Assembly (NCBI RefSeq): GCF_000299415.1
Contig: NZ_AMPG01000001.1
Span: forward strand, 62,001 to 126,000
DNA: 64,000 bases
Source: Candidatus Microthrix parvicella Bio17-1
GTDB lineage: Bacteria; Actinomycetota; Acidimicrobiia; Acidimicrobiales; Microtrichaceae
Reading direction: 5' to 3'
A program made the translations under genes and the position numbers. How positions within the stretch are numbered: the first letter of the stretch is position 1; each line of letters opens with the position of its first letter. Below the pieces are notes generated by a model. It searched no databases. It had not been told where the DNA came from and worked only from the letters and a program-made list of their open reading frames with translations. Shown here one piece after another: positions 1 to 64,000 of the stretch.

Positions 1-130
1 AACGGCTCCGACGACCAACTGGACCACCGGGTCGCGTGCTGCAGCGGCCAGGTTCGCTGATCGTTGAGCTCCAAAGACCGACCGGGCGGGTCGGCTTCAG
101 CGCCCGACCGCGGCCGCTAGGTTCAGCGCC

Positions 131-2041
131 ATGACGTCATCACCGACCGAAATTTCGGCCGCCCAGGCCAACGCCCTCAGTGCTCAAGCCGTGGCAGGGT
201 GCTGCGGCTCCGGCCTGCTGGGCGCCGGACTCGGTGCACTGAGCCGAACCGGCTCCGCCGCTCGGAGCCATCACAGCTTCGGCAACGATGCCGCCCGTGC
301 CAATCGAACCGCCACTGGAACCTTCGTCGTTCGGGGCGCAACCATCCTCACCGTCGATGACGACTTCTCGACCGTCGACGCACTTGGCGTTCACGACGGA
401 CGCATCATTGCGGTCGGCTCGGTCGATGAGGTCACCGGCGCCGCACGGGCCTGCTCCGATGACGTGACCATCATCGATCGACCCGGCACCACCATCCTGC
501 CCGGGTTCATCGAGCCTCATGCGCACGTGCTGCCGACGGCGCTCTTTGCCAACTGGACCGACGTCGGCGCTCAGCGCTTCGACACGATTGAGGCCGTGCT
601 CACGCATCTGACGAGTCAAGCCGTCGAGGGCTCCGACGCCTGGATCCTGGGCAAGCTCTTCGACCCCTCACTCCAGCGCGGAGGTGACGAACTGACCACC
701 GACATGCTGGACCGGGTGTCCAGCGAAGTGCCGGTCGCCGTGCTCAATGCGTCGCTGCACCTGGCCTACGTGAACTCGGCCGCCCTGGCGGTCGCAGGGG
801 TGAACTCGGCGACGCCCGATATCGAAGGCTCGCCCTACGGGCGTCACCCCGATGGCACCCCCAACGGCATCCTGAAGGGCCAGGCCGCCATGTTGTCGGT
901 ACTCAGCCACAACCCAACGCTCCTCGAGGTCGACCTGCTGGAGGGGGCACTCGCACTCACCAGCCGAGCATCAGCGGCGGGGGTCACCACCATCTGCGAC
1001 CAGGGTGCCGGCGGCATCGGTGGCCCGGACGACCTGGACGTGTACGCCAACATGGTCCTCAGTGGACGCATGGCCACCCGCCTGCGCTATTCGGCCATGG
1101 ACCTCCGCGCCGACGCATTCGACGCCATCGCCCTGACCCCGGGCACCGGCGATGAGATGCTTCGAGCGGTCGGTTGGAAGGTGATCGCCGACGGGTCGAA
1201 CCAGGGCCGGACCGGTCACCAGCGAGAGCCCTACCTGCCGGCCGGCAATTCCAACACCGGCGCTGCCGGCGGTGGGTCTGGCGCCGCCGGCGGTGGGTCT
1301 GGCGCTGCCGGCGGTGGGTCTGGCGCCGCCGGCGGTGGGTCTGGCGCCGCCGGCGGTGATTGTGGCATCGCCTATGTGGAAGCGAACACGCTGTGCGACA
1401 TTGTGGCGCGCCGCGCAGAGCAGGGTTGGCAGCTGGTCATCCACGCCAACGGCGACCGCGCCATCGATGACGCACTCGACGCGTTCGAGGCTCTACCGGC
1501 GGACCTGCGGGCCGATCGACGTCACCGCATCGAGCACTGCTCGTTCCTCCACGACGACCAGATCGCCCGCATTGCCGCCATGGGGCTGAGCCCCAGTTTC
1601 CTCATCGGCCACGTCCACTACTGGGGGCAGGCGTTTCGCGACGAGATCGTCGGGCCGGAAAAGGCCGAGTTGCTCGACCGCACCGCCTCGTGTTCGGCCG
1701 CCGGTATCCGCTGGACGCTCCACTCGGACGAGATGGTCACGCCCATCGGGCCGCTCCGGTATATCGAGAACGCTGTGACCCGCAACATGTGGCGTGAGCC
1801 AGACGGCGTCTTGGCACCCCAGGAACGAGTTGACGTGGCGACGGCCATCCGAGCCATGACCGCCGATGCTGCCTGGCAGTGTCATTCCGATGGTGAGATC
1901 GGAACGCTCGAGGTGGGCAAGCTGGCCGATTTCGTGGTGCTGACCGATGACCCGCGAGCGGTCGCTCCCGACCGAATCCGCCACATCGAGGTCCTCGAGA
2001 CCTGGCTGGGTGGCGAGCAGGTCCACCCGCTGCCTGCGTAG
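131..2041 (+). CDS. YtcJ-like amidohydrolase (amidohydrolase family 3) with Gly-rich repeat insertion
   Basis: The 636-residue protein belongs to the metal-dependent amidohydrolase superfamily, YtcJ-like group; the substrate is not predictable. After a 60-residue low-complexity N-terminus comes the family opening (FVVRGATILTVDD, about residues 65-77). The metal-binding HxH follows at residues 130-132 in GFIEPHAHV, and later motifs include VIHANGD and HRIEHCSF. The C-terminus carries the typical GTLEVGKLADFVVLTDDP segment. Residues 377-411 are five copies of a 7-residue GAAGGGS unit inserted between the conserved HQREPYLP and the GIAYVEANTL segment, in the middle of the catalytic domain; the family does not have this. 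The ATG at 131 is the only good start seen. It converges on cmk-plsC, 29 bp away. Family assignment is sure; physiological role is unknown. Confidence 0.85.
   Translation: MTSSPTEISAAQANALSAQAVAGCCGSGLLGAGLGALSRTGSAARSHHSFGNDAARANRTATGTFVVRGATILTVDDDFSTVDALGVHDGRIIAVGSVDEVTGAARACSDDVTIIDRPGTTILPGFIEPHAHVLPTALFANWTDVGAQRFDTIEAVLTHLTSQAVEGSDAWILGKLFDPSLQRGGDELTTDMLDRVSSEVPVAVLNASLHLAYVNSAALAVAGVNSATPDIEGSPYGRHPDGTPNGILKGQAAMLSVLSHNPTLLEVDLLEGALALTSRASAAGVTTICDQGAGGIGGPDDLDVYANMVLSGRMATRLRYSAMDLRADAFDAIALTPGTGDEMLRAVGWKVIADGSNQGRTGHQREPYLPAGNSNTGAAGGGSGAAGGGSGAAGGGSGAAGGGSGAAGGDCGIAYVEANTLCDIVARRAEQGWQLVIHANGDRAIDDALDAFEALPADLRADRRHRIEHCSFLHDDQIARIAAMGLSPSFLIGHVHYWGQAFRDEIVGPEKAELLDRTASCSAAGIRWTLHSDEMVTPIGPLRYIENAVTRNMWREPDGVLAPQERVDVATAIRAMTADAAWQCHSDGEIGTLEVGKLADFVVLTDDPRAVAPDRIRHIEVLETWLGGEQVHPLPA
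1259..1363 (+). repeat. In-frame 21-bp tandem repeat, 5 copies, inside amidohydrolase
   Basis: Four near-identical 21-bp units plus one degenerate unit encode GAAGGGS. Copies differ only at synonymous third positions (gct/gcc), so the array has been kept in phase. Confidence 0.9.
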
Positions 2042-2070
2042 GGCCACCTGTGGTCTGGCCGGCGAAGGCC

Positions 2071-3549
2071 TCAGCCCAAGGTGGTGAGGCCGCGGTGTGC
2101 GTTGGCCCGATCGAACGCATCCTGAAGTTCGGGAAGAAGGCGATCGCTGAAGGCCGTGACCTCTCGGCGTGGAACGCGACCGGCTCTCGGCACGTCCGGC
2201 CAGAGTGGTTCGCCGATCCAGATCACGATTTTGCCTGGACGGGGCAGCCTGGTGCCCGTCGACATGGCCTCCTCGGTCCCGGCGATACCAACGGGCACCA
2301 AGGGCACGCGCTGCCGCGACGCCAGCCAGGCGGCCCCGTCGAACAGGCCCTCGACCACGGCACCGTTGCGTCGGGTGCCCTCAGGGAAGACAACCAGCGG
2401 CTGCCCGTCGGCCAGGACCGCCTCGGCCACCCGCAACGAACGCCGGTCGGCGGTGCCGCGATTGACCTGGAACCCACCCATCACATCAACAAACGATCCA
2501 AGCGCGGGGTACGTCCACAGCGACTCCTTGGCCATCCACCGCACCCGGCGACGGGTGACCATGGCGGCGAAGAGGAAATCGAGACCCGACCGGTGCGACG
2601 GTGCCAGGATGTAGGGCCCCGTGCGGGGCAACCGTTCCTTGCCCATGATCTCGCTGCGGTAGGCGACCTTGGCCAGGGCGCGTGACGTGCCGGAGATGGC
2701 CCGGTAACCGAGGCGGGCGCCAATGCCCAGCGCAGGGGCATCGACGACGGGTTGGGCAGGCCGCACAAACACCCTGGGCAGGCTTGGCGCCGTGCCCTCA
2801 GCGACGGTATCGGCGGCCGGTTCAGGCTCTGCCGGGGGCCGCGACTTCCGGTCCTCCCCGACCCAAGGCACCAGAGCGATCACGGCATCCACCACCTGAT
2901 CCAGATTGAGGTCGGTGGTATCGATCACCACACCATCGTCGGCGGGACGCATGGGGTTGACCGCTCGATTGGCGTCGCGTTCGTCGCGCTCGGCGATCTG
3001 GGCAGCCAGCGTCTCCAGGTCGACGTCGTCGGTCTCGTCGGAACGGCGCCGGGCCCGTTCCTCAGGAGTGGCGGTGAGGAACACCTTCACCGGCGCGTCG
3101 GGAAAGACGGCGGTACCGATGTCGCGCCCCTCGATCACTCCTCCGTCGTGATCGGCTGCCCACTCACGCTGACGCTGCACCATCACCTCTCGCACACCGG
3201 CGTTGGTCGCCACCGGGCTGACCGCGGTGGACACCGCCTGGCCCCGGATGGCCTCGGTGGCGTCGGCACCGTCCACCAACAGTCGCGAGCCATCGAAGGC
3301 CATGTCCACCCGCTCTGCCAAGGCGTCCAGCGCGTCTCCATCGCCAAGATCGATGCCGGCCTCAAGCGCTGCGAAGGCAACACCTCGGTACATCGCCCCG
3401 GTGTCCAGGTGGGCCATGCCCAGCCGCCCGGCCACCGTGCGGGCCACGGTGGACTTTCCCGAGCCCGCTGGGCCGTCGATCGCTACGACCCGTGCGGCGC
3501 CCGACGGCGCTGATGCCGGTTGTCCATCGACCGATCTGTTGGGGTTCAT
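2071..3549 (-). CDS. cmk: Cytidylate kinase fused to 1-acylglycerol-3-phosphate acyltransferase
   Basis: A 492-residue two-domain protein. Residues 20-230 are (d)CMP kinase: Walker A GPAGSGKST at 26-34, LDTGAMYR at 48-55 and IEGRDIGT at 139-146. After a Pro/Glu-rich linker (about 235-270), residues 290-470 are a PlsC-type acyltransferase. That half has the catalytic HX4D motif (H319-RSGL-D324), a FPEGTR block at 388-393 and a PVG segment. The first half phosphorylates CMP/dCMP; the second acylates lysophosphatidate. cmk and plsC are separate neighbours in many bacteria, so fusion is a plausible step. The ATG start at 3549 overlaps the aroH stop by 4 bp (ATGA) and leaves a normal Cmk N-terminus; an upstream in-frame ATG lies inside aroH and is unlikely. 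Confidence 0.93.
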   Translation of the reverse strand: MNPNRSVDGQPASAPSGAARVVAIDGPAGSGKSTVARTVAGRLGMAHLDTGAMYRGVAFAALEAGIDLGDGDALDALAERVDMAFDGSRLLVDGADATEAIRGQAVSTAVSPVATNAGVREVMVQRQREWAADHDGGVIEGRDIGTAVFPDAPVKVFLTATPEERARRRSDETDDVDLETLAAQIAERDERDANRAVNPMRPADDGVVIDTTDLNLDQVVDAVIALVPWVGEDRKSRPPAEPEPAADTVAEGTAPSLPRVFVRPAQPVVDAPALGIGARLGYRAISGTSRALAKVAYRSEIMGKERLPRTGPYILAPSHRSGLDFLFAAMVTRRRVRWMAKESLWTYPALGSFVDVMGGFQVNRGTADRRSLRVAEAVLADGQPLVVFPEGTRRNGAVVEGLFDGAAWLASRQRVPLVPVGIAGTEEAMSTGTRLPRPGKIVIWIGEPLWPDVPRAGRVPRREVTAFSDRLLPELQDAFDRANAHRGLTTLG

Positions 3550-3950
3550 GAGGGCAGATCGTCGCGCAGCGCCATGGCGCCGTGCAGGTAGACGTGGTGC
3601 AGGCCGTTGCGAGGGGTGCTCGTGTTGACGTGCAGCAGGATTCGTATGCACTGCGGCGTGGCGCCGTGGATATCGAGTTCGCGGGCGCAGATCAGCGGGA
3701 TGTCACCAAACCCCGCCTTGCGGGCGCCCAACGCCGGAAACACCGAGTGCAGATCGTCGGTGGCGGTAAACAGCACCGACACCAGATCGTTGTGTTCAAG
3801 GCCGTTGCGGTCCACCATCGCATGCAGCAGTTCCACGGTGCGTTCACACACGTGATCGCGCTCATCGACGTCAAAGGTGGTGGCCCCACGCAGGCCGCGC
3901 ATGACGGGCGCCGGCTGGGTTGCGCGTGGCTCGGACGGTGGCTCGGTCAC
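3546..3950 (-). CDS. aroH: Monofunctional chorismate mutase, AroH type
   Basis: The 134-residue protein matches the trimeric Bacillus-type AroH fold, not the helical AroQ fold. It has RGLRGATT near the N-terminus, then ATDDLHSVFPA, ARELDIHG, CIRILLHVNT and HVYLHGAMALR at the C-terminus. It converts chorismate to prephenate for Phe/Tyr synthesis. The start at 3950 gives a 16-residue leader before the conserved MRGLRG; an internal ATG at 3902 is an equally good start on family length. It follows the pseudouridine synthase stop by 11 bp and overlaps cmk-plsC by 4 bp, so it belongs to the scpAB-cmk operon. Confidence 0.92.
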   Translation of the reverse strand: MTEPPSEPRATQPAPVMRGLRGATTFDVDERDHVCERTVELLHAMVDRNGLEHNDLVSVLFTATDDLHSVFPALGARKAGFGDIPLICARELDIHGATPQCIRILLHVNTSTPRNGLHHVYLHGAMALRDDLPS

Positions 3951-3961
3951 GGCGGGCGATC

Positions 3962-4795
3962 CTACTGCCCGTCAGGGGCCTGACCCGCCTCCGCCTGACC
4001 CGCCTCCGCCGCAGCAGCCCGCCGCTCAGCCCGGGTCTGGGGCGCCGGGTTACCGCTGACGGCCCGCTCCAGCCGACGCAGTTCGTCGTCGCTCAGGTGA
4101 CGCCAGCCGCCAGGCGCCAGGTTGCGGTCGGAGATCGGACCGATCCGGGTGCGCACCAGCCGTCGCACAGGGTGGCCGACGGCGTCCAGCATGCGGCGTA
4201 CCTGACGGTTGCGTCCCTCATGAATCGTCAGGCGCACCATGCCCGGCGATGGTTGCGAGGCCTTGGCGGGCGACGTGATGCCATCGTCCAATTCCACACC
4301 TTCGCGAAGGCGGCGCAAGTTGCCGGAGCTGACCGTGCCGGCCACCTCGGCCAAATACTCCTTCTCCACTCCGTAGGACGGATGGGTGAGACGGTGGGTC
4401 AGCTCCCCGTTGTTGGTCAACAGCAACAACCCCTCAGTCTCGCCATCAAGACGGCCGACCGGGAACACTCGTGGTTCGTCGGGTACCAGGTCCACCACGG
4501 TGCGCCGACCGTGCGTGTCCGATGCGGTGGAGATCACACCCGTGGGTTTGTTGAGCAGGTAGTGCACCAGCCCCGGCGCCAAGGCGATGGGGGCGCCGTC
4601 CAGTTCCAGCAGTTGGGTGGCGGGATCGACCCGGTTGCCCAGCACCACCACCTTGCCGTCCACCTTCACCCGTCCGGCCTCAATCAGGTTCTCTGCCACC
4701 CGACGGCTGGCGACACCCGCCCGTGCCAGCACCTTCTGCACCCGCTGTGGCCCCTCATCCTGGTGAGGCTCCCCACCTGGATCTTCCGGGGTCAC
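3962..4795 (-). CDS. rluB: RluB/RsuA-family rRNA pseudouridine synthase
   Basis: The 277-residue protein makes pseudouridine in rRNA. An S4 RNA-binding domain (RVQKVLARAGVASRR, about residues 17-31) precedes the catalytic domain with the family block VGRLDGETEGLLLLTNNG, whose Asp is catalytic. EGRNRQVRRML and LVRTRIGP complete the fold. The C-terminus ends in a short AEAGQ repeat. The GTG start at 4795 overlaps the scpB stop (GTGA), fitting the coupled style of this operon. The scpA-scpB-rlu-cmk order is widely conserved. Whether the target is the RluB or RsuA site cannot be told from sequence. Confidence 0.93.
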   Translation of the reverse strand: MTPEDPGGEPHQDEGPQRVQKVLARAGVASRRVAENLIEAGRVKVDGKVVVLGNRVDPATQLLELDGAPIALAPGLVHYLLNKPTGVISTASDTHGRRTVVDLVPDEPRVFPVGRLDGETEGLLLLTNNGELTHRLTHPSYGVEKEYLAEVAGTVSSGNLRRLREGVELDDGITSPAKASQPSPGMVRLTIHEGRNRQVRRMLDAVGHPVRRLVRTRIGPISDRNLAPGGWRHLSDDELRRLERAVSGNPAPQTRAERRAAAAEAGQAEAGQAPDGQ

Positions 4796-5460
4796 CGGGG
4801 GTCCGGCTCGTCGTGCGGGTCGGGTTGGTCCTGGATCGGTTCGGTGGCGTCGAGCGCCAGGCCCCGTTCGAGGGCCTCCACCACCTCCGGACCGGGAACA
4901 AAATCGGCGACGCCGGGCAGTTCCTCCAGGCTGTCCAGGCCCATGCGTTCGAGGAAGTCCCGGGTGGTGCCCAACAGCACCGCCTGGCCCGGGCCGGGAT
5001 CGCGGGCGATTTCGTCGATGTAGCCCCGCTGGGTCAACGTGCGGATCACGCCGTCGGCGTTCACGCCACGCACGGCACTCACCTGGGCACGGCTGATCGG
5101 CTGTTTGTAGGCGATGATCGCCAGCGTCTCCAACGCTGCTGCCGACAGCCGGGTGGACTGGCCGGCCAGCACCAAGCGCTCCACCCACGGGGCACAGTCC
5201 GGGTGGCTCTCGAAACGCCACCCTCCGGCCACGCGGGCCAGCACAAACCCGCTGCGCCGCTCGGCAAACTCGGCCGCCACCTGCCGCGCCAGTTCGTCCA
5301 CCCGTGCGGCAGAAACGCCGAGTAGTTCGGCCAGCATCGCCGGTTCTGCCGGTTGGTCCGACACCATGATCAGTGCTTCGAGTGCTTGCCGCAGCTCGTC
5401 GGACCCGCCGGACGGCTGCAATGCCTCCACCGGGTCGTCGTGACGCCGCTCAACCGTCAT
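4792..5460 (-). CDS. scpB: Segregation and condensation protein B
   Basis: The 222-residue ScpB is the winged-helix kleisin partner that binds ScpA and Smc in the bacterial condensin. Recognisable segments are LEALIMVSDQP near residue 28, LAIIAYKQPISRAQVSAVRGV in the second winged helix, and RTLTQRGYI with LLGTTRDFLERMGL. The acidic/Pro-rich tail is variable in the family. It overlaps scpA by 11 bp and the downstream pseudouridine synthase by 4 bp. Confidence 0.96.
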   Translation of the reverse strand: MTVERRHDDPVEALQPSGGSDELRQALEALIMVSDQPAEPAMLAELLGVSAARVDELARQVAAEFAERRSGFVLARVAGGWRFESHPDCAPWVERLVLAGQSTRLSAAALETLAIIAYKQPISRAQVSAVRGVNADGVIRTLTQRGYIDEIARDPGPGQAVLLGTTRDFLERMGLDSLEELPGVADFVPGPEVVEALERGLALDATEPIQDQPDPHDEPDPR

Positions 5461-6223
5461 AGCTGTCGACCGATGCCAGGTCGAACGCCAGGTCTCCGGC
5501 CATCCAGGTCACCATGATGTCGCCGAACGACTCGGTTTGGGCAAGATCCACCCGACCCTGCTTGAACAGTTCCAGTAGGGCGAGAAAGTGCACCACCACC
5601 TCCACCCGATCGGCCAGCCCTTCGGTGAGGGCCCGAAACCCGATTGGACCGGTGTTGGGCAGTTCGTTGATCAGGTCGGCGACCACGTCGGTGACGGAGA
5701 TCTTGATGGTGGCCACGTGCGACAGGTCGACGGCCGGCGTCGGCTTTGGAGCGATCGCCGCCAGATAGGCCCGGCGAAGATCCAACGGGCTGACGCCCTC
5801 CAACAGGTCGGGGGCCAGCTGCCAGAACTGCTCCTCCGGGCCACTTCGCCGCGGCACCGAGCGGGCGGCGCGCACGTGCAGCACCTCGAGCACCCGCGCG
5901 GCGTCCTTAAAGGTCTTGGCGTCCAGCAGACGCGACAACAAAAGGTCACGCTCTTCGAAGAGCGCGAGTTCGTCATCCAGGTCGATGCCCTCGTCCGCAG
6001 GCAGCAACCGACGGGCCTTCAACTCCACCAGGGTTGCGGCGATCAACAGAAATTCGGTGGCCACCTCCAGGTCGAGGTGATCCATCCGCGCCAGCTCGAC
6101 CAGGTAGGCATCGACGATGCGGGAGAGCGAGACCTCGTACAGGTCGACCTGATCGGCGAGGATCAGGTGCAACAGCAGGTCGAAGGGCCCCTCGAACACC
6201 GGTGTGGACACTTCGTAGCTCAC
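5450..6223 (-). CDS. scpA: Segregation and condensation protein A (kleisin)
   Basis: ScpA bridges the Smc head domains in chromosome condensation. The family N-terminus VFEGPFDLLLHLI is followed by the LEVATEFLLIAATLVELKAR helix, and the C-terminal winged helix contains FLALLELFKQGRVDLAQ. I chose the GTG at 6223, which puts the conserved motif near residue 9 as in other ScpA proteins and gives 257 residues; a TTG three codons upstream (6232) is possible. It lies 24 bp after the zinc-ribbon gene. Confidence 0.95.
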   Translation of the reverse strand: MSYEVSTPVFEGPFDLLLHLILADQVDLYEVSLSRIVDAYLVELARMDHLDLEVATEFLLIAATLVELKARRLLPADEGIDLDDELALFEERDLLLSRLLDAKTFKDAARVLEVLHVRAARSVPRRSGPEEQFWQLAPDLLEGVSPLDLRRAYLAAIAPKPTPAVDLSHVATIKISVTDVVADLINELPNTGPIGFRALTEGLADRVEVVVHFLALLELFKQGRVDLAQTESFGDIMVTWMAGDLAFDLASVDSYDG

Positions 6224-6247
6224 GGCACTCAAGTTACACCATCGTAG

Positions 6248-6580
6248 TTACGAGCGTTCGTACGTGACCTCGGGCTCCAAGGTGCCGTCGGGCCGCTCGA
6301 CGATGATCATGCGCGACATACACGGCATGCAGTACACCCGGTCGCCCGCCCGAAACTCCCGCACCGAACGGATCACCACCTTGCAGACCGGACAGATCAC
6401 TTCGTTTGGCGCCAGCGTGTCCCCATCGCCCTGCCAGACCCGGTAGAACTTTCGCCACCGTTTGGGCACCTCGCGGAACCCCCGGTCGTCCAACTCGTAT
6501 CGGCGCCGGGGCGGTGCGTCGGGAGCATCGTTGTGAGTGGCGGTATCACGCTCCGGGGTCTCGGTGGCGATGTCACTCAT
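6248..6580 (-). CDS. Small zinc-ribbon-like protein of unknown function
   Basis: This 110-residue protein has a charged, probably disordered N-terminus (1-35) and then a compact basic segment (KRWRKFYRVW, 41-49). A four-cysteine ribbon follows: CPVC at 63-66 and CMPC at 84-87. The spacing suggests one bound zinc or iron. It overlaps the upstream ferritin-like gene by 4 bp (ATGA), so the two are co-translated. I recognise no named family. Its position suggests a partner or metal/redox adaptor of the diiron proteins, but that is inference only. Confidence 0.8.
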   Translation of the reverse strand: MSDIATETPERDTATHNDAPDAPPRRRYELDDRGFREVPKRWRKFYRVWQGDGDTLAPNEVICPVCKVVIRSVREFRAGDRVYCMPCMSRMIIVERPDGTLEPEVTYERS

Positions 6581-7383
6581 CCCACCAACCCCAATCGGTC
6601 GACGGCATCGAGATAGTCACGTCCGAGGTCGGGACGCCGGTCTCTGGGCCGACCGAGTGCGTCGAAGGTCGCGTCGAAGGACGCCAGCACCAACGCATCC
6701 AACTCTGCACGAGTTCCGGCCAACCGCTCCCGCGTGTCGACGTCGCCCAACAACCGGGGGCCCAGGTCGTTCTCACCGAATCCAAGATGACGACGCTCGT
6801 CGGAGATTACGCCAGTCAGCACCTGTCTGGTCACCGGATCCGCAGTCTGTGCATGGTGACGGAAGACGGTGAACTCCATCGTTTCCAGGATGACATTCTG
6901 AGCCAGTACCGCCGCCTCCCAGTCGCCGGCATCCACCAGTTCCAGGAGGCGGGCCTTGAACTCAACGATCGAGGGGGTCGCCCGCCGCGCGATCTCGGTG
7001 GCGGTGTCACTCACCCCCAACCGGCCCAAGCGATGCAGAAACACCTCCAGGTGTCGAGCCTCGTCCACCACCTGGGTGGCCATGAAGATGCGGGCGTTGT
7101 GGTTGGGCGCCAGGCGCACCATGCCGCTGGAGGCTTCCAACGCCGCCGCCTCACCCACGCAGTAGTTGCACAGCGCGGTGATGACGTTCTGTCGCCGGGT
7201 CTCCCCCAGCGGCTCGTCCACCGTGGCCGGATCGTACCCGTAGGGGCGGTCGGTCAGATAGCCCTCGACGGCACCGAACCAGAACGAGAACGACTGCACC
7301 TCATCGTAAAAGTCGTCCTGATCCATCCCATGGGGTTCATCGCTGCCGTCGGGCCCAAAGGAGTCGGGGAACCCCACGATCAC
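6577..7383 (-). CDS. Ferritin-like diiron-carboxylate protein, copy 2
   Basis: The 268-residue protein has the full ligand set of a ferritin-like four-helix diiron oxidase: E78 in VGEAA, E108xxH111 in DEARH, E167 or E170 in ILETMEF, and E196xxH199 in DERRH. These are the motifs of R2-like, AurF-like and PaaA-like oxygenases; which subgroup is unclear. It is a diverged paralog of the gene immediately upstream, sharing EAAALEASSGMV, TQ..DEARH and ISDERRHLGFGEN-type blocks. It overlaps that gene by 4 bp and the zinc-ribbon gene by 4 bp. No membrane segment or signal peptide is seen, so it is cytosolic. Substrate unknown. Confidence 0.85.
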   Translation of the reverse strand: MIVGFPDSFGPDGSDEPHGMDQDDFYDEVQSFSFWFGAVEGYLTDRPYGYDPATVDEPLGETRRQNVITALCNYCVGEAAALEASSGMVRLAPNHNARIFMATQVVDEARHLEVFLHRLGRLGVSDTATEIARRATPSIVEFKARLLELVDAGDWEAAVLAQNVILETMEFTVFRHHAQTADPVTRQVLTGVISDERRHLGFGENDLGPRLLGDVDTRERLAGTRAELDALVLASFDATFDALGRPRDRRPDLGRDYLDAVDRLGLVG

Positions 7384-8282
7384 ACCGGCAGCAGCGGTGA
7401 TTGATACTCCAAACCGATCCGCTCGAGGCGAACCTTGAACTCACCCAGCACGGTGTCGCTCAGCACGGCCTCCAGTTCGTCGGGCGACACCATCGCCAGG
7501 TTGGCGCCGTGCCAGTTGGTGTTGCCCACCTCCTTTCCGTCGGCTTTGGCAGCCTCCTCGGCCAGGCGCCGCCCCTCCTCGATCGACGCCCCAGAGTCGG
7601 CGAAGGCATCGGCGAACGTGGCGAGCATGTGATAGCTCATCTCCTTCTGCATCCGCTCGATCTCGGGCTTCTTCTCGGGATGTTGTGCGATCAGACCGCC
7701 GATGCGGTTCTCACCAAAACCCACGTGTCGTCGTTCATCGGCGATGGTGCCCTTCAGGGTCTGCGCGAACTTCGGGTTGGAATCACGGGATGCCGCCTCG
7801 AACATCTCAAACACGGTGAAGGCCATGCCCTCCAACACGATGTTCTGCCCGACCACTCCGGCGATGAAGTCGCCCGCCTCCACCTTCTCCAGCAACACCT
7901 CTGCGAACTTGACCAGGTTCGGGTTTGCAAACTGGTCGATGGTGGATTCCAGGTCCTCGGGCTTCACCCCCAGGTCGAACAGTCGCTGGGTGAAGATCTC
8001 CACGTGCCGGGCCTCGTCCAGCGTCTGGGTGGCCAGAAACCGCTTCGACGCGTAATCCGGGGCGGCGTTCACGAGGCCCGAGGAGGCGGCCAGCGCCGCA
8101 CGCTCCCCCACCACCAGTTGCACCGTCGACCCGATGGTGCTCTCGAGCATCAGTTCGTTCTCCAGGATCTCGGAAGGCTCCTTCAACCCCTCTGCGTGCC
8201 CAAAAACGGTCTCATCCAAATAGCCCTGGGGACACGCCTCCAGCCAACGTTGGATCGAATACTGGGATAGGAAATCGGACAC
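7380..8282 (-). CDS. Ferritin-like diiron-carboxylate protein, copy 1
   Basis: The first gene of the operon encodes 300 residues. Its diiron ligands are E60 (VGERAALAASSG), E90xxH93 (DEARH), E151 (IVLEGMAF) and E183xxH186 (DERRHVGFGEN). The complete ligand set argues for an active oxidase or oxygenase rather than a structural relic. The GTG start at 8282 is preceded by a purine-rich AGGGGGGG eight bases away. It overlaps copy 2 by 4 bp. Heading an scpAB-aroH-cmk operon with a diverged copy of itself is unusual. Function beyond diiron chemistry is not predictable. Confidence 0.85.
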   Translation of the reverse strand: MSDFLSQYSIQRWLEACPQGYLDETVFGHAEGLKEPSEILENELMLESTIGSTVQLVVGERAALAASSGLVNAAPDYASKRFLATQTLDEARHVEIFTQRLFDLGVKPEDLESTIDQFANPNLVKFAEVLLEKVEAGDFIAGVVGQNIVLEGMAFTVFEMFEAASRDSNPKFAQTLKGTIADERRHVGFGENRIGGLIAQHPEKKPEIERMQKEMSYHMLATFADAFADSGASIEEGRRLAEEAAKADGKEVGNTNWHGANLAMVSPDELEAVLSDTVLGEFKVRLERIGLEYQSPLLPV

Positions 8283-8524
8283 GGCAGGAGCCCCCCCTGG
8301 ATCGAATTGTTCTACCCGATGGTAGGGATACCGGCCGAGCCTGGATAGTGGCCAGATGTCACCCCCCGCCGGCTCCTCGCATCCCCAACGTTTGCGGGAA
8401 CAACCGGGGCCACTCGGCAGGCGTCCACCGGGTGCCCCAACCCAGGCCTGCTCCCGTAACGGGGCATTCCTGCGGTTGCCGGCCCCCGGGTTCGGGGAGA
8501 GGCCGATCCGGTAGCTTCGGGTCC

Positions 8525-9547
8525 ATGGTCTCCTCCCCCCAAACGAGCCCCAAACGCCCCCGCGTGTTCTCGGGTATCCAACCCTCGGGTGCGCTGCACC
8601 TGGGAAACCTGTTGGGGGCCAATCTCCGCTGGGTCACGGAACAAGATCGGTCCGACGCCGTCTTCTGCGTGGTCGACCTGCACGCGTTGACCACGCCGAA
8701 GGCCCCCGGCGAGATCGGTCAGGCCTCCCTTGAGTTGGCCACCAACCTGTTCGCAGTCGGGCTCGACCCCGACAAGTGCGTGTTCTTCGTGCAGTCGACC
8801 GTGCCCCAGCACGCCGAACTGGCCTGGGTGATGCAGACGGTCACGGCCTTTGGCGAGCTCAGCCGCATGACCCAGTTCAAAGAGAAGCGAGGCCGGGCGG
8901 AGTCGGGCGACGGATTCATCTCGGCCGGTCTGTTCACCTATCCGGCCCTCATGGCGGCCGACATCCTGCTGTATGACACCACCGAGGTGCCGGTGGGCGA
9001 TGACCAGGGCCAGCACGTCGAGCTCACCCGCGACGCCGCCAACCGGTTCAACTCGCGCTACGGCGAGACGTTTGTCATCCCCCAGGCCACGCTGCCGTTG
9101 GCGGGCGCCCGGGTGATGGACCTCCAGGCGCCCAACAACAAGATGTCGAAGTCGACCGAAACCGAGGCGGGCATCATCAATCTGAGCGACTCTCCCGCTG
9201 CGATCACCAAGAAGTTCAAGCGGGCGGTCACCGACTCGGAGACCGAGGTGCGCTTCGATGTCGCCGCCAAACCGGGTGTGTCCAACCTGCTGTCGATCCT
9301 CGGCGCGGCAACCGGCCAAACCCCGGAGGCCGCAGCGGTTGGCATCGAACGATACGGCGACCTCAAGGCGGCAACCGCCGAGGCCGTCGTCGAGTTGCTC
9401 ACCCCGATCCAGGCACGCGTTGCCGAGCTTCAGGCCGATCCGGGTGAGGTACGTCGCCGCCTGGCGTTGGGCACCGAACGGGCCACCGCCCAGGCGACCG
9501 ACGTGATGGACCGCGTCTGGGACCGTCTTGGCACCCTCCGCGCCTGA
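8525..9547 (+). CDS. trpS: Tryptophanyl-tRNA synthetase
   Basis: The 340-residue class I synthetase charges tRNA-Trp. It has the TrpRS opening RVFSGIQPSGALHLGN, whose LHLGN is the HIGH-equivalent, then DLHALT, the GDDQGQHVELTRD block and the KMSKS loop in NNKMSKST. Length is normal for bacterial TrpRS. I chose the ATG at 8525; upstream in-frame codons read through a proline-rich leader unlike the family. It is divergent from the ferritin-like operon; the 242-bp gap holds both promoters but no box I would defend. Confidence 0.96.
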   Translation: MVSSPQTSPKRPRVFSGIQPSGALHLGNLLGANLRWVTEQDRSDAVFCVVDLHALTTPKAPGEIGQASLELATNLFAVGLDPDKCVFFVQSTVPQHAELAWVMQTVTAFGELSRMTQFKEKRGRAESGDGFISAGLFTYPALMAADILLYDTTEVPVGDDQGQHVELTRDAANRFNSRYGETFVIPQATLPLAGARVMDLQAPNNKMSKSTETEAGIINLSDSPAAITKKFKRAVTDSETEVRFDVAAKPGVSNLLSILGAATGQTPEAAAVGIERYGDLKAATAEAVVELLTPIQARVAELQADPGEVRRRLALGTERATAQATDVMDRVWDRLGTLRA

Positions 9548-9579
9548 GCTCGGCGCTCGGCGCTCGGCGCAGTTGGCAT

Positions 9580-9623
9580 CAAATGTGTCTGGAAGCCTCT
9601 CCAGCGTCAGGTAGACACACTTG
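9580..9623. terminator. Nested inverted repeat between convergent trpS and the HTTM/amidohydrolase operon
   Basis: The outer arms 9580-9590 and 9613-9623 (11 bp, one mismatch) enclose an inner hairpin CTGGA / TCCAG (9589-9593 with 9600-9604). It lies 33 bp after the trpS stop and before the 3' end of the opposing pseudogene, so it may end transcription from both sides. No T-run is present, so the call is tentative. A 7-bp GCTCGGC motif is repeated three times just upstream, at about 9548-9569. Confidence 0.4.
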
Positions 9624-9677
9624 AGGTTCCGTCAGCGCGGTCGAGGTTGCCCAAAACGAGCGCTCGACCCATTGCTG

Positions 9678-10286
9678 TCAGCCGCCGAGGGGCAGGAACC
9701 GGCCGTAGCGCCTGGCGGTGCCGAGATCGTCGGCGGGGGTGCCACCGCGCCAGGCGACGTTACCGTTGACCATCACCGCCCTGACGCTGTCGTCGTTGCG
9801 GCGCACCAAACGGTTTTGGTCACCGAAGCCCGCCATCGGCTCCTCGTGGATCTCCTCAACGGTGTCGTTGAGGCGCTCGGGGTCAAGCACCACCAGGTCG
9901 GCCCGCCGACCCACCGCCGGACGACCGGCATCGATCCGGTGGAAGTCGGCGATATCGGAGGTCAGCTTGTTCACCGCCTGATGCACCGACATGACGACGA
10001 CCCGGCCAATTGGGCGTCGCCCACCCGCTTCAGCATGCGCAACTGAAAGTTGTAGAACGCCATGTTGCGCAGGTGTGCGCCGGCGTCGGAGAAACCGATC
10101 ATGGCAGCCGGGTTGGCGGTGATCCACTGCAGGTTCTTGGTGTTTCCGTTGGCCACCACCGAGTACCACCTCCAACGACGGGCCGATCGCCTCAACCGTG
10201 CCATTGTCGTCGACGAGCACGTCGGCTCGCTTTGGCGGGGCATCCTCGCCGCCAAACACCGTGCCGTTTCGGATAAGCGTGCTCAC
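9678..10286 (-). pseudogene. Decayed N-acyl-D-amino-acid deacylase (amidohydrolase)
   Basis: The remnants are in family order but in two reading frames. Frame A starts at the GTG at 10286 with STLIRNGTVFGG and VLVDDNGTVEAIGPSL. Then several hundred residues of the catalytic barrel are missing. Frame B continues near 10160 with NLQWITANPAAMIGFSDAGA and AHLRNMAFYNFQLRMLKRVG. Near 10010 the frame returns to A with VHQAVNKLTSDIADFHRIDA, VGRRADLVVLDPERLNDTV and a normal end. So there is one large internal deletion plus at least two frame changes. Intact homologues are about 550 residues; only about 200 are left. The GTG overlaps the HTTM gene stop (GTGA), so this was once the last gene of a coupled operon. 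Confidence 0.8.
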
Positions 10287-11149
10287 GCAGGTTTCTTTCG
10301 ATGTTGGATTGGCCGGCCCAAGGGGACGGCCACCGCCGCCACCGTGAGAATCCAGCCGTAATAGTCCAGCCCGATCGTCAACCAGATGGCGCCGTGCAGA
10401 CAGGCGGCACCCACTGCGAAGGGGATGCGACCCCGGCGCCACCACAACATCAGCGGGGCGGCCAACTCAAAAACGATCGAACCCACCACGATGAGAAACG
10501 GCAACGGAGGGGCGTTGGCGATGGAGCGGGCCAGACCGGGAAAGGGAGAAGCGGCGCCTGCTGCGCCCTGACGCAGCACCCACGCCATATTGTCACCGGA
10601 GATCCAATCCAGACCACTGTGGTGAAGCTTTTGGACACCGGCGATGAAGTAGACGGCGGCGATGATCATCAGCGCTGCGCGGGGTGGCCAGCCGTCGGCC
10701 ACCGAACGGTCGGCGCCGTCGCGGGTGTTGGCCGTCCCACCTTTCGCAACCACGAAGGGCACCGCCGTCAACAACAACAGCACGTCGTTGTGCATGATCT
10801 TGCCGGCGCTGCCCCACACCCCGGCAACGAACAGCAGTGCCAACCACGCCACGACAAAGCCGATCCGTGGGCTCATCCTGGCGACGACCGCCATGGCACC
10901 GACCACGCCGGCGACCGCCACGACGTTCAGCAGCCAGCCGGGGGGCACCGACGGCAGCCAGGCCACCGCGAACGCCCGCCGAAACAACGGGTCCGGGATG
11001 GCCGCAGCCGCGCTCCAGTGGCGCAGCGCCAGACGAATGCCAAGCACCACCGCCAACCCGGTGCGGGCGGTCTCGAAGCGGGCGGCCGGACCCGGCGCGA
11101 CCAGGCGCCGATCGAGGCCACCGAGTACGTGAACGTTCGGCGACCTCAC
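10283..11149 (-). CDS. HTTM-domain membrane protein
   Basis: The 288-residue polytopic protein has about six to seven hydrophobic segments: LAVVLGIRLAL, LNVVAVAGVVGAMAVV, FVVAWLALLFVAGVWG, the helix around LMIIAAVYFIAGVQKLH, FLIVVGSIVFELAAPLMLWW and a C-terminal pair. The KLHHSGLDWISGDNMAWVLR segment and the ELAAPLMLW helix are typical of HTTM proteins, related to the membrane part of vitamin-K gamma-carboxylases. The lumenal carboxylase domain is absent. The GTG start overlaps the preceding gene by 4 bp. Role unknown. Confidence 0.8.
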   Translation of the reverse strand: MRSPNVHVLGGLDRRLVAPGPAARFETARTGLAVVLGIRLALRHWSAAAAIPDPLFRRAFAVAWLPSVPPGWLLNVVAVAGVVGAMAVVARMSPRIGFVVAWLALLFVAGVWGSAGKIMHNDVLLLLTAVPFVVAKGGTANTRDGADRSVADGWPPRAALMIIAAVYFIAGVQKLHHSGLDWISGDNMAWVLRQGAAGAASPFPGLARSIANAPPLPFLIVVGSIVFELAAPLMLWWRRGRIPFAVGAACLHGAIWLTIGLDYYGWILTVAAVAVPLGRPIQHRKKPA

Positions 11150-11652
11150 GGCAACTCGACGGTCACGACGTCACGCGAGGACAGCACTGTGGCCGGGCCT
11201 CCATCGGCATCCAGCCGACGTACCGTCCGACTCACGGCAACGGCATCGACCGTGGTCGGATCGACTCCGGCGACCTTCAGGACGTCCTCAACCGCCGAGC
11301 GCTGTTCTGCGACGGGAAGCGATGCAATCTCCGGCAGTCGGCGCTGGGCGGAATCCGACACGAACGCGTTGTCGCCAAAATCGATCACCCGCCGCGTCCC
11401 TTCGGCTTCGACAACCACCAACTGCACCTGCGTTTGACGATCGGTACGAATCTGGCTGAAGAGCCGCAACGACGTCAGCGGCCACGGCTCCAGCGTGAAC
11501 ACGGCGCAGACCCCCAGCATGAGCACCATGCCATAGGCCACCAGGCGGGCCCGCCACCGCTCGCCTGCGGGCGTAAGTGTGGCTGCGGGCGTGGGTGTGG
11601 CTGCGGGCGTGGGTGTGGCTGCGGCGCTCACCTCGGGCTCACAGTTCCTCAT
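11146..11652 (-). CDS. Single-TM protein associated with the HTTM gene
   Basis: This 168-residue protein has an N-terminal Ala/Thr/Pro repeat (about residues 11-28) and one TM helix (about 36-55, LVAYGMVLMLGVCAVFTLE). A soluble domain with DVVTVELP at its end follows. The EPWPLTSLRLFSQIR stretch just after the helix resembles sequences paired with HTTM proteins. The ATG at 11652 overlaps the HD gene by 14 bp; a longer open frame runs upstream but only inside that gene. Function unknown; it probably forms a membrane unit with the HTTM protein. Confidence 0.72.
   Translation of the reverse strand: MRNCEPEVSAAATPTPAATPTPAATLTPAGERWRARLVAYGMVLMLGVCAVFTLEPWPLTSLRLFSQIRTDRQTQVQLVVVEAEGTRRVIDFGDNAFVSDSAQRRLPEIASLPVAEQRSAVEDVLKVAGVDPTTVDAVAVSRTVRRLDADGGPATVLSSRDVVTVELP
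11563..11616 (-). repeat. 18-bp tandem repeat coding for a TPTPAA-like hexapeptide
   Basis: Two perfect 18-bp copies (11581-11598, 11599-11616) and one diverged copy lie in the N-terminus of the single-TM protein. They extend a Thr/Pro/Ala linker ahead of the TM helix. Confidence 0.85.
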
Positions 11653-12274
11653 CGCATTCCGCCAGCACAGCACCTGCGCTCTGCGGCACCGTCCAACGTT
11701 CCGGTGACCAATGATGCTCACGGGCCCAGGCCGCCACCATCGGGTGGCTCCCGATCGCTTCGAGCCGCTGAGCGCCGAGTTCGGTGTAGGTGAGATACGC
11801 GCCCATGGCCACCATCGGACCGCGGCGCCGCGGCGCACCGGTCCGGTCGGTGGCCCGCCGCTCCAGCCAGTCGCCGGCGACGGTGCCCTCCGCAAGTGAC
11901 GCAACCACCCGGCCTGTCGTGCCAAGCGGGGCCAACGCCTTACCCGCGTCATGCAGCAGACCGGCCCGCACCTGCCAGCCGTCCGTCGTATCCTTGCGGG
12001 CTCCACCCCCGGCTGCATGGCCCTCACCGGCTGCATGGCCATCACCGGCTGCATGGCCCTCACCGGCTGCATGGCCCTCACCAGCCAGCACCTGCTCAAC
12101 ACGGCGGGCGACCGCCACCGAGTGCACCCGGTCGCGCACGGTCATCGAGGCGAACAGTGCCCACTCTTCGCCGTCCAGCCGTGCGGCCGCCCATCGGTCT
12201 GCCGCCGCAGGATCGGGCTCGGGCCCCACGTGATAGCGGAAACGCCGGTACAGGTGTGCCGGTGAGTCCTTCAT
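11639..12274 (-). CDS. HD-domain protein with internal GEGHAA repeats
   Basis: This 211-residue protein is a small HD-superfamily (metal-dependent phosphohydrolase-like) protein. The first His lies in RDRVHSVAVARRV, and the HD pair lies in AGLLHDAGKALAPLG. Between these conserved blocks, residues 64-88 are four-plus copies of a GEGHAA hexapeptide. They lengthen a loop that is short in relatives and bring extra histidines near the metal site. The start overlaps the Xer stop by 4 bp. Substrate unknown; nucleotide or cyclic-nucleotide hydrolysis is a family expectation, not evidence. Confidence 0.8.
   Translation of the reverse strand: MKDSPAHLYRRFRYHVGPEPDPAAADRWAAARLDGEEWALFASMTVRDRVHSVAVARRVEQVLAGEGHAAGEGHAAGDGHAAGEGHAAGGGARKDTTDGWQVRAGLLHDAGKALAPLGTTGRVVASLAEGTVAGDWLERRATDRTGAPRRRGPMVAMGAYLTYTELGAQRLEAIGSHPMVAAWAREHHWSPERWTVPQSAGAVLAECDEEL
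12011..12082 (-). repeat. 18-bp tandem repeat, 4 copies, inside the HD gene
   Basis: Four consecutive 18-bp units (12011, 12029, 12047, 12065) differ by one substitution in the second copy. They encode Gly-Glu/Asp-Gly-His-Ala-Ala on the minus strand and stay in frame. Confidence 0.92.
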
Positions 12275-13309
12275 GGCGCTCCCCCCTGGTGCGATTGCAA
12301 CCCACCGGCTTTCCCCGCTCCGGCCCGCGTCCGTTTCGCTCCGACGTGCGCGGCCCGGGGATGCGCCGAACGGTAGGTGGCCACCAGGCGATCCATCGCC
12401 ACCCGGGTGTATCGCTGCGTCGTGGTCAGGCGTGCGTGGCCCAGCAGTTCCTGCACGGTGCGCAGGTCGGCACCGCCATCGACGAGATGGGTGGCATAGC
12501 TGTGACGCAACACATGGGGCGACATCGTCCGGACGTCAAGGCCGGCTGAGGCGGCCCGACGCTGGAGGATCAGCCAGGCTCCCTGGCGGGACAGGCGGCC
12601 ACCACGCTGGTTGAGGAACACGGCGTCGGCGTCGTCGCGGCTGGGCCGACGAGCCCGCTCCGCCAACGGGCCACGGCCTCCATCGAAGTAGCACGCCATC
12701 GTGGCGAGCACCGACCGGCCCACCGGCAGAATGCGCTCCTTGGAGCCTTTACCCATCACCCGCACCAGCGCCCCGTCGAGGTCGACGTCGCCCAGCGACA
12801 GTCCGGTCGCCTCCGACACACGCACCCCGGCGCCGTAGAGCAACTCGAGCAGTGCCCGGTCACGCAGCGATGGTGGGTCGTCGCCATCGATTCCGTCGAG
12901 GAGGCCACCGACCACCTCCACCGACAAGGCCTTGGGCACTGTGTCGGCAATGCCGACGCCGTCCAGGTCGACGGCAGGGTCGGCCACGCCCAACTCCTCA
13001 GCCCGATACCGGTACCAGCCCCGCACCGCAGCCACCGCCCGCGCCACCGACGACCTGGCCCGACCCTCGTCGATCAAACCACGCACCCAGCGCTCCAGAT
13101 CGGTGCGGGAGACGGCGGGTGAGACCTCGCCATCAGTCCGCAGTCCGGCATCGTCCAGCCATGTCAGATGGGCGGTCAGATCCCGCCGATAGGCCTCGAC
13201 CGTGGCGCTTGCCCGGCCCCGCTCCACCTGGAGCCAGCCGAGGAACGCCTCGACGGTGACATCCGAACGTGGCGCGCTGCCCGAGTTACCGGTGGCCACG
13301 TGGACAACT

Positions 13310-13317
<8 letters not shown>
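12271..13317 (-). CDS. xerD: Xer-type tyrosine recombinase
   Basis: The 348-residue protein has the Xer domain pair. The SAM-like core-binding domain is at about residues 20-110 (VEAFLGWLQVERGRASATVE). The catalytic domain has Arg in LLYGAGVRVSEATGL, Lys in MGKGSKERILPVG, HxxR in SPHVLRHSYATHL, GH in ELLGHARLTTTQ and the nucleophile Tyr in QRYTRV. This is the dimer-resolution recombinase expected at the chromosome dif site. XerD versus XerC is uncertain; pyrG-nudix-xer order matches the mycobacterial gene called xerD. The GTG at 13317 overlaps the NUDIX gene by 8 bp; a second GTG at 13299 is possible. The basic C-terminal tail is longer than usual. Confidence 0.9.
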
Positions 13318-15689
<2,372 letters not shown>

Positions 15690-15695
15690 TCAAAT

Positions 15696-18551
15696 CTAAC
15701 CCGAGACCGCCGGGGCCGGTTTGATCGGCGGTGAAGCGTCCTCGGGCAACCGCACTTCGGGCGCTTCAAACGGCTTGCGTACCTGCACCAGCATCAGGAA
15801 GGCGCCGATGTACACCAGTGCCAGAGCTGGGATGACGATTCCCGAATCGTTCACCGCACCGCCGAGGAATCCCACGACGAACAGTCCCATCAGCCCGGTG
15901 CGCAGATCGGTCGCACCCCGGAAACGCTCCCGCCACGTTCCGGATGTGGTCAGGCTCAGCAGCAGGAAGAACGCTGCGATCGGCACCATCCACGACCACA
16001 CGGTGAGGCGCATCACACGCAGGTTGGTGGCCACCTTTCGGCGAACGATCTCGGTGAAGCCGTCCCAGCCCCCGTTGGTCACCGTATCGAGATGGGTCCC
16101 CGACCCCAGCTTCAGAGCGACGCCCACGGCGACAGCAAAGCCCACCAGGCCGACGAGCACAGCGAGCGCCACGTTGCGTCGATTCCAAGTGATCGGTGAC
16201 CAGGCCGCCAGCAGCAACCCGAACGCCGGCACAAAAGTCAGGACGCCGCCGAAGTCGGCACCCAGCATCGGTGCCGCGTCCACGACCACCACCAGCGCAA
16301 ACATCCCGGCAACGGCAACAAACGCGGCCCGTCGATCTGTGGCGGCGTGCAACCAGGAGGCCGCCACAATGACGGCGCAGGCCCCCAACACGGCGAAGGC
16401 CATGTTGCCGAGGCCGTAGAACCGGGCTGCGGTCACCGGCGAGTAGCCCAGCAGGCTGATCTGTTGCAGCGGGGCACCGAGCGAAGCATCCACCACCATG
16501 ACCGCCAGGGTCACCCCTGCCACCGCGTTGAGAGGGCTCAAACCGAATCGTCTCGCTTGCATGGCCAGCAGGGCGGCGGCGGCGCACAGCATCGTGAGAG
16601 CCGGGATGGTGACAAACGGTCCCTGCAAGGACACCGGCATCAGTCGCCACAGAAACGTCAACACCGGAAATGCCGCCGAACCCAACGTGACCGCAACCAA
16701 CACCCCCGGCAGTTGGGAGGATCGCCCGGACCGTCGCGCCACGAGCGGGGCGATGATGTAGGCCAACGCCTGAATCACGATGAAGATGGTCACCGTCGGC
16801 GCATAGCTTCGTTCCCGCTGATCCACTCTCCGGTCGAGATCCACCAATGCCCCAATGTCGGGGGCGCCCCGCTCGATGCGCGCCACCGCTCCCCCCAGCC
16901 CCTTCGGGCGGGGACGATCCAGTCGGTTCAGCACCGTGGCGGACACGTCACCCATCGTCATGATGCCCTGACGACGGGTGGAATCCGACCCCAGGGTACC
17001 TCGGAGGCCCGGCTCGGAGAGGATCAAGGGTGAAAGGTGCCAGCGTGCGTCGTGTCCGAGGCCCAGCACAATCAGCGTGTCGGTGGGCCGCCGGTGCGCA
17101 TCGATGGCAGCCACCACCCGATCGACGTCGGACACTGCAAGCGTCGACGGGGTCAATGCGCTGCGACGGGTTTCCACCAGGATCAGGTCCGCGTCCAAGT
17201 CGACGTACCGGCGGGCCGCTGCGTCGGGGTCATCGCCCACTCCGGCGATGTCCACCGTGTCGATCGTGCCGCCGTCATCGGCCACCGCCGCCGCCCCGTT
17301 GGCCAACTGTGCCCGACCCTTGCCCGCCCAGACGTAGCCAACCCTTCCACCGTCGCGCCGGATCGAGTCGCCCAGCAGACCCCGGGTGCCGTAACTGCGG
17401 CTGTCGTCGGACACCGTCAACGGATCGATCACCTGGGCCGAACCATCCGGCAGCGCCTGCACCTTGACCGGTCCGGCTGCCGTGGCGGGGGACTCGTTGG
17501 TGAGTCCCTCAGCCTCACCAAACTCGAGATCGCCTCCAGGTACCACCAGCGCCACCGGCGCGCCGGCGCCCAAGGAGGCGTGCTGGGATGCGAGGTCACC
17601 GGGCGGAGCCGGAACCCGGGTGGACACTGAAGCGGTCGCCGACGACCGGGCCAACGACGAGATGGCCGGGGCCCGTGGGTCCTCGAGCAGGTCCATTCCG
17701 GCGCCGGCGATCGTCACCAGAATCACGCGCGGCTTTGCGCTGGGGGCGGGCAGCGCCTCGCCATGCCACCGCGTCGCCTTTCCAAGTCCGACCGACGCCA
17801 CGATGGCAACCACGCTGAGGGCCAACACCACCGCCAGGCGAAGTCGGGGTGTACCCAGCCGTGGCCACACGGTGCGGACAATGTCGATTCCCTGACGGAT
17901 TCGATGACGTCGTCCGGCCCAGCCCCGACCCGTGTGATCGTGATCCAGCGGCAGCGACACCTCGGCGAGGCGTGCCCCCGCCCGAAGCGCATCGATCGAC
18001 ATGCCCACCTCCACCCCGAACCTTGGGGCTGGGTGCAGCGAGCGCAACGTGGCACCATCGATCGCCCGTTGGCCCGACAACGGCTCGAGCACTTCGACAC
18101 CCGTGGTGCTGCGGATCGCCGCCGCCGACAGCGCCTTGATCCTCCCGGCACCGGCCTGGGTGCCGGCGGGTGGGAATCGCGCGACGACCAGTTCCTCGTC
18201 GCCGACCAGCAACCGCTCCACCAACGCCGTCAGGTGTTCGGCGGTCTCCGCCAGGTCGGCGTCGGCCAGCAAATACCATGGGGCGTCAGGGTGGGCCAGG
18301 ACCGCCTCGCCAAGGGCGGCGCCCTTTCCGCGATTCACCGGCAGCGCCAATACCTCCGCTCCCGCGGTCAATGCGCGGGCGCCGGTGTCGTCGGTGGAGC
18401 CATCGTCCACCACCACCACCCGGGTCACGCCCCGGATGCGGCGGAGGGCCGCGACGGTGGCCTCGATGCTGGGCGAATTCTTGGCGGGGACGACCGCGAT
18501 ACCGCCGACGTCCGGCTCGGTGCCCTCGTTGGGCACGTCGGAGGGGTTCAC
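15696..18551 (-). CDS. Large fusion: GT2-type glycosyltransferase + phosphatase-like domain + polytopic membrane domain
   Basis: About 951 residues in three parts. Residues 15-215 form a GT-A glycosyltransferase of the polyprenyl-phosphate sugar type (VVVVDDGSTDDTGARAL, NRGKGAAL, LLADADLAET, PLSGQRAIDG). One TM helix follows (LAVVLALSVVAIVASVGLG, about 232-250). Residues 255-560 are probably extracytoplasmic and resemble an alkaline-phosphatase-superfamily fold: VILVTIAGAGMDLL at the start, LIVLGLGHDARWHLSPLIL near the end, then a TMGDVSATVLNRL segment. The C-terminal 360 residues contain about ten TM helices. The GTG at 18551 has GAGG eight bases upstream and lies 25 bp past murJ; a TTG at 18611 is an alternative. 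Context (murJ upstream) suggests lipid-linked glycan work at the envelope; no specific function is claimed. Confidence 0.75.
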   Translation of the reverse strand: MNPSDVPNEGTEPDVGGIAVVPAKNSPSIEATVAALRRIRGVTRVVVVDDGSTDDTGARALTAGAEVLALPVNRGKGAALGEAVLAHPDAPWYLLADADLAETAEHLTALVERLLVGDEELVVARFPPAGTQAGAGRIKALSAAAIRSTTGVEVLEPLSGQRAIDGATLRSLHPAPRFGVEVGMSIDALRAGARLAEVSLPLDHDHTGRGWAGRRHRIRQGIDIVRTVWPRLGTPRLRLAVVLALSVVAIVASVGLGKATRWHGEALPAPSAKPRVILVTIAGAGMDLLEDPRAPAISSLARSSATASVSTRVPAPPGDLASQHASLGAGAPVALVVPGGDLEFGEAEGLTNESPATAAGPVKVQALPDGSAQVIDPLTVSDDSRSYGTRGLLGDSIRRDGGRVGYVWAGKGRAQLANGAAAVADDGGTIDTVDIAGVGDDPDAAARRYVDLDADLILVETRRSALTPSTLAVSDVDRVVAAIDAHRRPTDTLIVLGLGHDARWHLSPLILSEPGLRGTLGSDSTRRQGIMTMGDVSATVLNRLDRPRPKGLGGAVARIERGAPDIGALVDLDRRVDQRERSYAPTVTIFIVIQALAYIIAPLVARRSGRSSQLPGVLVAVTLGSAAFPVLTFLWRLMPVSLQGPFVTIPALTMLCAAAALLAMQARRFGLSPLNAVAGVTLAVMVVDASLGAPLQQISLLGYSPVTAARFYGLGNMAFAVLGACAVIVAASWLHAATDRRAAFVAVAGMFALVVVVDAAPMLGADFGGVLTFVPAFGLLLAAWSPITWNRRNVALAVLVGLVGFAVAVGVALKLGSGTHLDTVTNGGWDGFTEIVRRKVATNLRVMRLTVWSWMVPIAAFFLLLSLTTSGTWRERFRGATDLRTGLMGLFVVGFLGGAVNDSGIVIPALALVYIGAFLMLVQVRKPFEAPEVRLPEDASPPIKPAPAVSG

Positions 18552-18576
18552 GCTGGTCGCCTCACGGTCTGGGTCT

Positions 18577-20235
18577 TCACGCAACGGGCTCGCTGTCGGG
18601 GGCGCCACCAAAGCTACCGATCGTCGTCATCATGGCGGGACCGCCCAGTCCTCGATCGACCCCGAAAAAGGCACCCAATCCAAGCGTGCCACCAACGGCG
18701 CCGACGATCAGCGCCATCACGGCAAGATCGGTGCTCACCGTCAGCCCCAGCAGGGCTGCCGCGAGGCCCGCCGCCGCCACCGCCAGCGTTCGCCGACGCA
18801 CCCAGGAGGCCCGAAATTCAGCTCGCCCACCTAGAAGGTGACGGAGCCTGATCGCCAGGACGACCGCACCCACACCGATGGTGAGCGACCACACCAGAGC
18901 GAATGCACCCACCCGGGCGTCGCCCTCGACAGTGGCATTGACCACGTAGAAGCCCGCGACGGCCGCCACGGCCACCACGACCGCCACCAGGGCCGGGGTG
19001 CGCGCATCGGAGGTGGCGTAGCTGATGCGCACCAGCGTCATCCACAGCGCATAGGCAGGCACCCCAACGGCAAACCCGGCTACAGCTGCGGTCACCGCCG
19101 CCGTCGAATCTGCCGCGGCACCAATCGACACGGCCTGGGCGACCTGCGGGGAGAGTGCAGCCAGTAGTGCTCCGGCCAAGGCACCGGTGGTCAACACCGA
19201 CCGAACCGACGCGCCCGACAGCTCGGCGAATGAGCGGGTATCGGTTTGCTGAAACGCAGTTGCGAGCGCCGGCAGGCGGGTGGTGTAGATGGGAGAAGCC
19301 AACAACGCATGGGGCAGAAGCAGAATCTGCCAGGTGAGGATCCATACCTGGGTGTGGCCGTCAACGGCGTTGGTCAACGGCAATACCGCCAGCATCGGCA
19401 ACTGTGCCGCCCCGAGGAACAGCACCGCCCACCACACGGCACGCCCCAGCGAACGCAGTTGCCCGGATCGAGGCGGCAGCGGTCGACCCAGCGGCGCGGC
19501 GTGGTTGAACGCGTCCAGGAGGGGCACGGCGGCCATGGCCACGACACCGGCTGTGAACCCCCCGCCGATCACCAACTTCTCGGTGCCGCTCAGGGGCAGC
19601 GAGACGTCGCCGCCTCGCATGATCGCCAGCGCACCAAGCGTGATGGACACCACCACGTTGTTGACCAGCGGGCACACGGCCCCCGCCCAGAACCGGTTGC
19701 GGGCGTTCAGCAGCGCTACAGCCACCCCGTTGGCCAGGTAGGCGAAAACCTGAGGAAGAAACCACCAGAGCAGGTAGGTCCCCAAGAGCTGGGCTTGGCG
19801 CCGATCCTCAACCGGTACGTTGCCCAACAGGTAGTCGGTCACCTGGCCCCGGGCGAGCAGCGCCACGGCCACCACGACGGCCAGTACGGCCCCGAGGTAG
19901 AACATCACCGTGCCGGCCAGGCGGGACCGGAACGCGTCGACCGGCCCGGCAAAGCGCCGCTCCTCGTCGACGAGCATGGGGATGAACACCGCGCCGAGAG
20001 CGCCCGCTGCCAACAGTTCAAAGAGCAGGGTGGGCACCAGGTTGGCGCTTTGCACCACGTTGCCGAGCTGGGTACTGGTACCCAAAACCGCGAACCCGGC
20101 CAGCATGCGAACAAAGCCGGTGGCGCGGCTGGCCGCCACCAACAGGGAAAAGCGGGCCGCCTCGCCGTCCGAAGCCCTTGCCACAGGAGGCGAATCAGCC
20201 GACGGCGTCGCCTGTCGCGGTCGGCCTTGGATCAT
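18577..20235 (-). CDS. murJ: Lipid II flippase MurJ (MviN)
   Basis: The 552-residue MATE-like flippase moves lipid II across the membrane. The family N-terminal segment SLLVAASRATGFVRMLAGFA, the GALGAVFIPML helix, LLNARNRFWAGAVCPLVNN and about fourteen hydrophobic segments support the call. It lacks the pseudokinase extension found on mycobacterial MviN. It overlaps the MctB-like gene by 4 bp. Confidence 0.92.
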   Translation of the reverse strand: MIQGRPRQATPSADSPPVARASDGEAARFSLLVAASRATGFVRMLAGFAVLGTSTQLGNVVQSANLVPTLLFELLAAGALGAVFIPMLVDEERRFAGPVDAFRSRLAGTVMFYLGAVLAVVVAVALLARGQVTDYLLGNVPVEDRRQAQLLGTYLLWWFLPQVFAYLANGVAVALLNARNRFWAGAVCPLVNNVVVSITLGALAIMRGGDVSLPLSGTEKLVIGGGFTAGVVAMAAVPLLDAFNHAAPLGRPLPPRSGQLRSLGRAVWWAVLFLGAAQLPMLAVLPLTNAVDGHTQVWILTWQILLLPHALLASPIYTTRLPALATAFQQTDTRSFAELSGASVRSVLTTGALAGALLAALSPQVAQAVSIGAAADSTAAVTAAVAGFAVGVPAYALWMTLVRISYATSDARTPALVAVVVAVAAVAGFYVVNATVEGDARVGAFALVWSLTIGVGAVVLAIRLRHLLGGRAEFRASWVRRRTLAVAAAGLAAALLGLTVSTDLAVMALIVGAVGGTLGLGAFFGVDRGLGGPAMMTTIGSFGGAPDSEPVA

Positions 20236-21335
20236 CCGCCAACCTCAGGCAGCACCGAGTCGACCCCCTTGGCCATCCCGTAGTTGCCTGTCTTTCCTTC
20301 GGCCAACTCCATCAAGGCTGCGACGGCAGCAACCTTTCCAAGGGGCGTCTCCAGCCCGTCCAGTGTCGACACCTGCCCTGCCAGCGCCGTCAGGTCCCGC
20401 GCCGCTTCGAGCGACGCACCACGGGCGGCGACATCCTCGTCGGTGGCCAGCTCGGCCAACGATCTGGTGGTCCGGGTCTCAGCCAACAGGACGCGCCCCG
20501 GGCTGGTCGCCGCCAGCGCGGTTGCCACCGGCACAAACGCCTCCTTTGGCTTCAGCACACTGCCCTCACCCGTGATGTACATGATCAGGGCCTCGGGTGC
20601 CGGCGCCGACAGATTGCCCGCAGGCGCCGCCTCAGGTTCGATCAGGTCTGCCTTCGCCAACGCCGCAAGCACGTCTTCGGGCTCGGGGGGCAGCGTCGTC
20701 GTGGTGGCGCTCGATGACGGCGTCGGGGTTGTTGACGGGGGCGCGGCCGTCGGCTCGCCAGGAGCGGCGCCACCACCGGTGGTCGTGGCGGTTGTCGTGG
20801 CGGTCGTCGCCGTGGGGTTTGTGGCGCGGGTCGGGCCGGCAAGGGCGGTGGCCAACAGGTCCGCCGCTGCCACGGTCACCTGCTGGGGGTCGTCCGCTCC
20901 AACCAGCCCCAACGAGTCGGCAATCTCGACGCTCGTCTTGGGGTCGGCCGGATTCCAACGATCGGTCAGCCACAGCACGGCGGGAATCTCCGCCCCCGCC
21001 GCTTGAAGAACCGCAACGGTGCGCGCCACCTGGTCGCTGTCCACCCCGCGGTTGGCCAGTATCACCACCTCGCTGCCGGAAAGCCGACCGGCCAACAAAC
21101 GCTCGAGGTGCGCCGGTTGAATCGCAGCCTCGCTCAGGGTCTGCTCATCGAGTACCTCGGTCAGCGACTTCACCTCGGCTGTGCGGTCCTCAAGTCGTCC
21201 GTTGAGGCTCTTCACCTGGGCATCGAGCGCATCCACGAAGGTGCGGTCGAGGAAGGTTGATCCCAGCATCAGGCCGATGCCCAACGCCAGGAAGACAGCC
21301 GTCAGGCTGATGATGTGGGTTCGCAGCTTGATCAC
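20232..21335 (-). CDS. mctB: MctB/CopT-like envelope protein (DUF3186, Rv1698 type)
   Basis: The 367-residue protein has an N-terminal signal-anchor (IISLTAVFLALGIGLMLGS, residues 8-26), a coiled-coil stretch (about 35-70) and the conserved core LSGSEVVILANRGVDSDQV. A long Thr/Ala/Pro low-complexity insert sits at about 170-215. The family includes the mycobacterial outer-membrane-associated protein linked to copper export. Its place after steA and before murJ matches other actinobacteria. It overlaps steA by 4 bp. A copper role here is by homology only. Confidence 0.85.
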   Translation of the reverse strand: MIKLRTHIISLTAVFLALGIGLMLGSTFLDRTFVDALDAQVKSLNGRLEDRTAEVKSLTEVLDEQTLSEAAIQPAHLERLLAGRLSGSEVVILANRGVDSDQVARTVAVLQAAGAEIPAVLWLTDRWNPADPKTSVEIADSLGLVGADDPQQVTVAAADLLATALAGPTRATNPTATTATTTATTTGGGAAPGEPTAAPPSTTPTPSSSATTTTLPPEPEDVLAALAKADLIEPEAAPAGNLSAPAPEALIMYITGEGSVLKPKEAFVPVATALAATSPGRVLLAETRTTRSLAELATDEDVAARGASLEAARDLTALAGQVSTLDGLETPLGKVAAVAALMELAEGKTGNYGMAKGVDSVLPEVGG

Positions 21336-22549
21336 AGGAGACTCCAGGGGGACACCAACGCAGTGGCGGCCATCAGATTGGTCAGGTTCAGCCAGGCCGT
21401 CTTGATGATCAGCCGGATGGGCGCCGAAATCATCACCACCACTCCCAGGGCGAAAACGGCGGCCAGCACCATGAAGATCAGATCGCGGGTGTGCACTTCG
21501 GTGCGGTACAGCTTCGACACGCCTTTGGCATCCACCAGACGGGTACCGATCTTCATGCGCACCAGAACCGTCGACGCCATGCCGGCACGGCCCTTGTCCA
21601 GAAACTCAACCATCGAGGTGTGGGTTCCCACGGCCACGATCAGTTCGGCGCCCTGTTCGTAGGCCAACAGCATCGCGATGTCCTCGCTGGTTCCCGACGC
21701 CGACATCGTGTGATATTCCAGACCCAGCTTCTCAAGTCGTGCCGCTCCGGGGGCACGACCGTCCTTGTAGGCATGCACCACCAGTTGGGCACCCGAGCGA
21801 AGGGCACGTTCGGTGACCGAGTCGAAGTCGCCCACAATGAGATCCGGGGTGTGTCCCAGCTCCAACAGCGCATCAGACCCACCGTCCACACCGATCAGGA
21901 TGGGTTTGAGGTCGGACATGTAGCCGTTGTCCGACAGGATCTGCAGGTCCTCCCGGTAGGTGGAGCCACGAACCACAATCAAGACATGTCGATCTTGGAA
22001 GTCGATTCCAACGTCGGGAAACTCCAGGTCACTCCCGAGGAGGTCCTGGTCCTGCTCGATGTAGTTCAGCGTGTTGGTGACAAACCTGCCGAACTCTGCA
22101 TCGAGGCCCTCCATCGCCCGTGCATGAGCGACCCCGATCGTTTCGATGCTCTCCTCGATGCCACGGGCCACCAGTTCGTCGCCCCGGTACACCTCCGAGC
22201 CCACCACCTGCACCAGGTCGCCCTCCGAGATCATGTCCATCAGCTCGGCGCCACAGAGGTCCACCAGCGGGATACCGGCCCGAATCACCAGGAGTGGCCC
22301 CTCGTTCGGGTAGCGGCCGGAGGAGGACGGCTCCGAGTTCACGACCGCCGCCGGGTGGGCCTCCACCAACGTTTCGGCTGCCACCACATCCAGGTCACGG
22401 TGCGAGATCACCGCAACATCGCCCGGGTTCAGCCGTTTCACCAGGTCCTTGGTTCGCCGGTCCACCCGGGCCGTGCCGCTGCTGTGCGTCGGCATATCCC
22501 CATCGGTCGCTTCGACGGGGCGGCGCTGACCTGGCGACCAGCGGGCCAT
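21332..22549 (-). CDS. steA: SteA-like cytokinetic ring protein
   Basis: The 405-residue protein has a thiamin-pyrophosphokinase-like nucleotide-binding core: VDGGSDALLELGHTPDLIVG, GDFDSVTE, and the SASGTSEDIAMLLAYE segment. Two TM helices follow near the C-terminus (FMVLAAVFALGVVVMISA and a second). This is the SteA arrangement (Rv1697), which in corynebacteria acts with SteB at the division septum. The ATG overlaps the recN stop by one base (TGATG). A later in-frame ATG 18 codons in is a possible start. Confidence 0.88.
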   Translation of the reverse strand: MARWSPGQRRPVEATDGDMPTHSSGTARVDRRTKDLVKRLNPGDVAVISHRDLDVVAAETLVEAHPAAVVNSEPSSSGRYPNEGPLLVIRAGIPLVDLCGAELMDMISEGDLVQVVGSEVYRGDELVARGIEESIETIGVAHARAMEGLDAEFGRFVTNTLNYIEQDQDLLGSDLEFPDVGIDFQDRHVLIVVRGSTYREDLQILSDNGYMSDLKPILIGVDGGSDALLELGHTPDLIVGDFDSVTERALRSGAQLVVHAYKDGRAPGAARLEKLGLEYHTMSASGTSEDIAMLLAYEQGAELIVAVGTHTSMVEFLDKGRAGMASTVLVRMKIGTRLVDAKGVSKLYRTEVHTRDLIFMVLAAVFALGVVVMISAPIRLIIKTAWLNLTNLMAATALVSPWSLL

Positions 22550-24165
22550 CAGCGGGTGGGTCCGGCGGTCGAAGGGTCGGGGGCGCGCCGGGGCACGCGT
22601 TCCAGCAGATCCTTGGCATTTGACCGGGCCGCCGCCGAGTCTGGGGTGCCCGACAGCATCCGGGACAGCTCGACCACCCGGGCTTCTCCGCCAACCGACT
22701 CGACCGTGGTGGTCGTGGCGTCCTCATCGGCCGACTTGGCGATCCGAACCTGCTGGTCCGCGTGGGCGGCCACCTGGGCCAGGTGGGTCACCACCAACAC
22801 CTGGGACGTCTCGGCCACCTCGGACAGCGCACTCCCCACCTCCAACGCGGTCGCCCCACCGATGCCTGCATCGACCTCGTCGAACACCATGGTGTCCGGG
22901 CCGCCGGACAGCACCAGGCGGAGGGCGAGCAGGACTCGTGACAGCTCACCCCCCGAGGCCGCCCGCTGGATCGGGGCCGGCGCCATGCCCGGGTTGGCGG
23001 CGAGCAGAAACGTCACGCGGTCGCCGGGGTCGTCGTCGCCGACGGTGATCTCCAGCGTGGCTTTGGGCATGGCCAAGGCCGCCAGTCGTGCCTGCACCGC
23101 GGTGGCCAGCTGTGGAGCAGCGGAGCGCCTCGCTGCTCCCACCTTGGCCGCCGCCTCGTCGCGCACCAGGCACGCCGCCGCCAGGTCGTCCTCCAGAGCA
23201 GCCGCGCGTCGCTCCCGGTCGCCCAGCTCGTCAAGACGCACCTGGCACTCCTGACCGAATGCCATCACCTCGGCGAGGGTATCGCCGTACTTGCGCCCCA
23301 GGTCCCGCAGTTCAACCCGACGGAGCCGAACCACCTCCAGCCGTTCGGGGTCCTCCTCGATCGAATCGGCCTGTCTGCGTAACTCGGCGACCAGATCGGA
23401 CAGCTCCGCCTGTTGGGCGAGCACCCGGGTGAGCGTGCCGTCGAACGGCCTGCGATCGTCCAGTGCGCCCGCCATGGCGGCGAGGGCGTCGGACAGACCG
23501 CCCTCCTCGTCGTACACGCCGAGAGCTTTGGAAGCGGCCTCCCGATGCCCGACCGCATCCGCCAACAACGCTTCCTCAGCGGCCAAGGCCGCATCCTCGT
23601 CAGGATCGGACAAGCCGGCCGACCCGATCTCTGCAACCTGAAATGCCAACAGGTCCATCTCACGAACCCGTGCCCGTTCGTCTCCCCCCAACTCGACCAG
23701 CGCAGCACGAAGCGATCCGACGGAGGATTCGGCGGCGGTCAACTCGCTCAGGTCAACATTCGCCCAGCGGTCGAGGGCCTGGCGCTGCACCCCAGGCGTG
23801 GTCAAGGCCAGCTGAGCACCCTGGGAGTGGATTTCCAGCAGTCCCGCCGCCGCCTCTGCCAACTCGGCCGCCGTCACCAGCGAGCCATTGCAATAGGCAC
23901 GGCTTCGACCGTCGCGTGGCACCACCCTCCGCAGCACCAGTTCGTCGCCGTCGCCGTTGATAAAGCGCCCCTCGACAACGGCCTGTTCGGCCCCTGCGCG
24001 CACCACCGAGGCGTCCGCCCGGGCACCTGACAGCAGCTCCAGCGCACCGAGCAGCAGCGTCTTGCCGGCACCGGTTTCGCCCGTCAGCGCGGTCATGTGG
24101 CCGCGCAGCTCCAGACGGGCCTTGGCGATGACGCCCAGGTCGGTAACAGCGAGCTCGTCCAACAT
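22549..24165 (-). CDS. recN: DNA repair protein RecN
   Basis: The 538-residue SMC-like ATPase is for double-strand-break repair. The N-terminus LDELAVTDLGVIAKARLEL is followed by Walker A GETGAGKT, long coiled-coil arms in the middle, the ABC signature ASGGELSRVLLAL and Walker B VFDEVDAGIGG with LVVTHLAQVAAHAD. I chose the ATG at 24165, which starts at the conserved MLDEL and has GGAGG just upstream; an upstream frame adds 12 non-conserved residues. Confidence 0.96.
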   Translation of the reverse strand: MLDELAVTDLGVIAKARLELRGHMTALTGETGAGKTLLLGALELLSGARADASVVRAGAEQAVVEGRFINGDGDELVLRRVVPRDGRSRAYCNGSLVTAAELAEAAAGLLEIHSQGAQLALTTPGVQRQALDRWANVDLSELTAAESSVGSLRAALVELGGDERARVREMDLLAFQVAEIGSAGLSDPDEDAALAAEEALLADAVGHREAASKALGVYDEEGGLSDALAAMAGALDDRRPFDGTLTRVLAQQAELSDLVAELRRQADSIEEDPERLEVVRLRRVELRDLGRKYGDTLAEVMAFGQECQVRLDELGDRERRAAALEDDLAAACLVRDEAAAKVGAARRSAAPQLATAVQARLAALAMPKATLEITVGDDDPGDRVTFLLAANPGMAPAPIQRAASGGELSRVLLALRLVLSGGPDTMVFDEVDAGIGGATALEVGSALSEVAETSQVLVVTHLAQVAAHADQQVRIAKSADEDATTTTVESVGGEARVVELSRMLSGTPDSAAARSNAKDLLERVPRRAPDPSTAGPTR

Positions 24166-24247
24166 GAACCCTCCATCGTAGAGCCCCCGCCTACCACCCA
24201 CCGGCAGGCCGCCCCCGCCCGTGTCCAGGGCCGCCCAAGGCGTGTGG

Positions 24248-25120
24248 TCAGCGGTCTGCCAACGAGAACTTGCGTTTCAGCACGTGGTGAAACCGCAGTT
24301 CCTCGAAACGAATGAACCGGGCGGGCTTCGATGCCGTCGAGCAGACAATCCGGTTTCCGGGGGTCACGTCGAATCCACCCTGTCCGTCGATGGACACCTT
24401 GGCCGGCCGGTGTCCCACCACCTCCAGCTCGATGGTGGAGGTGGCCTCCAACACCAACGCACGGTCGAAGAGCAGGTGCGGGGCAACCGGCACCATCAGC
24501 AAGGCCCGATGGGTCGGTGCGACGATGGGGCCCCGCACCGAAAACGCATAGGCCGTGGACCCGGTCGGCGTGGCCACCACCATGCCGTCACTCACGTAGG
24601 ACGTGAAGAACTCGCCGTCGAAGTACACCCGCAGGCGGACTGTGTGGCCGGTGAAGGCCCGCTCCACCACGACCTCGTTCAGGCCGGTGACCACCTCTCC
24701 GCCGACGTTCGCCTGCACTCGCATGCGCTCCTCGGTTCGGCCACGGCCCGCTGCCAACTCCCCAAGCGCCCACCGGGCACGCTCAGGTGCGACGTCGGCG
24801 AGATAGCCAAGCTGTCCGGCGTTGAACGCCACGATCGGCACGCCGGCATCGGCCACCAGCCGAACTGCTCGCAGCACCGTGCCGTCACCGCCAATGGCAA
24901 TGGTCACATCCGCGGTCGACAGCTGCCCTGGTTCAACGCCTTGGGGCGCAGCCCCCCTCGTCGCCAGATCCCTGACGATCGCCGCATCATCCTCCGTCAT
25001 CATCACGGAGGCGCCGATGGATGCGGCCCATTCAATAACCGTGGACGCCAACTCCAGCGCCAACGGCCGGTCGTGATGTACCACGACCGCCACCCGGTGC
25101 AATGCCCGGCGCTCATTCAT
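24248..25120 (-). CDS. nadK: NAD kinase
   Basis: The 290-residue enzyme makes NADP from NAD. Family motifs are GGDGTVLRAVR, NAGQLGYLA, GLNEVVVER, TPTGSTAYAFSVRGPIV and SIDGQ. The ATG at 25120 has a GGGGG run eight bases upstream and overlaps the tlyA stop by 8 bp; ATG 25126 is also possible. tlyA-nadK-recN order is conserved in actinobacteria. An 82-bp gap separates it from recN. Confidence 0.95.
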   Translation of the reverse strand: MNERRALHRVAVVVHHDRPLALELASTVIEWAASIGASVMMTEDDAAIVRDLATRGAAPQGVEPGQLSTADVTIAIGGDGTVLRAVRLVADAGVPIVAFNAGQLGYLADVAPERARWALGELAAGRGRTEERMRVQANVGGEVVTGLNEVVVERAFTGHTVRLRVYFDGEFFTSYVSDGMVVATPTGSTAYAFSVRGPIVAPTHRALLMVPVAPHLLFDRALVLEATSTIELEVVGHRPAKVSIDGQGGFDVTPGNRIVCSTASKPARFIRFEELRFHHVLKRKFSLADR

Positions 25121-25895
25121 TCTCATCACCCCCGGCCGACTCAACCAGATCCTTCATCCACCCTGACGGGCTCGCGGTCCGGGCATTCCCAGGGAGGCCA
25201 AGGCGAACAAAGAACTCGGTGTTGCCCTTGGCGCCCCTCACCCCCGAGACCGTAGCCCCGAGCGGTGTCAACCCGTGTTCCCCGGCCGCCTCGACGACCG
25301 ACTCCAGCGCCTCGGTCCAGAGCTTTGGGTTGCGGATGACGCCCCGCCCGCGTGAAGCGTCGCTGCGGGACACCTCAAACTGCGGCTTCACCAACACCAG
25401 GAGGTCACCGTCCGGCTTCCTCAGGCCCGCCAACGCGCGCATGATCGCCCCAAGCGAGATGAACGAGACGTCCACGGTGACCAGTCCAAACCTTCCCCCC
25501 AGCGAGTCGGCTTGCACCGAACGAATATCGGTCTGTTCCAGCACCGTGACACGTTCGTCATCCCGTAGCGACTGGCTGAGTTGATGGGTACCGACATCGA
25601 TCGCCACAACGGCATCGGCGCCGCGTTGCAAGAGACAATCGGTGAACCCACCGGTGGACGACCCAACGTCGAGTACCCGCCGTCCGTTCACCGCCAAGGC
25701 GAGTGCGACGAGGGCGCCATCCAGTTTGTCGCCGCCACGCCCCACGAAGGCGCGCAGCTCGAGGACTCGCACCGGCTCGCCGTCATCGGTCAACCGCTTC
25801 GGGGTGAGCGCAGGGGCCCCGCCAACCAGCACGCGACCGGCCGCCACCAGCGAGGCAGCGGCCACCGCGTCGACCGCCAACCCGCGCCGAACCAT
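25113..25895 (-). CDS. tlyA: TlyA-family rRNA 2'-O-methyltransferase
   Basis: The 260-residue protein has an S4 domain at the N-terminus (VAAGRVLVGG) and a FtsJ-like methyltransferase fold: GRGGDKLDGAL, SAM loop VLDVGSSTGGFTDCLLQRGA, VTVDVSFISLG and VLVKPQFEV. Homologues methylate C1409 of 16S and C1920 of 23S rRNA. The ATG at 25895 cuts off the first strand of the S4 domain: translation upstream in the same frame gives LRRRLDAA, which is homologous, back to a stop, with no ATG/GTG/TTG. A CTG at 25919 might be the true start. Confidence 0.9.
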   Translation of the reverse strand: MVRRGLAVDAVAAASLVAAGRVLVGGAPALTPKRLTDDGEPVRVLELRAFVGRGGDKLDGALVALALAVNGRRVLDVGSSTGGFTDCLLQRGADAVVAIDVGTHQLSQSLRDDERVTVLEQTDIRSVQADSLGGRFGLVTVDVSFISLGAIMRALAGLRKPDGDLLVLVKPQFEVSRSDASRGRGVIRNPKLWTEALESVVEAAGEHGLTPLGATVSGVRGAKGNTEFFVRLGLPGNARTASPSGWMKDLVESAGGDENE

Positions 25896-25972
25896 CGCAG
25901 CATCAAGTCGGCGCCTCAGGGCATCACGCTTCTGGTCTTCTGCCGTCGGGCGCCTTGATCAGGCAAACGAAA

Positions 25973-26344
25973 CTACGCGCTCGGCGCCGAATCACCCGTT
26001 GAGGGAGCCTTCTTGGCGGGAGCCTTCTTGGCAGGAGCCTTCTTGGCAGGAGCCTTCTTGGCAGGAGCCTTCTTGGCAGGAGCCTTCTTGGCAGGAGCCT
26101 TCTTGGCGGGCACCTCGAGCGGCTCAGCCACCAGGTCGCCCACCATGGGCAACTTCTCCAGGCGGGGCTTCAGCGACTCGGCCAACGGCTGGATGCGCTC
26201 CACCGCTTCGTTTGCGGTTTCCAGGACGGAATCGGAAATGCGTTCCGGCGCCTGACGCAATGCCTCCCCCACCTGCTCGAGGTAGTCCTTCAGGGTCTCG
26301 GTTGCTTTACGCGCAGCGTCGGTCAGTTTGTTCAAGTCGGTCAT
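25973..26344 (-). CDS. Helical protein with histone-like AKKAP repeat tail (phasin-like)
   Basis: This 123-residue protein has an N-terminal half predicted to be amphipathic helix ([40 protein letters not shown]) and a C-terminal tail of seven AKKAP pentapeptides. Such tails occur on histone-H1-like DNA-binding proteins and on PHA-granule phasins; the helical front favours a phasin-like or lipid-surface protein, but I cannot decide. The ATG at 26344 follows the fbaB stop by one base, so the two are co-translated. Confidence 0.75.
26004..26108 (-). repeat. 15-bp tandem repeat, 7 copies (AKKAP)
   Basis: Seven 15-bp units run without a break from 26004 to 26108; the first two and last vary at one base. 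They code for the Lys/Ala/Pro tail. Confidence 0.95.
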
Positions 26345-26345
26345 G

Positions 26346-27401
26346 TCAAGCCACCGTGATGGAGTCGTCGAGGTATACGTCTTGGATGGCGTTAAGCAGT
26401 TCAACGCCCTCGGCCATGGGGCGTTGGAACGCCTTGCGACCCGAAATGAGCCCGGTACCACCGGCTCGCTTGTTGATCACCGCAGTGCGCACGGCCTCCG
26501 CAAGGTCGGTTGCGCCGGAGGACGCTCCGCCCGAGTTGATCAGGCCGATACGGCCCATGTAGCAGTTGGCCACCTGCCAGCGGCACAGGTCGATCGGATG
26601 GTCCGTCGTCAGCTCGTCGTAGACAAGGTCGTGGGTCTTTCCGAGGCCCGGGATGGCCTTGAAACCACCATTGTTCTCGGGAAGCTTCTGCTTGATGATG
26701 TCTGCACCGATGGTCACACCGATGTGATTGGCCTGCCCCGTCAGATCGGCAGCGGCGTGATAGTCGACGCCGTCCACCTTGAAGTCGTTGTTGCGCAGGT
26801 AGCACCACAGCACCGTGAACATGCCCAGCTGGTGTGCCTCTTCGAATGCGTCGGCCACCTCCTGGATCTGCCGGCGAGACTCCTCCGAACCGAAGTAGAT
26901 CGTGGCTCCCACACCTGCGGCGCCCAGGTCGTAGGCCTGTTGAACCGAGCCGAACATGATCTGATCAAACGTGTTGGGGTAGGTCAGCAGCTCATTGTGG
27001 TTCAGCTTTGCGATGAAAGGAATCCGGTGCGCATGGCTGCGGCTGGCCATGCCCAAAACGCCAAACGTGGTCGCCACGGCGTTACAGCCGCCTTCGATCG
27101 CCAAGTCCACAATCTTCAACGGATCGAAGTAATCGATGTTGGGGGCGAAGCTCGCTGCGCCTGAGTGCTCGATGCCCTGATCAACCGGCAGGATCGACAC
27201 GTAGCCCGACCCACCGAGGCGTCCGTGGTTGTAGAGACCTGCCAGGCTCCGCAACACCTGCGGGGACCGATCTGAGTTCATCATGGACCGCTCGATGAAG
27301 TCGGGTCCTGGCAGCGTCAGACGCTCCTTGGGGATGGCAGTGGCCTCGTAATCCAGCAGTGCCTGTGCGTCATCGCCCAACAGGTTTGAAATAGCAACCA
27401 A
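26346..27401 (-). CDS. fbaB: Class I fructose-bisphosphate aldolase (FbaB/DhnA type)
   Basis: The 351-residue aldolase works in glycolysis/gluconeogenesis by Schiff-base chemistry. Recognised blocks are [50 protein letters not shown] and [14 protein letters not shown] with SGRKAFQRP near the end. The start is a TTG at 27401 preceded by AAGGAG six bases away, a strong site for a weak codon; no better start precedes the conserved core. Most actinobacteria use class II Fba, so this type is notable but not rare. Confidence 0.93.
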
Positions 27402-27459
27402 GGTCAGCTCCTTGTCCGGGGACCACCCAGCGTAGAAGACCCACGCTCAACACACACGT

Positions 27460-28521
27460 TCACTCCAAGGAGTCCAGTCGCACAACGACGTCGGCAAAGT
27501 CCGGCGCCACCTGATTCAGCCATACGAACAGCTGTCGGGCCCTTGGCACCGAGCCGGCTCGCTCATAGAGATCGGCCAGGGCATAGCCGCGCCGAAGATG
27601 GTGGTCCTTAGGCTGACGGGGGGTCTTCCACCCCTTCTCCAACAGACGGATTGCATCAGCAAGCCGATCTTGATCTGCCAGCGAACCGGCCGACACGATG
27701 CGACCTTCGTGCACCAGTTCTGCAGATGGCGAGTCCTCCCGCAGCTCACTCCAGAGTTCTTCCACGCGGGCGTGTCGACCCAACGCACGGTAGGAATCGG
27801 CCAGCACCGGATGCTGCTCCGTACTCGACGTGAGCGCAAAGAACGCCTCGAGTTCCCGCACCGCATCGCGCCATCGACCAAGCCTGTAATAGGTGAGACC
27901 CAGAAGCTCGCGCACTTCGGCGACGTCTGGGGTCTCTTTGGCGATCGGCCCAAGGATCGAGCGGGCCTCATCGAACCGGTCTGCCTCAAAGGACACCGCT
28001 GCGTCGCCCACCCGCCGCGCCAGACGATCCGCACGCCTTGGGCTCACCGCCTGACCGAAGGCCTCGGGCGACACGCTCAGACGGGCTGCTCTCGCAGCCT
28101 CGCCCCGCGAGGAACGCTTTGGTCGTTCGGCGCGAGCGGCGCCCCCACCGTCGACACGACCGCCGTCGCGCCATTCATCGCGCTCGGGACGGTCGACGAT
28201 TGCGCTATCGGGCACCACGCGCGGCTCCCGGGGTGCCCGCTGCCCTCCGCCACCGCCTTCTCGGGATCCTCCACCAAACCCACCTGAGCGGGCGGAACCG
28301 CCTCGACCGCCGGGCCCGCTCTTCCGCCCACCGGAACCACCTCGGCCACCAGGTCCACCGGTTCGTCCTCCAGCACCGCTTCGACTGCCAGATCCGCTGT
28401 TCCGTCCACCGGCGCCACGAGTCCCGCCAGAATCGCGACCTCTGCCTCCAGCGTTGCCCTGCCCGCGCGACGACGAACCGCGCCGGCCGCCGCCTTCCGA
28501 ACCGCCCCTGGAATCTGCCAT
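27460..28521 (-). CDS. TPR-like protein with Gly/Arg/Ser-rich N-terminus
   Basis: This 353-residue protein has residues 1-125 as a low-complexity G/R/S-rich region with RGG-type motifs (GGRGGSGGRKSGPGGRGG), a composition seen in RNA-binding tails. The C-terminal 200 residues are helical repeats of TPR type (RSILGPIAKETPDVAEVREL, LLGLTYYRLGRWRDAVREL, SYRALGRHARVEELW). The ATG at 28521 has GAGGAG just upstream; the frame before it is unlikely. It lies just downstream of the rRNA terminator on the same strand. Function unknown; an RNA- or ribosome-linked role is speculation from the RGG region. Confidence 0.8.
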   Translation of the reverse strand: MADSRGGSEGGGRRGSSSRGQGNAGGRGRDSGGTRGAGGRNSGSGSRSGAGGRTGGPGGRGGSGGRKSGPGGRGGSARSGGFGGGSREGGGGGQRAPREPRVVPDSAIVDRPERDEWRDGGRVDGGGAARAERPKRSSRGEAARAARLSVSPEAFGQAVSPRRADRLARRVGDAAVSFEADRFDEARSILGPIAKETPDVAEVRELLGLTYYRLGRWRDAVRELEAFFALTSSTEQHPVLADSYRALGRHARVEELWSELREDSPSAELVHEGRIVSAGSLADQDRLADAIRLLEKGWKTPRQPKDHHLRRGYALADLYERAGSVPRARQLFVWLNQVAPDFADVVVRLDSLE

Positions 28522-28647
28522 CTCGCTCCTCACCGGTCGACTCGCCGGGTCGCTCACTTCCGACTCGGCACGTACACCACGGAAACCCACGGTGCCACAA
28601 CTCGCTCTAGCACACACATTGCCCGGAACTTCAGCCCGGACGCGAAT

Positions 28648-28673
28648 CGAGGGGAGCCCTGGGGCTCCCCTCG
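28648..28673 (-). terminator. rRNA operon terminator hairpin
   Basis: A perfect 11-bp GC-rich stem (28648-28658 with 28663-28673) with a 4-nt CTGG loop lies about 10 bp after the 5S 3' end. No long U-run follows, as is usual in high-GC actinobacteria. Confidence 0.85.
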
Positions 28674-28683
28674 TTCGTTCGAA

Positions 28684-28799
<116 letters not shown>

Positions 28800-28830
28800 A
28801 CCTAGGCCTCGTGTGGGCGGTCGCCCTTAA

Positions 28831-28850
28831 GAATTTCATTGCGAGCACGA
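28831..28850 (-). other. Pre-23S processing stem, 3' arm
   Basis: Twenty bases after the 23S 3' end form the perfect complement of 31941-31960 ahead of the 23S 5' end. The two arms make the RNase III-type stem that brings the ends of the 23S precursor together. Confidence 0.85.
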
Positions 28851-28864
28851 ACTTTTGTGTGAAC

Positions 28865-33684
<4,820 letters not shown>

Positions 33685-34215
33685 AGATTGACAACCGCCC
33701 CCACAATGAAGTGAGAGCGGGTGACGATCATGAAGAGCCGGCATTGGGAGTAGTCCCTTTGCCAACTGGAACAGTACGTCGCGATCCCGTGAGACGGGAT
33801 CGGTCCATATTGCTGGTATTGCTAAATTGATTGGTCCAACCAGGTCGACAAGTCGACGTGGTTGGCCCGCACTCGCTGCGTCCTCTATTCCGTTGTCAAG
33901 GAGCGCCACAACCATTTGCTGGTTGCTGGCTGGATGCGTATCCCTGTGGCCGTGGAAGGCGCACGTTGGGACCGTTGATCCGTGTTTCCCGCTCTGGACT
34001 GTGCCCCGAGCGAGCTTGTTACTTTAGAGACCCTTGCTTGGCCTGTCAAGTCGATTTCCAGAAGTTTTGGTGTGACCACCGTGACTCTGGTTTGCGACCC
34101 TCGTGACCGGGACTCCCTGCCGAAGCAGCGAGGGGTAACCTATGCAGCCCGCCGAGGGGTCCGCCAATCGTGACGGCGAGCCGTGCGTCACACGTCGGGA
34201 TTCGGAGGCCCGGCT
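33685..34215 (-). other. rRNA leader and upstream region (no gene)
   Basis: This 530-bp stretch between 16S and the tyrS stop contains the rRNA promoter at 34021-34049. It also holds a leader of about 330 nt with a 9-bp hairpin (33782-33790 with 33794-33802). Open frames here are short, lack family resemblance and cross the leader. No tRNA is seen. Confidence 0.8.
34021..34049 (-). promoter_or_regulatory. rRNA operon promoter
   Basis: On the minus strand: consensus -35 TTGACA (34049-34044), a 17-bp spacer, then -10 TAAAGT (34026-34021). Start is expected near 34014, about 330 nt before the 16S 5' end. It is the only near-consensus pair seen in this region. Confidence 0.75.
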
Positions 34216-35580
34216 TCACCCGACCACGGAATCGGCGTGCACCAACAAGTGGTGCTTTCGCTTGCCATGGCTCAACATCGCGGCGTAACCGGCCAGGAGG
34301 TCGTCGGCACCGATCGAACGATCGAGGTCAACCGGAGAGCCGTTCACACGGAATCCATGGGCGTTCTTGCGCACCTCGCCCTTGGATCGCGCCAGTCCCG
34401 AACGTACGAAGAGCTCGGCAGGGTCAAGGCCGTCCTGAAGTTCTTCGTCGCCGACACCGGTGAAGCCGACCTCGTTGGCCAGCATCTCGAGGCTGGGACG
34501 ATCGAGACCTGCCGGCCGGCCCCCAAAGATCACTTCGCTGGCATTAGCAGCAGACCTGGCCGCGTCGTCGCCATGCACGATGGCGGTGAGATGGTGAGCC
34601 AGAGCCCGTTGCCCCTGTCGTCGGTGCGGTTCCTTCCGGTGGACGGTGATGATGGCCGAGATGTCCAGAACGGAGAGAAACGTGAGACGCAGCAACATCG
34701 ATTCGACGTCGTCGTCGGGAATCTGCATCCAGTATTGATAGAACGCGTACGGACTCGTCTCGTCAGCAGCCAACCAGATGGCGCCGCCGGTTGACTTGCC
34801 GAATTTCTTGCCGTCCGCTCGGACGATCAGTGGACTCGTGAGGCCATGCAGTGCAGCGCCATCCATTCTGCGGGCCAGATCAATCCCGGCGGTGATATTG
34901 CCCCACTGATCCGAGCCCGCCACCTGCAGTTCGCAGTTGTGGCTCCGGTGGAGCTGAACAAAGTCGTGCGCCTGGAGCAACTGGTAGGAGAACTCGGTGA
35001 ACGACATCCCGGCGTCCCGGTCGATGCGCGACCGCACCGAGTCCCTCGCCAACATGGCGCCGATATTGACGTGCTTGCCCACGTCGCGGAGGAAGTCGAG
35101 CAGGGTGAGCGGCCCGGTCCAGTCGTGGTTGTCCACCAACGCCCCCTCGGAGACCACGTCGACAAAGCGACCCACCTGATCCCGGATGGCCGCCACGTTG
35201 GCCGCGAGCGTCGCCTCATCGAGCAGCGGTCGCTCGTTGTCGCGTCCGGACGGGTCTCCGATGCGTCCGGTCGCACCACCCACCAACACCAGCGGCCGAT
35301 GACCGGCACGGGCAAAACGGGCCAACAGCATCAGCTGCTGCAGGTTGCCGGCGTGCAGGGACGACGCCGTGGGGTCAAAGCCGCAATACAAGGTGATCGG
35401 CCCCTCGGCCAGGCGATGAGCCAGAGCATCCAGGTCCGTGCTGTCGCTGATCAGGCCGCGGGCGGCGAGGTCGTCCAGCAGCGAGGCCTCCTCGCCCCCC
35501 CGGGCGGTTTCCGGGCTCCAACCGACAGCATCGCCAGGGCCATCCTCGTCTGGGGTGATGTCAGGGGCGTCAGTGGCCAT
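34216..35580 (-). CDS. tyrS: Tyrosyl-tRNA synthetase
   Basis: The 454-residue class I enzyme charges tRNA-Tyr. TLYCGFDPTASSLHAGN holds the HIGH-like motif, then SDQWGNITAGIDL, the KFGKS loop in ADGKKFGKSTGGAIWL, and a C-terminal S4 domain (LARSKGEVRKNAHGFRVNG). A 30-residue acidic N-terminal extension precedes the usual LLDDLAARGLISDSTD start of TyrRS, so a shorter start cannot be excluded. It is divergent from the PBP gene and lies just upstream of the rRNA operon. Confidence 0.95.
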   Translation of the reverse strand: MATDAPDITPDEDGPGDAVGWSPETARGGEEASLLDDLAARGLISDSTDLDALAHRLAEGPITLYCGFDPTASSLHAGNLQQLMLLARFARAGHRPLVLVGGATGRIGDPSGRDNERPLLDEATLAANVAAIRDQVGRFVDVVSEGALVDNHDWTGPLTLLDFLRDVGKHVNIGAMLARDSVRSRIDRDAGMSFTEFSYQLLQAHDFVQLHRSHNCELQVAGSDQWGNITAGIDLARRMDGAALHGLTSPLIVRADGKKFGKSTGGAIWLAADETSPYAFYQYWMQIPDDDVESMLLRLTFLSVLDISAIITVHRKEPHRRQGQRALAHHLTAIVHGDDAARSAANASEVIFGGRPAGLDRPSLEMLANEVGFTGVGDEELQDGLDPAELFVRSGLARSKGEVRKNAHGFRVNGSPVDLDRSIGADDLLAGYAAMLSHGKRKHHLLVHADSVVG

Positions 35581-35679
35581 GACCTGGGAGCGTAGCGATC
35601 TCCGGACACGAACTCCTGCGATTTGGGGTACCCGGCCGACTCTCAGCAGGGTGCACGGTGTGAGAGGTGCGGGCCCGGC

Positions 35680-35685
35680 AGAATA
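35680..35685 (+). promoter_or_regulatory. Candidate -10 element of the PBP gene (leaderless)
   Basis: AGAATA lies five to six bases before the GTG at 35691, so transcription would begin on the start codon. AGGAGG directly abuts the GTG with no spacer and is too close to act as a normal Shine-Dalgarno. I see no clear -35. Confidence 0.35.
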
Positions 35686-35690
35686 GGAGG

Positions 35691-38147
35691 GTGACGCCCC
35701 GCCCCCTGTTGATCATCACCGCCCTCGTCGTGGTGGCAGGCGCCCTCGCCTCATGCACCACCGAGAAGCGCGCCCTGCCCATTCCGCTTCCCGACACCGC
35801 CGAGACGTCATCGATCTACGACACCAACGGCACCCAGATCACCAAGCTGCAGGCGGAACAGAACCGCATCAGCGTGCCGCTCAAGCAGGTGCCGGCCAGC
35901 ATGCAGAACGCCATCGTCTCCATCGAGGACCGCAGGTTCTGGGAACACAACGGCGTCGACCCCCGCGCGATCGCCCGTGCGGTGAAGGAGAACAACGAGT
36001 CCGGGCAGGTCAGCCAGGGCGGGTCGACCATCACCCAGCAGTACGTGAAGAACGCACTGTTGGGTGACGACGAAACCCTCAGTCGCAAACTGGAGGAGGC
36101 TGCGCTTTCGATGGAGATCGAGCGCACCTATTCCAAAGAACGCATCCTGGAGCTCTACCTCAACACCGTCTATTTCGGTAACGGGGCCAGCGGTATCGAG
36201 GCTGCCGCCAACACCTACTTCGGCGTGTCATCGAACGAACTCAACCTGACCCAGGCGGCGATGCTGGCCGGGATCGTGCAGTCGCCTTCGCTTCACGATC
36301 CCTACAAGCACGCCAAGAACGCAAAGCAGCGACGCGACACGGTGCTGCGGGCAATGCTGGACGAGGGCTACATCAGCCCGACCACCGCGAAGCAGGCCGA
36401 GGCAGCCGCACTGGGCGTGATCCCCAAGGGACAGCGTCCCGGGGAGGCGGCCTACCCGGCCGGGCACTTCGTGTCCGAGGTTCGCGAGTGGTTCCTCGAC
36501 AATCCAGAGTTCGGTACCACCAGGGCCGAACGCGCGGAGTTGCTCTACGGCGGTGGCCTGCGCATTTACACGACGATCGACCTCAACACTCAGGCTCAGG
36601 CCGAGGCCGCCGTGGCCGGGCACCTCCCAAATCCAGGGTTCGAAGGAGATCCCAACGACAGCAGCCACGACCCCGATGCAGCGTTGGTCACCGTCGAACC
36701 TCGCACGGGTTTCGTTCGAGCCATGGTGGGAGGAAAGGACTATTTCGGTCCCACCGAGTACGCAAAGGTGAACCTGGCGGTGGGCGGAGGGCGGCCGACA
36801 GGATCGAGCTTCAAGGGCATTACCCTGGCGACGGCGCTTCAGCAGGGCATCACGGCTGACGACCGGTTTCCTTCCCCGGGGCAGGCGTGCTTCTCGGGAT
36901 GGTGCCCATCGGGTGGCGCCGGCCTGGGCGGCTCAGCCCGCCTTGAAGACTGCGCAGCATTCTCGTCCAACACCTGTTTCGCCTATCTGGCTTCGAAGGT
37001 GCTGGGCCCCCAGAAGATTCGCACCATGGCCTACGACCTGGGCATCAGCCAAGACAAGCTGAAGGAGCGCGACGGCAGCGTCAACGCCACCATCACCCTG
37101 GGCACCTACAACACCACGGTGCTCGAGATGGCCTCGGCGTATTCCACCTTTGCCAACAGGGGCATACGCGTCGACCCCGTGCTGGTCACGCGCATCACCA
37201 AGGCCGACGGCTCGGTGGTGTTCCAGAACCAACACCGCCAACGCAAGGTGCTCGAACCCGAACTCGCATTTGAGGTGAGCCGCATCCTCACCGGGGTGAT
37301 CACCAAGGGCACCGGTAAGAACAACGCCAATATCGGTCGCCCGGAGGCCGGCAAGACCGGCACGGTCGAGCTCAAGAACGGCGCCAACAGCGACGCCTGG
37401 TTTGTGGGTTACACCCCCGACCTGGCCACCGCGGTGTGGGTCGGCTACTCACAGTCGACCAAGGCTCCCGACGGCCGGCCGTTGCGACCGAAGGACCTCG
37501 GTTCGGTGCAGGGCGGCAAGGTCCCCGCCCAGATCTGGGCCAGCTTCATGACCCAGGCGCTGGTGTTCACGCCACCGACGCCGTTCACCAAGCCGATCCC
37601 CCAGCAACCGGCTCCAACCATCCCCGAAGTCCGCCGGTTCGAACCGGTGGAGCCACCCGACATCGTGCAGATGCCCGACATCGTTGGTCGTGGACGTGAT
37701 GATGCGCTGGCTCGCCTTGAGGAGCTCGGGCTGAAGGTGACCTCCCGGGAGCTGGAGGAGGATCCCCGGAACGAACCCGGGGAGGTGGTCAATCAAAGCC
37801 CTCGCCCGGGGCGCGCGTTGACGAAGGGTGCCGACGTCTCCATTGAGACCGCCCCGGGCGCACAGACCGTGCCGTCATTGCTGGGGCTGAGCGATACCGA
37901 GGCGAAGGCCAAGCTGAAGCGGGCCGGCCTGGAGGTCAAACAGGTGCCGGCGGCGGCCCCCACGGGCACGGTTGGACCCAATGGAGCACCCGTGGGACCG
38001 GGAACCGTGTGGAGTCAGACCCCCGGTCCCGGCGACGCGCCACCCAAAAACAAACGGGTGGAGATTCGTGTGGTGCCTCAGCCCGGCAAGGCGAGCCCGA
38101 CATCGGCGCCGAAGGCGCCCGCCACCACGGCGCCGACCGGGGGCTGA
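35691..38147 (+). CDS. Class A penicillin-binding protein with two PASTA domains and a lipobox
   Basis: The 818-residue protein has four parts. The N-terminal hydrophobic segment ends in GALASC (Cys about residue 22), a lipobox, instead of a plain anchor. A GT51 glycosyltransferase follows (IVSIEDRRFWEHNGVDPRAI; QGGSTITQQYVKN; RILELYLNTVYFG). The transpeptidase domain has active Ser in GSSFKGIT, SSNTC and GKTGT. Two PASTA repeats (VQMPDIVGRGRDDALARLEE; TVPSLLGLSDTEAKAKLKRA) lead to an Ala/Pro/Thr tail. It polymerises and cross-links peptidoglycan outside the membrane; PASTA domains sense or bind muropeptides. GTG 35691 is the only start close to the signal; a longer frame begins upstream without support. 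Confidence 0.92.
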   Translation: MTPRPLLIITALVVVAGALASCTTEKRALPIPLPDTAETSSIYDTNGTQITKLQAEQNRISVPLKQVPASMQNAIVSIEDRRFWEHNGVDPRAIARAVKENNESGQVSQGGSTITQQYVKNALLGDDETLSRKLEEAALSMEIERTYSKERILELYLNTVYFGNGASGIEAAANTYFGVSSNELNLTQAAMLAGIVQSPSLHDPYKHAKNAKQRRDTVLRAMLDEGYISPTTAKQAEAAALGVIPKGQRPGEAAYPAGHFVSEVREWFLDNPEFGTTRAERAELLYGGGLRIYTTIDLNTQAQAEAAVAGHLPNPGFEGDPNDSSHDPDAALVTVEPRTGFVRAMVGGKDYFGPTEYAKVNLAVGGGRPTGSSFKGITLATALQQGITADDRFPSPGQACFSGWCPSGGAGLGGSARLEDCAAFSSNTCFAYLASKVLGPQKIRTMAYDLGISQDKLKERDGSVNATITLGTYNTTVLEMASAYSTFANRGIRVDPVLVTRITKADGSVVFQNQHRQRKVLEPELAFEVSRILTGVITKGTGKNNANIGRPEAGKTGTVELKNGANSDAWFVGYTPDLATAVWVGYSQSTKAPDGRPLRPKDLGSVQGGKVPAQIWASFMTQALVFTPPTPFTKPIPQQPAPTIPEVRRFEPVEPPDIVQMPDIVGRGRDDALARLEELGLKVTSRELEEDPRNEPGEVVNQSPRPGRALTKGADVSIETAPGAQTVPSLLGLSDTEAKAKLKRAGLEVKQVPAAAPTGTVGPNGAPVGPGTVWSQTPGPGDAPPKNKRVEIRVVPQPGKASPTSAPKAPATTAPTGG

Positions 38148-38195
38148 GGGGACCTCTGCCGCATCCGGGTCGCGCCCCTGAGCCGCCGAGTACGT

Positions 38196-38215
38196 GTCCC
38201 CTGCCACGAGGGGAC
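38196..38215 (+). terminator. Weak hairpin after the PBP gene
   Basis: GTCCCC / GGGGAC arms flank an 8-nt loop, 49 bp after the PBP stop and 39 bp before the next start. There is no T-run; it may only reduce read-through. Confidence 0.3.
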
Positions 38216-38254
38216 GAAGTGCCGACCATGCCGTTGCGGTGACAGGCTGGGAAG

Positions 38255-38860
38255 GTGAACCAGCCCTCAGCCAGCGACCCTCGTCCACCGAAGGATTCTG
38301 CCTCCCCCGTCGCTGCCGATGACTCACCCCATGAACCGCTCACCGCTGATGAGCTGAAACGGCGCCGAATCGGCATGGTGTTGGGCGGCGTGGCCATCCT
38401 CGCCGTCGTCATCATGTGGGTGGCCGCCTTCGCCGGTGTCGGTTCCACCCAGTCAATCGATCGTCTCAACGACAAGCGTTGGACCTCAGCGGCCCGAGAC
38501 GTGTGCACCGAACAACGGGCCGCCTACGACAAGTTGCCCCAGGCCTCCGACGCCAAGACCCCGCAGGACCGGGCCGACACCGTCAACAGCACGATCACCA
38601 TCTTCACCACCATGACCGACGAGTTGGCTGCGATCCCGCCGCCATCGACGGGCGCCGACGCCGACCTGGTCACCGAATGGCTGGGTGACTGGGACAGGCA
38701 CTTGGACGACCGGCAACGTTTCGCCACACAGTTGGAACAAGGCCGCAAAGACGCCGTGTTCACCGAGTCGCTGCGCGACGACAAGCAGGTCAGCCGTTAC
38801 ATCGATCGATTCGCAAGGGTAAACAACATCAACCTGTGCGCCACCCCCGACGACGTCTGA
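38255..38860 (+). CDS. Hypothetical single-TM protein
   Basis: The 201-residue protein has a disordered Pro/Asp-rich front (1-33), one TM helix (about 41-62, MVLGGVAILAVVIMWVAAFA) and then a helical extracytoplasmic domain with two cysteines (VCTEQRAAYDKL and NLCATPDDV at the end) that could pair. The start is GTG with GGAAG upstream. It follows the PBP gene on the same strand, 107 bp apart. No family recognised. Confidence 0.7.
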   Translation: MNQPSASDPRPPKDSASPVAADDSPHEPLTADELKRRRIGMVLGGVAILAVVIMWVAAFAGVGSTQSIDRLNDKRWTSAARDVCTEQRAAYDKLPQASDAKTPQDRADTVNSTITIFTTMTDELAAIPPPSTGADADLVTEWLGDWDRHLDDRQRFATQLEQGRKDAVFTESLRDDKQVSRYIDRFARVNNINLCATPDDV

Positions 38861-38908
38861 GCGGCCTACGTCACCAATCGCACCGGCGTGGAGCAAGCTC
38901 GCTTGCGT

Positions 38909-39550
38909 TCAAGCTGCGGTGAAGCGCCAGGGCAGGTCGACGGCCTTGCTGATGCCGATCCTCGGCGTGACATTCGCCGCCGGTGCGCCCCCACGCGGTT
39001 GCGATCCAGGCTCAGGTGGAACCAATCGCAGCGGTGACGCCGGGTCAAACAGGTCGAGGCCGTCGTGCTCCCCGGTGATGGCGAGCGCAGCGCAGAGCTT
39101 GCCCGGTCCGTTTGCCCAGTCGGTGTCACACCGGGCCTTGGGGCGACGCTGTCCCATCAGCCGCCGGACCGTCGGGTTTCCAGTTGACAGCTCGGCGGCC
39201 CGCAGCAGCACCGCCGCCGCGGACCCCTCCGGCTCAACCACCACGTTGGCGCACCAATGGATGCCATAGGACCGGTAGACGTACAGGCACCCGGCGGGGC
39301 CGAACATGGAACGGTTACGCGAGGTCGGACCGCGAAACGCATGGGAGGCAGGGTCGTTGGGGCCACCGTGGATCTCGGCCGAGCCGTAGGCCTCCGTCTC
39401 CATGATCCGGGCATCCAGCGAAGCGTCGCCATCTTCGAGTCCCACGTCGCTGATCAGCCGCCAGCCGAGCAACGCACGTGCCACCTCGACCACCAGCGGA
39501 CCGGCCTCCCCAGGCGGGGGTGCCCACGAACCCGGGCTCCCGGCCGTCAC
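38909..39550 (-). CDS. mpg: 3-methyladenine DNA glycosylase (AAG/MPG family)
   Basis: The 213-residue protein excises alkylated purines. Family blocks: VARALLGWRL, the catalytic Glu in RIMETEAYG, DPASHAFRGPTSRNRSMFG, LYVYRSYGIHWCANVV, VLLRAAEL, NGPGKLCAAL and a C-terminal PRIGISKAVDLPWRF. The GTG at 39550 is my choice and starts 34 bp after argH; a frame open to 39634 overlaps argH by 50 bp without a ribosome site. mpg beside tyrS and argH is the mycobacterial arrangement. Confidence 0.9.
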   Translation of the reverse strand: MTAGSPGSWAPPPGEAGPLVVEVARALLGWRLISDVGLEDGDASLDARIMETEAYGSAEIHGGPNDPASHAFRGPTSRNRSMFGPAGCLYVYRSYGIHWCANVVVEPEGSAAAVLLRAAELSTGNPTVRRLMGQRRPKARCDTDWANGPGKLCAALAITGEHDGLDLFDPASPLRLVPPEPGSQPRGGAPAANVTPRIGISKAVDLPWRFTAA

Positions 39551-39584
39551 CAAAGCCGCCGGGGCGCAGCGGTGCGAACCCAGC

Positions 39585-41075
39585 TCACGGAAGCGACCAG
39601 CCCACCCAGCGCTGCGCGGAAGCGGCCACTGCATCGGTCAACGCCTTCAACTGAGCGCTGACCGGTGCGTGACCGGCACCTCCCGGGGTGGTGCGGTTGG
39701 CGACCGATGCGCCCGGCTCGAACAGTTTGACGGCGCGCGGCCCCAGCCTGGGTTCCTCCGCCACCAGATCAACGAGGGCGACCCCCTCGTCCAGGGATCG
39801 TCGCACCAGTGCGCCCACCACCGCATGGGCCTCCCGAAATGCCATGCCCGAGACCACCAACAGTTCGGCCAGGTCGGTGGCCACCGCACCAGGGGCATTG
39901 GCCGCGCGAGCCATCGCCTCGGTGTTGAACCGCAGCGTCGCGTACAGGCCCGACATGGCCAACAGCGCCCGGCCCAGCTGGTCGACACCATCGAAGAGCG
40001 GCTCCTTGTCCTCCTGGAGGTCCCGGTTGTAGGCCATCGGCAGGCTCTTCAGGGTGGCGAGCAGCCCGGTGTGGTTGCCGATGAGACGCCCCGCCTTGCC
40101 CCGAGCCAGCTCGGCGATATCGGGATTCTTCTTCTGAGGGAGCATCGACGACCCGGTGGCGTAGGCATCATCGAGCACGGCAAAGCCGAACTCGTCGGAG
40201 GTCCACAACACCACCTCCTCACCCATGCGCGACAGGTGTACGCCCGCCATCGCCACGATGAACGTGGCCTCGGCCACCCAATCCCGGTCCGAAGTGGCGT
40301 CAAGAGAGTTGTCGAAGGGTCTGGCGAGGCCCAGATCGGACGCGGTGCCCGCAGGATCGAGGGGCAGCGACGACCCGGCCAGGGCACCGGCCCCCAGGGG
40401 ACTCCAATCGGTACGCGCCATCCAGTCGCTGATGCGGTCGGTGTCTCGTAGCAGCGCCCAGGCGTGGGCGGCCAGGTGGTGGGCCAGCAGCACGGGTTGA
40501 GCCCGCTGCAGGTGGGTGTAGCCGGGGATCGACGGCGCATCGACACCGGTTCCCGCAGCGACAGCGCGATCGGTCAGGACCTGGGCCAGGCCCACCAGGC
40601 CAGCAGCCAGCTCAGCCATCGCCCGGCGGCTCCACAGCCGAAACGCAGTGGCCACCTGGTCGTTGCGGCTACGGCCGGTGTGCAACTTTGCCCCGGCCGT
40701 GCCGGCCAACTCGGTGACGCGACGCTCGATCAGCGTGTGGATGTCCTCGTCGTCGGCGTGGGCCACCAGTTCGCCCGCCAACTCCTCCTCGAGCACGGCG
40801 TCGAGGGCATCGAGCACCGCCCGCTCCTCGTCGGCGTCGAGCAACCCACCCCGGGCCAACCCGCGGACATGTGCCTTTGATGCGGTGACGTCATCGGCGA
40901 GCAATCGTCGATCGAAGCTGATCGACTCGGTGTAGGCCATCAGCGACTCGGCCGGGCCGGAACCAAACCGTCCGTGCCACAGCGCACCCCCGCCGGCGAT
41001 GCCACCCTCCGCGGTCGGACGTTCCACCGCTGCGATATCGCCCGTGGCGCCGGTGGGATGCTCTGGGTCGGTCAC
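39585..41075 (-). CDS. argH: Argininosuccinate lyase
   Basis: The 496-residue enzyme makes arginine and fumarate from argininosuccinate. It has LWHGRFGSGPAESLMAYTES, the HTGRSRNDQVATAFRLWSR block, YTHLQRAQPVLLAHHLAAHA and the mobile signature loop GSSMLPQKKNPDIAELARGK. The GTG at 41075 has GAGG eight bases upstream; an in-frame ATG at 41156 would add 27 residues without homology. It is separated from the other arg genes by rnz-glsA-mgtE and the bfr-rim block. Confidence 0.95.
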   Translation of the reverse strand: MTDPEHPTGATGDIAAVERPTAEGGIAGGGALWHGRFGSGPAESLMAYTESISFDRRLLADDVTASKAHVRGLARGGLLDADEERAVLDALDAVLEEELAGELVAHADDEDIHTLIERRVTELAGTAGAKLHTGRSRNDQVATAFRLWSRRAMAELAAGLVGLAQVLTDRAVAAGTGVDAPSIPGYTHLQRAQPVLLAHHLAAHAWALLRDTDRISDWMARTDWSPLGAGALAGSSLPLDPAGTASDLGLARPFDNSLDATSDRDWVAEATFIVAMAGVHLSRMGEEVVLWTSDEFGFAVLDDAYATGSSMLPQKKNPDIAELARGKAGRLIGNHTGLLATLKSLPMAYNRDLQEDKEPLFDGVDQLGRALLAMSGLYATLRFNTEAMARAANAPGAVATDLAELLVVSGMAFREAHAVVGALVRRSLDEGVALVDLVAEEPRLGPRAVKLFEPGASVANRTTPGGAGHAPVSAQLKALTDAVAASAQRWVGWSLP

Positions 41076-41283
41076 TGCGGTTGCCTCGTCGCCGGAATCA
41101 TGATCGACACGATATCCATCCCCTCGAACGACCGGCTCACGGAGGCCCCGGTTCACGGCGGGACCTCCGTCGCCACCGCTGGTGTGGGTCCCGTAGGTTG
41201 ATGGCGTGTCTCATCAAGCCCGACCTCAAGGCAACAGAGCCGTCGCCGGCAGACTCAACGCCCCGACGCCGGGCGGCTGAGCG

Positions 41284-42255
41284 ATGCGCTTATTGCCCCT
41301 CGGCACGGGAGCCGGCCGACCAACCCGGGACCGATACACCTCGGCCAGCCTGCTGGAGATTCCGCACCCGAACCGACCACGGGTGAGGGTGCTGGTCGAC
41401 TGCGGCGAAGCAGCCCAGCATCGCCTGTTTGCCGCCAGGATCCCGCCCAACTCGATCGACGCGGTGTGTTGTACCCACCTGCACGGCGATCACGTCCTCG
41501 GCCTGCCCGGCCTGCTCGGCACGATGGGCATGGACGACCGCCGACGCCCGTTGCGCCTCATCGGCCCCACGGGCCTGTCCGACCTGATCGATGGACTGGC
41601 CGCGACCCCGGCGCTGACGATCACCATTCCCCTCGAACTCGAGGAGCACGACCCTGCGGTGTTGTCCGGCCAGGCACTGACGCACCTCACACCGATCTCC
41701 GAGGTCTCCGTGGCGATCGCGCCACTCGACCATCGGGTGCCAACAATCGGGTTCCGTTTCGAGGCGCCCGATGCTCCGGGAAGCCTCGACGTTGCGCGTC
41801 TCGAACAGCTCGGCGTACCGCATGGCCCACTGCTCGGACGCCTCCAACGCGGCGAACCGGTCAGCGCGCCGGATGGATCCACCATTTGGGCGTCCGACGT
41901 CACCGGGCCCGTCAGAGCGGGGTCATCGGTGGCATTCGCCTACGACACCCGTCCATGCGAGGGCGCCCGCGCCCTGGCCGCGGGCGTCGACCTGCTGGTC
42001 CACGAGGCAACCTTCGCCCGGACCGACGCATCACTGGCCGACAAACATGGGCATTCGACCGCACTCGACGCTGCCCACCTAGCCGAGGCGGCACACGCCA
42101 AACGCCTGCTGCTCACCCACTTTTCGTCGCGCTACGACACCATCGACGGGCTCCTTGACGAGGCCCAAGCCCGGTTTCCGGAAACCAGCGTTGCGCAGGA
42201 ACTCCTCTGGGTCGACGTGATCCGACCGGGCGGCTCAACCGTTGCCGAGGGGTAG
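41284..42255 (+). CDS. rnz: Ribonuclease Z
   Basis: The 323-residue metallo-beta-lactamase-fold endonuclease is for tRNA 3' maturation. The metal motif HLHGDH is at residues 65-70 in CTHLHGDHVLGLPGLL. Later motifs are VHEATF, the GHSTALDAAHLAEAA segment and LLLTHFSSRY, all in the RNase Z order. The ATG at 41284 starts directly at the first strand (RLLPLGTGAG). The stop overlaps the glutaminase start by one base. Confidence 0.93.
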   Translation: MRLLPLGTGAGRPTRDRYTSASLLEIPHPNRPRVRVLVDCGEAAQHRLFAARIPPNSIDAVCCTHLHGDHVLGLPGLLGTMGMDDRRRPLRLIGPTGLSDLIDGLAATPALTITIPLELEEHDPAVLSGQALTHLTPISEVSVAIAPLDHRVPTIGFRFEAPDAPGSLDVARLEQLGVPHGPLLGRLQRGEPVSAPDGSTIWASDVTGPVRAGSSVAFAYDTRPCEGARALAAGVDLLVHEATFARTDASLADKHGHSTALDAAHLAEAAHAKRLLLTHFSSRYDTIDGLLDEAQARFPETSVAQELLWVDVIRPGGSTVAEG

Positions 42256-43532
42256 TGTCCGCCACCGTGTTGACCCCAGTGACACCCACCACCGCGTCGG
42301 CGCGCCCCCAGCCCGATCTGCCCGACCATGCCGCCGACCACATCAGTGCCGGCCTCGCCGACCTCCTGATCACCGCGTGCAGGCAGCACGGCGGCCGGGT
42401 GGCCGACTACATACCGGAGTTGGCCACCGCCGACCCAAACCGGTTCGGCATCGCGATGACCAGCGTGCTGGGTCGCAGCTATCGAGCCGGTGACCATACG
42501 GCGTTCAGCATCCAGTCGATCTCAAAGCCGTTCGTGTACGCCATGGTGCTCGATGCGCTCGGGCTTGAGGAGGTGGCGAACAACGTCGGTTTCGAACCAA
42601 GCGGCGAGCCGTTCAACGCCATCAGCCTGGAACCCGACACCGGCCGTCCGGACAACCCGATGATCAACGCCGGCGCCATCGTGATCAGCTCGATGGTGCC
42701 TGGCGCCGACGTCGAGCACCAGGGTCACAACGTGCAGGCGGTCCTGTCGGCCTTCGCAGGGCGAGACCTGCACCTCGACGATGCCGTACTGGCGTCGGAG
42801 ACGGCCACCGGCGACCGAAATCGGGCACTTGCCTACCTGGCCCTGGCCGCAGGTCGTCTGGCCACCCCGGTCGACGACGCCATCGAGGTCTATTTCCGGC
42901 AATGCTCGCTTGAGGTGACCGTGGAGGATCTGGCGATCATGGGATCCACGCTCGCCCACGGCGGCATCAACCCGGTGACCGGCGACCGGGTGGTCAGCGA
43001 ACCCGCGGCCCGCCACACCCTGTCGATGATGACCAGCTGCGGCATGTACGACTACTCCGGTGAATGGATGGTGCGGGTGGGGCTGCCCGCCAAGAGCGGA
43101 GTGGGTGGCGGCATCGTGGCGATTCTGCCCGGCCAGTTCGGCATCGGCGTACACAGCGCCCCGCTGGACCAGCGCGGCAACAGCGTCCGGGGGGTCGAGG
43201 CCCTGACCGAACTGTCGGACCACTTCGGCATGCACCTCCTGCGCCACCCCAGGTCGCCGCTGTCGCCCATCGCTGAGACCAGCGACGTTGACGGGGTCCA
43301 CACGGTGATCGTGCGCGGGGAACTGGACTTCGTGTCCACGGAACAGTTGGTGCACCACCTCACCGATCACTGTGCCTCCGCAACGCCGGGCACCGTTCGG
43401 GTGGACCTCTCGGCCGTCACCCGGGCCCGACCGATCACCGGTCGGCTGCTGAACGCAACCGCCGACGACCTCAGGGTGGTCGGCTGGGAGTTCCAGATGC
43501 TGGACTCTGCCTGCCTGCTCAGCCCCGCCTGA
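42255..43532 (+). CDS. glsA: Glutaminase A with C-terminal STAS domain
   Basis: The 425-residue protein. Residues 30-320 are a serine-dependent glutaminase: SIQSISKPFVYAMVL with SxxK at 88-91, EPSGEPFNAISLE, NPMINAGAI, TGDRNRALAYLA, MTSCGMYDYSGEW and the KSGVGGGI loop. It hydrolyses glutamine to glutamate and ammonia. Residues about 335-420 form a STAS-type domain (GVHTVIVRGELDFVSTEQL, VRVDLSAVTRARPI), the fold of anti-sigma antagonists; it lacks the usual phosphorylatable Ser context I would expect. The GTG start overlaps rnz by one base (TAGTG). Confidence 0.92.
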   Translation: MSATVLTPVTPTTASARPQPDLPDHAADHISAGLADLLITACRQHGGRVADYIPELATADPNRFGIAMTSVLGRSYRAGDHTAFSIQSISKPFVYAMVLDALGLEEVANNVGFEPSGEPFNAISLEPDTGRPDNPMINAGAIVISSMVPGADVEHQGHNVQAVLSAFAGRDLHLDDAVLASETATGDRNRALAYLALAAGRLATPVDDAIEVYFRQCSLEVTVEDLAIMGSTLAHGGINPVTGDRVVSEPAARHTLSMMTSCGMYDYSGEWMVRVGLPAKSGVGGGIVAILPGQFGIGVHSAPLDQRGNSVRGVEALTELSDHFGMHLLRHPRSPLSPIAETSDVDGVHTVIVRGELDFVSTEQLVHHLTDHCASATPGTVRVDLSAVTRARPITGRLLNATADDLRVVGWEFQMLDSACLLSPA

Positions 43533-43557
43533 GGCCTGCCGCCTACGGGCGGCCGGC

Positions 43558-43604
43558 CGAATATGTGAGACCGTTCGAATATGTGAGGCCGGCCGAATAT
43601 GTGA
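43558..43604 (+). repeat. Non-coding triplicate of an 11-bp motif at exact 18-bp period
   Basis: CGAATATGTGA occurs at 43558, 43576 and 43594, each 18 bp apart, with similar flanks (GRCCGK). It fills most of the 108-bp gap between glsA and mgtE. Spacing of nearly two helical turns would put the copies on similar faces of the DNA; an operator array or a repeat birth are both possible. Confidence 0.85.
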
Positions 43605-43640
43605 TGGTGGAGGGCAACATCAGTCCCAACCCGCCCAGGA

Positions 43641-45002
43641 ATGGCCGCCTCATTGCCGAACGACCCCGCCACTGCCCACGTTCCGATCGCCTCGTTGGTG
43701 CGCTCGGAGGACACCCAGGCCCTGAGCGATCACCTGGCCACGATGGGAATGCGCGACCTCGTCGCCGAGCTGGCCCGGCTGGACGACGACGCGATGGGCG
43801 TCGCATTCAGGCTGCTCGAACGCGATCGGGCGGCCGAGGTATTCGAGGCCCTCGAGCCCACCTATCAGCAACGTCTGCTGGGCGGGCTGCGGGCCGATCG
43901 GGTGGTGCACCTGATCGAGGAACTCGACCCCGACGACCGCGTGCGCCTGCTCGACGAGGTGCCCGCCAAGGTGGCCAACCGACTTTTGGCGGCGCTGAGC
44001 CCCGAGGAACTCACGCTCACCACGACGTTGCTCGGGTACCCCGAGGAGTCGGCCGGTCGCCTGATGAGCCCGGAGTTTGTCTCGCTCCGGGCGGCGATGA
44101 CCGTCGGTGAGGCGCTGGCCAAGATCCGCACCGATGGGGTCGACGCAGAAACGATCTACGCACTGCCCGTGCTCGACGACGAGCGTCACCTGATCGGCGT
44201 CACCGGGTTGCGAGCGCTGGTGGTGACCGATCGGGACAACCTGGTCGGCGACCTGATGAACACCGACGTCAAGTTCGTGTCCACCCACGCGGACCAGGAG
44301 GTGGCAGCCCGGCTGGTCAGCACCGAGGGGTTGATCGCCCTGCCGGTGGTCGACGCCGAGCAGCGTCTGGTGGGCGTGCTGACCGTCGATGACGCCATGG
44401 ACGTGCTCGCGGCCGAAGAAAGCGAGGACGCGGCCCTTCAGGGAGCCCGCACCCCGGCAAAGACGCCATATCTGGCAATGTCGGTCGTGAGCATTGCCCG
44501 CACTCGCGCCCTCTGGCTGCTGGTGCTGATCGTGGCTGCCGCGTTGACCGTGAACGTCTTGCAGGTCTTCGAGGATTCGCTGGCTCAGGTGGTGGCCCTG
44601 GCGCTGTTCATTCCGCTCCTCATCGACACCGGCGGCAACTGCGGGTCCCAGGCCTCCACGTCGATGGTGCGCGCGCTGGCCGTCGCCGACGTGCGCCCCG
44701 AGGACGTGCGGCGTGTCGTCTGGCGGGAGGCCCGGGTGGGGTTGATGCTCGGGTTGATGCTCGGCGCGGCGGCCTTCGTCCCGGTGGCGCTGATCTGGGA
44801 ACCCAACCTGGCCCTCGTCGTCGCTGCCACGCTCGTGTCGATCTGCACCTGGGCGACGATGGCCGGCGCAGCGTTGCCCTTCGTCGCCCGACGGCTTGGC
44901 ATCGACCCGGCGGTCGTCTCGGCGCCGCTGATCACCACGCTGGTCGACGCGTCGGGGCTGCTGATCTACTTCGGGTTCGCCAACCTGATCCTCAACATCT
45001 GA
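43641..45002 (+). CDS. mgtE: Magnesium transporter MgtE
   Basis: The 453-residue transporter has an N-terminal helical superhelix (DLVAELARLDDDAMGVAFRL repeats, 40-130), two CBS domains (about 135-255, ALPVLDDERHLIGVTGLRAL) and five TM helices. The channel signature is in LLIDTGGNCGSQASTS (about 329-344). CBS domains gate the channel by Mg2+. The ATG at 43641 is used; no strong ribosome site. No M-box riboswitch is evident in the short upstream gap. Confidence 0.95.
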   Translation: MAASLPNDPATAHVPIASLVRSEDTQALSDHLATMGMRDLVAELARLDDDAMGVAFRLLERDRAAEVFEALEPTYQQRLLGGLRADRVVHLIEELDPDDRVRLLDEVPAKVANRLLAALSPEELTLTTTLLGYPEESAGRLMSPEFVSLRAAMTVGEALAKIRTDGVDAETIYALPVLDDERHLIGVTGLRALVVTDRDNLVGDLMNTDVKFVSTHADQEVAARLVSTEGLIALPVVDAEQRLVGVLTVDDAMDVLAAEESEDAALQGARTPAKTPYLAMSVVSIARTRALWLLVLIVAAALTVNVLQVFEDSLAQVVALALFIPLLIDTGGNCGSQASTSMVRALAVADVRPEDVRRVVWREARVGLMLGLMLGAAAFVPVALIWEPNLALVVAATLVSICTWATMAGAALPFVARRLGIDPAVVSAPLITTLVDASGLLIYFGFANLILNI

Positions 45003-45035
45003 GGGTTGTGGAACCGCTCAAGGCGGCGGCCCGAG

Positions 45036-45506
45036 TCAGCCGCCGAGTTGCGATTGGAGATATCGCTCGATGCCGATGTCGCCGATTGCGTGCAACTGGG
45101 TCTCGATCCAATCGAGATGCTCCTCCTCGCCGACCACGAGGTCATCGAGCAACTCCCGGGTGCCGGGGTCGCCCTCTGCCGACGCAAGCGCCGAGCCGCG
45201 TCGGTACATCGCCACCGCAGCCTCCTCAAGCGCCTTGTCCAACTCGAACTGCTCCAGCGGGGTCTCACCCACCCTCACGCTGCCCAGGCGCTGCATGTTG
45301 GGCATGCCATCCAGCAGCAGGATGCGGTCCATCAGCTTCTCGGCGTCGCGCATCTCCTCGATCGACTCCTCGCGATACTTGCCGGCCAGGCGGTGCCAAC
45401 CCCAGCTCTCACACAGCTTGGCGTGGGCGAAGTACTGGTTGATGGCAGTGAGCTCGGCGGTCAGCGCCTCGTTCAGGAACTCGATGATCTGCGGGGAACC
45501 CTTCAT
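45036..45506 (-). CDS. bfr: Bacterioferritin
   Basis: The 156-residue, 24-mer-forming iron store. It has ELTAINQYFAHAKL with ferroxidase E18, E51 and haem ligand M52 in IEEMRDAEKLMDRILLLDG, E94, and E127/H130 in VGEEEHLDWIETQL. The usual sixth ligand His54 is Asp here (EMRDAE in place of EMRHAE). Length is standard. The ATG at 45506 overlaps the bfd stop by 4 bp, so ferredoxin and store are made together. Confidence 0.95.
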   Translation of the reverse strand: MKGSPQIIEFLNEALTAELTAINQYFAHAKLCESWGWHRLAGKYREESIEEMRDAEKLMDRILLLDGMPNMQRLGSVRVGETPLEQFELDKALEEAAVAMYRRGSALASAEGDPGTRELLDDLVVGEEEHLDWIETQLHAIGDIGIERYLQSQLGG

Positions 45507-45730
45507 GCCGCCGACGCTACCCGATTGGGGTCGGTTGCAGACCCGAGTCTGACCGGCGTCGCCGATCTCGCCTGGCGGTCGGCCAGCAGAGCTTCGATCG
45601 TCGGTCGACAGCCGCCGCAACGCCCCCCGGCTCCACACTGGGCCACCACGTCATCCACCGTCACCGGGCCGTCGGTGCACAACTCGGTGATCGTTCGATC
45701 ATTCAACGCCAGACAATGACAAACGACCAT
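45503..45730 (-). CDS. bfd: Bacterioferritin-associated [2Fe-2S] ferredoxin
   Basis: The 75-residue BFD-like protein carries CHC near residue 4-6 and CGAGGRCGGC at about 32-41, giving the four Fe-S cysteines. It delivers electrons to bacterioferritin for iron release. GGGGAG lies about ten bases before the ATG. It is first in the bfd-bfr pair; the C-terminal 25 residues are extra compared with E. coli Bfd. Confidence 0.93.
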   Translation of the reverse strand: MVVCHCLALNDRTITELCTDGPVTVDDVVAQCGAGGRCGGCRPTIEALLADRQARSATPVRLGSATDPNRVASAA

Positions 45731-45777
45731 TGATTACCAGCTCCCCGTCTCGACAAGAGGCCCCCTCCTGGAGGTCG

Positions 45778-45828
45778 CCTTACCAAGCCTATAAGGGGTT
45801 CCTAACTGAGCGCAACGATCTGTTGCGC
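45778..45828 (-). promoter_or_regulatory. bfd-bfr upstream region with two inverted repeats
   Basis: CCTTA / TAAGG arms (45778-45782, 45792-45796) form a 19-bp dyad resembling an iron-regulator (DtxR/IdeR-length) box, containing a possible -10 TAGGCT on the minus strand. A second, perfect 7-bp dyad GCGCAAC / GTTGCGC with a 5-nt loop spans 45810-45828; it could be an operator or the 3' hairpin of the preceding aspartoacylase-like gene. Confidence 0.35.
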
Positions 45829-45882
45829 GGCAGCCGGCCTCCACCTACCTCGATGCGTTTCGGCCAGACCGGCCAGGCGCTG

Positions 45883-46893
45883 CTACGAACCCGGATCGCG
45901 GGCGATGCCACGGCCTGAATCGGCGAACTCACCCAGGTGGACCAGCGCATCACCCTGGTTCACCAGCGGGTTGCGGGTGATGCCGATCACCACGCCATCG
46001 GCCCGGCTCTTGACCATCGACCGGGTATGGCCATGAGCGTCTGCCACCGTCCCGATCCGTTCGCCGGCGATCACCCGATCGCCAAGGTCCACGCTGAAAC
46101 GCACCAGTCCGCTTCGGCGGGCCCGCACCCAGGTTGAGGATCGGATCACCGGCGGCCGTCGGCGTGGCGGGTCGGGTGCATCGCGCAGCATCCCGAGGTG
46201 GGCCAGGGTGCGGCGCACCCCAAGCACCCCCACCTCCACCGGGTACTCGGCGTACCGCAGGGCCTCGCCGGCTTCGAGCAGCAACACGGGGATACCCCGT
46301 TTGGTGCAGGCATCGCGCAGCGAACCCGGACGCAGCCTGGAGTGCATGATCACCGGCGGCGCAAACGCCTTCGCCATGGCCAGCGTCACCGGATCGTCGG
46401 TGTTGCAGCGGATCTGCGGCAGGTTCTCGCGGTGGTTCGACCCCGTGTGCAGATCGAGTCCGACGTCGCAACGAGACACGATCTCGGTCATGAAGAGGTG
46501 TGCCAGGCGGCTGGCCAGGGAGCCCCTCGGTGACCCGGGAAAGGAACGGTTGAGGTCGCGACGGTCAGGTGTGTAGCGGCTCTGTGCGAGAAACCCGGGC
46601 ACGTTGACCACCGGCACGGCGAGCACCGTGCCCGACAGGCGTCGCGGGTCGATGCCCCGCATCACCTGCCGGATGATCTCGACACCCACCAACTCATCGC
46701 CGTGAACCGCCGCCGACAACCAAACCGTCGGCCCGGGTCGGGCTCCGCACAGGACCACGACCGGCAACGACATCCACGACCGCGTGGGCAGACGGGCCAC
46801 CGGCAACTCGATCGACGCTCGACGTCCTGGAAGCACCGTGACGCCACCCAGTTCGACGGGGTCGTTCTTTGGCACTCGTTCGCGAGGCGCCAT
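45883..46893 (-). CDS. Succinylglutamate desuccinylase/aspartoacylase-family (M14-like) enzyme
   Basis: The 336-residue zinc carboxypeptidase-fold protein. Metal ligands: HGDE in WLSAAVHGDELVGVEII and His in VGLDLHTGSNHRENLP; RRDLNRSFPG is the substrate-binding Arg-Asn-Arg block, and VLLLEAGE supplies the catalytic Glu. The C-terminal 80 residues are a barrel-like domain (VRFSVDLGDRVIAGERIG). Family members next to rimK are thought to trim amino-acid tags. The ATG at 46893 follows rimK by 19 bp; an upstream frame overlaps rimK. Confidence 0.88.
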   Translation of the reverse strand: MAPRERVPKNDPVELGGVTVLPGRRASIELPVARLPTRSWMSLPVVVLCGARPGPTVWLSAAVHGDELVGVEIIRQVMRGIDPRRLSGTVLAVPVVNVPGFLAQSRYTPDRRDLNRSFPGSPRGSLASRLAHLFMTEIVSRCDVGLDLHTGSNHRENLPQIRCNTDDPVTLAMAKAFAPPVIMHSRLRPGSLRDACTKRGIPVLLLEAGEALRYAEYPVEVGVLGVRRTLAHLGMLRDAPDPPRRRPPVIRSSTWVRARRSGLVRFSVDLGDRVIAGERIGTVADAHGHTRSMVKSRADGVVIGITRNPLVNQGDALVHLGEFADSGRGIARDPGS

Positions 46894-46912
46894 CGTCGTC
46901 GTCCGGCTCAGC

Positions 46913-47824
46913 TCAGGTGCTGGAACGGCGAGGCCGCTTCGTCGCCGCCGCCGGCTGATTCTTTTCAACGTAGGCGATGATCTTGCCCGCCACGTCGATG
47001 TTGGTCGCCTGCTCGATGCCCTCCAGGCCGGGCGACGAGTTCACCTCCATCACCACCGGCCCGTGGTTGGACCGAAGCAGGTCCACCCCGGCCACCGCCA
47101 AGCCGGTGATCTTGGCCGCCCGTGACGCCGTCGAGCGCTCCTCGGGGGTCAGCTTGATCACTTCGGCCGATCCGCCACGGTGCAGGTTGGAGCGAAACTC
47201 CCCTGGCGGACCCTGTCTGCGCATGGATGCCACCACACGGCCGCCCACCACCAGCGCCCGGATATCGGCACCCTTGGCCTCCTTGATGAACTCCTGCACC
47301 AGAATATTCGCGTCCAACTGCCGGAACGCACCGATCACAGATTCGGCGGCCTTCTTGGTCTCGGCCAGCACCACGCCCATGCCTTGAGTGCCCTCGAGCA
47401 ACTTCACCACCACCGGAGCGCCGCCCACCGTCTCCAAGAGCCCTTCGATGTCCTTGGTCGAGTGGGCGAAGCCGGTGACCGGCAGGCCGATACCGCCCTG
47501 GCTGAGCAGCTGCAGGGATCGCAGTTTGTCACGGCTGCGGCTGATCGCCTGGCTGCCATTGACCGAGAACACCTTCATCATCTCGAACTGCCGCACGACC
47601 GCGGTGCCATAAAAGGTGTGGCTGGCACCGATGCGGGGCACGACGGCGTCGAAGCCCTCCAGCTCGCTCCCCTGATAGATGATCTGAGGTCGGTGGGCCG
47701 TGATGTTCATGTAGCAACGGAGGTAATCGACGACCCTGGCGTCGTGACCTCGCTCGGCGGCTGCTTCCTTCAATCGATTCGTCGAGTACAGGTTGGAATT
47801 GCGGGACAGGATGGCGATCTTCAT
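46913..47824 (-). CDS. rimK: RimK-family ATP-grasp ligase
   Basis: The 303-residue ATP-grasp enzyme adds glutamates to the C-terminus of ribosomal protein S6 in E. coli. The opening [55 protein letters not shown] (ATP loop) and [19 protein letters not shown] with SSPGLEGIE are all close to RimK. The ATG at 47824 starts the conserved domain; the longer upstream frame is not coding. It is divergent from argG and followed by the aspartoacylase-like gene. Confidence 0.93.
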
Positions 47825-47903
47825 GTGCGGCCTTGAAAGCGTCGAAGGGCAAAGCGAGCGGTGGCTGAGAGCCCGGCGCACCCTATCGGCTTCGATGGCG
47901 TGA

Positions 47904-49397
<1,494 letters not shown>

Positions 49398-49403
49398 GAC
49401 GGT

Positions 49404-50045
49404 TCAGGTGTCGGCCACCACCGAGGGCGCGTCGGCAAGAAAGCTGCGCCCCGGGTGCACCAGAAAGCGCTGCCGGAGAGCGGTGCGCCCCAACAACAGC
49501 GGGTAGCCCATCGTCCCCCGTTCGGCCAGGGTCACCTCGGCCCTCCAGCGGTGTCCGCCCAGCTCGATCTTGGTGCGGATAACCGGGCGAAGCTCCTCGG
49601 CCCCATTGGATGACCGGATCACCCGATCCCCAACCCACAACGCACGAGCCGGACCCTCGGGTACCACCAATGGAACCGAAGTGGAGGTGACCCCGGCCGG
49701 CCGTTGCCCGGCTGCGGCGTCGGCCGCCGGCGGCTTCCGAGCCGGCTCGGGCGGGTCGGCTCCGGCGTCCTCCTCGGGGGCAAGCAACTCGAAACTCAAC
49801 CAGATACGGCCCCTGCGATCGGCGGAGCGGTTGAGCACTCGGGCGTGCAGCGCAGAGGTGCGCGCGCCCGTATCCAGCTTGGCCACCAGACCCCTCACCT
49901 TCAAACCGGGCAGGTTGATGTGCTCGCGCCAGCCGGCGATCCAGGCATCCCGCACCGAGCCGTTTGGCCGGATCAACCGCAGCTCGGACTCCGGCACCAC
50001 GTCGGTACCTGTTTGGATTCCCGACCCGCTGGGAGGGTCGTTCAC
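49404..50045 (-). CDS. rimB: RimB-like retropepsin-type protease (ATP-dependent zinc protease family)
   Basis: The 213-residue protein. The core is an aspartyl-protease-like barrel: LKVRGLVAKLDTGARTSALH with Asp-Thr-Gly-Ala at 58-61, then RPVIRTKIELGG, VTLAERGTMGYPLLLGRTAL and VHPGRSFL. Such proteins accompany RimK and are called RimB. An Ala/Pro/Glu-rich insert (about 88-120) splits the barrel. The GTG at 50045 overlaps the argR stop (GTGA), so it is co-translated with the arg operon, while rimK lies on the other side of argG. It is convergent with argG, 6 bp apart. Confidence 0.87.
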   Translation of the reverse strand: MNDPPSGSGIQTGTDVVPESELRLIRPNGSVRDAWIAGWREHINLPGLKVRGLVAKLDTGARTSALHARVLNRSADRRGRIWLSFELLAPEEDAGADPPEPARKPPAADAAAGQRPAGVTSTSVPLVVPEGPARALWVGDRVIRSSNGAEELRPVIRTKIELGGHRWRAEVTLAERGTMGYPLLLGRTALRQRFLVHPGRSFLADAPSVVADT

Positions 50046-50590
50046 CGTCGCCCCGGCGGGGCGATGAACCCGGTTGGGTTCACGGTTGGGCCGGGTCGGG
50101 ATCCACCACCCTCCAGCCCGGCGAGTTCGGCGATCGACCCGGCCACTGCGGCGCCGCCCGGATCCTCGGCTGCGATCACCAGCAGCGTGTCGTCGCCCGC
50201 CACCGTTCCCAGCACGCCGGCGAGGCCCGAGCGGTCCAAGGCGGATCCCACCACATGGGCACAACCGGGCGGGGTGGCCAGCACCACCAGTTCCCCGCTG
50301 CGGGCCACCTCCACCACCCACTCACCCAGCACGCGTCGCAGGTGATCGACTGGAGCCAGCTGATCTCGGGGCAGTTCGGGGATCACGTAGGCCGCATCGC
50401 CGCCTGGAATCCGCACCTTGACCGCACCCAGCTCGTCCAGGTCGCGACTGACCGTGGACGGATTGACGTCGATGCCGTCCCCGGTCAACAGCTCGGCCAG
50501 GTGCGCCTGACTGGTCACGCGCACGTCGCTCAGGAGCAACGCAATGCGATGCTGCCGCTGATGCTTCGACAACGCCTTGGGCTCACCCAC
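50042..50590 (-). CDS. argR: Arginine repressor
   Basis: The 182-residue repressor. Winged-helix DNA-binding domain at the N-terminus (SKHQRQHRIALLLSDVRVTS, NPSTVSRDLDELGAVKVR) and an arginine-binding oligomerisation domain at the C-terminus (VVLATPPGCAHVVGSALDRS, VAGDDTLLVIAAEDP). The tail is longer than usual by about 20 residues and Gly/Pro-rich. It overlaps argF by 8 bp. It should bind the palindrome between argB and argC. Confidence 0.94.
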   Translation of the reverse strand: MGEPKALSKHQRQHRIALLLSDVRVTSQAHLAELLTGDGIDVNPSTVSRDLDELGAVKVRIPGGDAAYVIPELPRDQLAPVDHLRRVLGEWVVEVARSGELVVLATPPGCAHVVGSALDRSGLAGVLGTVAGDDTLLVIAAEDPGGAAVAGSIAELAGLEGGGSRPGPTVNPTGFIAPPGRR

Positions 50591-51575
50591 CGGACCGCCC
50601 CGCCAGGTTCAGGGACAGGTCTCCGTTGCCCGAGGTTGAGGTTCGTGATCCGTCCGTTCGCTCGACCAACCACCAGATCAGCCCCCGAGCGGCGTGCATG
50701 CGGTTCTCGGCCTGGTCAAACACCCGACTGCGGGGCCCGTCGAGCGCCGCATCGGTCACCTCCTCGCCACGGTGGGCCGGCAGACAATGCAACAGGATGG
50801 CATCGGGGTGGGCCGCGTCGAGCAACGCCTCGGTCACCTGAAATTGAGCAAATGCCACGCGACGACGTTGCGCCTCGTCCTCCTGGCCCATCGACGTCCA
50901 GGTGTCGGTGTAGATGGCGTGCGCCCCGGCCACCGCCTCGACCGGACGGTTCACCACGGTGACGTTGGCGCCCGCACCGACGGCCCGAGCCAACTCCTCA
51001 TCATCAAACCGATAGCCGTCCGGCCCACACATCCGCACGGAGTAGCCCGCCAACGCCGAGCCCTCAATCAACGATCGCGCCACGTTGTTGGCATCGCCCA
51101 CCCAAGCCACCTCCAGGCCTTCCAACGTGTTGAACTCGGCCTGGAGGGTCAGCAGGTCGGCCAGGATCTGAATGGGGTGTCCGTCGTCGGTCAGCAGGTT
51201 CACCACCGGCACCTGCGACCATTCGGCCAGATCGGTCAGCGTCTTGTGTGCGAACGTGCGGGCACCCAGCACGGCGAAGTAGCGCGACAACACCCGGGCC
51301 ACATCGCGGATCGCCTCGCGCTCACCCAGGCCGATCTCATCGGGCCGAATCGTCACCGGATGCCCTCCGAGTTGCACCACCGCCATTTCGGTGGAGTTGC
51401 GAGTGCGGGCCGACGGCTTCTCAAAGATCAGTCCTGCACCCCGTCCCTTCAAGAGCTCCGCCGGCGGATTGGGGTCGGCCGAACGAGCGAGCACATCGGC
51501 CAGGTCGGCCACCGTCAGGTCGGTCAACGACAAGAAGTGAGCCACTGCGCCATTGACGGGCGTTGCATCGGTCAT
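50583..51575 (-). CDS. argF: Ornithine carbamoyltransferase
   Basis: The 330-residue enzyme forms citrulline. It has the carbamoyl-phosphate motif EKPSARTRNSTEMAVVQLGG, DVARVLSRYFAVLGARTF, PVVNLLTDDGHPIQILADLL, EVAWVGDANNVARS and LLHCLPAHRGEEVTDAALDG. The ATG at 51575 starts just before the conserved FLSLTDLT. It lies 70 bp after argD and overlaps argR by 8 bp. Confidence 0.96.
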   Translation of the reverse strand: MTDATPVNGAVAHFLSLTDLTVADLADVLARSADPNPPAELLKGRGAGLIFEKPSARTRNSTEMAVVQLGGHPVTIRPDEIGLGEREAIRDVARVLSRYFAVLGARTFAHKTLTDLAEWSQVPVVNLLTDDGHPIQILADLLTLQAEFNTLEGLEVAWVGDANNVARSLIEGSALAGYSVRMCGPDGYRFDDEELARAVGAGANVTVVNRPVEAVAGAHAIYTDTWTSMGQEDEAQRRRVAFAQFQVTEALLDAAHPDAILLHCLPAHRGEEVTDAALDGPRSRVFDQAENRMHAARGLIWWLVERTDGSRTSTSGNGDLSLNLAGRSGG

Positions 51576-51645
51576 GTGTGGATCCAATCGATCGAGTCCG
51601 GGAAGGCTGGGATCTGGAAGGTCGGGGGCAAGGTTCCGGCGTCCA

Positions 51646-52881
51646 TCAGTCGACCTCAGCCCGATTGGCCGCAAGCGTGACCCCGATGCGCCGGGTGGCC
51701 TCGGCGACCTCGTCGTCGCTGATCAACAGGCTGGGCGCCAACCGGAGTGCCGTTGGCGTCACGGCATTGACGATCACCCCGGCGCTCAACAGGTCGCCCG
51801 CAACCTTCGGGGCGTCAAGACCATCCAGTTCAACCGCCAACAGCAGCCCGGCACCGCGAACCGAGGAAACCCCTCGCAGTTCCTCCAAGGCCCCGCGCAG
51901 CAAGGCACCGGCGTGCCGGGCCTTCCCGGGAACGTCCTCGTCCTCCATCACCTCCAGGGTGGCCCGGGCGGCAGCCGTGCACAGGGGGTTGCCACCAAAG
52001 GTCGTGGCATGGTCGCCCGGCTGGAACGCCGCCGCCACCTCCGCCTTGGCCCAGCATGCGGAGATGGGCACCCCGTTGCCCAGCGCCTTGGCCATGGTCA
52101 CCACGTCCGGGGCCACATCAGCATGCTGGAAACCGAACCACTCGCCGGTGCGACCCAGGCCGGTCTGCACTTCATCGAGGATCATCAGCAGGTTGCGCTC
52201 ATCGCACAGCCGACGGATTCCCGCCAGGTATTCGGGGTCGGCCGGGTGCACACCGCCCTCGCCCTGGATGGGCTCAATGATCACGGCGGACACGGTCTCG
52301 TCGATCGCGGACTCAAGGTGTGCAAGGTCGGCCCACGCCACATGCCGATAGCCATCGGGCATCGGGGCAAACGGCTCGTGCTTGGCCGGCTGCCCGGTGG
52401 CGGCCAGGGTGGCCATCGTCCGTCCGTGAAACGATCCATACGTGCTGACCACCACATGACGACCGTGCCCGGCCCACTTTCGGGCCAGCTTCATGGCGCA
52501 CTCGTTGGCCTCAGCCCCACTGTTGGCAAAGAACACCTGCCCGCCGCCGCCCAGCAGCCGGTCCAGCGTTTGGGCCACCGGCCCGGCGTGCTCGGTGGCA
52601 TACAGGTTTGAGGTGTGCACCAACCGCTGGGCCTGCCGCGACACGGCCTCGGCCACCGCCGGGTGCGAGTGTCCCAGCGAGGTGACCGCCAGACCGGACA
52701 ACAGGTCGAGGTAACGCTTGCCCTCACGGTCGGTCAGCCAACAACCGGATCCCTCGACGAACATGATGGACGGAGGGCCGTACGTGGGCATGATCGGGCA
52801 GTGCTCCATGCCGGCGGGCGCGCCCATGGCGGCGGCATGAGGCTGGTGCAGGTGTGGATTGGCGGCGTTCGCGCTTTGCAT
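51646..52881 (-). CDS. argD: Acetylornithine aminotransferase
   Basis: The 411-residue PLP enzyme of subgroup II. GSGCWLTDREGKRYLDLLSG, GHSHPAVAEAVSRQAQRLVH, FFANSGAEANECAMKLARKW, ILDEVQTGLGRTGEWFGFQH and the PLP Lys in TMAKALGNGVPI followed by TTFGGNPLCTAAA. GGAG lies six bases before the ATG. The first 28 residues (Asn/His-rich) precede the conserved PTYGPPSIMF and are not typical. It is 13 bp after argB. Confidence 0.96.
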   Translation of the reverse strand: MQSANAANPHLHQPHAAAMGAPAGMEHCPIMPTYGPPSIMFVEGSGCWLTDREGKRYLDLLSGLAVTSLGHSHPAVAEAVSRQAQRLVHTSNLYATEHAGPVAQTLDRLLGGGGQVFFANSGAEANECAMKLARKWAGHGRHVVVSTYGSFHGRTMATLAATGQPAKHEPFAPMPDGYRHVAWADLAHLESAIDETVSAVIIEPIQGEGGVHPADPEYLAGIRRLCDERNLLMILDEVQTGLGRTGEWFGFQHADVAPDVVTMAKALGNGVPISACWAKAEVAAAFQPGDHATTFGGNPLCTAAARATLEVMEDEDVPGKARHAGALLRGALEELRGVSSVRGAGLLLAVELDGLDAPKVAGDLLSAGVIVNAVTPTALRLAPSLLISDDEVAEATRRIGVTLAANRAEVD

Positions 52882-52894
52882 ATCGGGCTCCAGT

Positions 52895-53845
52895 TCAGGT
52901 GCGCGTGAGCATGGTGCCCACGCCGGCGTCGGTCAGCAGCTCCAGGAGCAACACGTGCGGCTGGCGCCCGTCCACCAGGTGCACGCTGCCCACCCCGGCG
53001 TCGAGCGCCCGGAGGCAGCCCTCGATCTTGGGCACCATGCCCCCACCGATGGTGCCGTCACCGATCAGTGCCCTCGCCCGACCGGCGGTCAGGGTGGCGA
53101 GCAGGCTGTTGGGGTCGTCCTGGTCGGTGAGCACGCCCGGCACGTCGGTGAGGAAGATCAGCTTCTCGGCCCGCAGCGCCTCGGCCACCGCGGCGGCCAC
53201 GTCGTCGGCGTTCACGTTGTAGCTCTGGCCTCCGGCGGTGCCGATGGTGGAGATCACAGGCACCAGTTGCTCGTCCAGCAGCCGTTTGATCAGCTCGGGC
53301 TTCACGTTGGTGACCTGGCCGACGAACCCCAGTTCCTCAGCCGCCGGCGTCAGCTCAAGCAGCTGTGCGGCCGAGCCCGAGAGCCCGACCGCCACCGGAT
53401 GGTGGGCGTTGATCGAGGCAACCAGCTCATGGTTCACCTTGCCGACCAACACCATCGACGCCACCTCCAGCGTCTCAGCGGTGGTCACCCGACGCCCGCC
53501 GACAAAGCTGGAGGTGAGCCCCAGGCGGTCAAGCCATGCGCCGATCTGCGGTCCGCCACCATGCACCACCACCGGTCGGAGCCCAACCTGATGCATCAAC
53601 ACGATGTCTCGTGCGAACTCGTTCGCCAGCGCAGCGTCCACCATGGCGTTGCCGCCGAACTTCACCACCACCGTGGCGCCCCGAAACTGTTGGATGTACG
53701 GCAAGGCCTGCAACAGCACGTCAACGTCACGCCGAAAACCGCCCAACGCGTCGCTCGACCCCTCGTCATCGTTGAGGGCGGTTTCACCGACGGGTGACGG
53801 ATCGCCGCCATGTTGCCGGCGATCCGTGGCCATGGGCTCGGTCAT
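52895..53845 (-). CDS. argB: Acetylglutamate kinase
   Basis: The 316-residue amino-acid kinase. ATVVVKFGGNAM, VVVHGGGPQIGAWLDRLGL, FVGGRRVTTAETLEV, VNADDVAAAVAEALRAEKLI, FLTDVPGVL and GTIGGGMVPKIEGCLRAL cover the fold. The N-terminus has 35 extra hydrophilic residues. ATG 53845 sits seven bases after a -10 box, suggesting a leaderless transcript; a GTG lies directly before it. It heads argB-argD-argF-argR-rimB. Confidence 0.95.
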   Translation of the reverse strand: MTEPMATDRRQHGGDPSPVGETALNDDEGSSDALGGFRRDVDVLLQALPYIQQFRGATVVVKFGGNAMVDAALANEFARDIVLMHQVGLRPVVVHGGGPQIGAWLDRLGLTSSFVGGRRVTTAETLEVASMVLVGKVNHELVASINAHHPVAVGLSGSAAQLLELTPAAEELGFVGQVTNVKPELIKRLLDEQLVPVISTIGTAGGQSYNVNADDVAAAVAEALRAEKLIFLTDVPGVLTDQDDPNSLLATLTAGRARALIGDGTIGGGMVPKIEGCLRALDAGVGSVHLVDGRQPHVLLLELLTDAGVGTMLTRT

Positions 53846-53851
53846 CACGTG

Positions 53852-53912
53852 ACACTACCCAGAGCCAGTAGTTCATGCAACGCATTGCACAAACTTGTAA
53901 CGCTGGTACCCT
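53852..53912. promoter_or_regulatory. Divergent argB/argC promoters with shared ARG-box-like operator
   Basis: Minus strand: -35 TTGCAT (53880-53875), 17-bp spacer, -10 TAGTGT (53857-53852), then the A of the argB ATG seven bases on. Plus strand: -35 TTGCAC (53885-53890), 16-bp spacer, -10 TACCCT (53907-53912), with the argC ATG nine bases on. Both -35 boxes lie in the palindrome TGCAACGCATTGCA (53876-53889), which resembles the ARG box bound by ArgR in actinobacteria. Neither gene has a Shine-Dalgarno. An ArgR dimer here would block both promoters. Confidence 0.7.
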
Positions 53913-53920
53913 GCCCTCCT

Positions 53921-55027
53921 ATGACGACCAGCTCTTCCGAAACCCCGGGCACGACGCACGGGTCCGAGGCTCCACATCGGGGCACCGGGCCGGCCGGCGC
54001 AACCGACCGGACCGTCCGCGTGGGCATCGTGGGGGCGTCCGGGTACACCGGCGCCGAATTGATGCGCCTGCTGGCCGGTCATCCCAACCTGGAGATCGCC
54101 TTCGCCACCGGCGCATCCCAGGCGGGAACGCCGGTGGGCGAGCTGTATCCGTCGCTGGCCGCCGCCTACGCCAACGTGGCATTCGTGCCCTACGAGCCCG
54201 GCCTGGCCGACGACGTCGAGTTGGTGTTCTGCGGTCTCCCCCACGGATCGTCGATGGAACTCATGGCCGAGCTGTTGCCCCGGGCGGGCAAGGTCGTTGA
54301 CCTCGGCGCAGACTTTCGACTGCCCAGCGCCGCCGGCTATCAACAGTGGTACGGCGACGTGCACACCGCCCCCGAACTGCTCGATCAGGCGGTCTTCGGG
54401 CTGACCGAGCTGTGTCGTGACCGGGTGTCGGAGGCGTCGCTCGTGGCCAATCCCGGCTGTTATCCGACCGGCCCCTCGCTGGGGCTGGTGCCGTTCACGA
54501 GCGCCGGTCTGGTGGAGCTGACCGGCATCATCGTCGATGCGGCCTCCGGCGTGTCGGGTGCCGGTCGTCCTCCAAAGCCCAACACCACGTTCTGCACTGT
54601 CGACGAGAATTTCACCGCCTACGGCCTGCTCGACCATCGCCACACCGCCGAGATGGAGTTGACCACCGGCGCCCAGGTGCTGTTCACCCCGCACCTCGCA
54701 CCGATGAACCGAGGCATCCTGGCCACCAGCTATGCGCGGCCCACCGACGACCTCACCACCGCCAAGGCGCTTGACCTGCTGCACGAAACCTACGCTGACG
54801 AGCCGTTCGTCGTGGTCTCCGAGGCCGGCCCCTCGACCAAGGCCACCCTTGGTGCCAACACGGTGCACCTCACCGCCCGGGTCGACCCCCGGACCGGCTG
54901 GTTGGTGGTGATCTCGGCGCTCGACAACCTGGTGAAGGGAGCATCCGGCCAGGCCATCCAGAACGCCAACCTGATGCTTGGGCTTCGCGAAGTCGCCGGA
55001 CTCCCCACCGTCGGCCTCATGCCCTGA
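53921..55027 (+). CDS. argC: N-acetyl-gamma-glutamyl-phosphate reductase
   Basis: The 368-residue enzyme reduces acetylglutamyl phosphate. VRVGIVGASGYTGAELMRLL (NADP loop), VFCGLPHGSSMELMAELLP, VVDLGADFRL, the active Cys in VANPGCYPTGPSLGLVPF and LFTPHLAPMNRGILAT. A 30-residue Thr/Gly-rich N-terminus precedes the fold. The ATG at 53921 has CCCTCCT, not a ribosome site, upstream, consistent with leaderless expression. No argJ follows; the next gene is an aldehyde dehydrogenase. Confidence 0.96.
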   Translation: MTTSSSETPGTTHGSEAPHRGTGPAGATDRTVRVGIVGASGYTGAELMRLLAGHPNLEIAFATGASQAGTPVGELYPSLAAAYANVAFVPYEPGLADDVELVFCGLPHGSSMELMAELLPRAGKVVDLGADFRLPSAAGYQQWYGDVHTAPELLDQAVFGLTELCRDRVSEASLVANPGCYPTGPSLGLVPFTSAGLVELTGIIVDAASGVSGAGRPPKPNTTFCTVDENFTAYGLLDHRHTAEMELTTGAQVLFTPHLAPMNRGILATSYARPTDDLTTAKALDLLHETYADEPFVVVSEAGPSTKATLGANTVHLTARVDPRTGWLVVISALDNLVKGASGQAIQNANLMLGLREVAGLPTVGLMP

Positions 55028-55084
55028 CCGGACGGTTCGTCCGGGCTGAGGTCGAATACCGGGCTCCGCTGTAACCTGCCGGCC

Positions 55085-56707
55085 ATGACGACGACCGAAC
55101 CACACACTGCCGGCACGACGACCCCCAAGGGCCCGACGCCCACCACGGGCGCCCGTCAGGGTTCGGCACCCGAGCGGCCCGAGCTGAATCGTCTGGCCCG
55201 ACGCGTGGATCTGCTGGACGACGATCGACCCCAGCACACCGTGATGTCACCGATCGACGGTTCGGCGTTGGGCCTGATGCCGATCGGCACCGTCGACGAC
55301 GTGACCGCGGCGCTCGCCGGCGCCCGCCGCGCCCAGCGCATGTGGGCCGAGACCTCCACCAAGGAGCGGGCAGCGATTCTGGCCGACTATGCCGACCTGG
55401 TGTTGGACCATCGCGAAGAGCTGTGTGACCTGATCCAGCTCGAGAACGGCAAGAGCCGAGCCTGGGCGTTCGAGGAGGTGGCCGACACCACCATCACCGC
55501 CCGCTATTACGCCAAAAAGGGCCCCAGGCTGCTGGCCGAGACGAAGCGGGCCAGTGCCTTCCCCGGGCTGATCACCACGATCGAGCGCCGGGTGCCCAAG
55601 GGCGTCGTCGGCATCATCTCGCCTTGGAACTACCCGCTGTCGCTGGCCGTGGGCGATGCCATCGCTGCGTTGATGGCGGGCAACGGCGTGGTGATCAAGC
55701 CCGACAGCCAGACCCCCTACACCGCGCTGCGTGCCGTGGAACTGCTGGAGCAGGCCGGCCTACCCAAGGGCCTGATGCGCGTGGTCACCGGGCAGGGTCG
55801 TGTGGTGGGCACCGCCATCATCGAAGGGGCCGACTACGTGATGTTCACCGGCTCGAGCGAGACCGGCGCCAAGATCGCCCAGCAGTCCGCCGCCCGTTTG
55901 GTGGACTTCTCGGCCGAGCTTGGCGGCAAAAACGCCATGGTCATCACCGACGACATCGACATCGAGCGGGCCGCCAGGTTGGCCACGATCGCCTGCTTCG
56001 CCAACTCAGGCCAGCTCTGCATCTCGATCGAACGCATCTACGTCCTGCAGGAGGTGGCGGCCCGGTTCATGGACGCCTTTGCCGAGGCCACCGCTGCGCT
56101 TCGCCTGGGCGCCGAGGTGGGCTACGGGCCCGAGATGGGGCCGCTGGCTTCACAGGACCAACTGGACAAGATGCGCGAACACGTGACCGACGCCGTCGCC
56201 AAGGGCGCCCGGGTACTCAGCGGCGGCAACGCCCGACCCGATCTGGCGCCCTGGTTTCACGAGCCGACCATCCTCGTCGACGTGCCGGAGAACGCCGACG
56301 TGTACCGGGGGGAGACCTTCGGCCCGCTGGTGTCGATCTATCCGGTGGCCAACGTCGACGAGGCCGTCGCCGCCGCCAACGACACCGAGTACGGGCTCAA
56401 CGCCAGCGTCCTGTGCAACAACGCCTCACGCGGTCGGGCCATCGCGCGCCGTCTGCAGGCCGGCACCGTCAACGTCAACGACGGCTACGCGGCGGCATGG
56501 TCCAGCCTTGACGCACCGATGGGCGGTGTTGGGGTGTCCGGCGTTGGGCGGCGCCACGGCGCGGTCGGGCTGCTGAAGTACACCGAGTCTCAGAACATCT
56601 CCACCCGCTCACACCTGCTTGATCTGGTGCAGCGCCCCAGCCACCCAAAGGAGTACGCCGAGCGGCTCAGCGCCGCGTTGCGACTTCAGAAATATCTGCC
56701 GTTCTGA
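55085..56707 (+). CDS. gabD2: Aldehyde dehydrogenase (succinate-semialdehyde dehydrogenase GabD2-like)
   Basis: The 540-residue NAD(P)-dependent aldehyde dehydrogenase. ISPWNYPLSLAVGDAIAALM, the NAD motif FTGSSETG, catalytic Glu in AELGGKNAMVI and Cys in ANSGQLCISIERIYV, and PMGGVGVSGVGRRHGAVGLL at the end. It is closest in pattern to the actinobacterial GabD2 group, but substrate choice is not proven by motifs. A 50-residue Thr/Pro-rich leader is non-conserved. It is followed 13 bp later by two small membrane proteins. Confidence 0.88.
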   Translation: MTTTEPHTAGTTTPKGPTPTTGARQGSAPERPELNRLARRVDLLDDDRPQHTVMSPIDGSALGLMPIGTVDDVTAALAGARRAQRMWAETSTKERAAILADYADLVLDHREELCDLIQLENGKSRAWAFEEVADTTITARYYAKKGPRLLAETKRASAFPGLITTIERRVPKGVVGIISPWNYPLSLAVGDAIAALMAGNGVVIKPDSQTPYTALRAVELLEQAGLPKGLMRVVTGQGRVVGTAIIEGADYVMFTGSSETGAKIAQQSAARLVDFSAELGGKNAMVITDDIDIERAARLATIACFANSGQLCISIERIYVLQEVAARFMDAFAEATAALRLGAEVGYGPEMGPLASQDQLDKMREHVTDAVAKGARVLSGGNARPDLAPWFHEPTILVDVPENADVYRGETFGPLVSIYPVANVDEAVAAANDTEYGLNASVLCNNASRGRAIARRLQAGTVNVNDGYAAAWSSLDAPMGGVGVSGVGRRHGAVGLLKYTESQNISTRSHLLDLVQRPSHPKEYAERLSAALRLQKYLPF

Positions 56708-56720
56708 TGGCCGACGCGCA

Positions 56721-57152
56721 ATGAACGCCGTCGTCGTGACCACGTTCATCTACCTGGTGATCGCGTTCGCCCTGGTGATCGCCGTGATCCCCCAGTGGCA
56801 GCGGTCCGGCAAGGAGTACCTGACGCACGTGTTCAGCACGGAGGAACGCGCCGAAGCGGTCAACCGTCTGCTGGTCACCGGGCTCTCGCTGATCACGATG
56901 TCACTTGCCTTGTTCCTGATGGGGATCGGGTCGGCTGACACCTCCGAAGAGGCCGTCATGTCGTTGTTCATCCGATTGGCGGGCCTGCTGGCACTCGTCG
57001 GAGCGGCCTTCTTCGTCAACCTCGGTGCCTACTGGTACCTCGGCCGTCGCATCGCCGAGGAGCGAGCGGACACCGACGGTCCGGCCGTCGACGAACCGGT
57101 CGGGCACGGTCCAACCGCGGTGGCCCCGATCGTCCCGAACAAGGAGGCGTGA
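56721..57152 (+). CDS. Small three-TM membrane protein, paralog A
   Basis: The 143-residue protein has three hydrophobic helices: TTFIYLVIAFALVIAVI (about 6-22), LLVTGLSLITMSLALFLMGI (50-69) and LAGLLALVGAAFFVNLGAYW (85-105). An acidic tail follows. The loop SGKEYLTHVFSTEERAEAVN between helices 1 and 2 is shared with the next gene. The stop overlaps the next start by 4 bp. Function unknown. Confidence 0.75.
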   Translation: MNAVVVTTFIYLVIAFALVIAVIPQWQRSGKEYLTHVFSTEERAEAVNRLLVTGLSLITMSLALFLMGIGSADTSEEAVMSLFIRLAGLLALVGAAFFVNLGAYWYLGRRIAEERADTDGPAVDEPVGHGPTAVAPIVPNKEA

Positions 57153-57502
57153 GCATGGGTTCGCTGGTGATCTCGGCCGTGGTCTACCTGGGGGTGGCCA
57201 TTGCGCTGCTGGCCGCACTGGGCCCTTTGATGCGAGAGAGCGGTCAGACCTATCTTGAGGACGTTTTCCCGGATCCTGACCAGGCCAGGTCGGTCAACCA
57301 GATGATGCTGGTGGGCTCGGCCCTGTTCACCTTGGCCTTGGCCATGTTGATGGTGGGCATCGGCATACCGTCAGGCGGCGAGGCGGCCATTCGGGTACTG
57401 ATCAGCCGGGTGGCTCTGCTGCTGCTCATCGTCGGCGTGACCCACCTGATCAACCTGGTTGTCTTTGGTGCGATCCGTCGCCGCAATCACGGCAAGGCCT
57501 GA
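57149..57502 (+). CDS. Small three-TM membrane protein, paralog B
   Basis: The 117-residue protein has the same layout as its neighbour: SLVISAVVYLGVAIALLAAL, the loop SGQTYLEDVFPDPDQARSVN, LVGSALFTLALAMLMVGIGI and VALLLLIVGVTHLINLVVFG, ending in a basic RRRNHGK. The GTG at 57149 (GTGA overlap) or ATG at 57155 may be used. Tandem duplication is clear; together they may form a heteromeric membrane unit. Function unknown. Confidence 0.75.
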   Translation: MSMGSLVISAVVYLGVAIALLAALGPLMRESGQTYLEDVFPDPDQARSVNQMMLVGSALFTLALAMLMVGIGIPSGGEAAIRVLISRVALLLLIVGVTHLINLVVFGAIRRRNHGKA

Positions 57503-57568
57503 GCCCTCGGCATCCGCACCGACCACTGCTTGTGGGCGGTCCGTGTCAGGCGTGGGCGTGGCCCCGAA

Positions 57569-59983
57569 TCAGGAGCGGAGCACGGCACCGAGGGATTCGG
57601 CCGCCAAAAGCAGCGCTGCCCTCGCAACGGTCACCTCGTCATCGCCGAGGGTGTGATCCTGCGCCCGCAGCACCACCGAAAAGGCCAGCGACTTCTTGGA
57701 TTCGCCGATCGACCCACCCCGAAACTCGTCGAACAGGCTGAGGCGTTCCAGCAGGTCGCCGCCGGCCACGGCCAAGGCCCGGCGCAGGACCGCTGCCGGG
57801 ACCTCGGCATCGATGACGAAGGCAAGGTCCATCACCGCCGCCGGGAAGTGGCTGACGGGTTGGGCCTGGGCGGGAGGATGGGGCAGCGCCAGCAGCACGC
57901 CAAGATCGAGACGCACCCAGGCGACGCGCTCGTGCACCTCGGAGGCGCCCAGCACGCCCGGGTCCACCTCCCCGACATCACCAACCGGCACGCCGGCCAG
58001 GCTGACGATTGCGGATCGGGTCGGGTGCAGTCCGCCCGGTAGAGCGTCAGGCGCCTGATCCAGCTCGGGGGCGGCGAATCCCAGCGTGTCCAACAGCACG
58101 CCGAGGAGCTGGACCGCCTGCGGCGCCGCGGCGCCGCCGAGCGCGACGGCCAGGTCGGTCCGCTCCCCCGCCAGCACGGTGTCGGCCGCAAACGGGTCGG
58201 CGACGATCTCCCGGCCGGGGAACACCCTGCCGATTTCGTAGATCGACAGCCCCACCGAGCGGGTGCGCGCGTTGGCGGCCAGCGTGTCAACCAGGCCCGG
58301 CAGCAACGACGGCCGGAGGACCGACTGGTCGGCGACCAACGGGTTGAGCACGCCCGGCGCGCCAACATCGTCCAAGTTGCAACGCCTGAGCGCATCGGCC
58401 GACAGGAACGGCAGTGGCGACACCTCGGTGAGGCCCCGACCCTCCAGGGTGCGGCGCAGCAGGCGGGTATCGGCCTGCGCCGGGGTGAGCGCTCCGATGA
58501 ACGGGGAGGTGACGGTGACGTTCGGGAAGGTGTTGTAGCCCTCGAGGCGGGCCACCTCCTCGATGAGGTTGATCTCCTCGGTCACATCGGTGCGCCATGA
58601 GGGCACGGTGACCTGCAGGCTCTCAGGCTCTCCGGCGCCCTGATCAACCTGGAACCGGTCGACCTCGAAGCCGATCGAGCGCAGGTGCCCGGCACTGCGC
58701 TCGGCGGTCAGCGAACCGCCGGTGATGCGGTTCACCTGGGCGGTCCGCAGCGAAATGACCGGCGGCGTCGTATCAGCCCCGCGCTCGTCGATGACACCCG
58801 GATGCAACCGGGCACCGGTGATCTCCACCAGCAGCTGAGCGGCCCGACGGGCGGCCAACGGCGGCAACTCCACGTCGGCGCCTCGTCGAAATCGGGTCCC
58901 GGCCTCGGAGTGCAAATTGAGCCGGTCGGTGGTCACCTGCACGCGCTCGGGGCGCCACCAGGCCTGCTCCAACAACACGCTGGTGGTCGTCTCGGAGATC
59001 TCGGTTGAGGCGCCGCCCATCACCCCGGCGATGCCCACGGCGGCACCGTCGCCGTCGGAGATCACGCCGTCCCCTGCGCTCAGCGTGCGGGTGACGTCGT
59101 CGAGGGTCACGATCGTCTCGCCGTCGACGGCGTCGCGCACCACCAGCGCACCCCCCGGCAACCTGGCCAGGTCATACGTGTGGCTTGGCTGCCCCAGCTC
59201 CAACATCACGTAGTTGGACACGTCGACCACGGCAGAAATGGGCCGCATACCGGCCGCGGTCAGGCGCTGAGCCATCCACCGGGGCGAAGTGGCGGTCGGA
59301 TCGATGCCCGACAACACGCGAGCCACGAACCGGCCGCACAGCTCGGTGTCCTCGATGCGGACCGACGCCAGGTCGGTGGCGTCGGTGCCCGACGTTTGTA
59401 CCTGCGGGTCCGGTAGCGAAAACGGCACTCCGAAATACGCAGCCAGGTCGCGGGCCACCCCGGCCATCGACAGCGCGTCAGGACGGTTGGCCTCCACCTC
59501 CAACTCGATCACCGTGTCGGCGACCACACCCAAGGCCTCGCCCACCGGTGCGCCGAGGGGCAGGTCGGCAGGGAGGTGCAGAATGCCCGCGTGGTCGTCG
59601 CCCAGGCCCAGCTCCTTGGCCGAGCACAGCATGCCGTTGGACCACTCCCCACGCATCTTGCGTCGAGCGATCTCCATGCCGTCGGGCATCACCGTGTCGA
59701 GCGTGGCCAGCGGAACCAGGATGCCCACCTCAAGGTTGGAGGCACCGCAGGCGATCTGCAACGCCTCGCCGTCGCCGGCGTCGACGTCGACCAGCCGGAT
59801 CCGGTCCGCATCGGGGTGGGCCCGAACCTCGAGCACCTTGCCCACCACGATGCCGGCGAGGTTGGATCCAACCGTTTCGATCGATTCAACCGACAGCCCC
59901 AGGTTGCCGCAGGCCTCGGCGATACGCGCCGGGTCGTCGGGCAACTCGGCGAACTCGGACATCCAGGACAGGACGACTCTCAA
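57569..59983 (-). CDS. pheT: Phenylalanyl-tRNA synthetase beta subunit
   Basis: The 804-residue subunit. Order: RVVLSWMSEFAEL start, tRNA-binding OB domain (GIVVGKVLEVRAHPDADRIR at about 44-63), B3/B4 editing region (DVSNYVMLELGQPSHTYDLA), B5 and core, and a C-terminal ferredoxin-fold anticodon domain (YPAVMDLAFVID-like). The start is a TTG with GGAG six bases upstream, 18 bp after pheS. Forms the alpha2beta2 enzyme with PheS. Confidence 0.96.
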   Translation of the reverse strand: MRVVLSWMSEFAELPDDPARIAEACGNLGLSVESIETVGSNLAGIVVGKVLEVRAHPDADRIRLVDVDAGDGEALQIACGASNLEVGILVPLATLDTVMPDGMEIARRKMRGEWSNGMLCSAKELGLGDDHAGILHLPADLPLGAPVGEALGVVADTVIELEVEANRPDALSMAGVARDLAAYFGVPFSLPDPQVQTSGTDATDLASVRIEDTELCGRFVARVLSGIDPTATSPRWMAQRLTAAGMRPISAVVDVSNYVMLELGQPSHTYDLARLPGGALVVRDAVDGETIVTLDDVTRTLSAGDGVISDGDGAAVGIAGVMGGASTEISETTTSVLLEQAWWRPERVQVTTDRLNLHSEAGTRFRRGADVELPPLAARRAAQLLVEITGARLHPGVIDERGADTTPPVISLRTAQVNRITGGSLTAERSAGHLRSIGFEVDRFQVDQGAGEPESLQVTVPSWRTDVTEEINLIEEVARLEGYNTFPNVTVTSPFIGALTPAQADTRLLRRTLEGRGLTEVSPLPFLSADALRRCNLDDVGAPGVLNPLVADQSVLRPSLLPGLVDTLAANARTRSVGLSIYEIGRVFPGREIVADPFAADTVLAGERTDLAVALGGAAAPQAVQLLGVLLDTLGFAAPELDQAPDALPGGLHPTRSAIVSLAGVPVGDVGEVDPGVLGASEVHERVAWVRLDLGVLLALPHPPAQAQPVSHFPAAVMDLAFVIDAEVPAAVLRRALAVAGGDLLERLSLFDEFRGGSIGESKKSLAFSVVLRAQDHTLGDDEVTVARAALLLAAESLGAVLRS

Positions 59984-60001
59984 AGGAAACTCCGTAACTG
60001 G

Positions 60002-61030
60002 TTAGAACTGCGACAGGAAGCGCACGTCATTGGCGACAAACTCCCGGATATCGCTGACGTCATGGCGCATCTTGGCCAGGCGATCGATACCGAATCCGAA
60101 CGCAAAACCCGACCATTCCTCGGGGTCGATACCGCCGTTGCGTAGCACGGTGGGATGCACCATGCCGCAGCCGGCGATTTCCAGCCACTCCCCGCCCGGC
60201 ACCCGCATGTCCACCTCGGCGGACGGTTCGGTAAAGGGGAAATAGCTCGGCCGGAACCGGGTCTCGAACTCCGACCCGAAATACGCGCGAATGAAGGTGT
60301 CGATCGTCCCCTCAAGATGGCCCAGCGTGATCTGGCGGTCGATGACCAGCCCCTCCAGCTGGTGCAGCGCTGCCAGGTGGGTGGCGTCGGTACGCTCGTT
60401 TCGGTAGACCCGCCCGGGCATGACCGCATAGATCGGTGGACCCCCACGATGCGCTGTGACCGCCCGCATGTGGCGGATCTGCACCGGCGACGTATGGGTG
60501 CGCAGCACGTACTCGCCGGGTTCGCCCACGTCGAGGTGAAAGGTGTCGTGCATACCCCGGGCCGGGTGATGGGCAGGAATGTTGAGCGCGCCGAAGTTGA
60601 ACCAATCGGTCTCGAGGTTGGGGCCCTCGACCACCTCGAAACCAAGGCCGACGAAGATGTCCTCAAGACGTTCCCGGGTGGCGGTCACCGGGTGGACGTG
60701 GCCGCGCTCGACCGGTTCGACATAACGGGTGAGGTCCAGCGCCTCGGCATCCAGGGTCGCCCGCAGCTCGGCATCGGCCAGCTCCGCCCGGCGGGCCTCG
60801 ATGGCGTCGCCCAAGGCCTCGCGGGTGGCGTTGAATGCGGCCCCCGCCTCCTTGCGTTGATCCGGCTCCATCGAACCCAGCGAACGACGGGCCAGCGACA
60901 GTTCGCTCTTCTTGCCCAGGAGGGTCGTTTCCAACACTGCAAGGTCGGCGAGCGTCTCGGCGGCGGCCACCACCTGCCGCCCGGTGTCGGCAATGCGTGT
61001 CGCAGCGTCCTGCGAGGCCTCGTCGGTCAT
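60002..61030 (-). CDS. pheS: Phenylalanyl-tRNA synthetase alpha subunit
   Basis: The 342-residue catalytic subunit. N-terminal coiled coil (40-110, GKKSELSLARRSLGSM), motif 2 region VLRTHTSPVQIRHM, PGRVYRNERTDATHLAALHQ, FRPSYFPFTEPSAEVDM and the motif 3 GFAFGFGIDRLAKMRH. The ATG at 61030 is supported by family length. Together with pheT it closes the infC-rpmI-rplT-tsnR-pheST run. Confidence 0.97.
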   Translation of the reverse strand: MTDEASQDAATRIADTGRQVVAAAETLADLAVLETTLLGKKSELSLARRSLGSMEPDQRKEAGAAFNATREALGDAIEARRAELADAELRATLDAEALDLTRYVEPVERGHVHPVTATRERLEDIFVGLGFEVVEGPNLETDWFNFGALNIPAHHPARGMHDTFHLDVGEPGEYVLRTHTSPVQIRHMRAVTAHRGGPPIYAVMPGRVYRNERTDATHLAALHQLEGLVIDRQITLGHLEGTIDTFIRAYFGSEFETRFRPSYFPFTEPSAEVDMRVPGGEWLEIAGCGMVHPTVLRNGGIDPEEWSGFAFGFGIDRLAKMRHDVSDIREFVANDVRFLSQF

Positions 61031-61073
61031 CGCACCATCATCGCGGCTGCGCGGACTGAGGCCGAATCCGTGC

Positions 61074-61181
61074 TCAGGTTCGGGGCGGGCGCACCTCGAC
61101 GAACCCGGCCGCCGGGAAGTGCATCGCGTCGCCATCGTTGACGTGGCGGTCTCCAAGCCACGTGCGCACCGCCTCGCGCAT
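61074..61181 (-). CDS. Possible 35-residue small ORF between tsnR and pheS
   Basis: An open frame from ATG 61181 to 61074 encodes a 35-residue peptide (MREAVRTWLGDR near the start, GFVEVRPPRT at the end). It fills most of the 165-bp gap. Its residue use is like real protein, but there is no ribosome site and no Phe-rich stretch, so it is not a classic pheS leader peptide. A CTGAG/CTCAG hairpin sits just before it (61187-61199). Confidence 0.3.
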   Translation of the reverse strand: MREAVRTWLGDRHVNDGDAMHFPAAGFVEVRPPRT

Positions 61182-61195
61182 GGACGCTGAGTATC

Positions 61196-62005
61196 TCAGT
61201 CGCCGGCGCGGGCCTGGCGAGCGGCCTCGAAGGCCACCACCGCGGCGGCAGTGGCCACGTTGAGGGACTCGACCCCACCCGCCATCGGGATCGACACGCG
61301 GTCGGGGAACTCGGCCAGGACCGCCGGGTCCACTCCCTGACCCTCCGAGCCCATCACCAGCGCGGTGGGACTCATCCAGCCGATCTCGTCGTGGGCGGGC
61401 CCACCGGGAGCGGCCAACACCACCGTCACGCCGTCGTCCCTGAGACGGCAAAGGGTGTCGAGCAGGTCGTCGGTCTCCACCACTGGAAAGCGAAGAGCCC
61501 AGCCGGTGGAGGCCCGCAAGGCCTTGGGAGCCCAAGGGTCCGCCGAGCCTCGGTCGCACACCAGTGCGGGGCTGCCGGCTGCCGCAGCAACGCGGACGAG
61601 TGCGCCCAGGTTGCCCGGGTCCTGCACCCCGGCCGCCACCAACGTTGGCGCCCCACCGGCGGTGGCACCGGCCAACGCTGCGAGATCGTGTTGGGGGCGG
61701 GGAACCAGCGCCGCCACACCCTGCGGGGTGGTCGAGTCGAGCACCTTGTCCAGTACGCCCCGACCGACCGCCTCCAGAGGAATACCGGCCCGGTCCGCAG
61801 CCACGATCACGTCGGCTATCGACTCGGTCGAAGCGGAGGCAACGTCGTAGAGCACCCGTTGCACCGGCGAGCCCACCTTGATCAGTTCGCCGAGCACCTT
61901 GGGGCCCTCCACCACGGCCACACCCGCATCAAGACGCGAACTACGACGCCCCACGAGGCGCCGCAGTTCGATGATGTGTGGGTGTTTGGCCCCGATGGTC
62001 CGCAC
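61196..62005 (-). CDS. tsnR: SpoU/TrmH-family rRNA 2'-O-methyltransferase
   Basis: The 269-residue SPOUT enzyme. N-terminal substrate domain (HIIELRRLVGRRSSRLDAGV), then the three SpoU motifs: VQDPGNLGALVRVAAAAG, ALVMGSEGQGV and RVSIPMAGGVESLNVATAAA. It methylates a ribose in 23S or tRNA; the exact site is not predictable. In mycobacteria the same gene sits between rplT and pheS. Confidence 0.93.
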   Translation of the reverse strand: MRTIGAKHPHIIELRRLVGRRSSRLDAGVAVVEGPKVLGELIKVGSPVQRVLYDVASASTESIADVIVAADRAGIPLEAVGRGVLDKVLDSTTPQGVAALVPRPQHDLAALAGATAGGAPTLVAAGVQDPGNLGALVRVAAAAGSPALVCDRGSADPWAPKALRASTGWALRFPVVETDDLLDTLCRLRDDGVTVVLAAPGGPAHDEIGWMSPTALVMGSEGQGVDPAVLAEFPDRVSIPMAGGVESLNVATAAAVVAFEAARQARAGD

Positions 62006-62040
62006 TTCGGCGGCCCGTTGGGGATCGACGTGAGACCGCT

Positions 62041-62418
62041 TCAGGACGCAGCCTGGTGGGTGGCCACATCAGCGTTCCGAGCAACCTCCACCAGTGCGGC
62101 GAAGGCTGCCGGTTCGTGCACTGCAAGGTCGGCGAGCACCTTGCGGTCCACCTCGACCTCGGCGGCCTTCAAACCGGCGATGAAACGCGAGTAGCTCATG
62201 CCCTCGGCGCGGCACCCGGCGTTGATGCGCTGGATCCACAGCTTGCGGAACTCACCCTTGCGGGCCCGGCGGTCACGGTAGGCGTACTGCCCGGCGTGCA
62301 TGACCGATTCATTTGCGGCCTTGAAGGTGCGACTGCGGTTGCCGTAGTGGCCCTTGGCCCGCTCCATTACTGTGCGGCGCTTCTTGCGGGCGTGGACGGC
62401 TCTCTTGACACGTGCCAT
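62041..62418 (-). CDS. rplT: 50S ribosomal protein L20
   Basis: The 125-residue L20 has [20 protein letters not shown] at the start, [40 protein letters not shown] and [20 protein letters not shown]. The end is 5-10 residues longer than usual. It is 70 bp after rpmI. Confidence 0.98.
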
Positions 62419-62488
62419 GTCGGGGCTCCTTTACTCTCGAACGAATGTGGGGGATTCAGTGGGGACGGTGCCCCATTTCAGAAACTGC

Positions 62489-62686
62489 TCAGCGCTTACC
62501 CAGCAGGCGAAGTGCCTTGTCTTTATCGCCACCGGTGACTTCGGCCTCCCTGCCCAGCCGACGCTTGCGAGCGGCCGACTTCTTGGACAGCAGGTGGTTC
62601 TTGCCCCGGTGCCGGCGCATGACCTTGCCCGACCCGGTGACCTTGAACCTGGCCTTGGCACCGCGGTGCGTCTTCATCTTCGGCAT
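62489..62686 (-). CDS. rpmI: 50S ribosomal protein L35
   Basis: The 65-residue L35 opens with MPKMKTHRGAKARFKVTGSG and has VMRRHRGKNHLLSKKSAARK. Standard length and place between infC and rplT. AAGGAG precedes the ATG by several bases. Confidence 0.98.
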   Translation of the reverse strand: MPKMKTHRGAKARFKVTGSGKVMRRHRGKNHLLSKKSAARKRRLGREAEVTGGDKDKALRLLGKR

Positions 62687-62791
62687 GGCGATTGCTCCTT
62701 CCGGCGCTGGGCCGGGTCGTCGCCCACCATCTCGGCGGGCGGCATCTCTTCGTGGGTGGATGGTGCTGGTCGGTTGATACCGGTTGACCAG

Positions 62792-63502
62792 CTACTCGAT
62801 GGCAGCGGCGACGGTCTCGCTTGAGTCAGCCTCGACCGGTTCGACCTCGACCAACTCGGTCTCGGAGGAGGTATCGGCCTCGACGGGCGTCGGGGCCGGT
62901 GTCGCCACCTCGGCCTCTGCCGCCGCCTGAGCAGCAGCTTCGGCCTCGGCCTTCTTCAGTTCGGCGGCATAGGCCGCCTGCGCCTTCTTGTCCGGGCCAA
63001 GCACCATGGTCATGTTGCGACCGTCCTGGCGAGCCGGGTTCTCGACCCGGGCCAGGTTCTTCACCTGCTCGGCGATGCGGTCCAGAATCTTCCTGCCCAG
63101 TTCGGGGTGCTGCATCTCTCGACCACGGAACATGATCGTGACCTTGACCTTGTGCCCCTCTTCGAGGAACTCGGTCACCTTGCGGGTCTTGGTGTCGAAG
63201 TCGCCCACCCCGATCTTGGGGCGGTACTTCATCTCCTTGACCACGATGTTGGTCGACTTTTTGCGGGATTCCTTGACCCGCTGCTGCTCCTCGTACTTGA
63301 ACTTGCGGTAGTCCATGATGCGGACAACCGGTGGCTTGGCCTTGTCGGCCACCTCCACCAGGTCCAGATCCCGGTCTCGTGCAAGGTTCAAGGCCTCGGG
63401 CAAGGGGCGGATTCCGAGTTGCTCGCCGTCCTGATCGATGACCCGCACTTCGCGGGCTCGAATCCGGTCGTTGATCCGTGGTTCGTCGGCTGGCGGTGCT
63501 AT
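62792..63502 (-). CDS. infC: Translation initiation factor IF-3, apparent ATA start
   Basis: The 236-residue IF-3 keeps the 30S subunit free and checks the initiator codon. N-domain (PRINDRIRAREVRVIDQDGE, LNLARDRDLDLVEVADKAKP, PPVVRIMDYRKFKYE) and C-domain (VKEMKYRPKIGVGDFDTK, KVKVTIMFRGREMQHPELG, MTMVLGPDKK) are complete, followed by a 55-residue Ala/Glu tail. The conserved PRINDRIRARE lies upstream of the first GTG (63448), and a stop (TGA) lies three codons before an ATA at 63502, which has GAGGAG nine bases upstream. infC is known to use rare AUU/AUC/AUA codons for autoregulation. Confidence 0.94.
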   Translation of the reverse strand: MAPPADEPRINDRIRAREVRVIDQDGEQLGIRPLPEALNLARDRDLDLVEVADKAKPPVVRIMDYRKFKYEEQQRVKESRKKSTNIVVKEMKYRPKIGVGDFDTKTRKVTEFLEEGHKVKVTIMFRGREMQHPELGRKILDRIAEQVKNLARVENPARQDGRNMTMVLGPDKKAQAAYAAELKKAEAEAAAQAAAEAEVATPAPTPVEADTSSETELVEVEPVEADSSETVAAAIE

Positions 63503-63966
63503 GACCGATCACTCCTCAGCAATGCACGTCCTTTCGAAACGGCAGCAGTGCTTGGCACTGCGGGTATGGGATGCGGCCACCGAAGCAGCCGGTTCTCACT
63601 CCACCAACGTGGAGCCACTCCCGAGCCAAAGCGTTGCTCAGAGCCGGGCGCGTCTTCAAGAAACCGCACCTCCGGGCTCGACAAGGTCAAACGCCGACGG
63701 ATTGACCCGGGCAGCTCAAGCGCTTCCCAGGTGGGGGCACGCCCCGCTTCCTGTTGTAAGAGCGGCCACCCTACCAGTACCCGGACATCAGCCACCACCT
63801 GCCGGGCATTGCCACCATCTCACCCACCCGCCCTCGCACCCGCCAACTGGCCCCCACCCTGCTCGGTCTGACTCCGGACGGGCACGCGGCGTACCCTCGC
63901 GCCCCACGGTCACGGCGCCGCGGCGCCGTCGATGTTCCATTCGGCAACCTCCCTGGAGACACCACC
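63503..63966. other. Divergent intergenic region, infC leader and right-hand gene promoter
   Basis: 464 bp with no gene I can support. It should hold the infC promoter and a long leader on the minus strand. A perfect 18-bp GC palindrome (63912-63929) stands 37 bp before the right-hand start. No tRNA, no clear promoter box and no repeat array was found. Short open frames here have no family features. Confidence 0.6.
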
Positions 63967-64000
63967 ATGCCCACCCTTTGGACCCCGGACGGCGAACGCA
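63967..64000 (+). CDS. Start of a protein cut by the window edge
   Basis: The ATG at 63967 has GGAG eight bases upstream and reads MPTLWTPDGER before the window ends. This opening resembles small actinobacterial DUF1844-type proteins found beside infC, but eleven residues are too few for a firm call. Confidence 0.45.
   Translation, partial: MPTLWTPDGER

What the first reader, a model, noticed from the sequence alone, without database searches (positions are those of the whole stretch)
15696..18551. Three-part envelope enzyme: glycosyltransferase, phosphatase-like domain and ten-helix membrane domain
A single chain joins a cytoplasmic GT2 domain with intact DDGS and DAD motifs, an extracytoplasmic domain with alkaline-phosphatase-superfamily flavour, and a polytopic C-terminus. 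It sits right after murJ. One protein could load a sugar on a lipid carrier, move it and process it on the far side.
Basis: partly seen in the sequence, partly recalled or inferred. Interest (0 to 1): 0.6.

Follow-up and report, generated by a model that had tools for sequence, protein, structure and literature searches.

The report
Glycosyltransferase, dead phosphatase, glycan-polymerase-like fusion
A single bacterial membrane protein joins a sugar-adding enzyme, an outside domain shaped like a phosphatase but apparently without its active site, and a membrane part that looks like a distant relative of the enzymes that build cell-surface sugar chains; it sits beside cell-division genes and suggests an undescribed envelope-sugar pathway.

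Summary
The ORF is real, on the minus strand (15696-18551, GTG, 951 aa), and not an assembly join: in-frame GT2+AP-like+membrane chains occur in 15 of 80 named loci, and the fused rows form one clade (SH-aLRT 99). GT2 is intact. The middle domain has the alkaline-phosphatase-superfamily fold (iPGM Z 21.8, NPP Z 20.7), but its metal ligands and nucleophile are lost across the family: a pseudophosphatase. The C-terminal part has 11 membrane segments, not ten, and matches no Pfam family or PDB sequence. Its profile scores 42.9 against O-antigen ligase/Wzy (nulls at most 25.5; Wzy-SEDS 49.4), and the seven structural rows with Z over 8 are all WaaL, RodA or FtsW, though Z stays under 10. The AP+membrane pair is the constant core (89 of 89 hits in one frame), found in at least 112 of 296 genomes of the phylum and in a clostridium. 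Of 31 loci spanning steAB to pyrG, 31 hold a MraY/WecA-like gene and 26 a MurJ-like gene; the window's 'MurJ' is a divergent second copy. Best reading: an outer-face lipid-linked glycan polymerase or ligase with a built-in glycosyltransferase and a non-catalytic outer module. No biochemistry is tested.

The parts
15696..18551 (-). Three-part protein, 951 aa, GTG start; stop TAG at 15696-15698
17856..18551 (-). Residues 1-232: cytoplasmic GT-A (GT2) domain; best structural match GpgS (Z 24), also DPMS, ArnC, GtrB; NCBIfam best AglJ (far below its cut-off)
18396..18407 (-). DDGS motif, residues 49-52
   Evidence: D49, D50 and S52 in 35 of 35 rows, G51 in 34
18255..18263 (-). DAD motif, residues 97-99
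   Evidence: D97 and D99 in 35 of 35 rows
17775..17849 (-). Residues 235-259: linker transmembrane helix
16869..17744 (-). Residues 270-561: extracytoplasmic pseudophosphatase, alkaline-phosphatase-superfamily fold without conserved metal ligands
17706..17708 (-). Residue 282 (Ala): place of the lost beta-1 metal-binding Asp
15780..16856 (-). Residues 566-924: membrane domain, 11 membrane segments, O-antigen ligase/Wzy-like (GT-CB-like)
16404..16424 (-). Motif RFxGxGN, residues 710-716, predicted outer-face loop; aligns with the Wzy 'R..G...PN' region
   Evidence: 18 of 18; R710, G713, N716 in 84 of 84
16245..16262 (-). Motif GxDxGG, residues 764-769, predicted outer face; Asn in place of Asp in L027, L033 and the clostridial homologue. 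The 80 named loci were picked by this motif, so its conservation in them is by selection
16092..16094 (-). Invariant His 820, predicted outer face
   Evidence: 18 of 18; 84 of 84
16035..16040 (-). Arg-Lys 838-839 on a long helix (820-849) predicted on the outer side
   Evidence: R 80, K 83 of 84
15840..15851 (-). NDSG motif, residues 901-904, predicted outer-face loop
   Evidence: 18 of 18; N, D and G 84 of 84, S 83
18577..20235 (-). MurJ-like (MOP superfamily) protein, divergent second copy
20232..21335 (-). steB (mctB) homologue
   Evidence: PF11382
21332..22549 (-). steA homologue
   Evidence: NF040608, 497.6 bits
13887..15656 (-). pyrG (CTP synthase); its likely ATG is 39 bp after the target's stop; fixed end of the conserved slot, not a functional part

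Best explanation
The constant core of the family (pseudophosphatase + membrane domain) is a distant member of the GT-CB superfamily and works like a Wzy/WaaL-type enzyme: on the outer face of the cytoplasmic membrane it polymerises, or transfers to an acceptor, a glycan carried on undecaprenyl diphosphate. The carrier-linked sugar is started by the MraY/WecA-like protein (linked in relatives, unlinked in this genome), extended in the cytoplasm by a glycosyltransferase (here the fused GT2 domain; in others a separate GT4 or GT2 gene), flipped by the MurJ-like protein, and used by the membrane domain. The AP-fold domain has lost catalysis and most likely binds the acceptor or growing chain, or couples the enzyme to partners, as the PBP partner does for SEDS proteins. 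Shown here: architecture, GT-A and AP folds, loss of metal ligands, conserved polar residues on predicted outer loops, gene linkage, profile similarity to Wzy/O-antigen ligases. Inferred: donor, acceptor, chemistry, role of the AP domain, any link with SteAB.
For: Profile-profile: membrane domain against a Wzy_C/O-antigen-ligase profile 42.85 (E 1e-4); positive control Wzy-SEDS 49.4; the other 26 forward pairs at most 25.2, reversed at most 25.5, 60 block shuffles mean 17.0, sd 2.6, max 23.3. Structure: the seven VIA rows with Z over 8 are WaaL (7tpg Z 9.8, rmsd 5.7, 264 residues), RodA (6bar Z 9.5) and FtsW (8p1u Z 8.9), from three proteins; the eighth, E. coli RodA, is at 7.7. R710, N716, H820, R838 and N901-G904 are invariant in the 18 rows picked by overall similarity, and R710, N716, H820, N901, D902 in 84 of 84, on predicted outer loops. 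Order and spacing R710-56-D766-72-R838-64-D902 recall RodA R101-58-D159-51-R210-52-D262 (residues from PMC10449877, passages; the pairing is mine). Linkage: MraY/WecA-like in 31 of 31 and MurJ-like in 26 of 31 loci that span steAB to pyrG; glycosyltransferase fused, adjacent or close by in 48 of 84 rows. AP fold without ligands.
Against: hhalign probability is only 57% over 89 columns; the SEDS profile is not above null (24.65 against a shuffle maximum of 25.3); Foldseek best E 0.11. Z 9.8 is under the 13 that the tool advises for helical bundles, and the eighth row (7.7) ties with a designed helical barrel (7.5). Pfam Wzy_C matches 1 of 84 members, at E 0.013. The 80 named loci were found by a pattern that demands GxDxGG, so D766 in 84 of 84 is by selection; it is Asn in L027, L033 and a clostridial homologue and cannot be essential everywhere. 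The loop with R838/K839 is rich in basic residues (4.7 K/R against 3.7 D/E), against the positive-inside rule if outside. The MraY/WecA-like family is weak in Pfam (PF00953 at or below the cut-off) and unlinked in this genome. In 24 of 84 rows neither of my two glycosyltransferase models was found beside the target. GT87 neighbours in L085 and L100 would also fit an Und-P-sugar pathway.
Confidence: 0.55

Rival explanations
1. The membrane domain is a GT-CA-type glycosyltransferase that uses polyprenyl-phosphate-sugar made by the fused GT2 domain, as Ppm/DPMS-type synthases feed GT-C mannosyltransferases (the pairing is recalled).
For: NCBIfam best matches of the GT2 domain are AglJ (1.9e-17) and the polyprenyl-phospho-GalNAc synthase PpgS (5.2e-14), all far below cut-off, with GpgS third (1.8e-13); ArnC, GtrB and DPMS are among the structure matches; GT87 genes lie beside the pair in L085 (both sides, the second only just over its cut-off) and L100 (one tested); AftA is third in the Foldseek list, E 0.14.
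Against: The membrane profile does not match GT87 above null (24.4); the rows with Z over 8 are GT-CB; MraY/WecA-like and MurJ-like neighbours point to a diphosphate carrier.
Confidence: 0.16
2. One reading: the chain loads a sugar on a carrier, flips it and dephosphorylates or transfers phosphate on the far side (LtaS/EptA/PIG-N-like active AP domain).
For: AP domain followed by a polytopic domain (the PIG-N layout is recalled, not tested); AP fold clear.
Against: Beta-1 Asp absent in 71 of 73 rows, nucleophile and Asp-His pair not conserved; the clostridial homologue also lacks the beta-1 Asp by eye.
Confidence: 0.07
3. The AP+membrane core is a non-enzymatic scaffold, sensor or lipid-carrier transporter for the SteAB/RipA division machinery.
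For: SteA in 35 of 80 loci; SteAB regulates RipA (PMC12977500, section 10 and passages); AP domain apparently inactive.
Against: Invariant polar residues on predicted outer loops and similarity to glycan polymerases/ligases; also occurs with no SteA hit in the held stretch in the 15 Actinomadura-group loci and in a clostridial stretch.
Confidence: 0.17

Closest known systems
O-antigen ligase WaaL (GT121) and Wzy-type polysaccharide polymerases
   Same: Profile similarity above all nulls, top structural row 7tpg, invariant outer-face Arg and His, lipid-PP-like pathway neighbours
   Different: Only distant similarity; not recognised by Pfam Wzy_C; joined to a pseudophosphatase and, in one clade, a GT2
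SEDS polymerases RodA/FtsW (GT119) with their PBP partners
   Same: Similar arrangement by VIA-align (Z 7.7-9.5), MurJ-family neighbour and an extracytoplasmic module
   Different: Profile score to SEDS not above null; the outer module is an AP-fold pseudoenzyme in the same chain
iPGM / NPP / sulfatase (alkaline-phosphatase superfamily)
   Same: Fold (Z about 21) and C-terminal D-x-[AP]-P-T-x-L signature
   Different: Metal ligands and nucleophile lost
GpgS / DPMS / AglJ GT2 enzymes
   Same: GT-A fold, DDGS and DAD motifs
   Different: Fused through a TM helix to the other two parts; acceptor unknown
GPI ethanolamine-phosphate transferases (PIG-N type; layout recalled, not tested)
   Same: AP-fold domain followed by a polytopic membrane domain
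   Different: Those are active metalloenzymes (recalled); here the ligands are absent

Membership tests
GT2 (PF00535) | Score above the curated cut-off; intact DDGS and DxD motifs | tested here: met
   49.4 against 23.3 bits; D49, D50, D97, D99 in 35 of 35
Alkaline-phosphatase superfamily | Fold | tested here: met
   1ejj Z 21.8 rmsd 2.7 over 225 residues; 7mw8 Z 20.7 rmsd 3.6 over 239; HMM against PDB iPGM E 2.1e-5
Alkaline-phosphatase superfamily (active enzyme) | Metal-binding Asp/His set and Ser/Thr nucleophile | tested here: not met
   Position 282 Pro 67, Asp 2 of 73; no conserved Asp-His pair; nucleophile position about 320 Pro/Leu/Ala in 57, Thr/Ser in 11 of 74
GT-CB (WaaL/Wzy/SEDS) superfamily | Profile similarity beyond chance to a member family | tested here: met
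   Wzy_C profile 42.85 against nulls at most 25.5; positive control 49.4
GT-CB (WaaL/Wzy/SEDS) superfamily | Three-dimensional fold | tested here: inconclusive
   Seven VIA rows over Z 8 are WaaL/RodA/FtsW, best 9.8, under the 13 advised for helical bundles; Foldseek E 0.11
GT-CB (WaaL/Wzy/SEDS) superfamily | Uses a lipid-diphosphate-linked sugar donor | not testable with these tools
   Only neighbours point to it: MraY/WecA-like gene in 31 of 31 loci spanning steAB to pyrG
Pfam Wzy_C (PF04932) | Members recognised by the family model | tested here: not met
   1 of 84 members, E 0.013; window none
SEDS (PF01098, GT119) | Profile similarity to SEDS | tested here: not met
   24.65, within the shuffle maximum 25.3
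MurJ (TIGR01695), the neighbour | NCBIfam equivalog cut-off | tested here: not met
   118 against 236 bits; PF03023 met, 123 against 27
PNPT / MraY-WecA (PF00953), the linked gene of relatives | Pfam cut-off (27 bits) | tested here: inconclusive
   L026 27.7 (met), L041 18.3, own-genome homologue 20.6, L087 no match; DD, NLxD and GD motifs in 40 of 40 rows

The most novel reading that the evidence does not exclude
An undescribed and widespread envelope-glycan assembly pathway of Actinomycetota, with relatives in Clostridia: its outer-face polymerase is a previously unclassified GT-CB family permanently joined to a pseudophosphatase module, in one acidimicrobial clade also to its cytoplasmic glycosyltransferase, and it is encoded in the steAB division locus, implying glycan synthesis coupled to cell separation.
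Probability: 0.38. Interest if true: 0.8.

Novelty: new variant of a known kind. Interest (0 to 1): 0.6.

Why it matters
It gives a concrete candidate function to a membrane family that no Pfam model (84 members scanned) or PDB sequence covers, and that at least 112 of 296 sampled genomes of the phylum carry. If right, these actinobacteria have an additional lipid-linked glycan route, with its own MurJ-like flippase, MraY/WecA-like starter and polymerase, placed beside the SteAB cell-separation regulators, and the SEDS-plus-partner idea has an analogue built from a dead phosphatase. It makes testable what the second 'murJ' of this block flips.

Tried and rejected
Assembly join: rejected, recurrent in independent genomes. 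Active phosphatase: rejected on ligands. Ten helices: replaced by 11 plus a linker. The neighbouring murJ as the lipid II flippase: a better MurJ exists elsewhere in the genome. Single-sequence scan of genome contigs found no relative; the alignment scan did. PDB sequence search with the membrane profile: no hit. SEDS and GT87 profiles: not above null. A comparison of membrane and AP profiles gave 33.5 over 22 columns, which I put down to the stretch that the two cut-outs share at their border; it was left out of the nulls. NPP-based ligand mapping: hhalign scores modest (33.7 and 36.2; 6 and 9 sequences), but both alignments and the PDB HMM show the same sites lost. Literature (for the GT-CB background): the listings show no description of this protein or pathway; listings were capped (20 of 46 papers, 12 of 103), no separate bioRxiv collection is held and most subscription journals are missing.

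Rows dropped and biases: the 80 loci are the best 80 of 202 that the scan confirmed, all picked by one pattern around the GxDxGG motif. A2 left out L082 (near copy of L081/L086) and four rows with AP coverage under 0.3; A3 used 42 of the 74 AP references plus the window; A1 used 17 of the 20 loci plus the window; A4 left out ORFs whose membrane BLAST score was 80 bits or less. The Wzy and SEDS profiles used the 30 loci returned each, the GT87 profile 19 of the 30, the NPP profiles 15 of the 30. L044 counts as fused in the tree, but its GT2 lies in another frame with a piece missing; one search counts 16 in-frame GT2 hits in 15 loci (L044 and window not among them), one search counts 17 fused rows (window and L044 included, the cut second copy of L071 not in that tree). 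Some contigs are held twice (for example L025/L055, L028/L049, L029/L051, L032/L064, L035/L077, L041/L122), once as a G genome and once named; counts over the 80 named loci are not affected, the 35 GT2 rows and 40 PNPT rows are. Counts are lower bounds, as at most 10 and 6 candidates per genome were scored.
Full report
Observation. The ORF lies on the minus strand of the window, 15696-18551, GTG start 25 bases after the stop of the MurJ-like gene and 39 bases before the likely ATG of pyrG. It has no internal stop over 951 residues. Pfam sees only GT2 over its cut-off, at residues 20-128; NCBIfam nothing above cut-off; the genome holds no second full copy, only two partial GT2 matches.

Not a join. 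Of 40 relatives, 18 genomes were opened in 20 stretches; nine have the same three-part order (one cut by a contig end), including G003 and G026, which are single-contig genomes, while others have only the AP+membrane part in the same slot. A scan of named genomes gave 80 loci. There, 89 of 89 membrane-domain hits share a stop-to-stop frame with an AP hit, and 16 GT2 hits in 15 loci share that frame too. In a quick tree of 84 membrane domains the 17 fused rows plus two rows cut by contig ends form one group (SH-aLRT 99; one change if the rows of unknown state are left out, three if they count as not fused); the window branches off first within it as drawn, on a long branch. A single fusion is the simplest reading; the tree is unrooted.

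Glycosyltransferase. D49, D50, D97, D99, the GQR at 160-162 and H204 are in 35 of 35 rows, fused and separate. Closest structures are GpgS (Z 24), then MpgS and DPMS; ArnC and GtrB appear in Foldseek. Donor and acceptor are unknown.

Middle domain. AlphaFold (79 rows, pLDDT 87.5, pTM 0.89) gives an AP-superfamily fold: iPGM 1ejj Z 21.8, NPP 7mw8 Z 20.7. A 43-row profile finds iPGM at E 2.1e-5 and NPP at 2.1e-4 in the PDB; 10 of 43 members touch SGSH_C, 2 Sulfatase, 2 Phosphodiest in Pfam at E 0.01 or better, the window none. Ligands are lost: the NPP 'DG' Asp position is Pro in 67 and Asp in 2 of 73 rows; the nucleophile position (about 320) is Pro, Leu or Ala in 57 of 74 and Thr or Ser in 11; the DH pair falls on 498-500, where no Asp-His pair is conserved (Asp 22 and His 8 of 79 at position 500 alone). 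His505 is present in 28 of 79 and may be a remnant.

Membrane domain. Family hydropathy shows 11 main segments after the AP domain and one before. The short loops that fall on the cytoplasmic side hold more basic residues than most of the short outer ones, so both termini are placed inside and the AP domain outside; the long outer loop 812-850, with 4.7 K/R on average, does not fit that rule. Alone (84 rows) the domain folds at pLDDT 90.0, pTM 0.91. No Pfam family, no PDB sequence. VIA-align: seven rows over Z 8 (9.8-8.6), all WaaL, RodA or FtsW and from three proteins; the eighth, E. coli RodA (7.7), ties with a designed barrel (7.5); GPCRs follow at 6.9 and below. Foldseek alone is not significant. 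Profile comparison: Wzy_C family 42.85 (E 1e-4, 57%), positive control Wzy-SEDS 49.4, the other 26 forward pairs at most 25.2, reversed at most 25.5, 60 shuffles at most 23.3; SEDS 24.65 and GT87 24.4 are not above null. The Wzy alignment puts RFxGxGN on the Wzy R..G...PN region; the sub-threshold SEDS alignment picks the same stretch, which is suggestive only.

Conservation, with its bias. R710, N716, H820, R838, N901, D902, S903 and G904 are invariant in the 18 rows of A1, which were found by overall similarity; D766 is there in 90% or more. In the 84 rows of A4, R710, N716, H820, N901 and D902 are in 84, R838 in 80, K839 in 83. D766 and its glycines are also in 84 of 84 (G769 83), but the scan pattern demanded them; D766 is Asn in L027, L033 and the clostridial homologue. 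RodA's R101, W102, D159, R210 and catalytic D262 are from PMC10449877 (passages); the GT-CB, GT119 and GT121 classes and their lipid-PP donors from PMC10920833 (abstract, outline and passages).

Context. In the 31 of 80 loci that hold pyrG and steA or steB, a MraY/WecA-like gene is present in 31 (21 after the target, 10 before it) and a MurJ-like gene in 26. The MraY/WecA-like family is only borderline in Pfam (27.7, 18.3 and 20.6 bits against 27; one member none), but DD, NLxD and GD motifs are in 40 of 40 rows, with Pro where MraY has a second Asp (recalled). In the window it is not in place; a homologue lies elsewhere in the genome (41% over 199 residues; L126). Beside the target, of 84 rows: GT2 fused 17, GT4-type gene just upstream 16, GT2 on the opposite strand 15, neither found 24, unknown 12; no fused locus shows a GT4 hit upstream. 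In L085 a GT87 gene lies on each side of the pair (the second just over its cut-off), in L100 one was tested. SteA/SteB: PMC12977500 (section 10 and passages) describes SteAB as regulator of RipA, present unevenly through Actinobacteria and in some Clostridia; its section 10 names no such neighbour and its main text has no occurrence of MurJ.

Distribution. At least 112 of 296 genomes of the phylum (E 1e-6 or better) and 55 of 198 of the class (E 1e-10 or better). A 727-residue open frame of Acetoanaerobium noterae has both AP (E 3e-40) and membrane (E 7e-49) parts; its record is titled a plasmid but is 2.6 Mb.

Mechanism and verdict. The evidence for a relation to O-antigen ligase/Wzy is good but not decisive, and everything about substrate is inference. 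I commit to an outer-face glycan polymerase or ligase acting on an undecaprenyl-PP-linked sugar, with the pseudophosphatase as non-catalytic binding or coupling module and the GT2 as built-in supplier. Novel as a combination; the parts are known kinds.

Noticed in passing
L058 7678-13080: One open frame of 1,800 aa reads AP-membrane-GT2-AP-membrane: a tandem fusion of a two-part and a three-part copy. Second copies or pieces also in L050, L055, L060, L067, L071, L076, L088.
   Followed up: partly
L044 7238-8065: GT2 part in a different frame from AP+membrane, with part of its end missing: decayed gene or assembly error.
   Followed up: partly
plasmid records NZ_CP149721 and 11 others: A hypothetical membrane protein on Clostridioides difficile plasmids of about 97-150 kb matches the membrane domain at 25% (E about 1e-4).
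   Followed up: no
L249 7624-9804: Clostridial two-part homologue downstream of a gene that looks like alaS (by eye), with no steAB hit in the stretch and GANVGG instead of GxDVGG.
   Followed up: partly
window 25973-26461, minus strand: Small protein with a KKAPA-type lysine/alanine/proline repeat tail.
   Followed up: no
window 11639-12274, minus strand: ORF with a GHAAGEGHAAGDGHAAG repeat.
   Followed up: no
L073, L081, L086: MAGs titled Bifidobacterium breve group with acidimicrobial-type loci: L081 and L086 with IMCC26207, L073 with L070 and L095; probably mislabelled records.
   Followed up: no
G026 C1:3627118 and G003 C1:3875276: Genomes with both a three-part and a two-part copy. In G026 the three-part copy sits in a RecN-MurJ-pyrG block without steA or steB hits; in G003 the two-part copy holds the steAB-pyrG slot and the three-part copy lies elsewhere.
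   Followed up: partly
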